Of a stretch of 64,000 bases of DNA, positions 1 to 64,000 are shown piece by piece. This DNA comes from Pseudomonadales bacterium (lineage in GTDB: Bacteria; Pseudomonadota; Gammaproteobacteria; Pseudomonadales; Azotimanducaceae), in NCBI GenBank assembly GCA_028285415.1, contig JANQPF010000026.1:124001-188000 (forward strand). Reading direction: 5' to 3'. The translations under genes were made by a program, and so were the position numbers. The first letter of the stretch is position 1. Every line of letters begins with the position of its first letter. Under the pieces are notes generated by a model that did not search any database, was not told the origin of the DNA, and saw only the letters and a list, made by a program, of their open reading frames with translations.

Positions 1-1440
1 GTGGAGCTGGTGATAGAAGCGCTTGATTCCGATTTGTATCGTTTTGCAGTCAATGACAGCGGCATTGGCATTGCGCCCGCGAATCAAAAACACATATTCG
101 ACTCGTTTGCGCAGGAAGACGGCTCGACCAGCCGCCGTTTCGGAGGCACCGGCCTCGGGCTGTCGATCTGCAAACAGATCGTTGAGCTCATGGGCGGAAA
201 GCTTGAGCTCGAGTCCGAACCGGACGCGGGCACCTCCTTCCACTTTGAAGTTCACCTGCCCGCAGTTGCGAGCGTCCGCCACGCGGACTTGTCCATCGAT
301 TCTGGCGACGTTTTCCTCGTCGCAGACTGTCCGAAACTGCACGATCAAATCGCCAGCTACTGTGGCGAATGGGGCACGACGTTGCACGCCTGCACGTCCG
401 ACGAGCTGGCAACACGAATCCAACAACAGGGCGAGGGTCGGTGGGTTGCCATCATCGACCAGCGCGTCACGGCCCTCAGCAGCCTGCCTGACGAGCTTGC
501 CGCAAGCCGCTGCATCTGGCTGTACGAACTCGACGCGTCTACTTCTACCCTGCCTGATGTGGCTCATCGTCTGCCATTACCGCTGGCCCGCCGTGATCTA
601 TTCGAACGTCTGGAACTCGCCATGCTGGCGCAGGCGCCAACCTTAGTCAGCGCAACGCCCCCTGCAACTTCTAGCGTAGGTGGCAACGTGTTGCTGGTCG
701 AGGATAACGAAGTCAATCAGGAAGTGTTCGCGGGCATGCTGGCGGAACTCGGCTGCAGCAGCACCATTGCCGCGGATGGCTACAGCGCCCTGCGCGCCGT
801 CGAGGAGAGCAGCTTCGACGTCATTCTGATGGATTACCGCCTGCCCGACATAGATGGTCTCGAAACGACCCGGCGGATCCGGAGATCTGAAACGGATGCC
901 GCTTCAACCCCGATCGTAGCGCTGACGGCGAACACGTCAGACGACGATCGAAACCGCTGCCTCGATGCGGGGATGGACGGTTTCCTCGCCAAACCGTGCA
1001 CCATGGAGGCGCTGGCGACGACGCTCGGCAACTGGATCGCGTTACGGGACGTCGGTACAGACCCCGTTACGCAGGTGAAGAATGACGCCCGATTCAACGA
1101 GGCAGCGCTGGCACCGATTCGGCGCCTGAAAACGGCGGGCGGAGAGCCCATGCTGGCTCACGCCACCAAGATGTTTGAACGCACGGCCGCTGATACCGTT
1201 GCCGCAATGGCTGAAGCCATCTCCCGCGCCGATCAAGACACGCTCGGCTTCAACGCTCACAAGCTCAAATCTGCCTGCGCCAACCTGGGCGCCGTGCGCA
1301 TGGCAACGCTCTGCAAGCAGATCGAACAATGCGCGGCAACCGGCACGACCGAAGACGCAGAAGGTCTCTTCGCGGATCTAGAGATCGAACGTAATCACGC
1401 ACAAGCATGGCTCTTACGACAGGTAAGCGGAAATGAATGA
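1..1440 (+). CDS. Hybrid sensor histidine kinase, C-terminal part (5' end outside window)
   Basis: The reading frame is open from the first base, so the N-terminal sensor and HisKA domains lie outside the window. The visible order is: HATPase_c (about residues 1-88, N-box remnant NDSGIGIAP, G2 box GGTGLGLSI); a receiver-like segment without a clear phosphoacceptor (about 100-210); a full REC domain (about 228-348, acidic pocket VEDNE, phosphoacceptor D278 in ILMDYR, switch lysine in LAKPC); and a C-terminal Hpt domain with HKLKSA (about 365-475). This is a BarA/ArcB-like multistep phosphorelay layout. It overlaps the next gene by 8 bp, so that response regulator is its likely output, by inference from position. 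The sensed signal cannot be read from this fragment. Confidence 0.93.
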   Translation: MELVIEALDSDLYRFAVNDSGIGIAPANQKHIFDSFAQEDGSTSRRFGGTGLGLSICKQIVELMGGKLELESEPDAGTSFHFEVHLPAVASVRHADLSIDSGDVFLVADCPKLHDQIASYCGEWGTTLHACTSDELATRIQQQGEGRWVAIIDQRVTALSSLPDELAASRCIWLYELDASTSTLPDVAHRLPLPLARRDLFERLELAMLAQAPTLVSATPPATSSVGGNVLLVEDNEVNQEVFAGMLAELGCSSTIAADGYSALRAVEESSFDVILMDYRLPDIDGLETTRRIRRSETDAASTPIVALTANTSDDDRNRCLDAGMDGFLAKPCTMEALATTLGNWIALRDVGTDPVTQVKNDARFNEAALAPIRRLKTAGGEPMLAHATKMFERTAADTVAAMAEAISRADQDTLGFNAHKLKSACANLGAVRMATLCKQIEQCAATGTTEDAEGLFADLEIERNHAQAWLLRQVSGNE

Positions 1441-3547
1441 CACAAGCATCCAACCCCTCGTTTTGATCGCGGACGATGACGATATGACCCGTTCCCTGAT
1501 GTCGGCTGCCTTGGCAGAACACGACTTCGAGACCATCGAAGTGGGCAACGGTAAGGACGCCGTCAAACTGATTCCCCGTCTCAATCCGGATCTGGTCATT
1601 CTCGACGTCCAGATGCCGGAGATGGACGGCTTTTCCGCCTGCGAAGCGATACGCGCGACCGCGTCAGAACCAGCCCCGCCAATTGTCATCGTCACCGGAT
1701 CCGACGACACCGTATCGGTCGAAAGAGCCTTCGACGTCGGCGCAACAGACTTCATAAGCAAGCCCGTTAACTGGTCGCTGCTCGGTCACCGGATGCGCTA
1801 CATCCTGCGCGGGGCGCAGACTCGTGACACGCTGGCACGCAGGGAAGCCGAAAACAACGCGCTGCTCGAGGCACTGCCCGACCGCCTGGCGGTGGTGGAC
1901 CGGGCGGGCAACATTCTGAACTATCTGACTCGAGACGAGCAGGAGATCGAACGCTACAGCCACGGCAGCCTGGATGATCTGCTGCCGCGAACTAACCTGA
2001 ACCAGGTGCTGACCGCCATCCGACAAGTCATGGTATCGGAGGCGGATCAGACCATCGAAGTCACCGGGGAAATTGGTCTGCACCAGCAGACGGGTATACG
2101 CCACTACGAAATCCGGATTACCCCACAGGCGCCGGGTATGGCGCTCTTAATCCTGCGTGACGTGACGACACGCAAACAGGCGGAAGAGCGGATTCATCAG
2201 CTGGCATTTTTTGATTCGCTGACAGCACTGCCCAACCGGCATCACTTTCTGCATTTGACACACCAGGAACTCGTCAGCAACCCGAACGAACAGTTTGCGT
2301 TGTTCCAGCTCGATATCGATCAGTTCCGTCGTATCAACGAGACGCTGGGAAACGACGCCGGTGACCAGGTCCTGACGCAGGTCGCCGAACGGCTTCAATC
2401 TCTGGCGTTTGAATTGACAAAAAGCGGTAGAAACGCCCAGTGCGCACGTCTCGGCAGCAACGAGTTTGCTCTCCTGGCTCCTTTCGAAGACAAGCTTTTC
2501 CTCAGCGCAATCAGCAGCCGTCTGAACGCACTGTTTGCAACCCCCATTAACAGCGGACGTCACGAACTCATCGTAACCGCGTCGGTTGGCATGGCGCTGT
2601 TCCCTGACGACGCCGCGGACAGCAACGATCTCCATACGTATGCGGCACATGCCCTCCAGACGTCGAAACAAGCTGGCGGCAACATCTTGACTTTGTATGC
2701 CGATTGTCACCAGAACGCTTCGCACAGCCTGCTGGAGCTCGAAATGGATCTACGGCGAGCCATCGAGAACGACGAGCTCACGCCCTATTTCCAGCCGAAG
2801 TACAACCTGGCCCGCAACACGCTGGCCGGTGCTGAGCTGTTGCTGCGTTGGTTTCACCCGCGACACGGCGCCATTCCGCCAAATACGTTCATCCCCCTGG
2901 CGGAACAATCCGGCTTGATTGTCGACATTGATCGGTGGGTCACTGATTGCGTTTGCGCTCACTTGAGCAAATGGCAGGAAGCGGGCCTGAATCCTGCGCC
3001 CATATCCATCAACATTTCCGGCCGCGCGTTCTCTTATGACAAGCCCGCCACAACTCTGGCCAGAGCGCTGTCAACCCATCAGGTCGATCCTGAGCTTCTC
3101 GAGATCGAAATCACCGAAACCGTGCTCATGGCCGATCCGCAGACGGCAACGGCAACACTGACCGAGCTCAAGAATATGGGCATTCGCCTGGCAATAGATG
3201 ATTTCGGGACCGGCTACTCGTCTCTCAGCTATCTCAAACAATTCCCGCTCGATACGCTCAAGATCGACCGCGCCTTCGTCACCGACCTGGAGCACGATGA
3301 GAACGACCGCGCGCTCTGCCATGCCATGGTGACCATGGCACACAGCCTCGGATTGAACGTCGTCGCGGAAGGAATTGAGACCGAATATCAGCGCACGTAT
3401 TTACGCAGCATCGGCTGCGAGCTGGCGCAGGGTTACCTGCTGGATAAACCCATGCCTGCGGAGGAGTTTGCCGAAGTTCTGTCCGCTAATCGAAACAGGA
3501 TTGTCCACGCAACACAGGCTATGGAACAGCCGAAGATTCGACACTAG
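1433..3547 (+). CDS. Response regulator with REC, PAS-like, degenerate GGDEF and EAL domains
   Basis: A 704-residue cytoplasmic regulator. REC occupies about residues 8-125 (ADDDD pocket, phosphoacceptor D58). A PAS-like segment follows (about 130-245), then a GGDEF-fold domain (about 250-425) and an EAL domain (about 435-690). The GGDEF signature reads GSNEF, so diguanylate cyclase activity is doubtful. The EAL domain keeps the residues expected of an active c-di-GMP phosphodiesterase: the E of GAELLLRW, SINIS, EITE, DDFGTGYSS, LKIDRAF, VAEGIE and AQGY. The motif itself is ELL rather than EAL. By inference, phosphorylation from the overlapping upstream kinase controls c-di-GMP breakdown. The 3' end overlaps the convergent gene by 29 bp. 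Confidence 0.93.
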   Translation: MNDTSIQPLVLIADDDDMTRSLMSAALAEHDFETIEVGNGKDAVKLIPRLNPDLVILDVQMPEMDGFSACEAIRATASEPAPPIVIVTGSDDTVSVERAFDVGATDFISKPVNWSLLGHRMRYILRGAQTRDTLARREAENNALLEALPDRLAVVDRAGNILNYLTRDEQEIERYSHGSLDDLLPRTNLNQVLTAIRQVMVSEADQTIEVTGEIGLHQQTGIRHYEIRITPQAPGMALLILRDVTTRKQAEERIHQLAFFDSLTALPNRHHFLHLTHQELVSNPNEQFALFQLDIDQFRRINETLGNDAGDQVLTQVAERLQSLAFELTKSGRNAQCARLGSNEFALLAPFEDKLFLSAISSRLNALFATPINSGRHELIVTASVGMALFPDDAADSNDLHTYAAHALQTSKQAGGNILTLYADCHQNASHSLLELEMDLRRAIENDELTPYFQPKYNLARNTLAGAELLLRWFHPRHGAIPPNTFIPLAEQSGLIVDIDRWVTDCVCAHLSKWQEAGLNPAPISINISGRAFSYDKPATTLARALSTHQVDPELLEIEITETVLMADPQTATATLTELKNMGIRLAIDDFGTGYSSLSYLKQFPLDTLKIDRAFVTDLEHDENDRALCHAMVTMAHSLGLNVVAEGIETEYQRTYLRSIGCELAQGYLLDKPMPAEEFAEVLSANRNRIVHATQAMEQPKIRH

Positions 3548-4250
3548 CTGCAGCCTCCCAGACACCGTCACGGCAGACAACTCGCTGAGGATCACCATCC
3601 AGCAGAAAGACCACGCCATCATCCAACATGGCCGGAGCGGACGCCCCCTCAGGCAGCCTGAAGGGTTCCGGGCACTGAGGTTGTTTCACGCTCACACCGT
3701 TGCCGTCGAGACAGAAGCCTCGCTCGGTATCACTACACGGTCGAGCCGCGCTCGCCGTTGACGCAGCCGCAGAGACACGCTCTGCCCTCCTGGATGCAAG
3801 CATCTTTTGTTGCACAGGTGGGACCGGCTCGGCTTCTTTCGACGTTTGCGGGGATATCGCATAGTCAGCTCGTTCTTCACCTTCGAACGCGGCTGCCGGC
3901 GCTGGCGCCGGTATCTCCGCCAGCGTCGAATCGTGTTCAACGGGACGGTCCTGCGCCATCTCGAGCGCTGGCCCTTCTTCGGCAGCCGGGATCGGCGCAT
4001 CGAACCGCGCCACGACCGTAATTGTCATGACAAGCACCGCCGCGCTGGCCAGAGCCGCCGGCAGACGCCCGACGAGCCACCCGGAACGCTCCTGCACCGC
4101 ACCGTTGACGGCGGCACGCTGTTGCTGCGCACGAGCTGCCTCCAGGATCTGCTCGTCAAGCCTCACAGGCGGCAAATCCTGCGCAGTCTCGCCATATAGA
4201 TCGGCGAGATCGGCGTCATCCAACTCGGATGGTCGTTTACGATCTGACAT
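3519..4250 (-). CDS. Membrane-anchored putative anti-sigma factor
   Basis: A 243-residue protein that overlaps the end of the ECF sigma gene by 14 bp. The N-terminal 60 or so residues are charged and probably cytoplasmic. One membrane segment lies at about residues 64-82 (AALASAAVLVMTITVV), followed by a low-complexity Ala/Pro/Glu periplasmic region and a C-terminal part with several cysteines (SDTERGFCLDG, KQPQCPEPF). The topology and the translational coupling to the sigma factor are typical of anti-sigma factors. No ZAS HxxxCxxC motif is visible, so the assignment rests on context. It could instead be an unrelated membrane protein. Confidence 0.7.
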   Translation of the reverse strand: MSDRKRPSELDDADLADLYGETAQDLPPVRLDEQILEAARAQQQRAAVNGAVQERSGWLVGRLPAALASAAVLVMTITVVARFDAPIPAAEEGPALEMAQDRPVEHDSTLAEIPAPAPAAAFEGEERADYAISPQTSKEAEPVPPVQQKMLASRRAERVSAAASTASAARPCSDTERGFCLDGNGVSVKQPQCPEPFRLPEGASAPAMLDDGVVFLLDGDPQRVVCRDGVWEAAASVESSAVP

Positions 4251-4848
4251 GGCGTTGCATTCCTGCTTTCAATTTGGCGTTGGCGTAGCGCAAACGGCTT
4301 TTAACGCCCTCTACGGACGTCCCGGTAATCGCAGCGATGCTCTTGAGATCCAGACCGCTCTCCTGCCTGATCAACCAGGTTGTGCGCTGATCCACCGGCA
4401 ACCGGGATATCTCACGCTGCAAACGTCGCGCCATTTCTGCCCGATCGAGTTGCCGATCAGGGTCTGCATCTTCAGTCACCAGCGCCTCAGCGGTGACCCC
4501 CTCCTCAATAATTATCGTGTTTTGCCTGGTTTCACGCCGGTAGTAATCCATCAGCACGTTGTGGGCAAGCTTGAAGAGGTAAGCTGCAAACGTGCCCCGA
4601 GGCTCATAGCTCGCTGCGGCCTTGATCAGCTTCATCCAGGTTTCCTGGTAGAGATCCTGCGCCAGGTTCGGGGTGACCTGGCGCAGGAAGTAGCGATATA
4701 CCCTGCCTCGGTAGCGTTCATAAAGACGGCTGAACGCGTCGTCGTCACCGCGGCAATAGCGGGCATAGAGTTCGTCGTCGGTTAGGCCCGACGACCCTTC
4801 CCGCGCGGCTCCTTTCGCCGGCTTTCTGACAAGCGTGGCTACACGCAC
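4237..4848 (-). CDS. ECF-type RNA polymerase sigma factor
   Basis: A 203-residue sigma-70 family protein of extracytoplasmic-function type. Region 2 is at about residues 35-105 (FSRLYERYRGRVYRYF, then DLYQETW and the DYYRR DNA-melting part). Region 4 is at about 145-195 (LPVDQRTTWLIR, and the helix-turn-helix SIAAITGTSVEGVKSRLR). Sigma-1.1 and region 3 are absent, as expected for the class. It starts at GTG 4848; a GGAGGA Shine-Dalgarno lies inside the last codons of the upstream VWA gene, only 6 bp away. The gene order VWA lipoprotein, sigma, membrane protein suggests one transcript and one signalling unit. Confidence 0.93.
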   Translation of the reverse strand: MRVATLVRKPAKGAAREGSSGLTDDELYARYCRGDDDAFSRLYERYRGRVYRYFLRQVTPNLAQDLYQETWMKLIKAAASYEPRGTFAAYLFKLAHNVLMDYYRRETRQNTIIIEEGVTAEALVTEDADPDRQLDRAEMARRLQREISRLPVDQRTTWLIRQESGLDLKSIAAITGTSVEGVKSRLRYANAKLKAGMQRHVRS

Positions 4849-4854
4849 GGGCAG

Positions 4855-6621
4855 TTATCCTCCCGTTGCTGCATATGCCGGATCCTCCACCAGACTCGCC
4901 ACGGTGCGGGCGAGCGTCACGAATTCGCTACGATAGCCGTGACGATCCGCCCCTCTCGCGAGATTTGCAAGCTCAACCAGCGCCTGCGGATCATCAACTT
5001 CGAGCGCAATGGAGTGCCGCAGTATCTGGCCAAACCAGGCCACCGCGGCGCTGAAACGAAAGTCGTCGCTCGTCGCGTCCAGCCGGTCGATGACGCTGGC
5101 GCGGACTACCGGTCTGGTGATGAGCTGACTTTTCGTCGCGGTCGGCGATTTGTAGCGCAGCTTGAGAAAGGCGAGCTCATCAGGGTTTTGCACCTGAGTC
5201 TCAGCGCGTTGATCCGTACCGTAGCGGAGTGGATCGACGCTTGGATTGCCGCTGCCGACGAGCGTCAGCTCATAGAGCGCCGTTACGGTATGCCCGCGAC
5301 CCACGTCTCCGGCATCAACCTTGTCGTTGTTGAAGTCTTCACGTTCGAGATGCCTCGTTTCGTAGCCGATCAGGCGATAGCTTTCGACCGCCGCGGGATT
5401 GAATTCAATCTGGACTTTGACGTCTTTGGCGACAATCTCGAGCGTTGCGCCCAGCTCTTCGACCAGGACCTTGCGTGCCTCGTGAACGGAATCGATGTAT
5501 GCGGCATTGCCGTTGCCAATCTGCGCAATCTTCTGCATGAGGGCGTCGTTGTAGTTACCCTGACCGAAACCCAGCACGGTCAGCGCCACCCCCGAACGAC
5601 GCTGCCGCTCTACCATCTGCTCGAGCGCGCTCAGCTCGGTTGTGCCCACGTTGAAATCCCCGTCGGTGGCCAGGATCACACGGTTGATGCCGTCCGCTTT
5701 GAATTGCTGGCGCGCCAGACTGTAGGCCAGCTGGATACCGGCACCGCCATTGGTCGATCCGCCTGCTTCCAGGCGCTCAATCGCCTGGTTGATTTGAATC
5801 TTCTCTGAGCCGGGCGTTGGCGCGAGTACTTCTCCCGCAGCGCCTGCATAGACGACAATGGCCACGTGGTCCTGCGCACGCAGCTGGCCGACAAGCATTT
5901 TCAGCGCGCGCTTCAACAAACCAATTTTGTCCGGCGAACGCATGGAGCCGGATACGTCAACCAGGAAGGTCAGATTGGCGGGTGGCATATCTGCGCTGTC
6001 GGCAAGGGCTTGCGCATTGATGCCCACGTGCAGGAGATGCCGGTCAGCTGCCCAGGGACTCGGTCCGATTTCGGTGTGAATACCGAAAGGTAGATCCCGC
6101 TCAGGCTGCGGGTAATCGTAGCCGAAGTAGTTCACGAGCTCCTCGATGCGCACCGCGTCCATCGGCGGCAGCTGACCGAGGCGCAGCAGGCGTCGTACGT
6201 TGGCATAAGCGGCTGTATCGACGTCCAGCGCAAAGGTGGATACGGGATTGGTGACGACGGTTTGAACCCCGTTGTCGTCGAAGTGCGCGTAGTTTTCGCG
6301 GTCCACGGGAGGTACGGGATGCGGTGGCCAGTGGTAACCCGGACTCGGCACCGACGCCAGTTGCGCGTGTTTGGCATGCTGATAAATGTCTAACCGCTGA
6401 AGGCTATCTTCTCGCTGAGGGCTCTCTTCTCGCTGAGGGCTCTGAGCCGCCGCGTGATCCGCCTGCTGGTGCTCGCCCGTCGCGGCTGGGGACGCATCCA
6501 CCTCACCTTCGGGCAGCGGTTCCGGGCCGTCGCCCGCCGGCGTATGGCCAATCTCGTTGGCGCAGGCTGCCAGCAGCGCGCAGATGAAGAGCAGAATGAT
6601 GTGTTGCATCGTCCGTTGCAT
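4855..6621 (-). CDS. VWA-domain lipoprotein, YfbK-like
   Basis: A 588-residue lipoprotein. ATG 6621 is preferred over an upstream in-frame start because AGGAG sits 8 bases before it and it yields a clean signal sequence with lipobox LLAAC. A low-complexity Glu/Pro/Gln linker containing SPQRE repeats follows. Next comes a YfbK-type N-terminal region (NPVSTFALDVDTAAYANVRR). The VWA domain has a complete MIDAS: DVSGS, the threonine in GGSTNGGAG, and ATDGD. The C-terminus matches the DUF3520-like region of the YfbK family. It is the first gene of the operon with the ECF sigma factor. A role in envelope sensing is inferred from context. Confidence 0.9.
   Translation of the reverse strand: MQRTMQHIILLFICALLAACANEIGHTPAGDGPEPLPEGEVDASPAATGEHQQADHAAAQSPQREESPQREDSLQRLDIYQHAKHAQLASVPSPGYHWPPHPVPPVDRENYAHFDDNGVQTVVTNPVSTFALDVDTAAYANVRRLLRLGQLPPMDAVRIEELVNYFGYDYPQPERDLPFGIHTEIGPSPWAADRHLLHVGINAQALADSADMPPANLTFLVDVSGSMRSPDKIGLLKRALKMLVGQLRAQDHVAIVVYAGAAGEVLAPTPGSEKIQINQAIERLEAGGSTNGGAGIQLAYSLARQQFKADGINRVILATDGDFNVGTTELSALEQMVERQRRSGVALTVLGFGQGNYNDALMQKIAQIGNGNAAYIDSVHEARKVLVEELGATLEIVAKDVKVQIEFNPAAVESYRLIGYETRHLEREDFNNDKVDAGDVGRGHTVTALYELTLVGSGNPSVDPLRYGTDQRAETQVQNPDELAFLKLRYKSPTATKSQLITRPVVRASVIDRLDATSDDFRFSAAVAWFGQILRHSIALEVDDPQALVELANLARGADRHGYRSEFVTLARTVASLVEDPAYAATGG
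6395..6443. repeat. 18-bp tandem repeat in the VWA lipoprotein linker
   Basis: Two full 18-bp units (6395-6412 and 6413-6430) plus a 13-bp partial third copy (6431-6443), each starting CGCTGA. They encode the SPQRE/SLQR repeats of the linker just after the lipidated cysteine. The unit length is a multiple of three, so copy-number change would lengthen the linker without shifting the frame. Confidence 0.8.
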
Positions 6622-6757
6622 GAGGATGACTCCTGTTTTGAACCTGTCTCTCCTTACAACGCGGCTGAGGCACAAACGGGGTTAACTTTTTTCGATCTTT
6701 CTTCGGGTGAGCTCGGATACGATTGAACCGCCCGCTACGGCGCGGTCTAATAACGGT

Positions 6758-7081
6758 ATGGCTGAGACACTGAACAAAGAATTCGACAACCTGGCGCACG
6801 CCTTGCGGCAGATCATCAGTCTCCTTGACGAGCACGGGGAACGTTTCTGGCGCGGCTATCTCGAGCGCGGGCTGCCACAGGTGGAGCGCGGGCATCTGTC
6901 CGGCGCCACGTTTGTCCTCGGCTGTTTTGGCGGCGTGGACACCTTTTCAGACTTCGAGCTTGTCGATGTGGACACGGCGGATGACGCGCTGGCGCGGCGT
7001 AATGCCAACGCCCGGCTGACCCATCTCCGCAACGCCGTGTTTGAGAGCGCAAGCGCCATCGCCAGCCGTCGACATTGGTGA
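6758..7081 (+). CDS. Small hypothetical protein, possibly DUF6966-like
   Basis: A 107-residue soluble protein. ATG 6758 is chosen because the protein then begins at MAETLNKEFD, the start of its helical region; an in-frame ATG 51 bases upstream would add a low-complexity leader. It contains a hydrophobic/charged helix, then HGERFWRGYLERGL and a GCFGGVDTFSDFEL turn. By memory this resembles small proteins grouped as DUF6966, whose function is unknown to me. The stop overlaps the next gene's GTG (GTGA), so it is translationally coupled to the SprT-like protein. Confidence 0.7.
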   Translation: MAETLNKEFDNLAHALRQIISLLDEHGERFWRGYLERGLPQVERGHLSGATFVLGCFGGVDTFSDFELVDVDTADDALARRNANARLTHLRNAVFESASAIASRRHW

Positions 7082-7539
7082 CCCACGAAGTCACCCATCT
7101 TGCCCACACGCTGATGGCGGCGCACGGCCTCGAGGGCTGGCGCTTTCGTCTGGACAACGCGCGACAGCGCTGCGGCAGCTGCAATTTCCGCGACCGCGAA
7201 ATCACCCTCTCCAGGCACCTGGTCGCCTTGAACGATCTGGACGAGCTGCGCGCCACCCTGCTGCATGAAATTGCCCACGCCCTGGTTGGGCCGGGGCACG
7301 GTCACAACGCCACATGGCGAGCCACGGTTCGCCGCATCGGCGGCCGGGATCAGGTCAGCAACGACGTTGCTCACATGCCTGTGCCGCGCTGGCAGCTCGA
7401 ATGCATCAATTGCCGCCAGGTCGTGGCCCTGAGGCACCGGCGCACGCTGAAGTTGGACCGGGTGCGGTGCGCGGACTGTGGCATCGCCAGCGGGCAGCTG
7501 CAGTGGCGTCAGGCATCTGCCAGCTCGCCATCCAGATAA
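7078..7539 (+). CDS. SprT-like zinc metalloprotease-fold protein
   Basis: A 153-residue protein. The zinc motif is LLHEIAHAL (HExxH, about residues 62-70) and a third ligand is in GPGHGHNATW. The C-terminal zinc-ribbon-like part has CINC and CADC pairs, matching the SprT/Spartan layout. The N-terminal part (HGLEGWRFRLDNARQRCGSCNF) also fits. SprT proteins are known or suspected DNA-protein crosslink proteases; whether this one is active is unknown. The start is taken as GTG 7078, which overlaps the preceding TGA by 3 bases; TTG 7075 is also possible. The 3' end overlaps the convergent YchJ-like gene by 31 bp. Confidence 0.88.
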   Translation: MTHEVTHLAHTLMAAHGLEGWRFRLDNARQRCGSCNFRDREITLSRHLVALNDLDELRATLLHEIAHALVGPGHGHNATWRATVRRIGGRDQVSNDVAHMPVPRWQLECINCRQVVALRHRRTLKLDRVRCADCGIASGQLQWRQASASSPSR

Positions 7540-7895
7540 AACCAGCGTTCTTCGATACAGACGAAGCGGCTGCGCTCCCGCAGGCGATGACCCGCACCGT
7601 CTATCTTGAAGCGAGCAGCGAATTCGACAACACCCTCCGCGTCACCCGGTTCACCCCGCACCGTCTCGTAAATCTTGAGACCCAGCCATTTCTGCGTCGG
7701 GGAGAGATTCACTCGAGCGGGGCGGGTGCTGGGGTGCCAGGTGGCAAGCAGGTATGATGCGTTCATCGTGACGTAAGCCGAGTAGCGGGAACGCATCAAC
7801 GCCTCGGCCGTTGGCGCCGTTGACCGGCCTTCGAGAAGCGGCGCGCAGCATTCGCCCGCGGTCTGTCCACTGCCGCACCAGCACGCGTCATCCAT
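7509..7895 (-). CDS. YchJ-like SEC-C motif protein
   Basis: A 128-residue protein starting at ATG 7895 (MDDACWCGSG), which places the SEC-C type zinc-binding cluster CWCGSG...CC at the very N-terminus as in YchJ/UPF0225 proteins. The family-typical ALMRSRYSAY motif follows, then an NTF2-like fold (TWHPSTRP, VEFAARF, FVCIEERWFYLDG). The length matches the family. The biochemical role of YchJ is not established. It is convergent with the SprT-like gene and divergent from the acetyltransferase. Confidence 0.88.
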   Translation of the reverse strand: MDDACWCGSGQTAGECCAPLLEGRSTAPTAEALMRSRYSAYVTMNASYLLATWHPSTRPARVNLSPTQKWLGLKIYETVRGEPGDAEGVVEFAARFKIDGAGHRLRERSRFVCIEERWFYLDGELADA

Positions 7896-7946
7896 ACTCG
7901 AGTGACCAAAGTAAAAGCCAAGCATAACCCAAGCCAGGAGACGCCG

Positions 7947-8381
7947 ATGAATCTGACCTACCGACCGGCATGTGCAGACGACGAAGCCGCGTGCCTGAGC
8001 CTTCTCGGCGAACTCGGCGGTGCGGGTCTGACGCCAGCCGAGGTCATGGCGCCGGTGTTTGGTTCGCTCCTGGACGGTGCTCGAGGCGAAGTGATCGTCG
8101 CTGAAGAAGACGGGAACTTGCTTGGGCTTGCGTCAGTGTCCTATAACCTGGCGATGCGCTACGGCGGCGAATACTGCCAGCTCGAAGAGCTCATCGTATC
8201 GCCCCAGGCGCGCGGCAAAAATCTCGGGGCCGGCCTCGTGAACGCAACGCTCGAGCGCGCGCAGGCAAGGGGGTGTGCCGAGTACGGTCTGTATCTCGTC
8301 GAAGCCACCCGCCACAACCAGGGATTCTACGAAAAGCTCGGGTTTGCGGTCGTCGGCGCTGAAATGCGCATGCCGCTCTAG
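7947..8381 (+). CDS. GNAT family N-acetyltransferase
   Basis: A 144-residue single-domain GNAT protein. ATG 7947 has a CCAGGAG Shine-Dalgarno 6 bases upstream, unlike the earlier in-frame ATG at 7902. The acetyl-CoA-binding signature is VSPQARGKNLGAGLV (motif A, about residues 85-100), preceded by the beta strand QLEELIV and followed by the NQGFYEKLGF motif B helix. The substrate cannot be inferred. Its 3' end overlaps the convergent DUF3820-like gene by 4 bp. Confidence 0.88.
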   Translation: MNLTYRPACADDEAACLSLLGELGGAGLTPAEVMAPVFGSLLDGARGEVIVAEEDGNLLGLASVSYNLAMRYGGEYCQLEELIVSPQARGKNLGAGLVNATLERAQARGCAEYGLYLVEATRHNQGFYEKLGFAVVGAEMRMPL

Positions 8382-8629
8382 TCAGGCTCGGCTGCCACCA
8401 GCCCGCGCAGCATGGGCTCCAGACCGTTCACTTTGATTTCGTACAGCACCGCCAGACGCTCTCCCAGCTTGCCGGCAGGAAAACCCTCGTTCTTGAACCA
8501 GACGACGTAGGGTTCGGGCAGGTCAATCAGCTTCTTTCCCTTGAACCGTCCAAACGGCATTTCCTGGTTGACGAGCGCAACGAGCTCAGCCCGGTCCTGC
8601 TCGCCGAGGGACAGGGAGGCATCACTCAT
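8378..8629 (-). CDS. DUF3820-like small protein
   Basis: An 83-residue protein. The core reads MPFGRFKGKKLIDLPEPYVVWF, which is the DUF3820 signature (a putative exonuclease-associated or quorum-related small domain of unknown role). ATG 8629 overlaps the end of the preceding SnoaL-like gene by 8 bp, so it is probably co-translated with it. A longer upstream reading frame exists but overlaps that gene almost completely and is rejected. Confidence 0.85.
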   Translation of the reverse strand: MSDASLSLGEQDRAELVALVNQEMPFGRFKGKKLIDLPEPYVVWFKNEGFPAGKLGERLAVLYEIKVNGLEPMLRGLVAAEPD

Positions 8630-9116
8630 CGGTTTCGGGGCCGGTGTCGTCGTAGTGGTTTTTGATCGCTTCAGCAACGTCCACGAAAAGATCGTTAGGT
8701 ATCGGCAGCGTGAGATTGTACTGCGCAACCCGCCACGCACCGTGCTTGCGCACCAGGACGCCCGTTCCGCGGGTTTCGCCATAGCGCGCATGGTGCAGGC
8801 GTTCTTCGAACCATGCGGTATCACCATTGACGTGTACAAACCGCTCGATGGGGTGATACGTCCACCCTGCCCCGGTGGCAAAACGCTCACGGGTATACGC
8901 TTTGAACGTGTCGATCGGCCAGTATTCCTCCCGGTCAGTGCCGAGAAACACCGCATGCTCGCTGAAGAGTGCAAAGTAGCCGTCATAGTCAGCCTCGGAC
9001 GCTTTCTGGTGCAGCGTATTCAATACGGCGGCCACCGCCTGCCGAGGCTCCTCTGCGGTAGCGGTCTGAGCGAGACCCGGCAAGAGCGCCGCAAGTAGAA
9101 GCAATACGCGGACCAT
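8622..9116 (-). CDS. Exported SnoaL/NTF2-like (DUF4440-type) protein
   Basis: A 164-residue protein with an N-terminal signal peptide (MVRVLLLLAALLPGLAQTATA) and a single NTF2-like domain: helix LNTLHQKASEADYDGYFALF, then EHAVFLGTDREEYW, VNGDTAWFEER and a conserved GTGVLVRKHGAWRVAQYNLT strand pair. Such domains bind small molecules or act as isomerases/hydrolases; no catalytic function can be assigned. ATG 9116 is only 1 bp past the stop of the GST-like gene, placing it at the end of the GST/acyl-CoA dehydrogenase operon. Confidence 0.87.
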   Translation of the reverse strand: MVRVLLLLAALLPGLAQTATAEEPRQAVAAVLNTLHQKASEADYDGYFALFSEHAVFLGTDREEYWPIDTFKAYTRERFATGAGWTYHPIERFVHVNGDTAWFEERLHHARYGETRGTGVLVRKHGAWRVAQYNLTLPIPNDLFVDVAEAIKNHYDDTGPETDE

Positions 9117-9117
9117 C

Positions 9118-9882
9118 TCAGAACTCCATCGGCAGCTGCAGGTGCTCGGCAATGATCCAGTCGCGCTGCTCGATGAGAAACGTCTCGCAGCCGCCAATGA
9201 CTTCACTGCCGATATCGTAGGATTTACGCAGTCCCTTCGGCATCGGGCAGTCCGCCTCCGGTAGGGTCCTGACAATCTGCGAAAAGTAGACCCAGTAGAT
9301 GTCGAGGGCAGACAACGCGTTGCCGATGAGATAGCGCCGGCCGGCGTCGCGTTGCCCGCGGGCATGATCAGTGAACGTCTTCAGGATGGTCTTTGCTCGC
9401 ACAGTGGCCGCTTCACGCGCGCGCTCTGAATAGCCGTACTGTGCGTACATGGGATTCGCTTTCGCCGCTTCGGCAGAACGCTCAGGGCCGCCGAGGCCGA
9501 GCATGAGCAGCCGCATGTTCCAGATGAAACCGTTCTCGCCGATGAGCTCGTTTGTGAGCGCAATCATCCGCATGCGTTCTTCAACGTCTTCGGGGATGAG
9601 CGGCGGCCCGCTGCCCAACCGTTCGGCCAGATTGAGAATCTCGAGCCAGCCGACACGCGGCGCTTCGTCGTTGTACACCGCAACCGGCGCATTGCGATGT
9701 CCGGTCCACGCAACCAGGTCTTCGTTGGGTCCCGCGCCAATCTGCGCAACCGGCGCATACGACACGTTTTTGAGATCGAAGATCGAACGCGCGGACATGG
9801 AGTAAGGCGCCGGTGCGTGACAGGTGAGCGCCAGCCGCAGGCCACCGAGCTCACGCGCCTCGGCCGGCGCCATGTATTCCAT
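9118..9882 (-). CDS. Glutathione S-transferase-like protein, N-terminus probably lost to a frameshift
   Basis: A 254-residue GST-fold protein: an N-terminal thioredoxin-like part (GGLRLALTCHAPAPYSMSARSIFDLKNV) and an all-helical C-terminal domain (GQRDAGRRYLIGNALSALDIYW). Other proteins of this type, as I remember them, have about 25 extra N-terminal residues before this point. Those residues are present out of frame immediately upstream (9882-9959), so the real gene is probably 9118-9959 with a 1-bp lesion near 9886-9892. If the lesion is real, translation could still start at ATG 9882 (overlap TGATG). The substrate is unknown; the context is CoA-ester catabolism. Confidence 0.75.
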   Translation of the reverse strand: MEYMAPAEARELGGLRLALTCHAPAPYSMSARSIFDLKNVSYAPVAQIGAGPNEDLVAWTGHRNAPVAVYNDEAPRVGWLEILNLAERLGSGPPLIPEDVEERMRMIALTNELIGENGFIWNMRLLMLGLGGPERSAEAAKANPMYAQYGYSERAREAATVRAKTILKTFTDHARGQRDAGRRYLIGNALSALDIYWVYFSQIVRTLPEADCPMPKGLRKSYDIGSEVIGGCETFLIEQRDWIIAEHLQLPMEF

Positions 9883-9959
9883 CAGGAAGTCACCTCACGA
9901 ACGTGGCGGCGGTAATCGTCGATCTCGTTTGCCTGAAAAACCGGAGAATGATCAGCCAT
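9882..9959 (-). pseudogene. Out-of-frame 5' end of the GST-like gene
   Basis: A 25-codon frame starting at ATG 9959 (MADHSPVFQANEIDDYRRHV...) that runs into a TGA at 9882-9884. It reads as the natural N-terminus of the following GST-like protein. Adding one G in the GTGAC at the junction would give REVDFLMEYMAPAEA without interruption. It could instead be a genuine 25-residue leader coupled to the gene by the TGATG overlap, which I think less likely. Confidence 0.55.
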
Positions 9960-10071
9960 GCTGCAGTTCCCGCGCGCGTTGAAAGGCCTCGCGTGCCGTC
10001 ATTTGCTCAAAATATTTTTTGGTATTCGGCTTGTAGCGCTCGTCGAGTCCCAGCGAGGTGCCGAGGAGGAG
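9952..10071 (-). pseudogene. Out-of-frame 3' end of the upstream GST gene
   Basis: From CTC at 10071, a different frame reads LLLGTSLGLDERY, then PNTKKYFEQMTAREAFQRAR, and ends at TGA 9952-9954. This is a textbook GST C-terminal end. The in-frame continuation of the upstream GST after ADIVTTYA is instead a Pro/Arg-rich stretch stopping at 10007. A +1 shift at the TACGCTCCTCC junction explains both. Confidence 0.7.
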
Positions 10072-10576
10072 CGTAGGTGGTCACGATATCCGCGATGGTG
10101 AATCGATCCGCAACAAGGAAACGGGCGCCATCTGGTTTGCCTTCGAGGGCCTGCTCGACACAGCGCAGGCGTGAGTGATACCAGATGGCGTAATCCTCCG
10201 CAGCCTGTGGCAAACGTCGCTCTTCCGGCTCCAGCCGGGTATAGCGAAGAACAATCGTCTGCGGAAACGTCAGCGTGGCGTCGCTGCGGTACAACCAGTT
10301 GAGGTACTCACCGTAGGCTGGCTCGCCAGGATATACCCCGATATCGGTGGGTCCATACTTTTCTACCAGATAGTGGCAGATTCCGGACGACTCCGTCATC
10401 GTAAGATCCGCATCCACAAACGTCGGCACGGTGCCGAGCGGGTTCAGGTCGAGATATCCCGGATAGGTTGCGCGTGGTGGAAACGCCATGTTGATGAGGT
10501 CGTATTCCAGGCCCATCTCTTCGAGCGCCCAGAGCGGCCGGAGTGAGCGCGCATCCGGACAATGGTAGAGCTTCAT
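10007..10576 (-). CDS. Glutathione S-transferase, frameshifted near the 3' end
   Basis: The N-terminal thioredoxin fold (MKLYHCPDARSLRPLWALEE, with the cis-Pro/ESSGICHYL signature TVPTFVDADLTMTESSGI) and most of the helical C-terminal domain (FLVADRFTIADIVTTYA) are intact, up to about residue 168. The last 21 residues do not look like a GST. The proper C-terminus lies in the next frame (9952-10071), which would give a normal length of about 208 residues. ATG 10576 overlaps the acyl-CoA dehydrogenase stop (ATGA). Either an assembly error or a recent lesion is possible. Confidence 0.85.
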   Translation of the reverse strand: MKLYHCPDARSLRPLWALEEMGLEYDLINMAFPPRATYPGYLDLNPLGTVPTFVDADLTMTESSGICHYLVEKYGPTDIGVYPGEPAYGEYLNWLYRSDATLTFPQTIVLRYTRLEPEERRLPQAAEDYAIWYHSRLRCVEQALEGKPDGARFLVADRFTIADIVTTYAPPRHLAGTRRALQAEYQKIF

Positions 10577-11697
10577 ACGCCCACACCTTCATCGAGCAGC
10601 GCCGGCGCCAGCAGCTGACGATGATGCCGCTCGTCGCCGAACTGGTGCTGACACCAGACCGCCCGCCTGAGAAAAAGCTGCGCATCACACTCGTAGGTGA
10701 AACCGAAGCCGCCGTGGAACTGCACCGCACGATCCCCGGCATACGCAAACGCTTTGCTTCCCTGCGCCTTGGCCATGCGGAGGGCGACGTCCGCCGTTGC
10801 ATCGTCACCCGCCGCAACCACGCTCGCCGCGTGATACACCAGTGACTTGGCAGCTTCCTGTTCCAGCAGAATGTCTACGGTGGGATGCTTCAACGCCTGA
10901 TAGCTGCCAATCAGACGATCGAACTGTTTGCGGGTATTCAGGTATTCGACGATGGTGTGCAGCACGCCGGCAAGGCCACCGGCCGTTTCCGCGCTGATGA
11001 GTAACAGGGCCGCGCGCTCGACTGCTGCCAGGTTGCACTCCGGCAGCAGCTGATCCGCAGCGATGCGCACGCCGTCGAGGGAGACCGCGTAGCTCGCGCG
11101 GGTCTCGTCGATCACAACCTGGCGGCGCACCCCATCAGGTCCGAGCTGACCGCGCTCGATCAACGCAAGGCGGGTTGCACCTTCGAATTGGATGGACACG
11201 ATCAACAGCGCCGCCGCATCGGCATCGAGCACCTGGGATTTCCTGCCTGAAAGCACCAGCTCATCGCCATGCAAACTGCCGGCCGCTTCGACGTCGCCAA
11301 GCTGCCAGTTACCGTCCTCTTCGGTCAACGCAACGGTACCAATTGCACCGGATGCGAGCTCAGGCAGCCAGCGTTCCTGCTGGGCTGCGCTACCGCTCGT
11401 CAAAAGCGCCTGTATCGCCAGGGTGGTTGCCAGAAACGGAGAGCCCAGAAGGTGCTGACCCATCGACTCGGCAATCGGCACGGTCTCGGCGAGCGTCAGC
11501 CCCAGCCCCCCATGCGCTTCCGGCACCGTGATGCCAAGCCAGCCGAGATCAGCCATCTCCTGCCAGAGCGTCGCGTCGTAGGGAGCACCTTCCGCAATGC
11601 GCTCCCGCACGACCGGGATGGCCGATTTGTTTCTGCAGAACTCCCGAGCCGTATCCAGGAGCATGGCCTGCTCTTCACTGAAGTTGATTGCCGCCAT
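10573..11697 (-). CDS. Acyl-CoA dehydrogenase
   Basis: A 374-residue FAD-dependent acyl-CoA dehydrogenase. N-terminal helical domain (EEQAMLLDTAREFC), substrate-loop region (GWLGITVPEAHGGLGL), middle beta-domain (GTVALTEEDGNW) and C-terminal helices with RKQFDRLIGSYQALKH. The late motif AVQFHGGFGFTYECDAQLF holds the glutamate at the usual catalytic position. The start could be GTG 11709 (overlapping the previous TAG) or ATG 11697; the latter gives the family-like MAAINFSEEQ. Paired with the second dehydrogenase upstream, it may form a heteromeric enzyme, as two-gene FadE pairs in steroid and terpenoid degraders do. Confidence 0.92.
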   Translation of the reverse strand: MAAINFSEEQAMLLDTAREFCRNKSAIPVVRERIAEGAPYDATLWQEMADLGWLGITVPEAHGGLGLTLAETVPIAESMGQHLLGSPFLATTLAIQALLTSGSAAQQERWLPELASGAIGTVALTEEDGNWQLGDVEAAGSLHGDELVLSGRKSQVLDADAAALLIVSIQFEGATRLALIERGQLGPDGVRRQVVIDETRASYAVSLDGVRIAADQLLPECNLAAVERAALLLISAETAGGLAGVLHTIVEYLNTRKQFDRLIGSYQALKHPTVDILLEQEAAKSLVYHAASVVAAGDDATADVALRMAKAQGSKAFAYAGDRAVQFHGGFGFTYECDAQLFLRRAVWCQHQFGDERHHRQLLAPALLDEGVGV

Positions 11698-11708
11698 CCG
11701 TGACCCCA

Positions 11709-12908
11709 CTAATCCTTCGGTAAGCCGAGCACCCGCTCACCGAGGATGTTCTTCTGAATCTGACTGGTGCCGCCGCCGATGGTGGCGGAAAACGCGTTGA
11801 AGTAGGACCGTTGCCACATGCCGCCATCGATGGCGTCCGCCGCTACAAAACGTGCGCCGTTGGCACCCTGCAGAGATACCGCAAGCTTGCACATGCGGCG
11901 TTTGAGCTCTGATCCGCGCAGCTTTCCGGACATGGCCACGGCTGCCGGCCAGTCCGACTGCAGTGCCGGAATGCCCGCGCGCACGCCCATCATCTGGTGA
12001 CCTCGAGCTTCGATCATCAGTTCGACGAGCTCGTCCCGGATGAGCGGGTCTTCAACCGCCGGTCTGCCGTTGCGTCTGGCGCGTCGGGCAAGCTCCACCA
12101 CGTCGTTGACGCTCATGTCCATCGACGACAGCCCCCCCGCCTGACCGCCGGTCGCTCCCCGCTCGAACGTGAGCGTCAGCATCGCCACCTTCCAGCCTTC
12201 GCCCTCGCCGCCAAAGAGGCTCGTGGCCGGAATGCGGGCATCGTCGAAATAGGTCTGACAGAAGCCGTACTCTCCGGTCAGCTTTTTAATGGGCTGCGGG
12301 TCGATACCCGGCGCGTCCATGGGTACCAGGAAGAAGCTCAATCCAGCGTATTTGTTCGGTCCTTCTGTGGACGTGCGGGCAAGCAGGATCATGTACCTGG
12401 CGTAGGCGCCCAGGCTCGTCCAGATCTTGGAGCCGTTGATGACGTATTCGTCGCCGTCTTTGACCGCACGGCACTGCGAGTTACCCAGATCCGAGCCGTG
12501 ATCCGGCTCGGAGAAACCCTGACACCAGATGTCTTCGGCGCTCAAGATGCCTTTGATGTAACGCGCTTTGTCGACATCCGAGCCCATGTTGAGAATCAGC
12601 GGGCCCGCCCAGTTGAGACCAATCGTATTGGGCAGGAACGGTACGCGGTGCCTGGCCATGGCCCGCGTGGCGACATCCTGGAACGCCTGCTCCACGCCGC
12701 CACCGCCATATTCCTTCGGCCACGCCATGCCGACAAAACCGGCTTCATAAACCTTGCGCTGCCAGTCGCGCAGAAAGTCGAACTGTCGGTCGGTGCCAAC
12801 CTCCATGAAGGTCTCGGGCAGGATGAAACCCGGATCCGCGGGCTTGTTTTCGGCAAACCACGCGTCCGCCTCGCGCTCAAATTCGGCGAGTTCCTGTGCT
12901 GTCGTCAT
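11709..12908 (-). CDS. Acyl-CoA dehydrogenase
   Basis: A 399-residue member of the same superfamily as the next gene but a different subfamily: AWPKEYGGGGVEQ, WCQGFSEPDHGSDLGN (FAD/substrate-binding loop), VINGSKIWTSLGAYA and the C-terminal SATIGGGTSQIQKNILGERVLGLP. This last motif lacks the usual catalytic glutamate context and resembles the FadE subunits of alpha2beta2 dehydrogenases. ATG 12908 has AGAGGGG five bases upstream; the longer reading frame upstream is rejected. It is divergent from the carboxylase operon with 129 bp between them, so the two may be co-regulated. Confidence 0.92.
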   Translation of the reverse strand: MTTAQELAEFEREADAWFAENKPADPGFILPETFMEVGTDRQFDFLRDWQRKVYEAGFVGMAWPKEYGGGGVEQAFQDVATRAMARHRVPFLPNTIGLNWAGPLILNMGSDVDKARYIKGILSAEDIWCQGFSEPDHGSDLGNSQCRAVKDGDEYVINGSKIWTSLGAYARYMILLARTSTEGPNKYAGLSFFLVPMDAPGIDPQPIKKLTGEYGFCQTYFDDARIPATSLFGGEGEGWKVAMLTLTFERGATGGQAGGLSSMDMSVNDVVELARRARRNGRPAVEDPLIRDELVELMIEARGHQMMGVRAGIPALQSDWPAAVAMSGKLRGSELKRRMCKLAVSLQGANGARFVAADAIDGGMWQRSYFNAFSATIGGGTSQIQKNILGERVLGLPKD

Positions 12909-13037
12909 GTTTCCCCTCTGAGAAAGCGATACTGCAGATGCTGCAGCCAAGCTATCACAAAATTTCCGGAATCGCTCAGGCATCTGGTACTTTAGGCGGT
13001 AGAAGAAATGCACCGTAAGGCAGCGGGGAGGGAGTAG
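12909..13037. promoter_or_regulatory. Divergent promoter region between acyl-CoA dehydrogenases and carboxylase operon
   Basis: A 129-bp divergent intergenic region. It holds two CTGCAG hexamers (12932-12937 and 12941-12946), an AT-richer stretch (TATCACAAAATTT) and, just before the carboxylase, GGGAGGGAG. No confident -35/-10 pair or known operator can be named. It is the only non-coding DNA available to control both operons. Confidence 0.5.
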
Positions 13038-14669
13038 ATGCCGGTACTGGAATCGAAGCTGGATCCCAGGGATGAGCGCTTCGTCGAAAACAAATCCGAC
13101 ATGCTGGAAACCCTGGTGGAGATCCAGGCTTTGTTGGACGAAGCGGCGGAAGGGGGCGGTCCCGAGGCCATGGCGCGACTCGCATCGCGCAATAAAATGC
13201 CAATCCGCGAACGGATTGCGGCCGTGCTCGACCGGGACTCACCGTTTCTCGAGATCAGTCCTCTTGCAGCCTGGCGCTCCCCCTTTGCGGTCGGCTCCGG
13301 CTTTGTCGTAGGCATTGGCGTCATCGAAGATACGGAGTGTGTCATCCTCGGCCACGACCCGTCGGTCCGCGCCGGTGCGTTCAACCAGTTCAACTCCAAG
13401 AAGCTCATGCGCGGTCTACAGCTCGCGCGGGAGAACCGCCTGCCCTACGTGCAGTTCGTGGAATCCGCCGGTGCGGATCTGCGCGGCGAATCCGGCGAAG
13501 ACCCGGAAGCTGCCATCCAGCGCGAGGACGGACACTTCGCCGAGTCCGGTCGTCTCTTCTACGAGATCACCGAGCTTTCGAAGATGCGTATTCCGACAAT
13601 CTCACTCGTATTCGGCGCCAGCACGGCCGGAGGGGCCTACCAGCCCGGAATGAGCGACTACAACATATTCGTGAAGAACCAGGCCCGGGTGTTTCTGGGC
13701 GGTCCCCCGCTGGTGAAAATGGCAACCGGAGAAGATGCCGACGAGGAGAGTCTCGGCGGCGCCGACATGCACACCCAGATATCCGGGCTCGGCGACTATC
13801 TGGCGCTCGATGAGCTCGACGGCATCCGCATGTGCCGGGAAGTGGTGCGGCATCTCAACTGGCGCAAGCTCGGACCGGAGCCGGACCCGGACTTCGAAGA
13901 GCCGATATATGACTCTGAAGACCTCCTTGGCATGGTATCGAAAGATCTGCGTACGCCGTTCGACATGCGCGAAGTCATCGCGCGGATTGTCGACGCGTCC
14001 TACTTCGAGGAGTTCAAACCGCTCTATGGACCAACCCTCGTGTGCGGCTGGGCCAAAGTGCACGGCTACCCCGTTGGCATCCTCGGTAACAACGGCGCGC
14101 TCTTTTCGGAGTCGTCTGAAAAGGCGGCCCAGTTCATCCAGCTCTGCAATCAAATCAACGTGCCGCTCGTGTTCCTGCACAACATCACGGGCTACATCGT
14201 CGGCACGGACTTCGAACAGGGCGGCATCACCAAGAACGGATCGAAGATGATCAACGCGGTTTCCAACTCCACCGTCCCGCACATTTCCATCATCACGGCA
14301 GCCTCCTACGGGGCCGGCAACTACGGCATGAGCGGGCGGGCTTTCGGCCCACGTTTCACCTACATCTGGCCGTTCGCCAAGATTGCGGTGATGGGGCCCA
14401 AGCAGATGGCAGGCGTCATGAGCATCGTCGGGCGGGCCGCCGCCGAGCGGCGTGGCATCGAGTTCGACGAAGAAGCGGACAAACAGCGCGCGGAAGTTGC
14501 CGAATACTGGGCTGAAGAGCGCTCCAAGGGGCTCTACGCCACGTCACGCGTGTCCGACGACGGCATGATCGATCCACGGGATACGCGCGCCGTCATCGCT
14601 ATGTCATTGTCAGCTTGTTACAACAACAAAGTGGAAGGCACAAAGGAGTTCGGCACATGGCGGATGTAA
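13038..14669 (+). CDS. Biotin-dependent acyl-CoA carboxylase, carboxyltransferase (beta) subunit
   Basis: A 543-residue carboxyltransferase of the methylcrotonyl-/geranyl-CoA carboxylase type (usual length about 535). Crotonase-fold N-half with the acyl-CoA oxyanion region (SAGADLRGE, FGASTAGGAYQPGMSDY, GPPLVKMATGE, LGGADMHTQISG). C-half with the biotin-site motifs (LHNITGYIVGTDFEQGGITKNGSK, AASYGAGNYGMSGRAFGPRF). GGGAGGGAG precedes ATG 13038. It overlaps the alpha-subunit gene by 13 bp. Which branched enoyl-CoA is carboxylated cannot be read by eye; the AtuA neighbour favours a terpenoid-derived substrate over leucine. Confidence 0.94.
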   Translation: MPVLESKLDPRDERFVENKSDMLETLVEIQALLDEAAEGGGPEAMARLASRNKMPIRERIAAVLDRDSPFLEISPLAAWRSPFAVGSGFVVGIGVIEDTECVILGHDPSVRAGAFNQFNSKKLMRGLQLARENRLPYVQFVESAGADLRGESGEDPEAAIQREDGHFAESGRLFYEITELSKMRIPTISLVFGASTAGGAYQPGMSDYNIFVKNQARVFLGGPPLVKMATGEDADEESLGGADMHTQISGLGDYLALDELDGIRMCREVVRHLNWRKLGPEPDPDFEEPIYDSEDLLGMVSKDLRTPFDMREVIARIVDASYFEEFKPLYGPTLVCGWAKVHGYPVGILGNNGALFSESSEKAAQFIQLCNQINVPLVFLHNITGYIVGTDFEQGGITKNGSKMINAVSNSTVPHISIITAASYGAGNYGMSGRAFGPRFTYIWPFAKIAVMGPKQMAGVMSIVGRAAAERRGIEFDEEADKQRAEVAEYWAEERSKGLYATSRVSDDGMIDPRDTRAVIAMSLSACYNNKVEGTKEFGTWRM

Positions 14670-16633
14670 CACCCATAACAAGGCTCCTCATCGCCAATCG
14701 CGGTGAAATCGCCCGGCGTATCATGCGCACCGCTCATGACATGGGCATCAGCACCATCGCCATTTACGCGGACGGTGATGCGGACGCACCGTTTGTTCGC
14801 GAAGCGGACGCCGCCATTGCACTGGGCGGGCGGACAAGTGCCGAAACCTACCTGGATGTCGGGAAAGTGATCGACGCCTGTAAGCGCAGCGGAGCAGATG
14901 CCGTGCATCCCGGCTACGGATTTCTGTCGGAAAACCAAGGTTTCGCCCAGGCTGTGATCGACGCCGGCATCAAGTGGCTGGGACCTTCACCCGAGGTGAT
15001 TGGTCTGATGGGCGACAAGCTCTCGGCCAAAAAGCTCATGCAGGAAGCCGACGTTCCCACTCTGCCTGCGATAGAGCTCTCCGGAGACACGGATCTATCG
15101 GGAGCCGCGCTTGAAATCGGTTACCCCGTTCTCGTCAAAGCCTCCGCCGGAGGCGGTGGACGCGGCATGCGGGTGGTCGAGAACGAGGCGGATCTCGAGG
15201 AGGCCGTAGCCGGCGCGCGCCGCGAAGCCGCCGGCGCGTTCGGCGACGACACGGTGTTTCTCGAGAAGTGGCTGGATACCTCCCGCCACGTGGAGCTGCA
15301 GATCCTGGGCGATCATCATGGCAATCTGGTGCACTGCTTCGAACGCGAGTGCTCGATTCAACGGCGCCACCAGAAGATCATCGAGGAGGCGCCCTCCCCC
15401 GCAGTGACCGACGACATACGAGAACGTATGGGTGCCGCAGCGGTGGCGGCAGCACGCAAGCTCGGCTATGCCTCCGCCGGTACGGTCGAATTTCTGCTTG
15501 CCGGGGACGACTTCTACTTTCTCGAAGTCAATGCGCGCCTGCAGGTGGAGCACCCTGTTACGGAAGAAATCATCGGCCACGATCTCGTCCGCGAACAGAT
15601 CCGTATTGCCGAAGGTGAACCGTTGTCGTTTGCTCAGGAGGACCTCGCCATCAACGGCTGCGCGATAGAAGCGCGTCTGTACGCCGAAGATCCGGCCAAC
15701 GGCTTTCTGCCCTCACCGGGTCCGGTTGTGAAATGGCAGCCGTCAACGGCCGGCAAGGCAAGGTTCGATTCCGGCGTCGAGTCCGGCAGTGACATCAGCA
15801 CCGATTTCGATCCGATGATTGCCAAGGTCATCGTGCACGCCCCGACGCGCCGCGAGGCCGCCGCTCGCCTGGCTCGGGTGCTGGAAACCACAACCGTGCA
15901 AGGACTCACAACCAACCGCGATTTTCTCGTCAACACCTTGCGATCACCCGAATATCTGGCGGCTGATACGACAACCGACTTCATTGAGCGGGTAAATCCC
16001 GCGCTGACTCGTGTCGTGAGTGACGCAGACCTCGTTAATGCAGGCATAGCCGCCTTGATCGAAGCTCAGGCCAGACGCCGCGCAGCGGCCAGGATCCATC
16101 GCAACGTCGTCAGCGGCTGGCGCAATTCCACGATGCCACCCCAGCGGGTCTCTTACGCAGCCGGCGAGCAGGAACTGGCCCTGGCCTACCAATCCCGTCG
16201 CGACGGCACCTTCGACGTTGCAGCTGGAGACGCAACGCATCATGTCGTTGCGCTCAAGGCCGGCGACGGTGAAGTCGAGGTTGCCATCGACGGCATGCGT
16301 CAGCGTTTCGGTGTCACCGCCCACGGCGACGACTGGCTGGTGCAGAGTAACAACGGCGGTATCACGTTGACCGAGCAACCCCGCTATCCCAGCGCCGCGG
16401 GCGCGGACGTGGGCGGGGGGTTGAAGGCGCCTATGCCCGGGGCCGTGCTGGCGGCTGAAGTCGAAGCCGGGCAGACCGTCGAGAAAGGACAGCTTCTCAT
16501 CATTCTGGAAGCCATGAAAATGGAGCACCGCATCACCGCACCGATGAGCGGCACCGTGGAAACCGTTCACGTCAACGTCGGCGAGCAGGTTGAAAACGGT
16601 CAGCTCCTCGTCACGATCACCGAGGAATCATAA
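14657..16633 (+). CDS. Acyl-CoA carboxylase alpha subunit (biotin carboxylase plus biotin carrier)
   Basis: A 658-residue protein. Biotin carboxylase N-domain (LLIANRGEIARRI), ATP-grasp (LVKASAGGGGRGMRVV, KIIEEAPSPA, FLEVNARLQVEHPVTEE) and C-domain to about residue 450. A BT-like linker follows, then the C-terminal biotinyl domain with EAMKMEH, where K621 is the biotinylated lysine. ATG 14657 has AAAGGAG 8 bases upstream and lies within the end of the beta gene. It forms the holoenzyme with that subunit: ATP-dependent carboxylation of biotin, then transfer to the acyl-CoA. Confidence 0.95.
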   Translation: MADVTPITRLLIANRGEIARRIMRTAHDMGISTIAIYADGDADAPFVREADAAIALGGRTSAETYLDVGKVIDACKRSGADAVHPGYGFLSENQGFAQAVIDAGIKWLGPSPEVIGLMGDKLSAKKLMQEADVPTLPAIELSGDTDLSGAALEIGYPVLVKASAGGGGRGMRVVENEADLEEAVAGARREAAGAFGDDTVFLEKWLDTSRHVELQILGDHHGNLVHCFERECSIQRRHQKIIEEAPSPAVTDDIRERMGAAAVAAARKLGYASAGTVEFLLAGDDFYFLEVNARLQVEHPVTEEIIGHDLVREQIRIAEGEPLSFAQEDLAINGCAIEARLYAEDPANGFLPSPGPVVKWQPSTAGKARFDSGVESGSDISTDFDPMIAKVIVHAPTRREAAARLARVLETTTVQGLTTNRDFLVNTLRSPEYLAADTTTDFIERVNPALTRVVSDADLVNAGIAALIEAQARRRAAARIHRNVVSGWRNSTMPPQRVSYAAGEQELALAYQSRRDGTFDVAAGDATHHVVALKAGDGEVEVAIDGMRQRFGVTAHGDDWLVQSNNGGITLTEQPRYPSAAGADVGGGLKAPMPGAVLAAEVEAGQTVEKGQLLIILEAMKMEHRITAPMSGTVETVHVNVGEQVENGQLLVTITEES

Positions 16634-17412
16634 TGGCGGGCACAGAAGCCACACAGTACGAAGTTGATCGGGGCGCAGCCTGGATCACCCTGAACCGACC
16701 GGAGAATCGCAATGCGTTGTCAGCGGTGCTGGTCAATGAGCTCTACGAGCATCTGCAGAACGCCCTTGCCGACAATGCCGTACGCTCCATTGTCGTCACC
16801 GGCAACGGGCCTGCTTTCTGCGCAGGCGCGGATCTAAAGAATCCACCCGGTCAGGCCGCGGATGGCATGAAATCCTGGTCGTATCCGGACATCCTGAACA
16901 TGATGATGGACAGCGAAAAGCCGGTAATCATCGCCGTCAACGGTGCCGCGTTTGCCGGTGGGCTCGGGATGGTCGGCGCCGGCGACATTGTCATCGTCGA
17001 CGAAGAGGCACAGATGAGCTTCAGCGAAGTGCGGATTGGCGTGATCCCCGCGGTCATCTCCGTCGTCTGCCTGCCCAAGCTCGGCACCCATCACGGCATG
17101 AAGCTCTTTCTGACCGGTGAGCGGTTTTCCGGCAAACAAGCCGTCGAGATGGGTTTTGCCCATCGTGCGGTCCCCGGCACACAGCTGCGTGACGCTGTGC
17201 AGGAAGAGATCGACATGATCAACCTGGGCGGTCCAATTGCGGTGGCGGAATGTAAAAAGCTCGTACGCCGCGTGCCAACGCTCAATCGCGCGGACGGCTT
17301 TGCCGAGACCGCCGATTGGAGCGCCCGGATGTTCTCGAGCGAAGAAGGTGCGGAAGGCATGGCCGCGTTTCGCGAAAAGCGTAAACCCCGCTGGGTTCCG
17401 GAGGAGGACTGA
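16633..17412 (+). CDS. Enoyl-CoA hydratase/isomerase, LiuC/AtuE-like
   Basis: A 259-residue crotonase-fold enzyme. Oxyanion hole segments FCAGADL and GGLGMVGAGD; the first catalytic glutamate sits in FSEVRIGVIPA. Aligned by eye with rat crotonase, the second catalytic glutamate is replaced by lysine (GMKLFLTG). The PAVIS segment resembles the PATIS region of LiuC-type methylglutaconyl-CoA hydratases. It starts at ATG 16633, sharing the last A of the previous stop codon. The expected role is hydration of the carboxylated glutaconyl-type CoA made by the two preceding genes (inference). Confidence 0.92.
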   Translation: MAGTEATQYEVDRGAAWITLNRPENRNALSAVLVNELYEHLQNALADNAVRSIVVTGNGPAFCAGADLKNPPGQAADGMKSWSYPDILNMMMDSEKPVIIAVNGAAFAGGLGMVGAGDIVIVDEEAQMSFSEVRIGVIPAVISVVCLPKLGTHHGMKLFLTGERFSGKQAVEMGFAHRAVPGTQLRDAVQEEIDMINLGGPIAVAECKKLVRRVPTLNRADGFAETADWSARMFSSEEGAEGMAAFREKRKPRWVPEED

Positions 17413-17414
17413 CC

Positions 17415-19187
17415 ATGAGCGACGTGATTCGTATCGGTAACTGCAGCGGCTACTACGGCGACCGCCTGGCTGCCGCCAGGGAAATGATCGACGGCGGACC
17501 CATCGACGTCTTGACAGGCGACTACCTTGCCGAGCTGACCATGTCGATTCTCTATAACCAGAAACAGGCCCGCGGCGAGAACATGGGGTACGTCGGGACG
17601 TTTCTCAAGCAGATTCAGGACGTTGCCGCCGACTGCGTGGAACGCGGTATCAAAATCGTCACCAACGCCGGTGGTTTGAACCCCCGCAGCATGGCCGCCG
17701 AGGTGGAGAAGATCCTGGCTGAGCTCGGCGTTGAAGCCAGGGTTGCTTACATTGACGGCGACAATCTGCTCGACAGTCTCGACGAGTTACAGGCTGCCGG
17801 GCAGACGTTCACCAATCTCGATACGGGCGAAGCGCTCACCGATTCCGACGTCGAATCGTTGACCGCCAACGTCTACTTTGGCGGCTGGGGTATCAAAGAG
17901 GCGCTGGATCAGGGAGCGGACATTGTCATCTGTCCACGGGTGACCGATGCCGCGGTTGTCATTGGCCCCGCCGCGTGGAAGTTCAACTGGAGCCGTACCG
18001 ATTACGATGCGCTTGCAGGGGCGCTCACCGCCGGACACATCATCGAGTGCGGCGCCCAGTGCTGTGGAGGCAACTACTCCTTTTTCGAAGAAGTACCAAG
18101 CTTTCATAACGTCGGCTATCCCATTGCCGAAATCGAAGCCGACGGCAGCTTCACCGTAACCAAGCATCCGGGTACCGGCGGTCTCATTTCCGTTGGTACC
18201 ATCACCGCTCAGCTCCTGTACGAAACGTCCACCCCGGCCTATCTGAATCCGGACGTGATCGCGCACTTCGATACCATGAAAGTCGAACAGGTTGGCGAAG
18301 ACCGGGTACGGGTAAGCGGTACCCGCGGCAGCACGCCGCCGCCAACACATAAAGTCTGTTTCAACACGCTGGGACCTCACAAACAGACCAACGAAATCAT
18401 GCTGACGGGCCTCGACATCGAAAAGAAGGCTGAGGTTTATCTCGACCAGATCTTCCACAACCTCGGCGGCCGGGAGCAGTTTGACGACGTCGACGTTCAG
18501 CTCATCCGCAGTGACCATGAAAACCCGACGATGAACGAGGAAGCCCACGCCATCCTGCGGACAACGGTCACAACCTCGAATCCGAAGCTCGTCGGCCGTC
18601 TTTTTGACGCCAAGGTCATTGAGCTCGGGCTCGCCACCATTCCCGGCAACACCGGGCGTGGCGGCGGCGGTTTCACCGGCGCCCGCGTGACGGTGCACTG
18701 GCCGTCGACGATCGACAGCCAGCTGGTCACCGAATCCGTGCACCTTGGCGGCGAGACCACTGACGTGTTACCCACCCAGCGCATGGACTTCGAGGACATC
18801 TACTATCAGGAGACCCCTGCGGAGATTGCACCGGCACCCGGCGGGGCGACAACCACCATCCCATTCGGGCGGCTGTTTGGCACCCGCTCCGGAGACAAAG
18901 GCGGCAACGCCAACTGCGGCGTCTGGGCACGCTCTGACGATGCCTACAGCTGGCTCTACGAAAACCTGACGGTGGAGGAGTTCAAGCGGTTGTTGCCCGA
19001 CATGGCGGGTTTCGAAGTCGAGCGCTACGAGCTGCCGAATCTGCGCGCGCTGAACTTTTACATCAAAGGCATTCTGACCACCGGCGCCGCTTCCAACCAT
19101 CGTATCGACAAACAGGCCAAATCGCTCGGGGAGTATCTGCGGGCCAAGCACGTCGATGTGCCCGAGACGCTGGCGGCGGGACTTTGA
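17415..19187 (+). CDS. AtuA-like acyclic terpene utilization protein with C-terminal AtuA-like domain
   Basis: A 590-residue protein. The N-terminal 450 or so residues are the AtuA core (DUF1446): RIGNCSGYYGDR, GDYLAELTMSIL, VTNAGGLNPRSM, VYFGGWGIKEALDQGADIV and CGAQCCGGNYSFFEEV. The last 110 residues (IPFGRLFGTRSGDKGGNANCGVWAR, then LRALNFYIKGIL) are the AtuA-like ferredoxin-fold domain, which is often a separate small protein. GGAGGA precedes ATG 17415. AtuA is required for citronellol/geraniol use in Pseudomonas, but its reaction is not established as far as I know. It closes the carboxylase operon. Confidence 0.93.
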   Translation: MSDVIRIGNCSGYYGDRLAAAREMIDGGPIDVLTGDYLAELTMSILYNQKQARGENMGYVGTFLKQIQDVAADCVERGIKIVTNAGGLNPRSMAAEVEKILAELGVEARVAYIDGDNLLDSLDELQAAGQTFTNLDTGEALTDSDVESLTANVYFGGWGIKEALDQGADIVICPRVTDAAVVIGPAAWKFNWSRTDYDALAGALTAGHIIECGAQCCGGNYSFFEEVPSFHNVGYPIAEIEADGSFTVTKHPGTGGLISVGTITAQLLYETSTPAYLNPDVIAHFDTMKVEQVGEDRVRVSGTRGSTPPPTHKVCFNTLGPHKQTNEIMLTGLDIEKKAEVYLDQIFHNLGGREQFDDVDVQLIRSDHENPTMNEEAHAILRTTVTTSNPKLVGRLFDAKVIELGLATIPGNTGRGGGGFTGARVTVHWPSTIDSQLVTESVHLGGETTDVLPTQRMDFEDIYYQETPAEIAPAPGGATTTIPFGRLFGTRSGDKGGNANCGVWARSDDAYSWLYENLTVEEFKRLLPDMAGFEVERYELPNLRALNFYIKGILTTGAASNHRIDKQAKSLGEYLRAKHVDVPETLAAGL

Positions 19188-19223
19188 CCCGGCGTTGACG
19201 CCCAGGCGCAGTACAATCTCGGT

Positions 19224-20069
19224 ATGACGGATGAAAAACGCCAATACTGTGCAGAGCTGGCGCTGGCCGCCGGTGAGCCTTTGCTCGGCACGGCACCGCA
19301 GGTAGATGCGTGGCTGCTCCTGGAGTACCAACCAGTCTGGGAGAAAAAAGCGCTCGAAAACAATCAGTTACCTGACTTTGTTAATGAGTGGATTAGTAAT
19401 GTGGTGGCAACGCTCGACGCTGCCGGTTACAAACCTCGGGCGCAGTTCATCCGCCGCCGCCGCGACCGCAACCACGCGCTGAACCTCTTCACCGCACGTG
19501 ACGGCCGGTTCAAGCGCTACACGTTCGACAGCTACGAGGCGATGGTGAATGCCAGCCTCGATGACGACGATGGTGAAACGGTCACCGAGCCGCACTACTT
19601 CGTCTGCAGCAACGGTCGACGGGACCTGTGCTGCTCCCGGTTTGGCCTGCCCGTGTACGCGGAGCTGCGCGGCCACGTCGGCGACCGGGTCTGGGAAACC
19701 TCACACGTGGGCGGACATCGTTACGCAGCCAACGTGCTGACTCTGCCTCAGGGTGCTTTGTACGGTTACTTGAATCCGCATGCCGTTGCGGACTTTGTTG
19801 CGAACGTCGAGGCTGGCAAGCTTGCCATGGAACACCTGCGCGGTCGCTCCGCCTATCCGCCCGCCGCGCAGGCCGCGGAGACATTGGTGAACGAGACGGA
19901 CGCAACGCTCGAGGCCGTCGATGCTGACATCGTGACGTTCAAAACGTCGAGCGGTGTCGTGCGCGTCCGTGCGACACGAGCAGATACGGCGCTGCAGGTA
20001 GTACCGAGCTGCGGCAAAACGCTGGAAGCCCACTACCCCTGGCAGGTGGAACGGATGTCACCGACCTGA
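19224..20069 (+). CDS. Sucrase/ferredoxin-like protein (thioredoxin-like [2Fe-2S] fold)
   Basis: A 281-residue protein of the Suc/Fer-like family. Cluster-binding motifs: CSNGRRDLCCSRFG (about residues 127-141) and the HVGGHRYAANVLTLP region. The N-terminal part (GTAPQVDAWLLLEYQPVW) is typical of the family, and a small C-terminal domain follows (from about residue 215). The physiological role of bacterial members is unknown; they are presumed redox proteins. It begins 36 bp after the AtuA-like gene with only a weak ribosome binding site (CTCGGT), so it may be the tail of that operon. Confidence 0.88.
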   Translation: MTDEKRQYCAELALAAGEPLLGTAPQVDAWLLLEYQPVWEKKALENNQLPDFVNEWISNVVATLDAAGYKPRAQFIRRRRDRNHALNLFTARDGRFKRYTFDSYEAMVNASLDDDDGETVTEPHYFVCSNGRRDLCCSRFGLPVYAELRGHVGDRVWETSHVGGHRYAANVLTLPQGALYGYLNPHAVADFVANVEAGKLAMEHLRGRSAYPPAAQAAETLVNETDATLEAVDADIVTFKTSSGVVRVRATRADTALQVVPSCGKTLEAHYPWQVERMSPT

Positions 20070-20109
20070 AGCTTGCAGGCGACCTTTAAATCTGCGTGAC
20101 ACCCTTTGA

Positions 20110-20132
20110 CGAAGCTATACTAGTGGGCTTCG
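20110..20132. promoter_or_regulatory. Inverted repeat flanking a -10-like box before the BVMO gene
   Basis: The perfect 6-bp arms CGAAGC (20110-20115) and GCTTCG (20127-20132) are separated by 11 bp that begin with TATACT, a good -10-like hexamer. A matching -35 is not clear (GTGACA lies too close). This could be an operator over the promoter of the monooxygenase gene that starts 20 bp downstream. Arms this short can occur by chance. Confidence 0.3.
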
Positions 20133-20151
20133 ATGCAGCAAAGGCTCCAGC

Positions 20152-21984
20152 ATGGCGACCGAACGCGAACGTCTACACAACCTCTTTCCAGATCTCGACT
20201 TCGATCCAGAGGCGCTGCGCGCCAGGTACGCTCACGAACGCGACAGACGCATTCGCGATGACGGCGAGGATCAATACGTGGAGGCGGCGGACCAATTCGC
20301 CCACTACGCGGACGACGACCCCTACGCTGAGACCATAGAACGCGACCCCCTCGACATCGACATTGACGTGGCCGTCATCGGTGCCGGTTTCAGCGGCCTC
20401 ATGACCGCAGCGCGGTTGAAGGAACGTGGTGTCACAAACTTCAAGGTGATCGAAGCGGGGGGTGACTTCGGCGGCACCTGGTACTGGAACCGCTACCCCG
20501 GTGCGCAGTGTGACATCGAGTCCTACTGCTATCTGCCGCTGCTGGAAGAAACCGGGTACATGCCGAAGGAGAAGTACTCCTACGCGCCGGAGATTTTCGA
20601 GCACACCCGGCGCATCGGCGAGTACTTCGATCTCTACCCCAACACCCTCTTCCAGACCCGCGTCACCAGAATCTCCTGGAACGAGCAAGATCAGCATTGG
20701 GACGTCACCACCCATCGCGGGGACCACATTCGCGCGCAGTTTGTCATACAGGCTACGGGACCCGCCAACCGTCCCAAACTGCCCGGGATCCCCGGCATCG
20801 AGGATTTCAAAGGCCACACGTTCCATACCTCCCGCTGGGACTACGAATACACCGGTGGCGACCACAACGGCAACCTCGACAAGCTCGGCGATAAGAAGGT
20901 TGCCATCATCGGCACCGGCGCGACGGCCATTCAGTGTGTTCCTTTCCTCGGTGCGCATGCTGAAAGGCTGTACGTTTTTCAACGCACACCGTCTTCCGTG
21001 GATCTGCGCGGCAACAAACCGACGGACGAAGGGTGGTACGCCTCGCAGCAGCCTGGCTGGCAGCGTGCACGGCGGGAGAACTTCGCCGCCGTTCTGCTCG
21101 GGCAGAACTTCACCGAGGATCTCGTCGCAGACGGCTGGACAGACATCGCCCGGCGCATTGGCATTTCGCTCATGAACCGCAAAGCTGACGCGGGTGATCT
21201 CGACATGGAGGAGATCCTGTTGCGATCGGAGATTGCCGATTTCGAAAAGATGAACGAAATCCGCGCTCGGGTTGACGACTCGGTTGAAACCCAGGACACC
21301 GCCGAGGCTTTGAAGCCCTGGTACCGTCAGTTCTGTAAGCGTCCAACGTTCAACGACGAATACCTGGCGACGTTCAACCGTCCGAACGTCGAACTGGTGG
21401 ACTGCTCAGACAGCAAAGGCGTTGAGCGCATTACCGCGAACGGCGTGGTTGCAGGCGGCAAAGCATACGATGTCGATTGCATCATTTACGCCACCGGCTT
21501 TGAAATCACCACGTCCGCCCACCGCCGGGTCGACTTCGACACGATCGGGCGCAACGGTGAATCGCTTTATGATCACTGGGCTGACGGCTTCCGCACGCTG
21601 CATGGTCTTGCAAGCCACGGATTTCCCAACTGGTTCACGATTGGGATCAACCAGAACGGCCTGTCACCGAACATGACTTCCATGTTCGACGACCAGGCCG
21701 TGCACGTGAGTTACATCATCGACGAAGTGAAGAAGCGCGGGAAACGGGTCATCGAGGTCGATGCCGAGGCTGAGGAAGCCTGGGTGCAGCAGATTGTAGC
21801 GCTGGCCGGCACCGGGGCAACGGCGTTCCTGGAAGAGTGTACACCCGGTTACTACAACCGGGAAGGCAAGGGCTCTGGTGGCAACATGCAGAACTCTCCC
21901 TACGCTCCCGGTATAAACGCGTTCAACCACCTGTTGAAACAGTGGCGGGACAAAGGCGAGCTGGAAGGGATGAGTCTCGGTTGA
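20152..21984 (+). CDS. Type I Baeyer-Villiger monooxygenase
   Basis: A 610-residue FAD/NADPH monooxygenase. FAD Rossmann motif GAGFSG (residues 77-82) with the following GGTWYWNRYPGAQCD, characteristic of cyclohexanone-monooxygenase relatives. The BVMO fingerprint FKGHTFHTSRWD is at about 220-232 (FxGxxxHxxxW). NADPH Rossmann motif GTGATA. A later ATGFE motif completes the fold. It inserts oxygen next to a ketone carbonyl to give an ester or lactone. An AAAGG Shine-Dalgarno precedes ATG 20152. The ketone substrate is unknown; neighbouring CoA-ester genes suggest a terpenoid or alicyclic ketone. Confidence 0.95.
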   Translation: MATERERLHNLFPDLDFDPEALRARYAHERDRRIRDDGEDQYVEAADQFAHYADDDPYAETIERDPLDIDIDVAVIGAGFSGLMTAARLKERGVTNFKVIEAGGDFGGTWYWNRYPGAQCDIESYCYLPLLEETGYMPKEKYSYAPEIFEHTRRIGEYFDLYPNTLFQTRVTRISWNEQDQHWDVTTHRGDHIRAQFVIQATGPANRPKLPGIPGIEDFKGHTFHTSRWDYEYTGGDHNGNLDKLGDKKVAIIGTGATAIQCVPFLGAHAERLYVFQRTPSSVDLRGNKPTDEGWYASQQPGWQRARRENFAAVLLGQNFTEDLVADGWTDIARRIGISLMNRKADAGDLDMEEILLRSEIADFEKMNEIRARVDDSVETQDTAEALKPWYRQFCKRPTFNDEYLATFNRPNVELVDCSDSKGVERITANGVVAGGKAYDVDCIIYATGFEITTSAHRRVDFDTIGRNGESLYDHWADGFRTLHGLASHGFPNWFTIGINQNGLSPNMTSMFDDQAVHVSYIIDEVKKRGKRVIEVDAEAEEAWVQQIVALAGTGATAFLEECTPGYYNREGKGSGGNMQNSPYAPGINAFNHLLKQWRDKGELEGMSLG

Positions 21985-21994
21985 GACTACGCCG

Positions 21995-24900
21995 TCAGAC
22001 AGACGACTCTGACACGTCGCGGCTCAACAGGGTGTTCACCACCGATAGCAGCTGAGCTCGCGTAAACGGTTTGCCAATGAAGTGGTCCACGTGTTCACAC
22101 GACGGCTGCACCGCCCCGCTCATCAAAATGATCGGCAGATCCGGATGTTCGCTCCTCGCCCTCGCCGCCACATCCTGCCCGCGTATTCCGCGCATGGTCT
22201 GATCCGTGATCAACAGGTCATATTCGGTGCTTACGATCTTTTCAATGGCTTCCTCGCCGGAGCTGACGCAGACGACGGTGAATCCGGCAGATTCAAGCAG
22301 ACCCGTGAGCGTGCTGAGAATGTCCTCTTCATCGTCCACTAACAAAACCGTGCCCTCGCCGGCCACATTCTCAGTCTCGGCATCGTCCAACGCCTGCCTG
22401 GGTTTGATGTCCCCCTCATAGCGTGGCAGGTAGATATCAAACCTGGATCCTTCCCCAATGGCACTCTGAAGACGAACCGCGCCGTCCAACTGAGTGACAA
22501 TTCCGTGTACAACAGAGAGTCCGAGTCCCGATCCTTCCCCCGGCGCGCGCGTGGTGAAGTACGGTTCGAACACGCGGGCCTGCACCTGTTCATCCATGCC
22601 TGGGCCGGTATCCGCAACGCTGATCAGCAGGTAACGGCCGGGATGTGCCAATAACAGTGAGCGCGATGTCTCGATGTCGAGATCCAGGAGCTCGGTTGAG
22701 ACGGTGACATTACCCGGCGCCTCCCCCATTGACTGTATGGCGTTCGTGCACAGGTTGAGCACAACCTGAATGATTTGCGCCGGATCCGCGAGCACCAGTT
22801 CCCCGCCATCGTCCAGAGCTTCGATTAGAGAGATATTTGGCGGCAGCACCGGGTGCACCAGCTGCAGCGCCTCCCCGACCGTGACCGAGAGATCGGTCGG
22901 CTTGCGAGAACCCCGGGTCACCTGGCCGAAGGTCAGTATCCCCTTGATGATCTCGCGCGCCCTTTCGACCGAAGCACCAATTTTCTCCTGATAAGCCCGC
23001 GCCGGACTGTCAGCGGCAAGCTCCGAGCGCGACAGCTCGGCGTAGCCGAGAATGGCGCTCAGAATATTGTTGAAATCGTGCGCAACGCCTCTCGACAGCG
23101 TGCCCAACGCTTCGAGCTTCTGCGATTTGTGCAGCTCATGCTCCAGCACTCGCATCTGCGTGACGTCGGTCCCGGACATCAACAACCCGCCGGTGATCCT
23201 GGCGACGTGCCAGGCCACGAGCCGATCGTCGCCCGCCTGGTCACGTATGTGAAACTCGCAGTATGTGTACTGGCTCGCCTCATCCAGTAGCTTCTTGGCG
23301 TTCAGCGCCTGATCCGGCGGCACCAGATCCTTGAAAAAATGCAGCCCGACAATCTCCGATTCATCGCGTCCGAAAACTCGAGCGCCCTTCTGATTGACGA
23401 GTGACACCCGGTCCTGATCATCCAGAGCCAGAATGATGACTTCGACTATGTCCAGATACTGCTGGGCGCGACGTTGCTCACTGGCAAGCTGCCGCTCTTT
23501 GGCCTCGCGCTCTTCCACCTCAAAGAGCAGCGCCGCATGCGCCTTGTTCAGCTCGGTCGTCTTGGCCATCCGGTTCTGCCACGATTTCCAACCGGAGACG
23601 ACAAGCATGAGCGCAACGATTGCGTACGCCATGTATGCCGTCGTGCTGGCCCACGGCGCTGCCAGGACACGAATGGGCAGCGCAATCTCCGCGCTACCCG
23701 CAGCACCGTCGGCGTTCGAGGCGCGCACTTTGAACAGGTATTCACCCGGATCGAGATTCGTATACGAAACGCGATGCCGGTTGCCGTCTTCGATCCACCC
23801 GGAGTCGAAGCCCTCGAGCATGTGCATGTATTGACTGGTCTGGCGTGCGCCGAAGTTCATGGTCGAAAACTCGAGCGTCACCATCCTGTCTTCGTGGCTG
23901 AGCACCAGATCCTCATTCCGATTGGGAATCGGAAATTCCCGGTTCATCTTGGTGATGCTGGTGAGCACCAGATCCGAGATGGAACGATCAGGGCGTATCT
24001 CACCAGGGTCGAACGCGGTAAATCCCGCAGTGCCGCCGAAAAGCAGATGGCCCGATCGCAGCCGCAGTGAGGCTGCAAAGTTGTATTCGCTGCCCGGCAG
24101 GCCGTCTTCTTCGCTGAAGCGACGTACGTCGCGCAAGCTCATGGTCTCGGTATCGAGGACAATCCGCGTGATCCCCCGGCTGCCGCTGATCCAGACGGCG
24201 CCGTCATTGTCGACCTGCATGCCATAGACCACACTCGTCGCCAATCCGTCGGACGTGTCGAAATTGAGAAACTGCTCACGCCCTGCGGCCCGGTCTGCCG
24301 CCAGCCAGACGTTAACACCGGCATCCGAAGTACCGATCCACAGGTTGGCGTCCCGGTCCTCGACTACAATCCACGCATCGTCACTGGCGAGGCTTTCGGG
24401 ACGATCGGGATCATGCCGTATTGACAAAAAGGTCTCGTCCACAGGGTCGAATCGGCACAGACCCCCTCCGTGCGTACCGAGCCAGAACACCCGCGCGGCC
24501 TCCTGGTAGATTGAGAGCACCCTGTCAGCGCAGAGGCTGCTCACGTCACCGGGGTCATGACGGAAGTGTGTGAAGTTATCCGTGGCCGGCTCGTAGCGAT
24601 TGAGGCCACCGAGATAAGTGCCCACCCACACGCCTCCGGCGGCATCTTCCAGCAAGCTTGTTACACCGTTGAACGAAAGACTCCCGGGATCGTCAGGATC
24701 GTGTCGATAAGCGTGCCACTGCCCGGACACGGGATCATAGCGATTGACGCCCTCAGCCCGCGTACCCGCCCAGACCTGATCATTGGATGCCTGGATCATC
24801 AGCGTTGTGATCCGGTCGCTGCTGAGCGGTCCGGGAACGCGGTCTGAAGATCCCGTCGTCAGGTCATATCTGTTGATGCCGCCGCCCATGGACGCAACCC

Positions 24901-25993
24901 AGACGCCCGATGCATCGTCTTCGGCAAAGCTCGAGATCCAGTTGCTGGACGCCCCGCTGAAGTTGACGAAGGTGCTGGCAATGGGATTCAGCACGCTGAG
25001 GCCCGTGTGTGTGCCGATCCAGAGCAGGCCGTCCCGATCCTCGTAGAGGGCTGAAACATGATCGCCGATGAGGCTGCGCTGATTGCCGCCGTCGTGCTGA
25101 AAGTTGGTGAACGAAGCTCCGTCGAAGCGCGTGAGGCCAGCGGCTTCATTGCCTACCCACAGAGTCTCGTCCGCGCACAAGAGCAGCGCACGGTAGCTGT
25201 TCGATGGTAAGCCACCGGCGCCTTCCGGCGTGTGGCTGTGACGTTCGACCGCCTGCGTCGCGCGGTCGAGTTGGAAAAGCCCGTTCTCATACGTGCCCAC
25301 CCACACCGTCTTGTCGTCTCCAACGACGTTACGGACGCGCTCGCCATCCGCGATACTGTCGACCATCACGAAGTCCTGCGCACCAGGCTCGAGCTTGTAC
25401 AGGCCCGACCCATCCGTGCCCGCCCAGACCGTCCCTTCGGAACCGACATGCAATGCTTTGACGCGCTCGTTGCCTACGCTGTAGCTCACCTGCATTCCAG
25501 ACGCCGGGTCGAGACGCACGACACCTGCGCCATCCGTACCCAGATAAAGGAAACCCTTGCCGTCCTCGGCAATGGCGCGCACGGCCGGCGCCAGGGCATA
25601 GCGCTGAAAAGCCTGGGTCGTCCGATCGTAACGGGCGACACCCCCCGATGCAGCGCCAACCCAGATGTCACCGTTGCGGTCGGTGTGCAGCGCCCAGATC
25701 CAATCGCCTGGCAGCGAATTCGGATCGTCGCTATCGTGAAAAAACTGGCGGAACTTGTAGCCGTCGTAGCGGTTGAGCCCCTGCTGCGTGCCAATCCAGT
25801 AGAAGCCGAGGTTGTCCTGGGTGATCGCCATGACGACACCCTGTGACAGCCCGTCACGAACCGTCAGCCGGTCGAATCGAAGTTGGTCGAGTGCCAGTCC
25901 GGCTTGTGGGAAGCCGTACAATAAACAGACGAGCAGCAACGCCCCTCGCCAAGGCGTGATCCTTAAATTCTTATCGTTCTGCAAGCTGGACAC
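21995..25993 (-). CDS. Hybrid two-component sensor with 14-blade-type ligand-binding propeller
   Basis: About 1332 residues. Signal/membrane segment near the N-terminus (WRGALLLVCLLYGF), then about 700 residues of two-component regulator propeller repeats (recurring WIGT, GVWVG, LWIGTHTGL). Next come a Y_Y_Y domain (ending IALPIRVL), one membrane helix (AYMAYAIVALMLVV), a coiled coil, PAS, HisKA (HDFNN), HATPase (ADTGPGMD, GEGSGLGLSVVHG) and a C-terminal REC (VDDEED, ITDQTM). This layout is typical of Bacteroides-type hybrid regulators, although no AraC domain follows. The start is uncertain: GTG 25993 is preferred for signal placement, but the frame is open to GTG 26053. It lies next to a divergent secreted protease. 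Confidence 0.9.
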   Translation of the reverse strand: MSSLQNDKNLRITPWRGALLLVCLLYGFPQAGLALDQLRFDRLTVRDGLSQGVVMAITQDNLGFYWIGTQQGLNRYDGYKFRQFFHDSDDPNSLPGDWIWALHTDRNGDIWVGAASGGVARYDRTTQAFQRYALAPAVRAIAEDGKGFLYLGTDGAGVVRLDPASGMQVSYSVGNERVKALHVGSEGTVWAGTDGSGLYKLEPGAQDFVMVDSIADGERVRNVVGDDKTVWVGTYENGLFQLDRATQAVERHSHTPEGAGGLPSNSYRALLLCADETLWVGNEAAGLTRFDGASFTNFQHDGGNQRSLIGDHVSALYEDRDGLLWIGTHTGLSVLNPIASTFVNFSGASSNWISSFAEDDASGVWVASMGGGINRYDLTTGSSDRVPGPLSSDRITTLMIQASNDQVWAGTRAEGVNRYDPVSGQWHAYRHDPDDPGSLSFNGVTSLLEDAAGGVWVGTYLGGLNRYEPATDNFTHFRHDPGDVSSLCADRVLSIYQEAARVFWLGTHGGGLCRFDPVDETFLSIRHDPDRPESLASDDAWIVVEDRDANLWIGTSDAGVNVWLAADRAAGREQFLNFDTSDGLATSVVYGMQVDNDGAVWISGSRGITRIVLDTETMSLRDVRRFSEEDGLPGSEYNFAASLRLRSGHLLFGGTAGFTAFDPGEIRPDRSISDLVLTSITKMNREFPIPNRNEDLVLSHEDRMVTLEFSTMNFGARQTSQYMHMLEGFDSGWIEDGNRHRVSYTNLDPGEYLFKVRASNADGAAGSAEIALPIRVLAAPWASTTAYMAYAIVALMLVVSGWKSWQNRMAKTTELNKAHAALLFEVEEREAKERQLASEQRRAQQYLDIVEVIILALDDQDRVSLVNQKGARVFGRDESEIVGLHFFKDLVPPDQALNAKKLLDEASQYTYCEFHIRDQAGDDRLVAWHVARITGGLLMSGTDVTQMRVLEHELHKSQKLEALGTLSRGVAHDFNNILSAILGYAELSRSELAADSPARAYQEKIGASVERAREIIKGILTFGQVTRGSRKPTDLSVTVGEALQLVHPVLPPNISLIEALDDGGELVLADPAQIIQVVLNLCTNAIQSMGEAPGNVTVSTELLDLDIETSRSLLLAHPGRYLLISVADTGPGMDEQVQARVFEPYFTTRAPGEGSGLGLSVVHGIVTQLDGAVRLQSAIGEGSRFDIYLPRYEGDIKPRQALDDAETENVAGEGTVLLVDDEEDILSTLTGLLESAGFTVVCVSSGEEAIEKIVSTEYDLLITDQTMRGIRGQDVAARARSEHPDLPIILMSGAVQPSCEHVDHFIGKPFTRAQLLSVVNTLLSRDVSESSV

Positions 25994-26092
25994 CCTGAAC
26001 CCGCTAGACAATGTAATGGACAACTCGATGCAAAGCCAATAGCGGCAAGCCACGCTTGTGCTGGAGATTCTGCCACGTTAGTCTGCCCCGCG

Positions 26093-27691
26093 ATGTCCAA
26101 TCCCATAGCCAGAGCAGGATTGCTCGCTTTCGTCGTGCTGCTGATTGCCTGCACCGGGGAAGCTCGGCAAACGTGGATCGTCCAAGGCACGTCTTTGGCC
26201 GTCGCTGCCGAAGCCGCCACCGCCATCGGCGGGGACGTGACGCACGAACTCAGCGTCATCCAGGGAGTCGCAGCTCACCTCACCGAACGACAGAAAACCG
26301 AACTGGCGCGTGACCCGTCGCTACGCCTGTGGCTGGATCGACGTCTGGCCGTCTCCCGCAAATCAGACCGCTCGGACGGACACCGCGGAAACGCCGTGCC
26401 GGAGCCGGGATTCCCACAAGCAGCCAACGTCGTGGCGTTGCACCGTCAGGGTATTGATGGGTACGGCGTCAACGTTGCGGTGATCGACACGGGATGGTGG
26501 GTCAGTCACAAGTGGCAAAAAAAGGACCTGACCCACGCAACCCGTATTGTCGCCGAGTACAACGCCATCGATGACAGTACGTCAGACATGCGCGACGACA
26601 GCGGTCACGGCAGCCACGTGACCAGCGTCATTCTGAACAGCCAGACGGCACCTTCGGGCCAGGCTTTGTCAATTGCACCCATGGCGGGTCTCGTCAGCAT
26701 CAAAGCATTCGATGCAACGGGCAGAGCCACCTATGCGGACGTGATTCGCGGGATCGACTGGGCGGTTAGACACAAAGACGAATACGACATCCGGATTCTG
26801 AACCTGTCTTTCAGCGCACAGGTACAGTCCCACTATTGGGATGATCCTCTGAACAAGGCGGTCATGGCGGCCTGGCAGGCGGGCATTGTGGTTGTCGTTG
26901 CTGCCGGGAACGACGGGCCCGATACCATGACAATCGGCGTGCCAGGAAACGTCCCGTACGTGATTACCGTCGGTGCCATGTCAGACAGCTATACGCCTCA
27001 CGATAGGAGCGACGACAGGATCGCATCGTTTTCGGCCACCGGACCAACCTACGAAGGCTTTCTAAAACCCGAGCTCGTCGCACCGGGTGGACACATGCTG
27101 GGCAGCATGCAGGCGAGTCAGCACGCCATAGCAGGAGACCACTCCGAATGGGCAAGCGATCACAACAAGCTCTTCACGATGTCCGGCACCTCACCGGCGG
27201 CAGCCGTAGTCAGCGGCGTTGTAGCGCTGATGCTGCAGGTTGATCCCTCACTGCAACCCGACGAGGTCAAGTGCAAGCTACTCGCTTCCGCACGGCCAAT
27301 CGCCAACAGACGCTTCACGCTCTTTCAACAAGGTGCCGGACTGGTTGACGCCGGGCAATCCGTTGTAAGCCCTGCCTGGGGGTGCGCTAACGGTGGTCTG
27401 GACGTGGCGGCGGATCTTGCGGGAACGATGCATTTTGCCGGTCCGGCGCTCCTCTCGCCGATGACCGACCGCCACGATATGAGTGACTACGAATTCGATT
27501 TGTCGGACTTCAACGAGAGCATGCGAAGCGGCAGCTTCATCTGGAACAACTGCTTCATCTGGAACAACAGTTTCATCTGGAACAACAGCTTCATCTGGAA
27601 CAATGGTTATCCATGGGCGGCTGACGAGGATCGCGAGGATCTGGATGCAAGCGCAGCAGTCACGATCAACCGGTGGGTGAGTCAGGAGTAA
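26093..27691 (+). CDS. Subtilisin-like S8 serine protease lipoprotein with C-terminal FIWNN repeats
   Basis: A 532-residue S8 peptidase. The N-terminal signal has a possible lipobox (LLIAC, C20), followed by a propeptide-like region. The catalytic triad is complete: D132 (AVIDTGWW), H172 (DSGHGSHV) and S367 (SGTSPAAA), with the oxyanion asparagine in AAGND. After the catalytic domain and a linker with DLSDFNE, residues 481-504 are four six-residue repeats [SC]FIWNN, then a short acidic tail. It is secreted or outer-membrane anchored. Natural substrates are unknown. The repeats could serve as a sorting tag or a released peptide (inference). Confidence 0.93.
   Translation: MSNPIARAGLLAFVVLLIACTGEARQTWIVQGTSLAVAAEAATAIGGDVTHELSVIQGVAAHLTERQKTELARDPSLRLWLDRRLAVSRKSDRSDGHRGNAVPEPGFPQAANVVALHRQGIDGYGVNVAVIDTGWWVSHKWQKKDLTHATRIVAEYNAIDDSTSDMRDDSGHGSHVTSVILNSQTAPSGQALSIAPMAGLVSIKAFDATGRATYADVIRGIDWAVRHKDEYDIRILNLSFSAQVQSHYWDDPLNKAVMAAWQAGIVVVVAAGNDGPDTMTIGVPGNVPYVITVGAMSDSYTPHDRSDDRIASFSATGPTYEGFLKPELVAPGGHMLGSMQASQHAIAGDHSEWASDHNKLFTMSGTSPAAAVVSGVVALMLQVDPSLQPDEVKCKLLASARPIANRRFTLFQQGAGLVDAGQSVVSPAWGCANGGLDVAADLAGTMHFAGPALLSPMTDRHDMSDYEFDLSDFNESMRSGSFIWNNCFIWNNSFIWNNSFIWNNGYPWAADEDREDLDASAAVTINRWVSQE
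27533..27604. repeat. Four tandem 18-bp repeats encoding [SC]FIWNN
   Basis: Units at 27533-27550, 27551-27568, 27569-27586 and 27587-27604, consensus AGCTTCATCTGGAACAAC with one or two mismatches per copy. The array is in frame and near the 3' end of the S8 protease gene. Near-identity of the copies suggests recent slippage or strong selection on the peptide sequence. Confidence 0.93.
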
Positions 27692-27706
27692 CGCCACCCC
27701 TACCCG

Positions 27707-28942
27707 TCAACGCCACACACCCGAAACGTTGCTGGTGCAACCCAGTGAAAGATAAGCCGCATCAACCAGTGCCTGCCCGCGCTCGTTCATCAATATCCCG
27801 GGGCCCATCTTGTTCATCGCATAGCCGAAGCTCATGCGCGCCGCAGGGTCGGCAAAGCCAACGCTCCCGCCGGCACCAACGTGCCCGAATGCCGCGCTGC
27901 TGAAGATGGCGCTGCTTTTGTCGACACCCGGCGCCCGCCGGTTGTCCATCGACTTCATGAAGCCGAGGCTGAACCGCGTCGGCAGCAGGAGCGTGGCGTC
28001 TTCGTGGGTCGCAACCGCCACTTCGCCCATGGCAGCCAGAGTGTCGGCATCGACGTATCGTCGACCGTTGAGCTCTCCGCCGCACGCAAACGGCGCGTAG
28101 ATTCTCGCAAGTCCCCGTCCATTCGCGACCGCGCCGGCACCCCCAATCTCCGCCGCCCGGCAGCTGCGGCTGTTTGGACTGAACCCGCCCTGGTTATAGA
28201 ACGCGAGGTGAGGAATGGACTTGCCGTCGCTGATGAGCGCCTCGGTAAAGGCACTCAGCGGCGCACCGCGAACCGGCTTGAAGGGAATCATCGGCGCTAC
28301 TTTCGGCTCTTCGCTCTCCGGCAGGCCAATCCAGCATTCCGCACCGGTTGGTGCGGCAACCGTTTCCCGGAAATAGGTGCCCATGGATTGGCCAGCAACG
28401 CGACGCACAAGTTCGCCCACGGTCCAGCCGAAGTTCGCCATATGGTATCCGTTGCGCGTGCCCGGCTGCCAGAACGCGGCCTCCTGCTCGAGGCGCTCCA
28501 CCATGTACTCCCAGTCGCAACAGCCTTTATCTTTGAGCTTCTCGCGTATGGCTGGGACCCCAACCGAGTGATCCAGCATCATGCGGACCGTGGCCTCTTC
28601 CTTGCCGTTGACGGCAAATTCTGGCCAGTAGCGTGACACCTTCGCATCGAGGTCGAGCTCTCCCGCGGCAACGAGGGTATGCGCCGCCAGCGCAAGGGCA
28701 CCTTTGGTGCTCGAAAATACGACACACATGGTGTGTTCCTCCCACGGTGTCTGCTCCTCACGACTCCTGGTGCCACCCCAGAGGTCAACCACCGCATCGC
28801 CATCCAGCGTGATGCAGACAGATGCCCCTACCTCGTCATGCTCTGCAAAGTTGCGCACAAACGCATCGGCCACACGCTCGAATTCCTCAGCATATCGACC
28901 CTGCACCAGACCCGCCTGTGTTTCCTGCTTCAACTCCTGCAT
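27707..28942 (-). CDS. Serine hydrolase, class C beta-lactamase/esterase family
   Basis: A 411-residue penicillin-binding-fold hydrolase. Active-site SxxK is S77-S-T-K80, followed by the helix GALALAAHTL. The second motif is in NGYHMANFGW. The C-terminal part has FGHVGAGGS in place of the KTG motif, as in EstB-like esterases. No signal peptide is seen from ATG 28942, so it is probably cytoplasmic. An upstream extension of the frame is not supported. The start has only a weak purine stretch upstream. It is convergent with the protease gene and divergent from the PhyH-like gene. Confidence 0.9.
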   Translation of the reverse strand: MQELKQETQAGLVQGRYAEEFERVADAFVRNFAEHDEVGASVCITLDGDAVVDLWGGTRSREEQTPWEEHTMCVVFSSTKGALALAAHTLVAAGELDLDAKVSRYWPEFAVNGKEEATVRMMLDHSVGVPAIREKLKDKGCCDWEYMVERLEQEAAFWQPGTRNGYHMANFGWTVGELVRRVAGQSMGTYFRETVAAPTGAECWIGLPESEEPKVAPMIPFKPVRGAPLSAFTEALISDGKSIPHLAFYNQGGFSPNSRSCRAAEIGGAGAVANGRGLARIYAPFACGGELNGRRYVDADTLAAMGEVAVATHEDATLLLPTRFSLGFMKSMDNRRAPGVDKSSAIFSSAAFGHVGAGGSVGFADPAARMSFGYAMNKMGPGILMNERGQALVDAAYLSLGCTSNVSGVWR

Positions 28943-29031
28943 GTGCTTGCACTTCTTCAGCTTTGTCACGACGAATTCTGCATGGTCCGCGCCGGTCCAG
29001 CCAGTGGCGACCAACCTGTTACACTGGCGGC

Positions 29032-29826
29032 ATGGCTGCGCTCAAACAGATTGAACACACCGAGGTCGACAAGATTCTCGCTGCTATTGCGGATGACGGG
29101 GCATGCATCGCCTTGAACGTGCTTTCTCACGAGCTCTGCGATGCGCTGATCGGTGACTTCCAGAGCCATCTCGACGCGCTCGACTGGGGCACAGACGAGC
29201 TGGGGTATCGCGACAACTTTTATGGCGAGCAGACCAAACGTCTGCACGGGCTCTTCAGCAAATCCTCACGTATGGCGGAGGTGCTCACTAATCCGTTGTT
29301 CATTTCCCTCGCCGAAAGGATGTTCGTCGACTCGGGACTCGCGAACGACGTGAGGCTCAGTAACACCGAGCTCATGGTGCTGAACAAGGATCAGGACGTA
29401 CAGGAGTTTCACACCGACGCGGCTTCCTGGCATCACGTCCAGCACCTCGAGAAGAGCAGCGGCAAGGAGATTCTGATCAGCGCCAACTGCGCGCTGACGG
29501 ACTTCACCGAGACCAACGGTGCGACACGCGTTGTGCCCGGCAGTCATCTTTGGCCGGAAGCGAGAGCCCCCGAGGCGGATGAAATCTGCCTGGCGGTCAT
29601 GCCGAAAGGTTCAGCGCTGATGTATACCGGCAATGCCCTGCATTCCGGTGGCGCGAACGGCGAAGATGCGGCCCGCTTTGGCCTTTACCTCGGCTACATC
29701 GTGAGCTGGCTGCGGCCAATCGAAAATCAGCTCGTGACCAATCACCCTGCCGATGTTCTCGCGCTGCCGGAGCGTGCCCAGCGCCTGCTGGACGTATCAC
29801 CCGGCGGGTTTACCGTCTTCGCCTGA
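29032..29826 (+). CDS. Phytanoyl-CoA dioxygenase family protein (PhyH)
   Basis: A 264-residue Fe(II)/2-oxoglutarate dioxygenase. Iron ligands H127 and D129 (EFHTDAASWHH) and H204 (NALHSGGAN), with R216 or so for 2-oxoglutarate (ARFGLYLGY). The motif TNGATRVVPGSHLW is the family signature. ATG 29032 is chosen over a much longer upstream frame that overlaps the divergent hydrolase. PhyH enzymes hydroxylate branched acyl-CoAs or other small molecules; given the lipid-catabolic neighbourhood, an alpha-hydroxylation of a branched acyl substrate is plausible but unproven. Confidence 0.92.
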   Translation: MAALKQIEHTEVDKILAAIADDGACIALNVLSHELCDALIGDFQSHLDALDWGTDELGYRDNFYGEQTKRLHGLFSKSSRMAEVLTNPLFISLAERMFVDSGLANDVRLSNTELMVLNKDQDVQEFHTDAASWHHVQHLEKSSGKEILISANCALTDFTETNGATRVVPGSHLWPEARAPEADEICLAVMPKGSALMYTGNALHSGGANGEDAARFGLYLGYIVSWLRPIENQLVTNHPADVLALPERAQRLLDVSPGGFTVFA

Positions 29827-29839
29827 AGCTGACGCCTGC

Positions 29840-30334
29840 CTAATCTGACGCAGGTGCCTTTTCCTGCCAGCTGTGCCGCCAGACGCGCCATTGCCCGTCC
29901 GGACGCTTCCGCACGACGTCGAAATAACGCGCAGACGTGCGTGACGCGGTCAATGCGCCCGGCTCGTCTACCCCGACGTTCGGGTCTTTGCGGTTGAGGT
30001 CAATGGTGTAGTCGTACTGCACAATGGCCGTATCACCCCAGACGAGGATCTCGGGCGCCACGTCCACGGTGATGTCGTAGGTTGCCGTTGCAAACACCGG
30101 TTTGAGGAACTCACCATACCTGTCAGCGCCATCAATGGCCGGTCCGCCAGGCGGCAGCAGGCGCACCTCCGGATCCAGCACGCCCACGTAGCCGGCAATG
30201 TCGCTGCTTTCGACCGCCGTGCGCCACTTGGCGTACAGCGCCTCGATGTCTGCCAGCGCTTTCCCAGCGCTACCGTGCCCGTCCGCCCACACCGGAGCCG
30301 CCAGCAAAATCAGCAGAACCCAGCACTTACGCAT
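29840..30334 (-). CDS. Exported SnoaL/NTF2-like protein
   Basis: A 164-residue protein with a signal peptide (MRKCWVLLILLAAPVWA) and one NTF2-like domain (LADIEALYAKWRTAVESSDI, LLPPGGPAIDG, ILVWGDTAIVQYDYTI, RPDGQWRVWRHSWQ). A strong AAAGGAGGGG Shine-Dalgarno lies two bases before ATG 30334. It follows the redoxin/cytochrome/copper protein by 19 bp on the same strand, so it is probably co-transcribed and acts in the same compartment. Function unknown. Confidence 0.88.
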   Translation of the reverse strand: MRKCWVLLILLAAPVWADGHGSAGKALADIEALYAKWRTAVESSDIAGYVGVLDPEVRLLPPGGPAIDGADRYGEFLKPVFATATYDITVDVAPEILVWGDTAIVQYDYTIDLNRKDPNVGVDEPGALTASRTSARYFDVVRKRPDGQWRVWRHSWQEKAPASD

Positions 30335-30353
30335 ATCCCCTCCTTTTGTCGCG

Positions 30354-32096
30354 TCAGCGGCTGGCAACCTCTTTGGCTGCCTCACGCTGCTCCAGCACAG
30401 CTTCCGGCGTATCGCCGACATAGCGCAGCGTCGTGAAGCCAAAAAACATTTCATGAATCGTCTGCAGCCCGAAATGAACCGGCCGGTTCGGGTCCGGATT
30501 GGCCGGGTTGCGAGCCGAGTTATCCATTGCGCCTCGCGCAATCAGCTTCGTACCCGCCGGCAGGAAGACAGGCTCCTTGAGCGGATAATTGAACTGCCAG
30601 TTGAAGTTGTATTTAGGCACGGATAACAATACTTCGGACGTACCGTCCGGATACTCAGCGGTATAACTCATGTACTTACCGCGATAGTGCATGTGGGGCA
30701 TGAGATCGTAGAGATACGCATCGCGCTCAATCTCCTGCACGCCTTCGAGCTTGTACTCTTTCTCATGGGGCGGTACGAGAAAGCGACGCTGACCAGCCAC
30801 GCCGCCGGACATGACGTAGGTCGGCGGCTTGTCGTAGATGTAGATGCCAATTTCGGTTTCGTCCACCGTGGCCTTGCCTGACGTCGTGTAGTGCATCTGC
30901 AGCAGCAGGTTCGATCCTTTGCGGATCAGACGACCGCTGTTGTCGCGGAACGTATCGCCCGGACGTCCCGGTGCAAACCCGCCGACACTTTCTCCCTGAG
31001 CAGCACCCGTAGCTCTGCCACGAACCGTCTTGTCGGCCGGACTCGAAACATAGGCGATCACGTGATGGACCACCGTCGGATCGCCAGGCACAAACTCCAT
31101 GGCTTTGACCCATACGTCGCGGTCTAAATTCAGCTCCACCGGCACATAGCGGTAGTCCAATACGCCGGTGGCGGGAATCTCCTGCGCCGGAATCGTATAG
31201 ACCAGATCCGGCTCGCCGAAGCCCCATTTGCTGTTGGCAAACTGCAGCCCTTCCAACGGATCGGGCGCATCGTCACCCGGTGCGCCCGCATCTATCCAGT
31301 GTACGAGCTTCTGCATTTCTTCAGTCGTGAGTCCAGCAACCTGCAAGAGCTCCCGGCCGACATGCGGATCAACCTGTCCAGGCGGCATACGCTGCGTCAT
31401 GACCACTTCACGCATCATTGCCGACCAGCCCTGCACCATCGCATGACCGGTCATGGCCCAGGGACCAATGCCGCCTTCGTGATGACACTGCACACAGTTT
31501 TCCTGGAGGATGGGAGCGATGTCTTTGCTGTAAGAAACCGTCTGCGCTCGCGGCGCGTAGGTAATCGGCGCTCCGGCGGCCGCAAACTCAGCCACGGTGA
31601 CCTCTGCGCCTTCGACAGCGGCGTTGATGGCGCCGCGAACTTCACCAAGCTGATCCAGACTGCCGCGATATACGAGTTGCATCGTGTCGGGTTTAATGAC
31701 GAGTACCTCGCCGATGCGCTCCACACCCAACGACTCTGCTACCAGCTGCGTCTCGTCGACGAGAATCGGCAGCGTGATCCCCTGCTTTTCGGCAGCCGTG
31801 GCGATGCTCTGCCGCGTGTCGCCTGCGACTGCATTCAACATCTGAAAGAGAACCGGCACCCCGGCGTATTCCGCCTGCAGCGCGTCCAGCTCCGCGAGGT
31901 GATCGTTGACGGCGGCGCTGTCGTTGGCATGGATGACCATCACGATTGCAGCCTGATCACCGTAGTAGCTCAGCTGATGAAAGGTACCCGTATGATCGAG
32001 CAACGCAAAATCGCCCACACGGCTCGCGTGCGCGCCACTTGTCAACGAAGTGGTCACAAACAAGACAGCAAGCAGAATCACGGTTCGCATTTTCAT
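30354..32096 (-). CDS. Secreted redoxin / cytochrome c / copper type II monooxygenase-like fusion
   Basis: A 580-residue exported protein (signal peptide ending AHA-S25). Residues about 26-170 form a peroxiredoxin-like thioredoxin fold with no cysteine. Residues 185-275 are a c-type cytochrome with CVQCH (C201, C204, H205) and a likely distal Met in RMPPG. Residues about 315-560 match the peptidylglycine-hydroxylating/dopamine monooxygenase fold with every copper ligand in order: H344 H345 and H402 (CuH), H468 xH470 and M550 (CuM). The natural inference is that heme feeds electrons to the copper centre in place of ascorbate. Substrate unknown. The start is ATG 32096; ATG 32090 is also possible. 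Confidence 0.9.
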   Translation of the reverse strand: MKMRTVILLAVLFVTTSLTSGAHASRVGDFALLDHTGTFHQLSYYGDQAAIVMVIHANDSAAVNDHLAELDALQAEYAGVPVLFQMLNAVAGDTRQSIATAAEKQGITLPILVDETQLVAESLGVERIGEVLVIKPDTMQLVYRGSLDQLGEVRGAINAAVEGAEVTVAEFAAAGAPITYAPRAQTVSYSKDIAPILQENCVQCHHEGGIGPWAMTGHAMVQGWSAMMREVVMTQRMPPGQVDPHVGRELLQVAGLTTEEMQKLVHWIDAGAPGDDAPDPLEGLQFANSKWGFGEPDLVYTIPAQEIPATGVLDYRYVPVELNLDRDVWVKAMEFVPGDPTVVHHVIAYVSSPADKTVRGRATGAAQGESVGGFAPGRPGDTFRDNSGRLIRKGSNLLLQMHYTTSGKATVDETEIGIYIYDKPPTYVMSGGVAGQRRFLVPPHEKEYKLEGVQEIERDAYLYDLMPHMHYRGKYMSYTAEYPDGTSEVLLSVPKYNFNWQFNYPLKEPVFLPAGTKLIARGAMDNSARNPANPDPNRPVHFGLQTIHEMFFGFTTLRYVGDTPEAVLEQREAAKEVASR

Positions 32097-32144
32097 AAGA
32101 TTCCACGTGAATTGGATTTCAAGAAACTCTAGCATACCTCGCGC

Positions 32145-34499
32145 ATGGACCAGAGCAGGGCATCACGTTTCATTATGTCGTTTGTTGTCGAACAATTGCT
32201 GGCGCGGCGCCACGTACTGGCGGTTTTCACCCTCCTGTTAGGCGCTTTCGTCGCGTGGGGCATGAACTACTCCTCCATTGAGGCGACCTTCAAAGCGATT
32301 CTGTCCGAGGACGATCCTTATAAGTCTGAGGTTGATCAGGCACGCAGCGACTTTCCACCGAGCACCAGCGTGCTCTTCGCCTTCGAAACGGACACCGATG
32401 TCTTCACGTTCCCCGCGCTGCGCGCGATGGACGAGCTGACGAACCGCTACACCGAAATCAACTCCGCAGTGTCGATCGGCGCCCTGACCAACCGGCGCCT
32501 GAATTCCGTGGACGCCGAACGCTACGATCGCGACTACATCATTCCGATCATCGACTCGCTGGAAGAAGCGGATCTGCCAGAGCTCAAAGCGCTCGCGCTG
32601 AAAGACGAAGACCTCACCAAAAGTCTGCTGTCAGCCAACGGCGACATGGCGCTGGCCGTGATTAAATACAAGGCGCCCCGCGATGAGCAGGACGTACGCC
32701 TCGACATTGCCCGTTCGGTGATTACCCTGCGCGACGATTTGCGCGCCAGATATCCCGGGGTGAATATTTATGTCCTCGGCAGCGCCCTGTTCGAGCTCGA
32801 TGGATACAACGCACAGATCAAGGACAGTCAGACGCTGATGCCACTGACGGTCGGCATCGGCATCCTGCTTCTCTGGTTCTGCCTGCGCTCCCTGCCCTAC
32901 GCGGTCTGTCTCTTTACGGTGGCGTTCGCCACCATTGGTCTCTCAGTGGGTACCTGGGGATGGCTCGACATACCGTTCAATCAGATCTCGAGTCTCGGCC
33001 CCATCGTGGTTCTGGTCATTGCCATCGCCGGTGGGATTCACATCGTGTCTGTCTACGCCCAGGGATTGAGCTCGGGCATGGACAAGACGGATGCAATGCG
33101 CGACAGCCTGAAGATCAACCTGCAGCCTGTGACGCTCGCCACCATCACCACGTCCATGGGTTTCCTGAGCCTCAACTACTCTTCGTCGCCTGGCATCTAC
33201 GGCTTCGGCAACATCATTGCTCTGGGCACGTGGTGGGCCTACCTCGTGACATTGTGCCTGCTCCCGGCGTTGATCATGCTGCTCCCGGCCAACAAAGTCG
33301 CCAAACCGCTCGGCGTCCAGGACTTCATCAACTGGACCGATCGGATGGTGCACACTCGCGGTACCGCGCTCTTCTGGGGCAGCGCGGTGATCATCGTCGC
33401 CACGCTCGCGATGCTGCCGCTCAACAAACTCGACTTCAATCGATACAGCTTCGTCGACGAAGACTCGGACTTTCACTACGTCATGACCGCCCTGCGCGAG
33501 AAGATCGGCAACGATCAGAGCCTCGTCTACAGTATCGACAGCGGCCAGTACTACGGCATCACGGAGCCCGAGTTTCTGGAGCAGGTGAACGCGTTTTCCA
33601 CCTGGGTTGAATCTCAGCCCGAAGCAAGCTTTGTGACGAGCTATACGGACCTCCTGCGCAGCCTCAATCAGTCCGAGCACGACGACGACCCGGCGTACGA
33701 CGTGCTGCCCGAAGATAAGCTGCAGATCATCGACTACCTGGTCGGCTATCAGCTCATTCAGGAGATCGAACCCAACCTGGAACCAATTTTCAACAACAAC
33801 TATTCCGCCATTCGTCTCGTCGTCGGCACGTCGAATCTGACCAACGGCCAGCTCATCAACCTCAACGACCGCATCGATGGCTGGATAGCGGACAACCTCA
33901 ATCCCGAGTACAAGGTACTGCACGGCGACAACAGCATTCTCTTTGCCCGCCTGGATCAATCCATCACCGAAGAGCTTTTCAAGGGGTTTTCGCTGAGCTT
34001 CGTGCTCATCACCCTCACGCTGCTGGTCGGGCTGCGCAGCGTACGCTACGGACTGCTGAGCATCATGCCCAACCTGTTCCCCGCTACCATCGTCTTCGGC
34101 TTCTGGGGACTCTTCGTGGGCGAGCTGAGTCCCTACGTCCTCATGCTCTTCTCAATCAGCATTGGCATTGTCGTCGACGACTCGGTGCACATCCTGAGCA
34201 AATACATCAGCGCGAAACGCGAGGGGGCAACGCCTGAACGGGCGGTGAGCTATTCGCTGGAAAAAGCCGGATCAGCGATCACGATAACAACGCTGTCACT
34301 GGCGGTAGGCACCTTCATTCTCGTCTTCTCCAATACGTTCCACTTTCAGAATGTGGCACTCCTGCTGACCCCCATCATCGTGGTGGCCCTGCTCCTCGAC
34401 CTGCTCTTCCTGCCACCGCTGCTCATGCGCTTCGACCGCTGGCGAGAGGCTCGAGACGTTGGAGATGGTGTTAACCAGTCACTCGCTGCCCGCAGCTAA
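32145..34499 (+). CDS. RND superfamily permease (MMPL/HpnN-like)
   Basis: A 784-residue membrane protein with the duplicated RND layout: one N-terminal helix (HVLAVFTLLLGAFVAWGM), a periplasmic domain, five helices at about 225-380, then a helix near 405, a second periplasmic domain, and five C-terminal helices from about 610. Signature segments are GIGILLLWFCLRSLPYA, IVVLVIAIAGGIHIVSVY and SISIGIVVDDSVHILSKY (the proton-relay region with paired Asp). This class moves lipids or hydrophobic compounds rather than drugs. It is divergent from the copper/heme fusion with only 48 bp between starts. ATG 32145 lacks a good Shine-Dalgarno; ATG 32175 is an alternative. Confidence 0.92.
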   Translation: MDQSRASRFIMSFVVEQLLARRHVLAVFTLLLGAFVAWGMNYSSIEATFKAILSEDDPYKSEVDQARSDFPPSTSVLFAFETDTDVFTFPALRAMDELTNRYTEINSAVSIGALTNRRLNSVDAERYDRDYIIPIIDSLEEADLPELKALALKDEDLTKSLLSANGDMALAVIKYKAPRDEQDVRLDIARSVITLRDDLRARYPGVNIYVLGSALFELDGYNAQIKDSQTLMPLTVGIGILLLWFCLRSLPYAVCLFTVAFATIGLSVGTWGWLDIPFNQISSLGPIVVLVIAIAGGIHIVSVYAQGLSSGMDKTDAMRDSLKINLQPVTLATITTSMGFLSLNYSSSPGIYGFGNIIALGTWWAYLVTLCLLPALIMLLPANKVAKPLGVQDFINWTDRMVHTRGTALFWGSAVIIVATLAMLPLNKLDFNRYSFVDEDSDFHYVMTALREKIGNDQSLVYSIDSGQYYGITEPEFLEQVNAFSTWVESQPEASFVTSYTDLLRSLNQSEHDDDPAYDVLPEDKLQIIDYLVGYQLIQEIEPNLEPIFNNNYSAIRLVVGTSNLTNGQLINLNDRIDGWIADNLNPEYKVLHGDNSILFARLDQSITEELFKGFSLSFVLITLTLLVGLRSVRYGLLSIMPNLFPATIVFGFWGLFVGELSPYVLMLFSISIGIVVDDSVHILSKYISAKREGATPERAVSYSLEKAGSAITITTLSLAVGTFILVFSNTFHFQNVALLLTPIIVVALLLDLLFLPPLLMRFDRWREARDVGDGVNQSLAARS

Positions 34500-35011
34500 C
34501 ACTCGACGTCGGTAACGCCTATGAGGGGCGGGCTGCCATCTTCGTTGTTGATATAGTAAACGCCGCACAGATCAGACCACTCATACCCCTGCGGCCAGAC
34601 TTTGCCGCCACGGCCACTGAACGCAGGGGCACCAGGCACGCTGTTCTGGAATGCGCGCGCGCACCAGGTCTGCTGGCAGATTTCACCGGGCGGGGTCCAG
34701 CTGACGTTGTCGAGCCGCAAGAGATAGCGAATGGCTCTGACCCAGTGGCCGCGCGGCCAACCGCTGTGCAGCTGTATGTTGGCACCTTCCACCGAAATGG
34801 TGTCCAGACCCGCGAGCTTGCCTTCCAGACGCGCCTGCGCGTGGACAAGCTCAGCGCCCGTTCGTAGCGCCCCCGCGATCGTCTCCAGACGCGCGGTCAT
34901 TGCACTGTCCCCGGTATCTAGAAACCGCGGCAGCAGCACGGCTGCCAGCACAGCCAGCAACAGAATCACCACCACAAGTTCTATCAACGTAAATCCTTTT
35001 GGACGCACCAC
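34496..35011 (-). CDS. Type IV prepilin-like protein, MSHA-pilin-like
   Basis: A 171-residue prepilin. Short leader MVRPKG, cleavage before FTLIE with the conserved Glu at +5, then a hydrophobic helix (LVVVILLLAVLAAVLLPRF). The segment after it (GALRTGAELVHAQARLEGKL) resembles MSHA pilins. The C-terminal part has cysteines that may form the usual disulfide. No assembly ATPase, prepilin peptidase or secretin is nearby, so it depends on machinery elsewhere. It starts at one of two adjacent GTG codons, and its 3' end overlaps the convergent RND gene by 4 bp. Confidence 0.88.
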   Translation of the reverse strand: MVRPKGFTLIELVVVILLLAVLAAVLLPRFLDTGDSAMTARLETIAGALRTGAELVHAQARLEGKLAGLDTISVEGANIQLHSGWPRGHWVRAIRYLLRLDNVSWTPPGEICQQTWCARAFQNSVPGAPAFSGRGGKVWPQGYEWSDLCGVYYINNEDGSPPLIGVTDVEC

Positions 35012-35060
35012 ACTGCGAGCCTTGCAAGACCTTACCGTTAAGCATAGATCAGCGACCGGC

Positions 35061-36263
35061 TCACGCCGTGTAGCGTTTTACGAGCTGCCGGCCCAGCGCC
35101 ATCATGTGGACCTGATCGGGGCCATCCGCCTGACGGCACCAGCGTGCGTAGTTGAAGGCTTCCGCCATGGGATAGTCCGCCGTAAGCCCGCCTGCACCGT
35201 GTATCTGCATACATCGGTCGATGACGGTCTGCGCCATTAGCGGCACCGTGATTTTTGCAGCTGCAATCATATCCCGCGCATCTTTGGCACCCACCTCGTC
35301 AATGCGCTGGGCCGTTTTCAAGGTGAGCAGACGCGCCTGCTCAATCTCCGCGAAGGACCTGGCCAGATCTTCGAGAACGGACTGGTGCTCAGAGAGTTTC
35401 CTGCCAAACGTCTCGCGGCTGACCGCACGCTCGCAGGCAAACTCCAGCGCGCGCTGGGCGCTGCCAATGAGCCGCATACAGTGATGGATGCGACCGGGAC
35501 CGAGACGTCCCTGGGCAATTTCGAACCCGCGCCCTTCACCGAGGAGAATGTTCTCCGCCGGGACCCGGACGTCGTCGAAAAGAACCTCGGCATGGCCAAG
35601 CGGCGCGTCGTCATAACCCAGCGTCGTCAGCGGACGGACAACCGTGACCCCGGGTGTCTCGTTCGGTACGAGCACCTGGCTCTGCTGTAGATGACGATTG
35701 GGGTTGTCCGGGTCGGACTTCCCCATCACGATAAAAATCTTAGTGCGCTCATATGCCGCATTGGTAATGAACCATTTGCGGCCGTTGACGACGTACTCGT
35801 CGCCATCCCGTTCAATGCGGGTTTGCACGTTGGTTGCGTCGCTCGAGGCCACGTCCGGTTCCGTCATCGCATAGGACGAGCGGATCTCACCTTCCAGCAG
35901 CGGCGTCAGCCAACGCTCCTGCTGCGCGGGTGTGCCGTACTTCAGGAAAACCTCCATGTTGCCGGTATCCGGCGCGTTACAGTTGAACACTTCCGGAGAC
36001 CACAACACACGCCCCATGATTTCCGCCAGCGGCGCATAGTCTGCGTTACTCAATCCACCATGATCTCTGGGCAGCCATAAGTTCCAGAGCCCGGCCGCGC
36101 GGGCCTTCGATTTCAGCTCCTCCATCAGCGGTACCGTGGCAAACCGCTCGGGCAGCGCGTTCAACTCGTCGTGGTAGCGGGTTTCGTTAGGGTAGATTTC
36201 CGCATCCATGAAGCGCAGGAGCGCATCGCGCAAAACCTGCGCATCGTTCGTGTCATGAGTCAT
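35061..36263 (-). CDS. Acyl-CoA dehydrogenase, ACAD10/11-like
   Basis: A 400-residue FAD acyl-CoA dehydrogenase. Motifs: LPRDHGGLSNADYAPLAEIMGR, APDTGNMEVFLKYGTPAQQERW, AMTEPDVASSDATN (FAD loop), VVNGRKWFITNA, RETFGRKLSEHQSVLEDLA and QIHGAGGLTADYPMAEAF. This is the ACAD10/11 subtype, which in animals handles long, branched or hydroxylated acyl-CoAs. It is followed upstream by an SDR (3 bp gap) and a CoA-transferase in one minus-strand operon, a compact beta-oxidation module. Confidence 0.94.
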   Translation of the reverse strand: MTHDTNDAQVLRDALLRFMDAEIYPNETRYHDELNALPERFATVPLMEELKSKARAAGLWNLWLPRDHGGLSNADYAPLAEIMGRVLWSPEVFNCNAPDTGNMEVFLKYGTPAQQERWLTPLLEGEIRSSYAMTEPDVASSDATNVQTRIERDGDEYVVNGRKWFITNAAYERTKIFIVMGKSDPDNPNRHLQQSQVLVPNETPGVTVVRPLTTLGYDDAPLGHAEVLFDDVRVPAENILLGEGRGFEIAQGRLGPGRIHHCMRLIGSAQRALEFACERAVSRETFGRKLSEHQSVLEDLARSFAEIEQARLLTLKTAQRIDEVGAKDARDMIAAAKITVPLMAQTVIDRCMQIHGAGGLTADYPMAEAFNYARWCRQADGPDQVHMMALGRQLVKRYTA

Positions 36264-36266
36264 CGT

Positions 36267-37169
36267 TCAGTCCTTCTTGAGATACGGGTTAGCCTGGATG
36301 GCCTGGAAGGTCGACCCCGTGCTCTTCGGGTGAGTTGCGTTGGTGAAATCGTTCACTGTCCGCCACGATTCGGCAACGTCGTCGATGCCGAAACCGGCAG
36401 GGTCGAAGTAAGCGCCTTCGCTGCGTTCCCAACGCACCCGCGAGATCCATCCGGCACCAACTTCGAAGAGGCCACCGCTATCTTCGCAGGATTCGTGACA
36501 GAGGAAGGCAACCAGAGGACTCACCACCTCGGGTTTGAGCAGGTTCATGGCTTCTTCGTCCATCACCGTCCCCATCAGTCGCGAGGCTGCGATGGGCGCT
36601 ATGGTGTTTGACTGGACGCCTTTGGATCGTCCCTCGACGGCAATCGTTTGAGACAGACCATGCAGAGCAAGCTTGCAGGCACTGTAGTTTGCCTGGCCAA
36701 AATTGCCGTAAATGCCAGCGGCGGAAGTGGTCATGACAAAGCGTCCATAACCCTGTTCCCGCATATGCGGAAATGCAGCGCGGCTGACCTTGTACGCGCC
36801 GCGCAGGTGCACCTCGTACACCATATCCCAGTCGTCGTCGCTCATTTTGTGTAACGACTTATCGCGCAATATACCGGCGTTGTTGATGACAATGTCGACG
36901 CGGCCGAAGTGATCCAGCGCGCACTGCACAATTTTTTCGCCATCGGTCACAGAATCCGGATTGGCTACCGCGTTGCCGCCCGCGTCTTTGATCTCGGCGA
37001 CCACGCCGTCAGCCACCGACGCATCGCTGCCTTCCCCCGCGCCCGACCCACCAAGATCGTTGACGACAACAGAGGCGCCAAGCGAGCCGAGCAGGAGCGC
37101 ATGTGACCTGCCCAGACCGTTGCCCGCGCCCGTGACTACGGCCACCCGGCCGCCAAAATCGAGACTCAT
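36267..37169 (-). CDS. SDR-family (3R)-hydroxyacyl-CoA dehydrogenase-like protein
   Basis: A 300-residue short-chain dehydrogenase resembling the N-terminal domain of the peroxisomal multifunctional enzyme 2. NAD motif TGAGNGLG (about residues 14-21), the VVNDLGGSGAGEGSD insertion typical of that group, NNAG, a serine in TTSAAG and the active-site pair YSACK. GGGGG-type Shine-Dalgarno precedes ATG 37169. It lies between a CoA-transferase and an acyl-CoA dehydrogenase, supporting oxidation of a hydroxyacyl-CoA. Stereospecificity is inferred only from family resemblance. Confidence 0.92.
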   Translation of the reverse strand: MSLDFGGRVAVVTGAGNGLGRSHALLLGSLGASVVVNDLGGSGAGEGSDASVADGVVAEIKDAGGNAVANPDSVTDGEKIVQCALDHFGRVDIVINNAGILRDKSLHKMSDDDWDMVYEVHLRGAYKVSRAAFPHMREQGYGRFVMTTSAAGIYGNFGQANYSACKLALHGLSQTIAVEGRSKGVQSNTIAPIAASRLMGTVMDEEAMNLLKPEVVSPLVAFLCHESCEDSGGLFEVGAGWISRVRWERSEGAYFDPAGFGIDDVAESWRTVNDFTNATHPKSTGSTFQAIQANPYLKKD

Positions 37170-37206
37170 GGTTTCCCCCTTTGTGATGCTTTAAGAGTGG
37201 CGCGCT

Positions 37207-38397
37207 TCAGATTGCGCCCTCTTTTCGCAGCTGACTGATCCTCTCTTCGCTGTAGCCCAGCTCCGCAAGGACGGTGTTGGTGTGCTCGCCGAGATCAGGC
37301 GCGCGAGCCGCGGGCTTTACGGGCGTGCCGCTCATGGCTATCGCTGAGCCGACAACCCGGTGCTCCGTCCCGGCTTCGTCTTCGAGCCGCTGCAGATAGC
37401 CGTTGTCCCAGATGCCGGGATCTTCCACCGCCTGGGCATAATCCCGCACCGGCGCGTAGCGCACTCCCATTTCCCGCAGCGTGTCACACCACTCAGCGGT
37501 GGTTTTCCGTTTGAACACCGGCGTCAGGGTTGCAAACAGATACTGCATGTCCTCGCGACTGGCGAGCAGCCCCTGAAAGCGCGGATCCAGACTCAGCTCC
37601 GGCTGTTCCATGGCAATGAAAAACGTATCGCGACTTTCCGGTGGCACGCCAATGATGCCAATCCAGCCGTCCGCCGTTTCGAAGATGCCATACAGACCGC
37701 GCAGCAGCGGGTGACCGTTGTTCGCCCGGCCGGGTACTTCGCCGGTCATGAAATAGTGCGAGTACTCGGCAGCCTGTGCCCAGATTTGTCCGCCCAGGAG
37801 AGACACTTCCACCTTCTGACCTTTCCCGGTCCGCGCGCGACTGACTAGTGCCGCGAGCACACCCGCCGCAAGATTCTGTGAGGCGATGTGATCCGCGATC
37901 GTCACTCCGACGGGCGATGGCGGACTGCCGTCGCGCCCCACGGTGCTGATGAGCCCGCCTGCCGCCTGTCCGGCAAGGTCCGCGCCTTCGCGGCTGGCAT
38001 CCGGACCGAGCGGTCCGAACGCGGTGCCCGCCGCCCAGATCAAGCCCGGATTCAGCGCCGACAGATCGTCGAAGCCAACGCCCCATGCATCCATCGTACC
38101 GTGCTTGAAATTGCTGATCACCACGTCTGCCTGCGCCGCCAGCTGCTTGAAAACTTCCACTCCGGCCGGCGTGCGCAGATCGATCGTGACGCTGCGCTTA
38201 CCGCGATTGCACGAATGGAAATAGGCGCTGCGAGGGTCTGTTTCGCTCAAAAAAATCCAGCGCGCATGGTCGCCCACGCCCGGCAGTTCGATTTTGATGA
38301 CATCCGCCCCCATGTCCGACATGAGCGCAGCGGCCTGCGGCCCCTGCACCAGCAGGCCCACATCCAGCACACGAATTCCGTCCAACGCTCCAGGCAT
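37207..38397 (-). CDS. Class III CoA-transferase (CaiB/BaiF family)
   Basis: A 396-residue CoA-transferase. Motifs: LDGIRVLDVG, GADVIKIELPGVGDHAR, FHSCNRGKRSVTIDL and a likely catalytic aspartate in GADLAGQAAGGL (CaiB Asp169 position). ATG 38397 has GAGGAGGAG 4 bases upstream; a start five codons earlier is less likely. It probably activates a carboxylic acid by CoA transfer for the acyl-CoA dehydrogenase and SDR that follow. The particular acid is unknown. It is divergent from an FAD oxidoreductase across 95 bp. Confidence 0.93.
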   Translation of the reverse strand: MPGALDGIRVLDVGLLVQGPQAAALMSDMGADVIKIELPGVGDHARWIFLSETDPRSAYFHSCNRGKRSVTIDLRTPAGVEVFKQLAAQADVVISNFKHGTMDAWGVGFDDLSALNPGLIWAAGTAFGPLGPDASREGADLAGQAAGGLISTVGRDGSPPSPVGVTIADHIASQNLAAGVLAALVSRARTGKGQKVEVSLLGGQIWAQAAEYSHYFMTGEVPGRANNGHPLLRGLYGIFETADGWIGIIGVPPESRDTFFIAMEQPELSLDPRFQGLLASREDMQYLFATLTPVFKRKTTAEWCDTLREMGVRYAPVRDYAQAVEDPGIWDNGYLQRLEDEAGTEHRVVGSAIAMSGTPVKPAARAPDLGEHTNTVLAELGYSEERISQLRKEGAI

Positions 38398-38492
38398 GAA
38401 TCTCCTCCTCAATTGCGGCTATGTTGGCGTAAGGCCCCAGCGTGAGCAACTTCGCGCTTGCGTTCGCCCACCCCGCGGCGCACCCTCGCGAC

Positions 38493-39767
38493 ATGCGAAC
38501 TACCATCGATACGCTCATCATCGGTGCCGGCGTCGTCGGCTGCAGCACGGCGCTGGCGCTGGCCCGCAGCGGCTACCGGACGCTCAATCTCGACGCCCTG
38601 CCCGCCCCGGGTTACGGCTCAACCAGCCATTCGTCCGCAATCGTCAGGCCGTTCTACTCCCACGTCACCTCCTGTGCGATTGCCCATGAGGCGCGTCACC
38701 ACTGGCTCAGCTGGGCTGATTTCATCGGTGAGGGGGTCACGGACTCGCTGGCCGAATACCGGGAAACGGGCGGATTTGTGCTGGTCAGGGCAGGTACCGA
38801 AGACGCCTACCGCGAAAATCTGGCCGCACTGGACGCCGTGGGTGTGGACTATGCCTGGCTCGACAAACAAGAAATCCGCGCACGCTTTCCCGGAATTGAG
38901 CTGAGCGCATACGGTCCGCCGCGAAGACCCGATGATCCGGCGTTTGGACAGCCGTCCGACGGCACCATCGGCAGCGCCATATACATTCCCGCCTGCGGTC
39001 ACGTTTCGGACCCTCAGCAGGCGGCGCGCAATCTGGCCGACGCCGCCACGCTCAGCGGCGCACGCTTTCGCTATGGCACAACCGTCGCGGAAATTGTTAC
39101 GTCCTCCGGCCGCGTGCGCGGTGTGGTGCTCGACAGCGGCGAGACGATCCACTGCGACACGCTGATCAACGCCGCAGGCCCTCACTCAGCGCGAGTCAAC
39201 GCGCTGGCCGGATTGACGCTCCCCATTGGCACGACACCCCATCGCCACGAAGTTGCCTATCTGCGAGCCCCGGCGGCAGACGCTCGCGAGCAGGGATTTG
39301 TGGTGGACCTGGACACGGGTGTCTACCGTCGCGGTGACGGCGTCGACTGGCTCATCGGCACCACCGACCCGGAGTGCGATGGTGAAAACGTCGTCGACCC
39401 GGACACTTACTCCGACCAGCTGAGCGAACAATGGACCGCGCAGGTGTATCGAGCCGCCCTGCGTTTTCCTGAGCTTGCGCTGGAAAACCAGGCGCGCGGC
39501 ACGGTCGGGTTGTACGACGTCTCCGAAGACTGGATTCCAATCTACGATGTCACGGAGCTTGCAGGTTACTACGTCGGCATCGGGACGAGCGGCAACCAGT
39601 TCAAGAATGCGCCGCTGATTGGTGCAATCATGAAGGCGATCATCGAGGCCGACAATCATGACGCTGAGCCCGCAGAGCTGCATCTGGCCCACCTCGATCG
39701 CACGGTGAGTCTCGACTTCTACTCTCGCAATCGCACGCGACAGCGGACCAACTCGGTGCTGGCGTGA
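38493..39767 (+). CDS. FAD-dependent oxidoreductase, DAO (sarcosine oxidase-like) family
   Basis: A 424-residue flavoprotein. FAD motif GAGVVG (residues 9-14), GSTSHSSAIVRPFY after it, second dinucleotide region (TLINAAGPHSARV) and the C-terminal GTSGNQFKNAPLIG motif, matching N-methyl amino acid oxidases/dehydrogenases and related DAO enzymes. ATG 38493 gives the family-like start; ATG 38442 in the same frame is possible, and neither has a strong Shine-Dalgarno. It precedes PutA by 65 bp, so it may act on a proline betaine or other N-methylated amine (inference). Confidence 0.9.
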   Translation: MRTTIDTLIIGAGVVGCSTALALARSGYRTLNLDALPAPGYGSTSHSSAIVRPFYSHVTSCAIAHEARHHWLSWADFIGEGVTDSLAEYRETGGFVLVRAGTEDAYRENLAALDAVGVDYAWLDKQEIRARFPGIELSAYGPPRRPDDPAFGQPSDGTIGSAIYIPACGHVSDPQQAARNLADAATLSGARFRYGTTVAEIVTSSGRVRGVVLDSGETIHCDTLINAAGPHSARVNALAGLTLPIGTTPHRHEVAYLRAPAADAREQGFVVDLDTGVYRRGDGVDWLIGTTDPECDGENVVDPDTYSDQLSEQWTAQVYRAALRFPELALENQARGTVGLYDVSEDWIPIYDVTELAGYYVGIGTSGNQFKNAPLIGAIMKAIIEADNHDAEPAELHLAHLDRTVSLDFYSRNRTRQRTNSVLA

Positions 39768-39832
39768 AAACTGCGCCCCATTCCACTGAATCTCACCCAT
39801 AATGAGACGCACACACACGCCCGGCAGCCATC

Positions 39833-42800
39833 ATGTCCCTGTCCTCTGTCGACCAGCACAAATTCCGCTCAGAAACTGAGGCCGTCGACGCTCTGAGCCT
39901 CGATCGTCCTTACGATTCGAATGCCGCTGCGGCGATTGAGCAGCAGGCTGCCGTCTGGGTCGACGCAATCCGCGGCGAGCCAGGGCAGCGCACGCTTCTC
40001 GATACGTTCTTGAGTGAATACGGCCTCAGCAACGAGGAAGGCGTGGCGCTGATGTGCCTCGCCGAGGCCTTCTTGCGCATTCCCGACGGCGAGACCGCTG
40101 ACAGCCTCATTCTGGACAAGCTGACGAATCGTGACTGGCAGGCGCATTACGGCCACGCGGATTCGTGGCTGGTCAACGCCTCGACCTGGGCGCTGATGCT
40201 CACCGGACAGACCATTCGACCGGCACGGGTCCAGGCAGACGAGTGGATGCAGGGTCTGATCAGCCGGCTGGGCAAACCCGTCGTGCAGCGCGCGGTGCGT
40301 GCGGCAATGCAGATCCTCGGCGGCGAGTTTGTCCTGGGAGAAACGATCGAGCGGGCGCTCGCGCGCAGCGAGTCTGCACCCGAAATTTGCTATTCGTTCG
40401 ACATGCTGGGTGAAGGCGCGCGGGACGCGGCGAGCGCCAGAGACTATGAAGCGGCCTACCGCGACGCCATCGAAGCCGTTGGCAAACGCCCGTCGGGCAA
40501 CTCGATTTCCATCAAACTCTCCGCACTCCACCCGCGCTACGAGGCGCTGAAATTGGAGCGGCTGCGTGATGAATTGCTGCCGCGACTTGCCGATCTCTGC
40601 CTGCTCGCCCGAAGCGTCAACGTGCCGCTGACCATCGACGCTGAAGAGGCCGATCGTTTGATCCTGTCGCTGCATCTGTTAGATGCGCTGTGTCGTGCAC
40701 CAGAGCTCGCGGACTGGTCCGGTCTCGGCATGGTGGTACAGGCTTATGGCAAGCGCGCTCCGGCGCTGATCGACTGGCTGAACGATCTCGGCGCGGCAAC
40801 CGACCGCCGTATCCCCGTGCGCCTGGTCAAAGGGGCGTACTGGGACGCTGAGATCAAACACGCACAGCAGCTTGGTCTCGAGGGTTATCCGGTCTACACG
40901 CGCAAGTCCCATACCGATGCGGCTTATCTCGTCTGCGCGGGAAAGCTCCTGGCCGCGGAGCATCTCACACCGCAGTTTGCCACCCACAACGCACATACCG
41001 TCGCTGCCGTTCTCCAGTTAGCACACGGCCAGGTGGAATTCGAGTTCCAACGCCTGCACGGGATGGGAGAGCACCTCTACGATGTCGTGCGGCGCGACCA
41101 TCCAGACCTCAAGCTGCGCGTTTACGCGCCTGTTGGACGCCATGAACATCTGCTGGCTTATCTGGTGCGGCGCCTGTTGGAAAACGGCGCCAACAGCTCC
41201 TTCGTCAATCGGCTGCACGACGCAACACAACCCGCTGCCGCTCTGGTGAGGGATCCCTTTGCCAACCTGGCTCGGACCCGCGCCGAGGCCTCGAGACCGC
41301 CGCTACCCGAGTCCATTTATGCCGGGCGGGAGAATTCGCGCGGGCTGGACCTCAGTCAGGAGCAGGTGCGCGCGAAATTCACGGAACGATCATGGGCTCC
41401 ATTGGAAGAGCCAATCGCTTCTATCAGCCCCGCAGTGTCTGCAAGCACAAAGACGACACCCTGCATGAGTCCCGCGGATGACACGTTGCTCATTGGCCAC
41501 CGCCAAGATTGTGCCCTGCAGTCCGTTGATGCCGCCTTTGAGCTCGCGCAAGGTGCGCAGACAGAGTGGGACGGTATCGGCGGTCGGGAGCGGGCTCAGC
41601 ATCTGCGCCGCTGGGCCAGCCAGCTCGAGGCTGATGCTGAAAACCTTTACGCTCTTCTGTGCTTCGAAGCCGGCAAAACGCCCGCGGATTGCATCGACGA
41701 AGTCCGCGAGGCCGTCGACTTCTGCCGCTACTACGCCAACCTTGCGGAACGGCAGTTCGAGACGCCGATCATGCTGCCTGGACCGGCGGGAGAGCTCAAT
41801 ACGCTACGCCTGCGCGGCCGTGGTGTGTTCGTCTGCATCAGTCCATGGAATTTCCCGTTGGCCATTTTCGTCGGTCAGGTGGCAGCGGCGCTGGCTGCCG
41901 GTAACTGCGTCATCGCCAAACCCGCTCCGGCAACACCCGCAATTGCCGCACGCGCCATCCATCTTCTGCAGCAATGTGGTGTACCCGGGGCCGTCTGCCA
42001 GATGCTCATTGGCGATGCGGATCTCGGCAGCGCCCTGGTCGATGATCATCGTTGCGCGGGCGTTGCGTTCACCGGCTCAACCGCCGTAGCCCGCACCATC
42101 AACCAGCAGCTGGCGCTACGCGCCGGTCCCATCGTACCGTTGATTGCCGAAACAGGTGGACAGAACGCCATGATCGTCGACTCGTCCGCGCTCCTTGAGC
42201 AGGTCGCGGACGACGTGCTGCGCTCGGCATTCGGCTCCGCCGGCCAACGCTGCTCGGCGCTGCGCGTGCTGTACCTGCAGGACGAAATCGCCGAGCCGGC
42301 ACTCGAAATGATCTGCGGCGCGATGGACGAGCTCTGTGTTGGCCATCCCGCGAATCTCGAATCAGACGTGGGACCGATCATCACGAGCGCTGCTGCCGCG
42401 AACCTGCAAAATCACGTGGATGCAATGAAACAAGCGGGCGCCCGCATCTATGCACCCGAGTATCTGCTGCCTCCAGGGGGCAACTACTTCGCACCGGTAT
42501 TGATCGAACTCGAGAGCCTCGAGCACCTGCATGGAGAAGTGTTTGGCCCGGTGCTGCACGTGCGCCGGTTCGCGTCCGACGCGTTGGACACGATCATCGA
42601 TGAAATCAACGCGACCGGTTTTGGACTGACGTTTGGTCTGCATTCCCGCATAGACGAGCGAGCACAGGCGTTTGCCAGCGCGGTGAACGCGGGCAACGTC
42701 TACGTCAACCGGAACATGATCGGCGCTGTGGTAGGCAGCCAACCGTTCGGCGGTCGCGGCCTCTCGGGCACCGGACCGAAGGCAGGCGGTCCGAACTATC

Positions 42801-42892
42801 TTCTACGCTTTGCTACCGAACAGACCATCAGCGTCAACACCGCGGCCCGCGGTGGTGACGTTGAGCTACTGGGCGGATCGGCTACTGGGTAG
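39833..42892 (+). CDS. putA: Bifunctional proline dehydrogenase / P5C dehydrogenase
   Basis: A 1019-residue PutA. The proline dehydrogenase barrel covers about residues 165-455 (GNSISIKLSALHPRY, VRLVKGAYWDAEIK, FATHNAHT, FQRLHGMGEHLYD). The aldehyde dehydrogenase domain covers about 560-1010, with ISPWNFPL, the general base in LIAETGGQN and the nucleophile Cys at about 807 (GQRCSAL), ending in PFGGRGLSGTGPKAGGP. No N-terminal ribbon-helix-helix domain is present, so it is catalytic only and does not repress itself. It oxidises proline to glutamate through P5C, passing electrons to quinone and NAD. The C-terminus overlaps the convergent GFA gene by 11 bp. Confidence 0.96.
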   Translation: MSLSSVDQHKFRSETEAVDALSLDRPYDSNAAAAIEQQAAVWVDAIRGEPGQRTLLDTFLSEYGLSNEEGVALMCLAEAFLRIPDGETADSLILDKLTNRDWQAHYGHADSWLVNASTWALMLTGQTIRPARVQADEWMQGLISRLGKPVVQRAVRAAMQILGGEFVLGETIERALARSESAPEICYSFDMLGEGARDAASARDYEAAYRDAIEAVGKRPSGNSISIKLSALHPRYEALKLERLRDELLPRLADLCLLARSVNVPLTIDAEEADRLILSLHLLDALCRAPELADWSGLGMVVQAYGKRAPALIDWLNDLGAATDRRIPVRLVKGAYWDAEIKHAQQLGLEGYPVYTRKSHTDAAYLVCAGKLLAAEHLTPQFATHNAHTVAAVLQLAHGQVEFEFQRLHGMGEHLYDVVRRDHPDLKLRVYAPVGRHEHLLAYLVRRLLENGANSSFVNRLHDATQPAAALVRDPFANLARTRAEASRPPLPESIYAGRENSRGLDLSQEQVRAKFTERSWAPLEEPIASISPAVSASTKTTPCMSPADDTLLIGHRQDCALQSVDAAFELAQGAQTEWDGIGGRERAQHLRRWASQLEADAENLYALLCFEAGKTPADCIDEVREAVDFCRYYANLAERQFETPIMLPGPAGELNTLRLRGRGVFVCISPWNFPLAIFVGQVAAALAAGNCVIAKPAPATPAIAARAIHLLQQCGVPGAVCQMLIGDADLGSALVDDHRCAGVAFTGSTAVARTINQQLALRAGPIVPLIAETGGQNAMIVDSSALLEQVADDVLRSAFGSAGQRCSALRVLYLQDEIAEPALEMICGAMDELCVGHPANLESDVGPIITSAAAANLQNHVDAMKQAGARIYAPEYLLPPGGNYFAPVLIELESLEHLHGEVFGPVLHVRRFASDALDTIIDEINATGFGLTFGLHSRIDERAQAFASAVNAGNVYVNRNMIGAVVGSQPFGGRGLSGTGPKAGGPNYLLRFATEQTISVNTAARGGDVELLGGSATG

Positions 42893-43286
42893 CCATGGTC
42901 GGCACGCCCTCTTCGAGCTGCACCCAGGCCTGCTTGCTGTCGCACCAGGCATGGAACTGCGGCACGAACGCGCTGGTATCGTCGAGCGTACCGGTCTTGA
43001 GGTAAACCATGTCCGCCTGTGCCGGCAGCACCGAGATGATCGGCGATCCGCAGTCGCCACAGAAGTACCGTTCGACGGCGTTACCGCTCTTAGTATCCTT
43101 GTCCTCATAGAGCTTGGGCGCTCCGCTCGTGAAGCGGAACTCTTCCCGCGATACCGCAGCCAGCGTCGAAAACGCTGACCCCGCCTGGCGCTGACAATTC
43201 CTGCAATGACATACGCCCGTGACTGTCGGCACGTTGTCGATCTCGTAGCGCACGGCGCCACACAGACATCTCCCGGATATGGCCAT
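42882..43286 (-). CDS. GFA/CENP-V-like zinc-binding protein
   Basis: A 134-residue protein of the glutathione-dependent formaldehyde-activating (GFA) fold. Zinc cysteines: GRCLCGAVRYE, CHCRNCQRQAGSAF and FCGDCGSPI. The tail reads VPQFHAWCDSK. Family members mostly have unknown function; a true GFA activity is not implied. The start ATG 43286 is convergent with putA and its 5' end lies next to the membrane-anchored FAH gene, on the opposite strand. Confidence 0.92.
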   Translation of the reverse strand: MAISGRCLCGAVRYEIDNVPTVTGVCHCRNCQRQAGSAFSTLAAVSREEFRFTSGAPKLYEDKDTKSGNAVERYFCGDCGSPIISVLPAQADMVYLKTGTLDDTSAFVPQFHAWCDSKQAWVQLEEGVPTMATQ

Positions 43287-43410
43287 CTGCTACCCCTCCC
43301 CTCATTTGCGCATCTTCGTTGCGCGTTCACATTCGCGTTGCAAATTTAACACAAGCCACCACGCTGATTCCGGCAGAATCACCATCAGAGAAAACCGCGG
43401 TGGGGGCATC

Positions 43411-44466
43411 GTGCGCACAGCCGTTCGCGTTATGACAACAGGCTTGATTATCGCTTTCGCAGCGATGCTCGTTTATGGCTGGTGGGTTACCAAACCCTTG
43501 TTCGATGCAGAGCTCGTGGAAAGTCCATTCGAACACGTTGCCATTGCGCGGCCCGACGAAGCATTGACGCTCGCACGCGGCACCGATGGCCGGATCTTCG
43601 TGGTGGTGGATAGCACCGTCGCAGGGGTTACCGGCATCGATGTCAGCAGCAATTCTGCGGATCAATTTGCCGATGTCATATCCGCATACAACGAGCTGGG
43701 TGCTGAGAGGCTGGCGTCGATTGCGCGCCAGGGCACCACGGAAACGCTCGCCTGGGACGATCTTGGTATACCCGTAGACGCACGCTTTCCACATATCGCC
43801 GCCGGTACGAACTATCGCGCCCATGCCGAAGAAGTGGGATTGGACGGCGAGCCGTTCCTGTTTCCCAAGCTGTCGGATGCGACACCGTGGAATGCCCCCG
43901 TCCGCGGCGCAATCCGTCTGGACCACGAGGTTGAACTCTGCGCCGTACCGTTGGCTCACGCCACCGTGGCGGAGCCCGCTACGCTCGGGTATCTCCTATG
44001 CGGCGACTACACCGACCGCTGGCAGCTGGTGTCGAACATCGATCTCGACCGGCCGATGGGCCTGACCGGTTTCCCTGCCGGAAAAGGCGGCTCCACACGG
44101 ATGCCGGTGGGTGCCCTTTTTGTCATCCCCGCACATGCCGACTTTTATCGTTCGATGGACCTCAAGCTCTACGTCAATGGACGGCTGCGCCAGCAGTCCG
44201 TAGCCGGGCAGATGATCTGGTCACCGCAGGACATCATCGCGCGTGCGCTGGAGAGTTGTGACGCCGAGTATGAATTCGGCGATGCCAGCCTCAAGCTCAC
44301 CCCCTGTCAGCACATACCAGCCCGCACCGTATTGCTCACCGGCACGCCGGAAGGCGTCATGTTCCACCTCGTGACGCTGGCTAATCCCTTTGCCTACTTG
44401 CGTGAGGGTGACGAAGTGGTGAGCATCAGCACGCACCTGGGCGTTCTACACAATACTGTTCGCTAA
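43411..44466 (+). CDS. Membrane-anchored fumarylacetoacetate hydrolase-family protein
   Basis: A 351-residue protein. GTG 43411 with GGTGGGGG upstream is chosen; the frame is open further upstream without a good start. An N-terminal membrane helix (MTTGLIIAFAAMLVYGWWV, about residues 8-26) precedes an FAH domain with AAGTNYRAHAEEVG, metal-binding Glu pair in DHEVELC, GDYTDR, and the C-terminal TGTPEGV and GDEVV segments. FAH proteins are usually soluble (hydrolases, decarboxylases, isomerases of dicarbonyl acids); an anchored form is unusual. It heads a plus-strand run with an SDR and a VOC-like protein. Confidence 0.9.
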   Translation: MRTAVRVMTTGLIIAFAAMLVYGWWVTKPLFDAELVESPFEHVAIARPDEALTLARGTDGRIFVVVDSTVAGVTGIDVSSNSADQFADVISAYNELGAERLASIARQGTTETLAWDDLGIPVDARFPHIAAGTNYRAHAEEVGLDGEPFLFPKLSDATPWNAPVRGAIRLDHEVELCAVPLAHATVAEPATLGYLLCGDYTDRWQLVSNIDLDRPMGLTGFPAGKGGSTRMPVGALFVIPAHADFYRSMDLKLYVNGRLRQQSVAGQMIWSPQDIIARALESCDAEYEFGDASLKLTPCQHIPARTVLLTGTPEGVMFHLVTLANPFAYLREGDEVVSISTHLGVLHNTVR

Positions 44467-44508
44467 TCGAATTGGTTAACATGCTGCCTCAACATAGGGA
44501 GGGGCAGC

Positions 44509-45282
44509 ATGATTCTTGAACAGTTCAAGCTGGACGGCCAGGTGGCCGTAGTGACAGGCGGCGGGCGCGGGATCGGCGAAGGCCTGGCGCTGGGACTTGC
44601 CGAAGCAGGCGCTGACGTTGTCGTTGCCGCACGGCGCAGCGAAGAAATCGAGGCAGTTGCCGAAAAGATCAGAGCGATCGGTCGTCGCGCGCTGGCCATC
44701 ACCACCGACGTCATGGACATCGCTCAGGTTGGCACGCTTGCCGAAACCGCTTACGCAGAAATGGGGCGCCTCGACTGCTGGGTCAGCAATGCCGGCGGCG
44801 CCGACGATCGCGTCCCACGTACGCTCCTAGACATGCCGGAACGGCAGTGGGACTTTCAGCTGAATTTGAACCTGAAAGCGGTGTGGACCGGCGCGCAGGC
44901 CGCAGCCAGGATCATGAAAGACAACGGTGGTGGCACAATCATCAACATTTCCTCAGCCGCGGCTGGCGTCGCATCGCCATTCAATGGTCCTTATGCCGTG
45001 GCAAAGTCCGGCGTCAACAACCTCACGCAGACGCTCGCCGCTGAGCTGGCAGCCTTTGGCATCCGCGTGAACGGCGTGTCTCCGGGGCCAATCCCCACCG
45101 AGGTATTTCTCGAATTTCTGAATCTGTCGGAAGAAGACATTCCCAAACTCGGCGAACGCTTCCAGATTCCGCTAGGACGTGTAGGCACGCCCGAGGACAT
45201 CGCACCGGCGGTTGTCTATCTCGCATCAGGGGCGTCCAGCTGGATGACCGGTCATACGATCAGCATTAAAGGCGGGCCCTGA
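44509..45282 (+). CDS. Short-chain dehydrogenase/reductase
   Basis: A 257-residue classical SDR. TGGGRGIG cofactor motif (about residues 15-22), VAARR after beta-2 suggesting NADP preference, SNAGG, INISSAAAG serine region and active-site YAVAK. C-terminal GHTISIKGG is typical. GGGAGGGG lies six bases before ATG 44509. Position between the anchored FAH protein and the VOC-like protein (gaps 42 and 25 bp) suggests one operon. Substrate unknown. Confidence 0.92.
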   Translation: MILEQFKLDGQVAVVTGGGRGIGEGLALGLAEAGADVVVAARRSEEIEAVAEKIRAIGRRALAITTDVMDIAQVGTLAETAYAEMGRLDCWVSNAGGADDRVPRTLLDMPERQWDFQLNLNLKAVWTGAQAAARIMKDNGGGTIINISSAAAGVASPFNGPYAVAKSGVNNLTQTLAAELAAFGIRVNGVSPGPIPTEVFLEFLNLSEEDIPKLGERFQIPLGRVGTPEDIAPAVVYLASGASSWMTGHTISIKGGP

Positions 45283-45307
45283 TCCAAACGGCCGCAGGAG
45301 AATCAAC

Positions 45308-46144
45308 ATGGGTACACCCGCAATTGCACACTTCGGCACCACCATCATGGAAGCAGCCCCGCCGCCGGGAACCCGCCAGCAGGACGTGCCCCTGGACGGC
45401 ACGCTGGGACGCACGCTCGAGTTCCTTGACGTGCTTGGTTTCAAACCCCATATCCAGAACATGTACGAAGGCATCGGGCGGCAGTACATCTGGCGTCGTG
45501 GAGAACCCGGAGACGTCGACTACGTCGAGCAGGACAATTTCACCTCCTACGTCGCCGAGCCCCGCCCGGATACCGATGGGCCACGCATCGGCGACACCGT
45601 TTTCCGTCTCACTCACAGCAATCCGACGGCGACCCTGCAAGCGCTCCTGGATCGAAACCTGATCACCGTCTCGAACGAAGCGGAGCTGGCGGCATTCCTG
45701 GATGGCACTGCCGATTGGCTGCTGATGTCTGCACCCCAGGGACAGATTTACGAATTCGGCGTCACGCAGGCAGACACGGCAGACAATCACTGTGTGTACG
45801 TCTGGACCGATGAGGCCCGTCTCGAGGAGGTGGCCGGCAACTTCGTCGAGCATTTCGGAATGACGCGGGGTGATGTCGAAGATTTTCACGGCGTCGCACG
45901 TCTCCTGCCGCTCCGCCGTAAATCACCCGGCGTGACGATTGGCCTCCTGCACCATCCGACCAATCGGGTGCTGGCGCCGCGTTGGACCGACGATATCTTC
46001 AAAGAGGCAGGCTTCAGTCACTACCGGATGGGTGCGCTCGACAAAGCCCAGACGGTGGCATTTACACGCCAGGCGTTTCCGGATGGTGGCGACGTATCGT
46101 TCGTGTATTTTGAGGATTCGTACCTGGAACTGGTACAGGCGTGA
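45308..46144 (+). CDS. VOC/glyoxalase-like two-domain protein
   Basis: A 278-residue protein with features of the vicinal-oxygen-chelate fold in two halves: TLEFLDVLGFKPH and QIYEFGVTQ in the first, VAGNFVEHFGMTRGDV and VSFVYFEDSYLELV in the second, with THSNPTATLQALLDRN between. I cannot pick out a full metal-ligand set, so the enzymatic role is open: dioxygenase, isomerase or binding protein. GCAGGAG precedes ATG 45308. It ends 4 bp before the convergent acetyltransferase. Confidence 0.75.
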   Translation: MGTPAIAHFGTTIMEAAPPPGTRQQDVPLDGTLGRTLEFLDVLGFKPHIQNMYEGIGRQYIWRRGEPGDVDYVEQDNFTSYVAEPRPDTDGPRIGDTVFRLTHSNPTATLQALLDRNLITVSNEAELAAFLDGTADWLLMSAPQGQIYEFGVTQADTADNHCVYVWTDEARLEEVAGNFVEHFGMTRGDVEDFHGVARLLPLRRKSPGVTIGLLHHPTNRVLAPRWTDDIFKEAGFSHYRMGALDKAQTVAFTRQAFPDGGDVSFVYFEDSYLELVQA

Positions 46145-46148
46145 GCAT

Positions 46149-46646
46149 TCAGCGCACGGCCAGCGGCACGGTCTTTTCGACCCAGTGCAGCACAATCGTT
46201 TCTCCGTCGCGATTGAGCAAGGTTGCGTTGGCGGGCACCGCGTGGTAGCCGAGCGCAGCAAAAAAGCGTTTACCGGCCTCGTTCACATCGAGCACGCGGG
46301 CCACCAGCCGGTGTATTCCGGTAACGGCAGCGCGTCGTTCCAGCCAGCCGATGGCGTGTCGACCGATGCCGTGGCGCCGCTCGGCAGCTTTGCCGATGGT
46401 GATATAGACCTCGGCGGTCTGAGCAGGCAAAGATTCCACCCAGCCGATCTGACCGAGGGGCTGACCGTCACGGACCAGCATCCAGGCAGAGCTCTGCTCG
46501 ATGAGTTCCTGCCAGACCGGAAAAAACTCGGCTTCCGTCCGCGTGCGATACGCGCCCACGCCATCCAAGTACCAGAGATGGCGATCGTTGACCCAATCGA
46601 GCACGTTGACGCAGTCGTCCTGCTCAGCTTCTCTGATTTCAATCAA
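46149..46646 (-). CDS. GNAT family N-acetyltransferase
   Basis: A 165-residue GNAT protein of the RimJ/RimL-like type: N-terminal IEIREAEQDDCVNVLDWVND, PLGQIGWV, the acetyl-CoA site GKAAERRHGIGRHAIGW and the AGKRFFAALGYH helix. Length is normal for the class. It could acetylate an amine, an antibiotic or a protein N-terminus; nothing in the context decides. It faces the VOC-like gene convergently. Confidence 0.88.
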   Translation of the reverse strand: MIEIREAEQDDCVNVLDWVNDRHLWYLDGVGAYRTRTEAEFFPVWQELIEQSSAWMLVRDGQPLGQIGWVESLPAQTAEVYITIGKAAERRHGIGRHAIGWLERRAAVTGIHRLVARVLDVNEAGKRFFAALGYHAVPANATLLNRDGETIVLHWVEKTVPLAVR

Positions 46647-46694
46647 TGTCGTCGCGTGGCTGCCCTACCCATAGGGCAAGACTAGCAACGATCA

Positions 46695-46820
46695 GAATTG
46701 ACGTTAGCGTTCGTGGTAACTTTGTTGGTGCTGCCTTGTTTGAGACCCTGTTTTCGAGCACGCGAGTCGCCATGTCACAGCGTCGAATTGACAGGGACAG
46801 GGGTGGCTGAGTAACTTTGT
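46695..46820. repeat. Imperfect direct repeat in the intergenic region before the SDR
   Basis: The pair of elements GAATTGAC and GTAACTTTGT occurs twice, at 46695-46702/46716-46725 and 46785-46792/46811-46820. Spacing between the two elements is 13 bp in the first and 18 bp in the second. This duplicated arrangement lies in the 241-bp gap between the acetyltransferase and the SDR and may be a duplicated promoter or regulator site. Confidence 0.55.
46788..46817 (+). promoter_or_regulatory. Candidate sigma-70 promoter upstream of the SDR
   Basis: Consensus -35 TTGACA (46788-46793) and a weak -10 TAACTT (46812-46817) with an 18-bp spacer, 70 bp before ATG 46888. It falls inside the second copy of the direct repeat. 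The -10 matches poorly, so the assignment is tentative. Confidence 0.35.
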
Positions 46821-46887
46821 ACCGTGTTCTAACATTTTACAGCTGCTGGCGCCGGGCAGCGACGAAGCAGCTCTGGAGGAGATCAAA

Positions 46888-47613
46888 ATGAGCACCATTG
46901 CTCTAGTGACTGGCGGTTCTACCGGAATCGGCGCCGCGGTCTGTAAACAGCTTGCCGCATCCGGGGCTCGCGTTGCCGTCTGTGACATCAACGCCGGTGC
47001 GGGCGAAGCGCTGGCGGCCGAGATTGGTGGCACTTTCATCCACTGCGACGTGACCGACAGCCAGTCCGTTGCCGACGCGGTCGCGTTGTGCGGTGAGCGC
47101 CTTGGTCCGCCGGAGTTAGCCCATCTGAATGCCGGGATCATGACGGTGCCTACGGGCGATCCTTTTCTTGGCATCGAGGAAGTCACCGAAGCGCAGTACC
47201 GCCGTATCGTCGGCGTCAACCTCGATGGGGTGTATCACGGTCTGCGCCACCTGCTGCCGCTCATGCGCGAGCGCGGCGGCGCCATCACGATTACAGCGTC
47301 AACCGCCGGACTTTCGGTGGTGCCGGTCGACCCAATGTACACCGCCACAAAGTATGCGTTGATTGGCCTGACACGCGCCGTTGCCGCCGCCAATGAGGGT
47401 GGCAACGTGCGCATCAACGCCATCTGCCCCGGCGTGGTCGACACACAGATCGTGCCGGATGCTTATAAAGCGCCGGAGTTCGGCATGATGCCAACCAGCG
47501 TCATGGCCAATGAAATTGTCGACCTCCTGGAACACGGTGAGAACGGCGAAATCCGCGTCAAGACAAACGCTGACACGCCAGCGTTTCGCGCAGAGGTCCA
47601 GCCGCTGGCCTGA
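46888..47613 (+). CDS. Short-chain dehydrogenase/reductase
   Basis: A 241-residue classical SDR: TGGSTGIG cofactor site (residues 8-15), acidic CDIN after beta-2 favouring NAD, LNAGI, ITASTAG serine region and active-site YTATK, followed by INAICPGVVDTQI. GGAGGAGAT lies five bases before ATG 46888. A 48-bp gap separates it from the nitroreductase-family gene. Substrate unknown. Confidence 0.92.
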   Translation: MSTIALVTGGSTGIGAAVCKQLAASGARVAVCDINAGAGEALAAEIGGTFIHCDVTDSQSVADAVALCGERLGPPELAHLNAGIMTVPTGDPFLGIEEVTEAQYRRIVGVNLDGVYHGLRHLLPLMRERGGAITITASTAGLSVVPVDPMYTATKYALIGLTRAVAAANEGGNVRINAICPGVVDTQIVPDAYKAPEFGMMPTSVMANEIVDLLEHGENGEIRVKTNADTPAFRAEVQPLA

Positions 47614-47660
47614 GCACGCGCGCGTTGTGCCACAATGCGGGCTTTTGCAGGAACATCAGC

Positions 47661-48134
47661 ATGAGCGAGACACCGAGCGACGCAGCCGCGGTCGAAGAAC
47701 AGGGACCGGCGATGCCGCTGTGGTTCCTGAAGCGTTTCACACGCCTGAACGTCTGGGTCTACCGCGCGAGTCGCGGCCGCTTAATGAACTCCCTGGCCGG
47801 AGACCCCATATGCCTGGTGACGATGACGGGCGCGCGCAGCGGACGTGAACGCACCATTCCGCTCATGTTCGTGCCGGATGGCGAAGATGTCCTCCTGGTC
47901 GCCTCCCAGGGCGGCGCTCCAAGACACCCGGCCTGGTACCACAACCTGGTCGCGCATCCGGAAGTGACCATCACTCTGGGCGGACAAAGCCGACAGATGC
48001 AGGTGACGGAGCTTGCGGACGACGCGCGGGCTCAGGCCTGGCCAATCTGCGTGTCCCACTACGCGCCGTACGCCGACTATCAGACACGAACGCGGCGGCA
48101 AATCCCCGTCTTTCGCTGCACACCACTACACTAA
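47661..48134 (+). CDS. Deazaflavin-type nitroreductase family protein
   Basis: A 157-residue protein of the Ddn-like split beta-barrel family: LVTMTGARSGRERTIPLMFV, VLLVASQGGAPRHPAWYHNLVAHPEVTI and a C-terminal YADYQTRTRRQIPVF. This GARSG...P / PAWYHNL pattern defines the F420/quinone-linked Rv1558/Ddn group. In an organism without F420 it may use another flavin or bind lipids. AGGA lies before ATG 47661. It ends 13 bp before bcp, with which it is probably co-transcribed. Confidence 0.88.
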   Translation: MSETPSDAAAVEEQGPAMPLWFLKRFTRLNVWVYRASRGRLMNSLAGDPICLVTMTGARSGRERTIPLMFVPDGEDVLLVASQGGAPRHPAWYHNLVAHPEVTITLGGQSRQMQVTELADDARAQAWPICVSHYAPYADYQTRTRRQIPVFRCTPLH

Positions 48135-48147
48135 ACGGAGGTATCCA

Positions 48148-48621
48148 TTGAGTATTGAAGAAGGGAAAGCCGCCCCGGCGTTCACGCTGCCCGACCAGAA
48201 CGGCGACAAAGTTGCGCTGAAGGCGTTCAAGGGACAAGACGTCATCGTCTACTTCTATCCACGCGACGACACGCCAGGCTGCACCAAGGAAGCCTGCGGT
48301 TTCCGCGATCTGTGGAAGGATGTGGAGGCCCGCGGCGTGGTGGTGCTTGGGGTTTCACCGGACGATGCGGCGAGCCACACGCGCTTCATCGACAAATACC
48401 AGCTACCCTTCACGCTGTTGTCGGACGCCGACCGGAAAGTCATGACCCGCTACGGCGCCTATGGTGAGAAGATGATGTACGGCAAGAAAACCATGGGGGT
48501 CATTCGCTCGACGGTGTGGATCGGACCGGACGGCAAGGTCAGGAAACACTGGCGGCGCGTTTCACGGGCCGCAGATCATCCGGCCAAGGTGCTGGAAGCG
48601 CTGACCGCACAGGATAGCTGA
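48148..48621 (+). CDS. bcp: Atypical 2-Cys peroxiredoxin, Bcp type
   Basis: A 157-residue thiol peroxidase. The peroxidatic and resolving cysteines are in DDTPGCTKEACGF (C-x4-C, the Bcp arrangement). PAFTLPDQNG and STVWIGPDGKV frame the fold. The start is taken as TTG 48148, because GGAGG sits 7 bases upstream and no ATG/GTG gives the full N-terminus. It reduces hydroperoxides using thioredoxin or glutaredoxin. A rho-independent terminator lies 124 bp downstream. Confidence 0.93.
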   Translation: MSIEEGKAAPAFTLPDQNGDKVALKAFKGQDVIVYFYPRDDTPGCTKEACGFRDLWKDVEARGVVVLGVSPDDAASHTRFIDKYQLPFTLLSDADRKVMTRYGAYGEKMMYGKKTMGVIRSTVWIGPDGKVRKHWRRVSRAADHPAKVLEALTAQDS

Positions 48622-48745
48622 ACCGACCATCGTCACGTACTCGTCATCCGGCCCGGGTAGTCTCTTTCCTCCCGGTACGCCCCTCCCGGTACGCCGGGTG
48701 GCAACTCTGCCGGCGACCCGAACCGCTGGCGACTGCCCCTCATTC

Positions 48746-48773
48746 AGCCCCGCCATCGGCGGGGCTTTTCTTT
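48746..48773 (+). terminator. Rho-independent terminator after bcp
   Basis: A perfect 9-bp GC-rich stem (48746-48754 with 48758-48766), 3-base loop ATC, followed by TTTCTTT. It is placed to end transcription of the nitroreductase/bcp unit before the dinB promoter. Confidence 0.88.
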
Positions 48774-48802
48774 GCCTGACAACGCCAGATAACATGGGAA
48801 AT

Positions 48803-48820
48803 ACTGGATATATATCCAGT
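48803..48820. promoter_or_regulatory. LexA-like operator upstream of dinB
   Basis: An 18-bp perfect palindrome, ACTGGATATATATCCAGT, ending 19 bp before the dinB ATG. It has the CTG-N10-CAG framework and the (AT)4 core of gammaproteobacterial SOS boxes (consensus CTGT-N8-ACAG), with G/C in place of T/A at the fourth position of each half. The position is right for repression of dinB. Confidence 0.75.
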
Positions 48821-48839
48821 TATCCACTACCCTCTTTGC

Positions 48840-50078
48840 ATGGAACGATGGCCGCGCATCATTGCTCACGCGGACATGGACGCGTTTTACGCCGCCGTGG
48901 AGCAACGAGACACTCCCGCGCTTCGCGGTAAGCCCGTACTCATCGGACCCCGGAGCCGCCGCGGCGTGGTGTTGACGGCAAGCTACGAGGCAAGAGCGTA
49001 CGGGGTCGGCAGCGCCATGTCCGTGGGTGAGGCCCTCCAGCGCTGTCCGCACGCGGTGATGGTGCCGCCAGATTTCGATAAGTACCAGGCGGTCTCCGCC
49101 CGGATCATGGACATTTTCGCCGACTTCTCACCCGCCGTTGAGGCATTGTCGTTGGACGAAGCGTTCCTCGACATGTCCGGCGCGGAACGTTTTTTCGGCA
49201 ACCCCTCTGAGATGGGTGCGGGCATCAAGGCAGCCGTTCACGCCGCCACCGGGTTACACATTTCTGTCGGGCTTGCGGCAACCAAGTACGTGGCCAAGGT
49301 GGCGAGCGCGCACGACAAACCCGACGGCTTGACCGTCGTCCCGCCCCAGGACACGCAGCAATGGCTTGCCCCGCTGCCGATCAAACGGCTCTGGGGCGTT
49401 GGTCCGAAAACCAGTGCCCGCCTGGCCGATATGGATCTCATCACAATCGGCGACATCGCCCGGTTGGAGGCAGCCGTCCTGGAAGAGCGGTTGGGCGCGC
49501 TGGGGCGTCGCCTGCACCAGCTGTCGCACGGGGTCGACCCGCGCCGCGTCGAACGCGGTCGCACGGCTCGCAGCATTGGTTCAGACCGCACGCTGCGCGC
49601 CGACGTGCGCCGTCCGGAAGACATCCGGCGCCATCTGCTGCGTGCAGCGGATCGCATCGCCCGGCGACTGCGCGGCAAAGGCTACGTCGCGCACGGGGTG
49701 CGGGTGAGACTCAAAACCAGCGCGCACCGGCTGCTGACGCGCCAGCGCCAGCTGACCGGGCCCGGAGACACCGCCGCGCTTTTCTTTCAGGAGGCGTGTG
49801 AGCTCTTGGAGGAGTTTGCACATCCCGGACCGTTTCGACTGGTCGGGATGGCTGTTTTTGATCTGCACTGGCGGGAAGCGCCGCAGCAACTGTCATTGTT
49901 CCACAATCCATCGGCGCGGCGCCTGGAAACCACCATCGACCGGGTGCTCGAGCGCTACGGCAAGCAGGCGGTCATGCGCGCCAGGGATCTCGAAAACGCC
50001 GCCACCGTGCACAACGACGGTGTGAACCTGGATTTCATGGACGTCCGCCAGGGGGAACGCGTTTCCCGGCCCGGTTAG
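48840..50078 (+). CDS. dinB: DNA polymerase IV (Y family)
   Basis: A 412-residue translesion polymerase. Catalytic motifs: HADMDAFYAAVEQRD (metal-binding Asp), ASYEARAYGVGSAM, LSLDEAFLDMSG (second acidic pair) and the HhH-containing thumb (GVGPKTSARLADM). The little-finger domain extends to about residue 345, and the C-terminal tail contains QLSLFHN, a plausible beta-clamp-binding motif. No Shine-Dalgarno is obvious before ATG 48840. A LexA-like palindrome lies just upstream, so damage induction is expected. Confidence 0.95.
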   Translation: MERWPRIIAHADMDAFYAAVEQRDTPALRGKPVLIGPRSRRGVVLTASYEARAYGVGSAMSVGEALQRCPHAVMVPPDFDKYQAVSARIMDIFADFSPAVEALSLDEAFLDMSGAERFFGNPSEMGAGIKAAVHAATGLHISVGLAATKYVAKVASAHDKPDGLTVVPPQDTQQWLAPLPIKRLWGVGPKTSARLADMDLITIGDIARLEAAVLEERLGALGRRLHQLSHGVDPRRVERGRTARSIGSDRTLRADVRRPEDIRRHLLRAADRIARRLRGKGYVAHGVRVRLKTSAHRLLTRQRQLTGPGDTAALFFQEACELLEEFAHPGPFRLVGMAVFDLHWREAPQQLSLFHNPSARRLETTIDRVLERYGKQAVMRARDLENAATVHNDGVNLDFMDVRQGERVSRPG

Positions 50079-50353
50079 CCAATCCCTTTGCCGAAGAGCG
50101 CGTTCAGCAAGCTGTCCTGACCTTTGACCATGCGTTTCTGCAGGCTTTCCGGCGACGTCACGTCTGTCACGGCACTCACCACGCCATTGCGTACCCGGGT
50201 TTCGATGACATCGCCGAGCTCAGCCACACGCTTGTCGACTTCAGCCTGCACGAGGGGCGCAATCTGCTGCGCCAGGATGCGCCGCCCGGCGACGTAGGCG
50301 CCCGCCAGGGTGAACCCTGCGGACAAGACCGCCGTAAACAAGATATCGAGCAT
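50075..50353 (-). CDS. Small membrane-anchored hypothetical protein
   Basis: A 92-residue protein with an N-terminal membrane helix (LFTAVLSAGFTLAGAYVAG) and a helical, charged remainder containing VQAEVDKRVAELGDVIETRV. ATG 50353 has GAGAGGGTG directly upstream and is preferred to the longer frame. It does not match any family I recognise. It converges with dinB (4-bp overlap) and is divergent from the ATPase gene. Confidence 0.72.
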   Translation of the reverse strand: MLDILFTAVLSAGFTLAGAYVAGRRILAQQIAPLVQAEVDKRVAELGDVIETRVRNGVVSAVTDVTSPESLQKRMVKGQDSLLNALFGKGIG

Positions 50354-50509
50354 CACCCTCTCCCAACCTCTGCCGACCAACGCGACTCTAAAATATCGCC
50401 TGAGCGCCACTGAGGCCAGCGGCGCTTTACGTCCGTTTTACCCACGTCTCTCGAAATGCCAACCGCCTGCAGGCATTATGATGGCCAATTTTCAGGAGGG
50501 GCATCAGAC

Positions 50510-51958
50510 GTGTCGAAGACCATACGCATCGGCGGGCTCAACCAGCAGCAGACGGTTCAACTCGCCAGCCAGAGTAACCGCCACGGACTCATTACGGGCG
50601 CCACCGGGACAGGTAAAACCGTTACTCTTCAAATACTTACGGAAGGTTTTTCACGTGCTGGTGTACCCGTGTTCGCCGCCGACGTCAAAGGTGATCTGTC
50701 CGGTATCGCTGCGGCCGGTGGCCCGCACAGCGAAATCGACCGGCGCGTGGGTGTGATTGGCATCGACGACTATCAGCAGCGGCCGTATCCGACGCTCCTC
50801 TGGGATGTGTTCGGTGAGCACGGTCATCCCGTGCGAACCACCATCTCGGAGATTGGACCGCTGATCCTGAGTTCGCTCCTAGAGCTGAACGACACTCAGA
50901 ACGGCATCCTCTACGCCGCGTTCGCGATAGCCGATGATGAGGGGATGCTGCTCCTCGATCTGAAGGATCTGCGCTCGCTCCTGACTTGGATGGGCGACAA
51001 TGCCAAAGCACTGCGCACCACGTACGGCAACATCTCCACCGCAAGCATCGGTGCGATCCAGCGTCGCCTGCTGGTCCTCGAGCAACAGGGTGCGGAGAAC
51101 TTCTTCGGCGAACCGGCGCTTGCCATTGCAGACCTCATGCAGCGTGACTTCTCCGGTCAGGGCGTTGTGAGCCTTTTGCACAGTGAAAAGCTCCTGCGTG
51201 ACTCCCCGAAGCTCTACGCCGCCTTTCTGCTCTGGCTCCTCTCTGAGCTCTTCGAAACGCTCCCGGAAGCCGGTGATCTCGAGCAGCCGAAGCTTGTGCT
51301 CTTCTTCGACGAGGCGCACCTGCTGTTCGACGACATGCCGGAATCGCTGATCGACAAGATTGAGCAGGTTGTGCGCCTGATTCGATCGAAAGCGGTCGGC
51401 GTCTATTTTGTGACGCAGAATGCACAGGACCTCCCGGAGTCCGTGCTCGGACAGCTTGGTCTCAAGATTGCCCACGCGGTACGCGCGTTTACCCCCAAGG
51501 ATCAGAAGGCGTTGCGCGCGACGGCGGACAGCTTTCGCAACGACGACAAGCTGGACGTTCCGGGCCTGCTGACGGAGCTCGGCACCGGCGAGGCGCTGGT
51601 CTCCGCGCTCGACGAAGACGGCACACCGCGCTCTGTCTGCGAGGTGCTCGTAGCCCCGCCTGAATCCCAGATTGGACCGCTGACCGAAGCGGAGCGACGG
51701 GAGCTGCTGGAGCGATCTCCAATCGGCGGGCGCTACGACACCAGCATCGATCGTGAATCTGCATACGAGGTGCTTGCCGCCCGGGCCGCAGCCGAAGCGC
51801 GCGAGGTGCGTGAAGCACCCGCCCGGGCCGAAAAACCGCGCCGGCGCAGCAATCGTCAGAGTATCGGCGAGGCCTTTCTCAAGAGTGCCGCGCGGTCCGT
51901 CGGCCGGTCACTCGGCACCCGGCTGATTCGGGGTGTACTCGGCTCGCTGTTGAAATAG
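50510..51958 (+). CDS. HerA/YjgR-type (DUF853) ATPase
   Basis: A 482-residue P-loop ATPase. Walker A GATGTGKT (about residues 31-38), VFAADVKGDLSG, Walker B LVLFFDEAHLLF (about 278-289), YFVTQNAQDLP sensor-like motif and ALRATADSFR. This is the E. coli YjgR/DUF853 family related to HerA-FtsK translocases. Its role is unknown; proposed nucleic-acid translocation. The basic C-terminal tail (EKPRRRSNRQS) could contact DNA. GTG 50510 is preceded by CAGGAGGGG. Confidence 0.92.
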   Translation: MSKTIRIGGLNQQQTVQLASQSNRHGLITGATGTGKTVTLQILTEGFSRAGVPVFAADVKGDLSGIAAAGGPHSEIDRRVGVIGIDDYQQRPYPTLLWDVFGEHGHPVRTTISEIGPLILSSLLELNDTQNGILYAAFAIADDEGMLLLDLKDLRSLLTWMGDNAKALRTTYGNISTASIGAIQRRLLVLEQQGAENFFGEPALAIADLMQRDFSGQGVVSLLHSEKLLRDSPKLYAAFLLWLLSELFETLPEAGDLEQPKLVLFFDEAHLLFDDMPESLIDKIEQVVRLIRSKAVGVYFVTQNAQDLPESVLGQLGLKIAHAVRAFTPKDQKALRATADSFRNDDKLDVPGLLTELGTGEALVSALDEDGTPRSVCEVLVAPPESQIGPLTEAERRELLERSPIGGRYDTSIDRESAYEVLAARAAAEAREVREAPARAEKPRRRSNRQSIGEAFLKSAARSVGRSLGTRLIRGVLGSLLK

Positions 51959-51986
51959 CCGGCGACCAATTGCGAAAAGCGCCGGA

Positions 51987-52757
51987 CTACTTCGGCTGCA
52001 TGCGGATCCCGCCGTCCATGCGGATGCACTCGCCGTTGATGTAGTCGTTGTCGATGATGGCCATGGCTACCTTGGCAATTTCGTCCGGTTCGCCGAGCCG
52101 TTTCGGAAACAGCACTGTGGCGGCCAGAGATTCTTTCGCTTGGTCAGGCAGCGCACCGAGCAGCGGTGTGTTAATCAGTCCAGGCACAATCGTATTCACG
52201 CGGATGCCCATGCTCGCAAGATCCCGTGCGATCGGCAGCGTCATCCCGACAACTCCGCCTTTCGATGCGCTGTAAGCTGCCTGACCAATCTGGCCTTCGT
52301 AGGCGGCAACCGAAGCGGTGTTGATGATGACACCACGACAACCGTCGTCAGTCACCGGGTCGTGCTTGAGCATCTGCGCAGCGGCAAGTCGCAGCACGTT
52401 GAACGTACCGAAGAGATTGACGTCGACCACGCGCTTGAAATGTTCGAGTGGCAGCGGTCCGTCCCGACCAACTGTACGTCCCGGATGTCCGATACCGGCG
52501 TAATTACAGCAGATGTGTATGGCGCCGAACGCGCCGGCCGTTGCATCAACGGCAGCAGCAACCGAGTCCTCATCCGTGACGTTGACGTTCTCATAGCGCG
52601 CCGCGTCGCCGAGCTCAGTCGCGAGAGCGTTCCCCAGCCCTTCGTTCAAATCCAGGATGGCCACCTTACCGCCGCCTTCGACAATGCGGCGTGCGGTTGC
52701 CGCGCCAATTCCGGATGCACCGCCCGTGACCACAGCCACCTTCCCATCAATGTTCAA
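51987..52757 (-). CDS. Short-chain dehydrogenase, HSD10/3-hydroxyacyl-CoA dehydrogenase type 2-like
   Basis: A 256-residue SDR: TGGASGIG cofactor site, LDLNEG (NAD preference), INTASVAAYEG, active-site YSASK and IVPGLINTPLL, which together resemble HSD10-type enzymes. The usual NNAG reads NYAG here, which is uncommon. The start is TTG 52757 with AAGGAG eight bases upstream. It lies on the opposite strand to the neighbouring ADH; the 57-bp region between them must hold both promoters. Confidence 0.91.
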   Translation of the reverse strand: MNIDGKVAVVTGGASGIGAATARRIVEGGGKVAILDLNEGLGNALATELGDAARYENVNVTDEDSVAAAVDATAGAFGAIHICCNYAGIGHPGRTVGRDGPLPLEHFKRVVDVNLFGTFNVLRLAAAQMLKHDPVTDDGCRGVIINTASVAAYEGQIGQAAYSASKGGVVGMTLPIARDLASMGIRVNTIVPGLINTPLLGALPDQAKESLAATVLFPKRLGEPDEIAKVAMAIIDNDYINGECIRMDGGIRMQPK

Positions 52758-52814
52758 AGTGTTCTCCTTATGTTCTAGAGTTTTGTGGGACAGATTTTAC
52801 CCGCGAGAGACCCG

Positions 52815-53825
52815 ATGCGCGCGCAAATTCTCGAGGTGCTGCAACCGCTGACCGAATCTTCGACGCCGCTGCGCTGGGCGGAAATGCCCACCCCGCAGCC
52901 AGGACCCGGAGAGGTGCTGCTGCACGTGCGTGCCTGCGGGGTTTGTCATACTGAGCTGGACGAAATAGAAGGACGTCTGGTACCTGCCGAACTGCCGATC
53001 ATTCCTGGTCATCAAGTCATCGCGGAAGTGGCCGGGCTTGGCGAAGGCACCAGCGGAGTGGCACTGGGAGATCGGGTAGGCGTTGGCTGGATCCATCATT
53101 CCGACGGCACGCCACTCGAGAACCTGAGTTCAGCATTTGTCGCCACCGGATGTGACGCGCACGGCGGCTACGCGCAATTCATGACCGTCCCCGCGGCCTA
53201 CGTCGTGCCAATACCCGAGGCATACACGGATGCGGAGGCTGCGCCGCTCCTTTGTGGCGGCGCTATCGGCTATCGCGCGCTGCGATTGACCAACCTGATC
53301 GATGGCCAGCCGCTGGGACTCACCGGCTTTGGTGGTTCCGCGCATCAAGTGCTACACCTGGCGCGCCACCTGTTCCCCGCTTCGCCCGTTTACGTGTTTG
53401 CCCGGGACGCCGAAGTCCGCCGGTTTGCCCTGTCGCTTGGCGCAGACTGGAGCGGAGATACCACAGATACGCCGCCCCGGCCGCTGCAGGCAATCATCGA
53501 CACCACACCGGCATGGCGCCCTGTGGTTGCTGCAATGGCAGCTCTGGTCCCGGGAGGGCGGCTTGTCATCAATGCCATACGGAAAGAAAAAGCGGATCAG
53601 GAAGCCCTGCAGGATCTCAGCTACCACGAACATTTGTGGCTCGAACGGGAGATCAAGAGCGTCGCGAACATCACCCACAGAGACATTCGCGAATACCTGC
53701 CGATTGCCGCAGCAGCGGGCATTCGACCGACCGTGGAAACTTACCCGCTGAAAGACGCCAACCAGGCGTTGCTCGATCTGAAGTTCCGGCCAACCCGGGG
53801 TGCCAAAGTGCTCATCGTGGACTAG
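52815..53825 (+). CDS. Zinc-binding alcohol dehydrogenase-family protein lacking the structural-zinc lobe
   Basis: A 336-residue medium-chain dehydrogenase. Catalytic zinc ligands appear intact: Cys in GVCHTELDE, His-Gln in GHQVIAEV and Cys in APLLCGGAIGYR. NAD site GFGGSAHQ (in place of the usual GxGGxG). The four cysteines that bind structural zinc in related ADHs are absent; the segment reads VGWIHHSDGTPLENLSS and is shorter. It is probably still a reductase or dehydrogenase with an altered oligomer. ATG 52815 is preferred over ATG 52785 on family length. Confidence 0.88.
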   Translation: MRAQILEVLQPLTESSTPLRWAEMPTPQPGPGEVLLHVRACGVCHTELDEIEGRLVPAELPIIPGHQVIAEVAGLGEGTSGVALGDRVGVGWIHHSDGTPLENLSSAFVATGCDAHGGYAQFMTVPAAYVVPIPEAYTDAEAAPLLCGGAIGYRALRLTNLIDGQPLGLTGFGGSAHQVLHLARHLFPASPVYVFARDAEVRRFALSLGADWSGDTTDTPPRPLQAIIDTTPAWRPVVAAMAALVPGGRLVINAIRKEKADQEALQDLSYHEHLWLEREIKSVANITHRDIREYLPIAAAAGIRPTVETYPLKDANQALLDLKFRPTRGAKVLIVD

Positions 53826-53844
53826 GGGCGTATCACGCCGATAC

Positions 53845-54714
53845 TCATAGAAACTGTTGCGGTCGCATGGCCATCCCGCCGAGGCGTGCAAGAAGGGCTT
53901 CGTACTCCGCCCGGGGTGCGCCACGCCACTCCAGCGCGTCGAAGCTTTCAGCCAGCGGCACATCGGTACGCAGCGTCGCCAGCTGCTTGTAAAGAAGCGC
54001 AGCCTCGCGTTCGGCTGCGAGCGTCGCCGCCAGGCGCTTGGCGCCCCGCACCTTCGCCTGCCAGTCGGCCGGATCTTCCGGGATGGCCTCGATTGAGCCG
54101 TGCGCGTTCAAGAGCGCCGCCGCCGTTTTTGCCCCGAACCCGGCAAGTCCCGGAATGCCGTCTGCGGTATCGCCCACCAGCGCCAGCCAGTCCGGCACGA
54201 GCTCGGGTACCACGCCGTTGCGCGCGACAACGCCCGCGTGATCAATTTCGCGATCGCGGATGCGATCGACCTGCACCACGCTGCGATCGACCACGCACTG
54301 GCCGAGATCTTTGTCCGGCGTCATGATCCTGACCTGCTCCACGCGGGACCGGTACTTCACCGCCGCGCTGGCAAGCGCATCGTCCGCTTCAAACTCAGCC
54401 ATCGACCAGACGACAATCCCGAGCGATCGCACCGCGTCTTCGACGAGATCCATTTGCGCCACCAGCACGGGCTCCATGTCTGATCCGTCTTTGTAACCGT
54501 CGAAGAGATCGTTGCGGAAAGATTCGATCGGGTTATCGAAGGCAACAGCCAGATGGGTGACACCTTCAGCGGGGTCCGCAAGCAGACTGAGGAGCGAGCT
54601 CATCACACCGGTTGTGGCCTTGACGTCCTGGCCCGATGGGCTCATCTTGCCCGGCCGCTTAGAGAAGTGCGCCCGGTACAGCTCGAACGTGCCATCAACG
54701 ACATGCAGGCGCAT
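53845..54714 (-). CDS. 5'-3' exonuclease / FEN-type nuclease
   Basis: A 289-residue nuclease of the Pol I N-terminal/T5 FEN superfamily, here as a stand-alone gene. Metal-binding acidic residues: VDGTFELYRAHF, EFEADDALAS (cluster), MTPDKDLGQCV and LVGDTADGIPGLAGFGAKTAAAL (helix-hairpin-helix DNA-binding loop with D/D). It cleaves 5' flaps or exonucleolytic 5' ends. The start ATG 54714 follows TTG 54717. Function may be repair or RNA-primer removal in addition to Pol I. Confidence 0.92.
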   Translation of the reverse strand: MRLHVVDGTFELYRAHFSKRPGKMSPSGQDVKATTGVMSSLLSLLADPAEGVTHLAVAFDNPIESFRNDLFDGYKDGSDMEPVLVAQMDLVEDAVRSLGIVVWSMAEFEADDALASAAVKYRSRVEQVRIMTPDKDLGQCVVDRSVVQVDRIRDREIDHAGVVARNGVVPELVPDWLALVGDTADGIPGLAGFGAKTAAALLNAHGSIEAIPEDPADWQAKVRGAKRLAATLAAEREAALLYKQLATLRTDVPLAESFDALEWRGAPRAEYEALLARLGGMAMRPQQFL

Positions 54715-54947
54715 CAATATATGTCCCGGAGTGAAGTATCGCGAAGTTACCTGCCACGGCAGCCGCCATGCAAGTGCGTGTTCGTAGTCTGCGATCAGAG
54801 CAAGGCGGCTTACTTAGTTTAGATTTTCATGACAATTTGACGAACACACTGCGATTGAGACAAAAGTCGTGCATTTCTCTCAAGTTGTCATCAAATCGAA
54901 ATCCCCTGCCCCTAGTGTCGTTCGCCTAATTCGCAAGGGGAAACCAA

Positions 54948-57257
54948 TTGAAATCAAACTCTTTGGCATTTGCTGTGGTCGCGGGTCTGCTATTGGGACA
55001 ATCCGCTCTGGCAGATCGAACAAGTCAATCCGGCGGCGCGTTCCAACGCATTGCGACTTACCCCACCTTCATGACAACCGGCAACATCGATAACGAGTCT
55101 GCACCGGAAATCGTAGATGCCACCGCGGATGGTAACACCCTGGTTTACACCGATTCGCCACAGGAAGCCCTGGGTATCGTAGATATCACCAAACCTGACG
55201 CGCCGGCACCGATTGGGCTCATACCCCTCGAGGGAGAACCGACTTCAGTGGCCGTGAAAGGCGGTTACGCGTTAGCAGCCGTCAACACCAGTCTTGATTT
55301 CATCAACGTCAGCGGTCTCCTCCAGGTCGTCGATATCGCGTCACAAACGATTGTGCGCAGCATCGAGCTTGGCGGTCAGCCAGACGCCATCGACGTTAGT
55401 CCAGACGGACAATACGCCGCCATCGCAATCGAGAACGAGCGCGACGAAGACCTGGGCGATGGCGAGCCTCCTCAAGCGCCTGCAGGCTTTCTGACCATTG
55501 TCGATCTGGCCGGTCCCGTGGAGCAATGGTCAACGCGCGCGGTTGACCTCACTGGACTTGCTGACCTCTTTCCCGAGGATCCGGAACCCGAGTACGTCGA
55601 CATCAACACGGCTAACGTTGCTGTGGTGAGCTTTCAGGAAAACAACCATCTGGCGCTCGTCGACTTGAAGAGCGGCAAGATCGTGAACGACTTCACTGCG
55701 GGCAGCGTCGATCTAGAGCAGATTGATATCAACGAAGAAGACATCATTACACTGACGGACGCACTCGACCAGGTAGCGCGGGAGCCTGACGGTGTTGCAT
55801 GGATTTCGAAAAACGCCTTTGCAACGGCTGACGAAGGAGATCTCTTCGGTGGCAGCAGGGGTTTTACGCTCTTCAATACAACGGGTGACGCGCTGTTCGA
55901 ATCGGGTAACAGCGTCGATCACGCCACCGTTCGAATCGGTCACTACCCAGAAGACCGCTCTGCCAACAAGGGCAACGAACCGGAAAACGTCGAGTTTGGG
56001 ATCTTTGGCAAGCACAAAATGCTGTTCGTCGGTTCTGAGCGCTCCAGCGTCGTGCTGGCTTACCGACTCCGAGGCGGCAAGCTCCCGGTGCCGCGGCTGT
56101 CTCAGATCCTGCCCGCCAACATCGGTCCCGAAGGTCTGCTTGCTATTCCACAACGCGGGCTCTTCGTTGCGGCTTCTGAAGAAGACGATCGAGACGCCAA
56201 ATTCCGCGGTTCCCTGAACATCTACCAGTGGCAGGATGGCGCTCCCAGCTATCCGACCCTGATCTCCCGAAATGGCGCGGCGGGCACGCCCATTCCGTGG
56301 GGTGCACAATCCGCACTGGCGGCATCCAAGAACAAGCCCGACCTGGTGTATTCGGTCCACGACAGCTTCTATCGGAAGAGCCGGATCTTTGCGATAAAAA
56401 TCAACCGGTTCCCCGCGCGAATCGTTCGAGATCTGGAGCTTGTCGACACCAACGGCGCCATTGCGGCCATTGAGGCTGAAGCCTCAGCGTACGTTGCTGA
56501 CAACGGTCTGTCGGATCAGGTGGACGGCATCAAGTCACTGGTCAACGAAGACGGTACGGTCAATCTCGATCTCGAAGGCATCGCGGTACGGGCAGACGGC
56601 GGATTTATCGTCGCTTCCGAGGGTTCCGGCGCCATTGGTGATGACGGGCGGGCGTTTTCGCCCAACATCGTCGCCTGGGTCGATCGCCAGGGCAACGTCG
56701 AGCGGGCGGTCACGCTGCCAGGTGCTCTGGCAAACGCCGGGCAGCGCCGCTTTGGCCTCGAAGGTGTCACAATTGCGGACGGCAGCGTCTACGTTGCCTT
56801 TCAACGCGCCTGGCCCGACGCGGGCGACCCCGGCGAGTACGCCAGGATCGGCAGACTCGATGGCAAAGGTGACTGGCGCTTCGCGTATTACCCGCTGGAT
56901 GCAGTCGAATCACCGAACGGCGGCTGGATTGGTCTCTCTGAGATTGCGGCGATCGGCAAAGACGCGTTTCTTGTTGTCGAGCGCGACAACCAGGGTGGAC
57001 CGGACGCGCGCGTGAAACGCGTCTATGAAGTCTCTACGGCCGGGGTCCAATTTGCTCCCGACGGCGAGCCTTTCCCGATACTCGAGAAGTCGCTGGTTCG
57101 CGATCTCATGCCGGACCTCGCAGCACCCGGTGGCGCCATTATCGAGAAGGTCGAAGGCCTGACCCAGCTTGCAAACGGAGACCTGCTGATTTCCACCGAC
57201 AACGACGGTGTCGACGACTCCAGCGGAGAAACCCAGCTCATCCGCATCACGCCGTGA
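54948..57257 (+). CDS. Exported phytase-like esterase / beta-propeller protein
   Basis: A 769-residue secreted protein with a signal peptide (LAFAVVAGLLLGQSALA). The N-terminal half looks like a beta-propeller (LGIVDITKPDAPAPIG, LLQVVDIASQTIVRS, QPDAIDVSPDGQY). The C-terminal half has the esterase-like phytase pattern (LEGIAVRADGGFIVASEGSG, FGLEGVTIADGSVYVAFQR, VEGLTQLANGDLLISTDNDG). It may hydrolyse phosphoesters or bind a ligand; the activity is not certain. The start is TTG 54948 after AAGGGG at a spacing of 9; no ATG gives the signal peptide. Confidence 0.85.
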   Translation: MKSNSLAFAVVAGLLLGQSALADRTSQSGGAFQRIATYPTFMTTGNIDNESAPEIVDATADGNTLVYTDSPQEALGIVDITKPDAPAPIGLIPLEGEPTSVAVKGGYALAAVNTSLDFINVSGLLQVVDIASQTIVRSIELGGQPDAIDVSPDGQYAAIAIENERDEDLGDGEPPQAPAGFLTIVDLAGPVEQWSTRAVDLTGLADLFPEDPEPEYVDINTANVAVVSFQENNHLALVDLKSGKIVNDFTAGSVDLEQIDINEEDIITLTDALDQVAREPDGVAWISKNAFATADEGDLFGGSRGFTLFNTTGDALFESGNSVDHATVRIGHYPEDRSANKGNEPENVEFGIFGKHKMLFVGSERSSVVLAYRLRGGKLPVPRLSQILPANIGPEGLLAIPQRGLFVAASEEDDRDAKFRGSLNIYQWQDGAPSYPTLISRNGAAGTPIPWGAQSALAASKNKPDLVYSVHDSFYRKSRIFAIKINRFPARIVRDLELVDTNGAIAAIEAEASAYVADNGLSDQVDGIKSLVNEDGTVNLDLEGIAVRADGGFIVASEGSGAIGDDGRAFSPNIVAWVDRQGNVERAVTLPGALANAGQRRFGLEGVTIADGSVYVAFQRAWPDAGDPGEYARIGRLDGKGDWRFAYYPLDAVESPNGGWIGLSEIAAIGKDAFLVVERDNQGGPDARVKRVYEVSTAGVQFAPDGEPFPILEKSLVRDLMPDLAAPGGAIIEKVEGLTQLANGDLLISTDNDGVDDSSGETQLIRITP

Positions 57258-57264
57258 CTCCTCT

Positions 57265-57291
57265 GCGGCAGGATCTCCCCGATCCCGCCGC
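57265..57291 (+). terminator. Terminator-like hairpin after the phytase-like gene
   Basis: An 11-bp stem with one mismatch (57265-57275 pairs with 57281-57291) and loop TCCCC, starting 8 bp after the stop codon. A pyrimidine-rich but not T-rich tract follows, so intrinsic termination is not assured. Confidence 0.42.
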
Positions 57292-57466
57292 CCCGCTTCC
57301 CCCTGCCTCCCAGTCCCCGCAGAACCTCTGGCACCACGCAACTGATTTACTTACAGTAGTCCTTCAATCCGCGCGTAGTCAGGGGAGACTAGGCGCTCCG
57401 CCCGCGCAAACAACGCTGGCGTCGGTGTTAACTGTCCGCATGAACGACTGACAAAAGAGGAAACGC

Positions 57467-57814
57467 ATGATTATCGTTGTCGCCGCCCTTGAGTTCGAAA
57501 ACGAAGCAGATCGCAACCACGCCGTGGAAATCACAAAAGACGTGCAGATGGCGACCCGCGTCGAAGAGGCCGGCTGCCGGGACTACTGCTTCGCCCCTGA
57601 TCCTTCGGTACCGACGCGGATCCAGGTGTATGAGCTGTGGGAAGACAGTGACAGCCTTGCTGCCCACTTCAAACATGCCAACTATGACAAAATGGTGGAA
57701 CTGCTGGGTTCCGCAAATATCAAGGAGAGCATCAACCAGGCTTATCTGGTCGAACGCGGCGAACCCGTGTATGGCCCTAACGGCGAGCGCAAAACGGCGT
57801 TTTTCCAGGACTGA
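57467..57814 (+). CDS. Antibiotic biosynthesis monooxygenase-like (ABM) protein
   Basis: A 115-residue dimeric alpha-beta barrel protein. The ABM pattern is visible: IIVVAALEF, RVEEAGCRDYCFAPDPS, RIQVYELWEDSDSLAAHF and HANYDKMVELLG. These heme/quinol monooxygenase-fold enzymes act on small aromatic or quinoid compounds. AAAAGAGGAAACGC precedes ATG 57467. It is 15 bp from the amidohydrolase gene and likely in its operon. Confidence 0.9.
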   Translation: MIIVVAALEFENEADRNHAVEITKDVQMATRVEEAGCRDYCFAPDPSVPTRIQVYELWEDSDSLAAHFKHANYDKMVELLGSANIKESINQAYLVERGEPVYGPNGERKTAFFQD

Positions 57815-57829
57815 TACCCGGAGCCGGAT

Positions 57830-59038
57830 ATGGCGGACCAGATATTTACCAACGCGACGCTTTTCACCGGCACAAGCGACGACGCCGTTACGGAGGCTTC
57901 TGTCTGGATCGGCGACGGCATCGTGCGTTACGCCGGCCCCGCGGCCGACCTTCCTCCAGGTGCCGAGGGCACGCCGATCGACGTAGCCGGCAAGTTCATC
58001 ATGCCCGGCATGACCGAAACTCATGCACACTTGTCATTTGCCGACGCGTCACCGTTTGCAATCGGCGAGACGCCAGTCGAGCAGGCAACCATCACCGCGG
58101 TACGCAATGCGGCTCTCATGCTCGAGGCGGGTTTCACATCAGCCGTCAGCTTCGGTTCCACCTACAAGATCGACGTAGCCCTGCGCGAGGCAATCAATAG
58201 CGGGCGAATCGTCGGGCCGCGCCTCCTCGCCGCCGGGCGCGATCTCGGGGCCACCGCCAGCAACGTCGACTCCGGCGGCGGTTTGAGCCAGATCGCTGAC
58301 GGACCCTGGGCGCTGCGCAAAGCCGTCCGCGAGCAGCGTAAGCTCGGCGTAGACGTCGTGAAAGTCTTCATCGACGGCGAGAACATCAATCCCACCAACC
58401 CTCCGGGAGAGCTTTCTTTCACAGACGAAGAAGTCAACGCGGTGGTAGACGAGGCCCACCGGCGTCGGATGAGAGTTGCCTGCCATGCCCGCTCGGCGGC
58501 CGCTGTAAAACAAGCCGTGCGCGCCGGCGTCGACTACATCGGCCACGCGAACTATCTGGACGACGAAGCGGTCGACCTGCTGGCTGAACAGCGCGACCGC
58601 GTGTTCGTGGGACCGGCCATCGCCTGGGAAGTGCAATATCTGAACCACTGCGAGTCACTCGGCATCAGCAGGGAAACGGTCTGCCAGCAAGGTTACGAAC
58701 GCGAAATTGAAGCTACCGTCGTTACCGTGGAAAAACTACGGTCCGCCGGCGTGCGCCTGGTTGTCGGGGGCGACTACGGGATCAGCATCGCACCTCACGG
58801 TACGTATGCAAAAGATCTCGAATACTTTGTCGATCTGTTTTCCATGTCTCCTGCCGAGGCGTTACGCTGCGCAACGCAGAACGGCGGTCTGGCAATGGAT
58901 CCAAACGGCCGCCTGGGTACCTTGTCACCGGATAGCCACGCCGATTTCCTCATCGTCGACGGCAATCCTCTGGACGACATACGGATTCTGCAGGACCACT
59001 CCCGCCTTCAAGTCTTCAAAGGCGGAGTTTCCCTCTGA
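57830..59038 (+). CDS. Amidohydrolase family protein
   Basis: A 402-residue metal-dependent hydrolase (imidazolonepropionase/prolidase-like amidohydrolases). Metal site: HxH in TETHAHLSF, a lysine in VVKVFIDG, His in ACHARS and GHANYL, and Asp in VGGDYGIS. C-terminal composite beta-sandwich ends SHADFLIVDGNPLDD. The substrate is unknown; related enzymes cleave cyclic amides, dipeptides or lactones. Its stop overlaps the start of the MFS gene. Confidence 0.93.
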   Translation: MADQIFTNATLFTGTSDDAVTEASVWIGDGIVRYAGPAADLPPGAEGTPIDVAGKFIMPGMTETHAHLSFADASPFAIGETPVEQATITAVRNAALMLEAGFTSAVSFGSTYKIDVALREAINSGRIVGPRLLAAGRDLGATASNVDSGGGLSQIADGPWALRKAVREQRKLGVDVVKVFIDGENINPTNPPGELSFTDEEVNAVVDEAHRRRMRVACHARSAAAVKQAVRAGVDYIGHANYLDDEAVDLLAEQRDRVFVGPAIAWEVQYLNHCESLGISRETVCQQGYEREIEATVVTVEKLRSAGVRLVVGGDYGISIAPHGTYAKDLEYFVDLFSMSPAEALRCATQNGGLAMDPNGRLGTLSPDSHADFLIVDGNPLDDIRILQDHSRLQVFKGGVSL

Positions 59039-60300
59039 ACGACGCCACAGGCTCAGAGCTCAGACGCGGCTGGTTTCTGGTCCTGTCTGCCGGCGCCGGC
59101 GTGGCGCTCAGTTCACTCGTTCTGCCCTATTACTCCGTTGGCGCGCTGGTTGTGCCCATCACCGAAGAACTCGGCTGGACGCGCGCGCAGTTTCAGACTG
59201 CAATTCTCTTCAGCTCAGGACTCGGGGTCATCACGTCACCCATTGTCGGCTGGCTGTGCGACCGCTATGGGGCGCGGCGAGTTGCCTTACCCAGCATCCT
59301 GGGTCTGACGCTTGGGTTTGTGCTGGCAGCGAGCCAGAACGGGGCGCTGTGGATGCTGTACCTCGCCTACGCGGTGATGGCCGTCCTTGGGGCCGGAACC
59401 ATCCCGGTCACCTGGACCAGGGCGATAACAACCAACTTCTTCAAGCAGCGGGGACTGGCGCTGGGCCTTGCCCTGACCGGCACCGGAATATGCGGCGTGC
59501 TCATACCCCAATACGCCACGTGGCTGGTGGAAATTGCCGGGTGGCGCGGTGCTTACGTCGGCATTGCGCTGCTGCCGCTCCTCATCGCCCTGCCACTCGT
59601 TTTCTTCGGATTTCGACCCCGGGAACGCCATCACCACGACGATCAGGCTGTGGCAGCACCCCACGAAACCGGTCTGACTCTGAAGCAAGCCACGCGCGGT
59701 TATCGCTTCTGGGTGCTGTTGTTGTCCATTTTTGTGGTTTACATGGCGCTGTCCGGGATTGGCGCCAATCTCTATCCCGCAGTCACCGACGCCGGCATGA
59801 GTAACAGCAATGCCGCCACCGTCATGAGCGTCTTCGGCGGCGCCATCATTTTCGGCCGGCTTCTGGTTGGATATCTGGTCGACAAGTTCTGGGCACCGGC
59901 GGTGGCCTCAATATCCATGCTGTTACCCACCATCGGCTGCTGGCTCATGATCGACCCGCAGAACTTCTGGGCCGCGGCGACGGCGGCAGCGCTACTGGGT
60001 CTGGCGGCGGGTGCGGAACTGGACCTGATGTCTTTCCTTGCGGCCAAATACTTCGGCCTCAAACACTATGCAAAGATTTACGCGGTGCTCTACATGGCGC
60101 TGGCCACGTGTTCCGGAACCGCGCCCCTCTTGTTCGCCACGGTGTACGATCGGGCCGGCAGCTACTCGGTCGGCTTCATGATCGCGCTGGGCCTTTTCCT
60201 GGTGGGCGCCGCGACCGTGTTGCTGCTCGGGCGCTATCCGCCTGAGGGCTCGCTGGAAGCCGCGGGTGCAAAGACCAGCAACACGTTGCCGGGCTCGTGA
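59035..60300 (+). CDS. MFS transporter, probably starting at CTG
   Basis: A 421-residue major facilitator protein, monocarboxylate-porter-like: GWFLVLSAGAGVALSS begins TM1, GWTRAQFQTAILFSSGLGVITSPIVGWLCDRYGARR is TM2-loop motif A, and SVFGGAIIFGRLLVGYLVDKF is the second-half equivalent. GTG 59101 would cut TM1. The only upstream codon that restores it is CTG 59035, which overlaps the amidohydrolase TGA (CTGA) and has GGCGGAG seven bases upstream. It probably imports the substrate of the amidohydrolase or Rieske/PQQ enzymes. Its last 67 bp overlap the convergent PQQ gene. Confidence 0.9.
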   Translation: MNDATGSELRRGWFLVLSAGAGVALSSLVLPYYSVGALVVPITEELGWTRAQFQTAILFSSGLGVITSPIVGWLCDRYGARRVALPSILGLTLGFVLAASQNGALWMLYLAYAVMAVLGAGTIPVTWTRAITTNFFKQRGLALGLALTGTGICGVLIPQYATWLVEIAGWRGAYVGIALLPLLIALPLVFFGFRPRERHHHDDQAVAAPHETGLTLKQATRGYRFWVLLLSIFVVYMALSGIGANLYPAVTDAGMSNSNAATVMSVFGGAIIFGRLLVGYLVDKFWAPAVASISMLLPTIGCWLMIDPQNFWAAATAAALLGLAAGAELDLMSFLAAKYFGLKHYAKIYAVLYMALATCSGTAPLLFATVYDRAGSYSVGFMIALGLFLVGAATVLLLGRYPPEGSLEAAGAKTSNTLPGS

Positions 60301-62165
60301 AAGTAGAGTCCGTATCCTGAGTTGACGGCCACATACCCGGCTGCCACTGCCGGACCGGCGCCGCTCATGCTGCCGCCCCTTCCCGTCACCCCGTTGACGC
60401 CGGTATGCGCAACCGTGGTGTCGTACGACCAGAGCAGATCACCGCTGCTTTGCTCATACGCACGCACGACCCCGTCGAGATGGCCGGCAAAGACAACGCC
60501 AGGCGACGCGGTGATTGCAGCTGACACGCCAGGGTCGCAGAACTCCCGCGCTTCGCCGCAGCGATCATCCTGCACGTGATTCCAGACCACCGTACGTTCC
60601 GCCAGATCAATCGCGTGCACACCCGGACGGGCGAGCTCCTGATCCAGGAAGTCACCGTTGCGGGTGTCGTTCATGTCGTTGATCGGGGCGTACAGCAACG
60701 CGTCTTCGGCAGCCATGCCGAAGTGGATTCCACCCTGAATGCTGCCCCGCCCGACCCTGAGAGACCACATCACTTCACCCCGACGATCGGGATCCAGCAC
60801 GTACACCGTGCCGTCTTTGTGACCTACCGCCAGCACGTCTTTGCCATCAGGCAGCGTGGCGAGAATCATCGACGCGCCAAGATCGAAGTCAGGTCCGCGC
60901 TCCGGCGGACAATTGGGGTTGTCCTCCATCATACAGGCGACGTTCCAGGCATCTCCGGATGTGCTCTGCATCTGCCAGACCCGTTCGCCGGTGTCCATGT
61001 CGACCGCAAACACGGCATCGCTGTTGCCGTCTGCCGGGGTGGAGTAATTTTCACCGCTGCCGAAATAGATCCGGTTACGTTTCCGGTCGACCGCGGGGCT
61101 GCTCCAGACTGGCGCGCCGGAGGGTGATAGCACCGCCGTACCCGCGCTGGTGGTTCCCGTCTGCTGTGGTGCCTCCGGTATGGTGTAGTGGCGCCACAGC
61201 TCTTTCCCGTCGGCGACGCTCAGAGCAAGCACGCTTCCGCGAAAGCTGCAGCATGGATAATCCGGATCCGCGGCGGGAATGACTTCAAGAGACGAGATGG
61301 GCACGAACAAGCGATCGGACACCAGAGCCGGCGTCCCCGTCAGCGTCGCCGACGGATGATCATCGGTTTTGAGGCTCCAGACGAGTTCCCCGGTGAAGGC
61401 ATCCACCGCGTAGAGTTTGGCGAGAATGTCGCCGAACACGGCCAGCGGCCGCTCACCCTCGGCAAGCACAATTCCGGTCCGCACTTCAGCGGACGCGGCA
61501 AACGTCCAGTGCACACAGCCGCTTTCGAGATCAAAGGCGTAAACGGTGCCATCCTGCGAACCCGTGTAAAGCGCCCCCCAGCCCATGGCCGGCTGTGATC
61601 TTGCCCGCAGCGCGCCCGGGTAAACAAAACTCCACTTGAGCTCCAGCGTCCTCGCCTGCTCGGCGTTTACGCCACCGGCAGACGCTGGCGTAAAACGCGA
61701 CGTGTCGTGGCCCCAGCCTACCCTGGGCGGCGCTGACTCCCGATCGAAAGCGACATCTGCTTCACACATCGGCAACGTCTGGACGGCCAACGTATCTGCC
61801 GGGGCGCGGGTGATGTACTCGACGACGTGCCGGCGCTCCGCGTCGCTCAGCATGGCTGCCTGTGGCTGCATGACACCCGCTTCCAGCGAATTCAACAGCA
61901 CCGCCGGCGTCATCATCTCCAGCCAGCTGAAGTGCGGCGCCTTGGGTACGGTGCCGTCGTGGCAGTACACGCAGTGTTGGGCATAGAGCGCAGCCCCCGG
62001 CATCTCTTCGCGCGGCCCGAAGTCCCCGCTGGTCGCCTGAAACTGGTCGGTCGATTGCAGCGTCTCCGGCTCTGCTTCCGGCTCCGTCGGAAGAGATGTC
62101 TCAGGTGCCTCGCCGCAGGCAGCAAGCACCAGCAGGCTTAGTGCCGCAATTCTGAGAGTTACCAT
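60234..62165 (-). CDS. Quinohemoprotein (PQQ) dehydrogenase lipoprotein, PVA-dehydrogenase-like
   Basis: A 643-residue exported protein. Lipobox LVLAAC (C17); a c-type cytochrome next (CVYCH, C65-H69, with a Met in PQAAM); then an eight-bladed PQQ propeller from about residue 140 (WSFVYPGALRARSQPAMGWGALY, YPCCSFRGSV with vicinal cysteines, CPPERGPDFDLGASM, VGHKDGTVYVLD). The cytochrome-first order and these motifs resemble polyvinyl-alcohol dehydrogenase. It would oxidise an alcohol in the periplasm and hand electrons to the respiratory chain. ATG 62165 overlaps the Rieske gene's stop by 7 bp; the 3' end overlaps the MFS gene. Confidence 0.92.
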   Translation of the reverse strand: MVTLRIAALSLLVLAACGEAPETSLPTEPEAEPETLQSTDQFQATSGDFGPREEMPGAALYAQHCVYCHDGTVPKAPHFSWLEMMTPAVLLNSLEAGVMQPQAAMLSDAERRHVVEYITRAPADTLAVQTLPMCEADVAFDRESAPPRVGWGHDTSRFTPASAGGVNAEQARTLELKWSFVYPGALRARSQPAMGWGALYTGSQDGTVYAFDLESGCVHWTFAASAEVRTGIVLAEGERPLAVFGDILAKLYAVDAFTGELVWSLKTDDHPSATLTGTPALVSDRLFVPISSLEVIPAADPDYPCCSFRGSVLALSVADGKELWRHYTIPEAPQQTGTTSAGTAVLSPSGAPVWSSPAVDRKRNRIYFGSGENYSTPADGNSDAVFAVDMDTGERVWQMQSTSGDAWNVACMMEDNPNCPPERGPDFDLGASMILATLPDGKDVLAVGHKDGTVYVLDPDRRGEVMWSLRVGRGSIQGGIHFGMAAEDALLYAPINDMNDTRNGDFLDQELARPGVHAIDLAERTVVWNHVQDDRCGEAREFCDPGVSAAITASPGVVFAGHLDGVVRAYEQSSGDLLWSYDTTVAHTGVNGVTGRGGSMSGAGPAVAAGYVAVNSGYGLYFHEPGNVLLVFAPAASSEPSGG

Positions 62166-63325
62166 GGTCGTGTTCCTTCCTGCGTCATGAACCTACGAAT
62201 CCAGCCGTGATAATTCTGCACCGCCGGTTCGTTACGGCCGAATACGAATGCCGTGTCGGCGATGGCGTCCAGTCCGCTCTGAATACCGAAACCGATGCCG
62301 TAGTCTTCTACCTGTACCGCTTCCAGCACCATGTCGCTGAAGCCGGCGGAGGCGGCGCGTGCCGCATCGGTCAAAGGCTCATCAGCGACCAGAATCGTCT
62401 GCACGGTCACCGTGGCGTCGGCGGTGACGCCCGGAAAGATCTGACTGACGAGACAGTGGTCACCCAGAATCCCCGATACCGAGAGATTCGGAAATCCAGA
62501 GTGGATCAGCCGTATGTGCTCACCGGGCTGCCATTCAGACTCGTCCGTTCCCGCCAGATCGCCAAGCGACTTACGCCCGAACGTCAGGCGCTGGTGCGGT
62601 CCCCAGGTATCGAGCACCAACAGGTTTCCGACCGTATGTTTACCTACCGTTTCCCGGTGCACCAGATTGTGATGGTAAGCCTCGAGATAACCGTCCATCG
62701 TGACCTTCCAACCCGGGCCGGGCAGCTCGCGCTGTTCATAGAGATGCCAGTCAGAAAGCTCGAGGCTGTCGAGCTCCGCGGCAAAATCGCCCAACCAGGC
62801 ATCAACGTCAAACCGCTCGCCCGGCGTCAACATGACCCAGACGAGCCCGCAACGCTCGGCGCAGGCAAGCTCGATGAGTCCGTGAGCAGATTTGTCAATC
62901 TCGCCGAAGGTGTTCTCGCCGTACTGCCCAGCCAGCCTGCCGTCCAGATCATACACCCAGGCGTGATACGGACAGGTAATTACCCGCGCGTGCGACGTTC
63001 CGTCCGCACACAGTCTTGCCCCACGATGCCGGCACACGTTCAGGAAAGCACGCACCTTGTCGTCTTCACCACGGACGAGCAGCACCGGCGTTTCGAGCGC
63101 CGTAACGGCTTTGTAGTCACCGGGTGCGCGCAGCTCCAGGGAAAGCGCCAGCGCCAGGGGCAGATGCTTGAAAATCCTCTCACGCTCTTCAGCGTACCGT
63201 TCGGCATTCAAATAGGCCGCCACCGGCATCTCGAGCGGCGCATCCGCCTGATCCGTGGTACCGGCCTCAAAGTGGGCGAGCGCACGGCGCGCCAGGTCCA
63301 GCATGACTTCGCGGCGGTCGCCCAT
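62159..63325 (-). CDS. Rieske-type aromatic ring-hydroxylating oxygenase, alpha subunit
   Basis: A 388-residue oxygenase. Rieske cluster C98-R-H100 ... C118-P-Y-H121. The catalytic iron site is in EAYHHNLVH (H218 and H223) with the late aspartate in QVEDYGIGFGIQSGL. These enzymes take electrons from a ferredoxin/reductase to hydroxylate or demethylate aromatic, steroid or carnitine-like substrates. No reductase is adjacent, so it must borrow one. It is the middle gene of a minus-strand operon between a SnoaL-like protein (3 bp gap) and the quinohemoprotein. Confidence 0.94.
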   Translation of the reverse strand: MGDRREVMLDLARRALAHFEAGTTDQADAPLEMPVAAYLNAERYAEERERIFKHLPLALALSLELRAPGDYKAVTALETPVLLVRGEDDKVRAFLNVCRHRGARLCADGTSHARVITCPYHAWVYDLDGRLAGQYGENTFGEIDKSAHGLIELACAERCGLVWVMLTPGERFDVDAWLGDFAAELDSLELSDWHLYEQRELPGPGWKVTMDGYLEAYHHNLVHRETVGKHTVGNLLVLDTWGPHQRLTFGRKSLGDLAGTDESEWQPGEHIRLIHSGFPNLSVSGILGDHCLVSQIFPGVTADATVTVQTILVADEPLTDAARAASAGFSDMVLEAVQVEDYGIGFGIQSGLDAIADTAFVFGRNEPAVQNYHGWIRRFMTQEGTRPW

Positions 63326-63328
63326 CAG

Positions 63329-63898
63329 TTAGAGCTCCAGCGGACCATGGGTATCAATGAACTCACGCCAGGGCCGCAAGGCCTCCGGAACGTCAGCCGC
63401 ATGCCGATCCTGTCCCATGACCACCCGGTTGGGACGGGTCAGCACGTTGTCGTATTCCGCAAACGGCACGTAATACAGGAATTGGATTTCACGCCGCGCA
63501 AAGAGCCATACCCCGTTTTCGCGCCGGTATTGGTCGTGATAGCGCATCGCGGCAATACTCATTACACCGTTGGGACAGGTTTCCGCATGCGCCATGACCA
63601 GACCGGATGCCCGATCCGGATGCTCCGCATCAACGTCGATGCAGACGTCGTGTGTCCAGTGATAGGACGGCCCACGGATCTTGAAGGTGTGAATGAACAT
63701 CTCTTCGATGGCCGCCCGGCCGTTTGCCACCATGGCACCGTTGGGGGCATCGAAGCAGGCATCCTCGCTGAACAGGCTCATCAAACGCGGCATATCGTGC
63801 TCGTCACAGGCTGCGCAGTAGGCGCTAACGAGCCCCCGAATGGCTTCAATGGAGGCCAGCCTGTCCACCTGCGCACGCAGCGCTTCCAACTCACTCAT
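63329..63898 (-). CDS. SnoaL-like NTF2-fold protein (possible hydroxylating dioxygenase small-subunit relative)
   Basis: A 189-residue cytoplasmic protein, helix ASIEAIRGLVSAYCAACDEHD then MSLFSEDACFDAPNG, HWTHDVCIDVDAEHP and ARREIQFLYYVPF. The NTF2 fold matches SnoaL-like and ring-hydroxylating beta-subunit-like proteins. ATG 63898 has AGGAGGGG just upstream. Being directly before the Rieske alpha gene it may be a partner subunit or an isomerase/hydratase in the same route (inference). Confidence 0.88.
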   Translation of the reverse strand: MSELEALRAQVDRLASIEAIRGLVSAYCAACDEHDMPRLMSLFSEDACFDAPNGAMVANGRAAIEEMFIHTFKIRGPSYHWTHDVCIDVDAEHPDRASGLVMAHAETCPNGVMSIAAMRYHDQYRRENGVWLFARREIQFLYYVPFAEYDNVLTRPNRVVMGQDRHAADVPEALRPWREFIDTHGPLEL

Positions 63899-63935
63899 TG
63901 CTCTCCCCTCCTCTGATTCGGTGCATTGTCCCGCA

Positions 63936-64000
63936 TTAGTCCTCTGGCGCAACGACAACGCGCATACCCGCGTGCTCCGCCGCAAGCTCAATCTGGCAAC
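63936..64000 (-). CDS. Partial CDS at the right edge (C-terminal 20 residues or so)
   Basis: The minus strand from the window edge is open in one frame that ends in TAA at 63936-63938 and reads QIELAAEHAGMRVVVAPED. The stop lies 37 bp before the SnoaL-like start, consistent with an upstream gene of the same operon running out of the window. Too short to assign. Confidence 0.5.
   Translation of the reverse strand, partial: CQIELAAEHAGMRVVVAPED

Follow-up and report, generated by a model that had tools for sequence, protein, structure and literature searches.

The window, by which we mean the whole stretch of 64,000 nucleotides of Pseudomonadales DNA that was analysed, encodes a secreted protein (P0001) in which a redoxin domain, a monoheme c-type cytochrome domain and a copper domain of the PHM/DBM type are joined in a single chain. 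We consider it likely that P0001 is a periplasmic copper monooxygenase of the PHM/DBM kind that carries its own electron supply and whose substrate or product is moved by an RND permease. The gene for this permease lies divergent to the P0001 gene and recurs beside its orthologues, which suggests that enzyme and permease form a self-powered oxidation-and-transport unit. A preliminary description of the same DNA had pointed to a redoxin-heme-copper protein at this place; the observation is confirmed, and the interpretation attached to it is partly supported.

Gene and protein organization

The open frame could be confirmed; it is encoded by the minus strand, a detail that the preliminary description had not given. 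The features of the gene, of its product and of the adjacent genes are as follows (positions in the window):

30354..32096, minus strand: secreted redoxin / monoheme cytochrome c / PHM-DBM-type copper protein of 580 amino acids (P0001)
32025..32096, minus strand: signal peptide, residues ~1-24, assigned by eye
31611..32018, minus strand: redoxin (thioredoxin-fold) domain, residues ~27-162, without cysteine
31248..31541, minus strand: monoheme c-type cytochrome domain, residues ~186-283
31482..31496, minus strand: CVQCH heme site, residues 201-205, in 57 of 57 relatives
31386..31388, minus strand: M237, likely distal heme ligand, within an MPP motif, in 57 of 57 relatives
30417..31211, minus strand: PHM/DBM-type copper domain, residues ~296-560, from Pfam and fold search
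31062..31067, minus strand: H344 and H345, predicted CuH ligands
30891..30893, minus strand: H402, predicted CuH ligand
30687..30695, minus strand: H468 and H470, predicted CuM ligands
30447..30449, minus strand: M550, predicted CuM ligand
32145..34499, plus strand: divergent MMPL-type RND permease, the conserved partner, with the two start codons 48 nt apart
29840..30334, minus strand: secreted SnoaL/DUF4440 (NTF2-fold) protein, 19 nt downstream, a neighbour that does not recur

The residue numbers given before for C201, C204, H205, M215, M237, H344, H345, H402, H468, H470 and M550 proved exact. Pfam places AhpC-TSA at residues 27-129 (E 5.8e-8, above the cut-off) and Cu2_monoox_C (PF03712) at residues 435-530 (E 1.4e-4), the latter with 21.8 bits at a cut-off of 23; the score is 23.0 bits when the cytochrome and PHM part of P0001 is the sole query. 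In the same scan PF01082 had no match in P0001, and the cytochrome c models gave weak matches below the cut-off (E 0.05 and 0.1). P0001 contains two cysteines in total, both within the heme motif, and its redoxin part is thus cysteine-free, as had been claimed.

The copper domain

Homology, predicted fold and putative ligands assign the copper domain to the PHM/DBM type, in agreement with what had been proposed. The fold was predicted in two models of moderate quality, in which parts of the cytochrome region have a pLDDT below 50. Model 1 (AlphaFold2, full length) reached a mean pLDDT of 74.5 and a pTM of 0.60. Model 2 covers residues 184-563, draws on 12 sequences that include neither the redoxin-less relative L075 nor any other redoxin-less relative, and has a mean pLDDT of 69.2. 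In Foldseek searches with the full-length model, PHM or DBH chains fill the first 31 places among the PDB matches (best E 3.1e-13, TM-score to the target at most 0.66), followed by thioredoxin-like proteins that match through the N-terminal part. With model 2, places 1-31 are likewise taken by PHM or DBH (best E 9.3e-13). Both predicted structures therefore retrieve solved PHM/DBH structures first. For the superposition of the six ligands on PHM that the preliminary description had proposed, the sequence alignment of a relative, L075, to PHM (see below) serves as a substitute.

At the level of sequence, Cu2_monoox_C is matched by 13 of 23 members when each is scanned singly. L075 is above the cut-off for both PHM Pfam domains (PF01082 and PF03712) and matches rat PHM with an E of 2.8e-7, with HH, H, HxH and M all in register; P0001 in turn matches L075 with a phmmer E of 2e-25, calculated for a nominal database of one million sequences. 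The profile A4, which includes L075, finds human DBH (1.8e-9) and PHM (3.3e-5) among PDB sequences; a direct comparison of A4 with L075 was disregarded as circular, since L075 is part of the profile. Profiles without L075 (A5, and A6, from which only L075 was dropped) found no PHM or DBH among the PDB sequences at E values up to 1, and the link between P0001 and PHM is therefore transitive at this level, running via L075. Judged by its sequence, P0001 is not PHM proper, as it has neither the disulfide cysteines nor the substrate arginine.

Conservation was counted in a first set of 57 non-redundant relatives, from which fragments shorter than 400 amino acids (L041, L103 and L102) and duplicates had been dropped. 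L051, L052, L069 and the copy in G358 (L100) enter none of the counts, because ORF picking favoured a longer overlapping frame. The predicted CuH ligands H344, H345 and H402 are kept in 57/57 relatives, and the predicted CuM ligands H468, H470 and M550 in 56/56, with one further row that stops at a contig edge. In the wider set, 103 of 107 rows keep all six, so that the complete ligand set in canonical order, as originally read, withstands the comparison with homologues. The four exceptions are L024, which is cut by a contig end, and three natural losses. L128:5476-7113 and L138:5595-7382 have Ser at position 345 and Arg at position 402, by which the CuH site is lost and the CuM site kept, while L133:5412-7280 has Arg and Ser at positions 468 and 470, by which the CuM histidines are lost and the CuH site kept. 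These three proteins are candidates for natural one-copper relatives, and some members of the family may accordingly not be classical monooxygenases.

A further position of interest lies two residues before the first CuM histidine. It is occupied in PHM by R240, which binds the substrate carboxylate, and in P0001 by M466. None of the 57 first-set rows has Arg here, and members of the RND-linked clade carry Met, Thr, Asn or Ala; in the wider set, Arg occurs in 19/19 split PHM-only proteins (see below) and in two full-length ones. Arg466 was considered as a transporter marker and rejected: in the three relatives that adjoin a CstA gene the residue is Arg once and Ala twice, and one more Arg occurs without such a neighbour. 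A link between residue 466 and the transporter is thus only suggestive.

The heme and redoxin domains

P0001 has the class I cytochrome c traits, CxxCH and a candidate distal Met (C201/C204/H205/M237), and the window's own genome encodes CcmH for c-type heme maturation. C201, C204, H205 and M237 are each found in 57/57 first-set rows and Met215 in 54/57. The earlier reading of a CVQCH site with a distal methionine therefore stands, but of the two methionines M215 fits this role less well than M237. CxxCH and Met237 are kept in 88/88 rows that have the heme domain (57 from the first set and 31 from the second). The rows were found by likeness to P0001 or to its cytochrome and PHM part, a mode of selection that favours such an outcome. 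The survey of homologues thus finds a c-type heme domain fused in all 88 unsplit relatives that were aligned.

The redoxin domain is more variable. It is present in 54 of the 57 first-set rows and missing from the other three and from eight later rows. A single cysteine occupies the position aligned with S60 in 25/54 redoxin-bearing rows and is missing from P0001; a cysteine-free redoxin, correctly noticed in P0001, is therefore not general among its relatives. The tree requires at least three changes of the cysteine state, most simply losses. Since P0001 lacks this cysteine, its redoxin domain probably does not act as a peroxidase or catalytic peroxiredoxin.

Cytochrome-PHM genes without a redoxin part occur at L058:6568-11580, L133:7554-11594, L134:3861-6133, L136:5628-8140, L137:4751-7167 and L141:5074-7406. 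Most of them adjoin a gene for a secreted-looking protein of ~285-350 amino acids; these neighbours are alike by eye, and the four that were scanned had no Pfam match.

The RND permease and other neighbours

The product of 32145-34499 matches the MMPL Pfam family above the cut-off (E 1.5e-31), and HpnN (6wu0) is the solved structure nearest to it by sequence (E 1.4e-10). It stays below the NCBIfam cut-offs, with 152 of 352 bits for TIGR00921 and 108 of 752 bits for HpnN, and its match to the CusA/CzcA metal family is weak (20 of 701 bits).

Across the 18 orthologous loci that were compared, one of which is that of the window, the permease gene is the immediate divergent neighbour every time; any other gene cluster occurs in at most 4 of them. 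When loci with short flanks are included, the permease is divergent in 22/22 rows of at least 57% identity, and with G009 and G734 (other family) it is adjacent and divergent in 24/24 orthologous loci in which that flank is present. Viewed from the permease, 16 of the 100 genomes of the window's family contain RNDs of 54-100% identity, the next RND homologues being only ~31% alike. Fifteen of these 16 have an orthologue of at least 58% beside the RND, which in G009 is found as two pieces on two contigs. The sixteenth genome, G017, has a truncated copy beside the RND at a contig end (46% over 93 residues), which was left out of the 24 loci because its position next to the RND is the sole sign of orthology. 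G069, a family genome of 77% completeness, contains no close RND; its orthologue is a fragment (74% over 149 residues) situated at the edge of a contig.

In a quick tree, from which L024 was left out, a branch with an SH-aLRT of 99 separates the RND-linked rows from the others. Outside this clade, a related RND lies near two more distant members, L022 and L116, and is oriented convergently. The identity distances of enzyme and permease correlate (Mantel r 0.83, none of 2000 permutations as high, n 18), a correlation that shared descent alone would also give.

The divergent RND permease noticed at the outset is thus the conserved partner, and the NTF2-fold protein, named with it as part of a possible unit, is not. 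The secreted SnoaL/DUF4440 protein does lie directly downstream, but it does not recur: it is absent from the neighbour clusters common to at least 3 of the 18 loci, whose flank lengths differ.

Several other arrangements were observed. A recurrent cluster at L022:10839-15592, L117:7096-14649, L118:3263-10900 and L119:2688-7684 combines a related RND permease with a LysR-like regulator (by eye), an FAD/NAD-binding reductase (by Pfam in L117) and a stand-alone redoxin. A CstA transporter gene, named by Pfam in L121 and L126 and by a shared motif in L139, adjoins three full-length relatives (L121:1975-5455, L126:4128-7744 and L139:3335-6930). The neighbourhoods of the paralogues in the window's own genome revealed no nameable shared partner. 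Elsewhere in the window, a tandem repeat of four 18-nt units (27532-27603, plus strand), which encodes repeated S-F-I-W-N-N, stands at the end of a subtilase gene (26093-27691).

Distribution and split operons

Matches that cover the PHM part are found in 49 of the 100 genomes of the window's family, and matches of any kind in 54 (hand count). At the level of the order, 23/293 genomes have a match over the PHM part at an E of 1e-30 or better, and in a sample of the phylum the PHM part is matched in 3/398 genomes, the window's genome included. Profile A4 matches 70 of these 398 genomes, and only in G000, G358 and G195 does the match extend over the PHM part; the other 67 matches are confined to the cytochrome part and span no more than ~100 of the profile's 380 positions. 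Within G195's family, one of 61 genomes matches, namely G195. PF03712, tried as a survey tool, matched 2/398 genomes of the phylum sample and was rejected as too insensitive. Searches of plasmids gave no match, either with P0001 or with a redoxin-less relative as query. The window's genome has four copies of the gene family, and MAGs with the titles Haliea and Halioglobus are among the close relatives.

In f123, another family, the eight genomes that were searched contain 9-16 matching stretches each, some of them genes in two pieces and some redoxin-only. Six f123 genomes (G531, G585, G630, G649, G667 and G684) have split clusters of 4.4-5.6 kb, at the following places:

L108:7367-12970
L109:5995-10667
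L110:5619-10064
L111:6153-10722
L112:5788-10367
L113:6191-10644

Each consists of one redoxin-cytochrome-only gene and three PHM-only genes (four in G684). All six copper ligands are kept in 19/19 PHM-only proteins, and 6/6 split redoxin-cytochrome proteins retain CxxCH, both Met and a redoxin Cys. This natural division into neighbouring genes is the best evidence in the present analysis that the redoxin-cytochrome part serves the copper part. Downstream, the split operons continue with an FMN oxidoreductase and a BCCT (betaine/carnitine/choline-type) transporter, assigned by Pfam in G684 and by shared motifs in the other five.

Proposed mechanism and alternatives

In the mechanism that we favour, the putative c-type heme (C201/C204/H205, distal M237) would be reduced by periplasmic or membrane redox partners and would pass single electrons to CuH (H344, H345 and H402) and from there to CuM (H468, H470 and M550). 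CuM would be the site of O2 activation, with oxidation of the substrate at a C-H bond or at a heteroatom. The heme would thereby take the place of ascorbate, as the preliminary description had suggested; indirect support comes from the split operons and from the precedent of a c-type cytochrome that reduces bacterial copper LPMOs (PMC8981238). The cysteine-less redoxin domain probably serves for docking or as a scaffold. The RND permease would move the substrate or the product between the inner membrane and the periplasm or the outside, and the transported compound is probably hydrophobic or lipid-like. Hopanoids and sterols are reported or proposed cargoes of RND permeases of the HpnN and BstA kinds (PMC10942540). 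An endogenous hopanoid or sterol was considered as the substrate and set aside: the SQHop cyclase is absent from the window's own genome, is found in one (G098) of the 16 close-RND genomes and is above the cut-off in 12/100 genomes of the family. This scarcity makes endogenous triterpenoids an unlikely substrate.

Electrons could also flow in the reverse direction, with the copper domain oxidising the substrate and the cytochrome accepting the electrons for the respiratory chain, which would make P0001 dehydrogenase-like on a PHM fold. Single-heme c domains often serve periplasmic dehydrogenases as electron acceptors, and the same window encodes a beta-propeller protein of the PQQ type to which a cytochrome c domain, above its Pfam cut-off, is fused (60234-62165, minus strand). 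Nevertheless, the complete set of PHM ligands is conserved, and O2 activation is what the two-copper PHM/DBM site is known for, so that we regard the reverse flow as unlikely. A peroxide-driven reaction, in which H2O2 is the co-substrate and the redoxin part the relic of a peroxide-handling domain, would account for the fusion of a redoxin in most first-set rows and for the one cysteine that nearly half of these retain, and peroxide chemistry is known for other copper monooxygenases. We consider it improbable in view of the missing redoxin cysteine in P0001, of the repeated changes of this cysteine in the tree and of the three first-set rows that have no redoxin domain at all.

Finally, the PHM fold could act without catalysis as a copper sensor, store or scavenger, with the RND permease engaged in metal or stress handling. 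The loss of one of the two sites in three relatives is compatible with such a role, and RND pumps include metal exporters. However, the permease is of the MMPL/HpnN type and resembles CusA/CzcA only weakly, and an electron-transfer heme fused in every one of the 88 aligned unsplit relatives makes little sense for a store; we therefore judge a role in copper handling very improbable. The copper monooxygenase supplied with electrons by its own cytochrome remains the reading that we prefer.

Significance

PHM and DBM are textbook enzymes of the synthesis of animal peptide hormones and catecholamines, in which ascorbate is the electron donor. Their two copper sites are ~11 Å apart, and the route by which electrons reach and cross these distant coppers is a long-running question. 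The bacterial family described here, with its built-in putative heme donor, its split versions and its one-site variants, would make the entry of electrons and the need for each copper directly testable, and it points to a module that combines oxidation with transport.

We tentatively raise the possibility, to which we give slightly less than even weight, that the family represents a large and overlooked bacterial radiation of heme-wired PHM/DBM-type hydroxylases with a modular power unit and with transporters particular to each subfamily. If so, the redoxin-cytochrome power unit would either be fused to the copper domain or serve several copper subunits of an operon, the transporters (RND here, BCCT or CstA elsewhere) would define periplasmic modules for different substrates, and the natural variants in which just one of CuH and CuM is kept would count as one-copper members. 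The literature searched for bacterial PHM/DBM-like or cytochrome-fused proteins, to which most subscription journals do not belong, described none of this cytochrome-PHM kind.

Comparison with known systems

The copper domain of P0001 has the predicted fold of PHM, as retrieved by Foldseek, and the ligand order HH / H / HxH / M, in register via L075. P0001 differs from PHM in being bacterial and in its fusion to a c-type heme domain and a redoxin domain. The PHM core contains disulfides, whereas the copper domain of P0001 has none because both of its cysteines sit in the heme site, and a Met stands where PHM has R240. DBH/DBM likewise shares the predicted fold (4zel); unlike DBM, P0001 has a cytochrome c and a redoxin domain, and it has no Pfam match to DOMON.

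LPMOs, whose site holds one copper, provide a second point of comparison. The c-type cytochrome CjX183 of Cellvibrio japonicus, which derives from Cbp2D, reduces bacterial copper LPMOs (PMC8981238). By analogy, a c-type cytochrome would also be the donor to a copper monooxygenase in P0001. In the system of Cellvibrio, cytochrome and oxygenase are separate proteins, the copper site is that of an LPMO and the substrate is a polysaccharide, in contrast to the single chain and the PHM/DBM-type site of P0001.

The RND partner resembles the HpnN / HAE3 / MmpL permeases in its MMPL Pfam match and in its nearest solved structure. It differs from them in lying far below their NCBIfam cut-offs, and it forms a group of its own that is tied to this enzyme.
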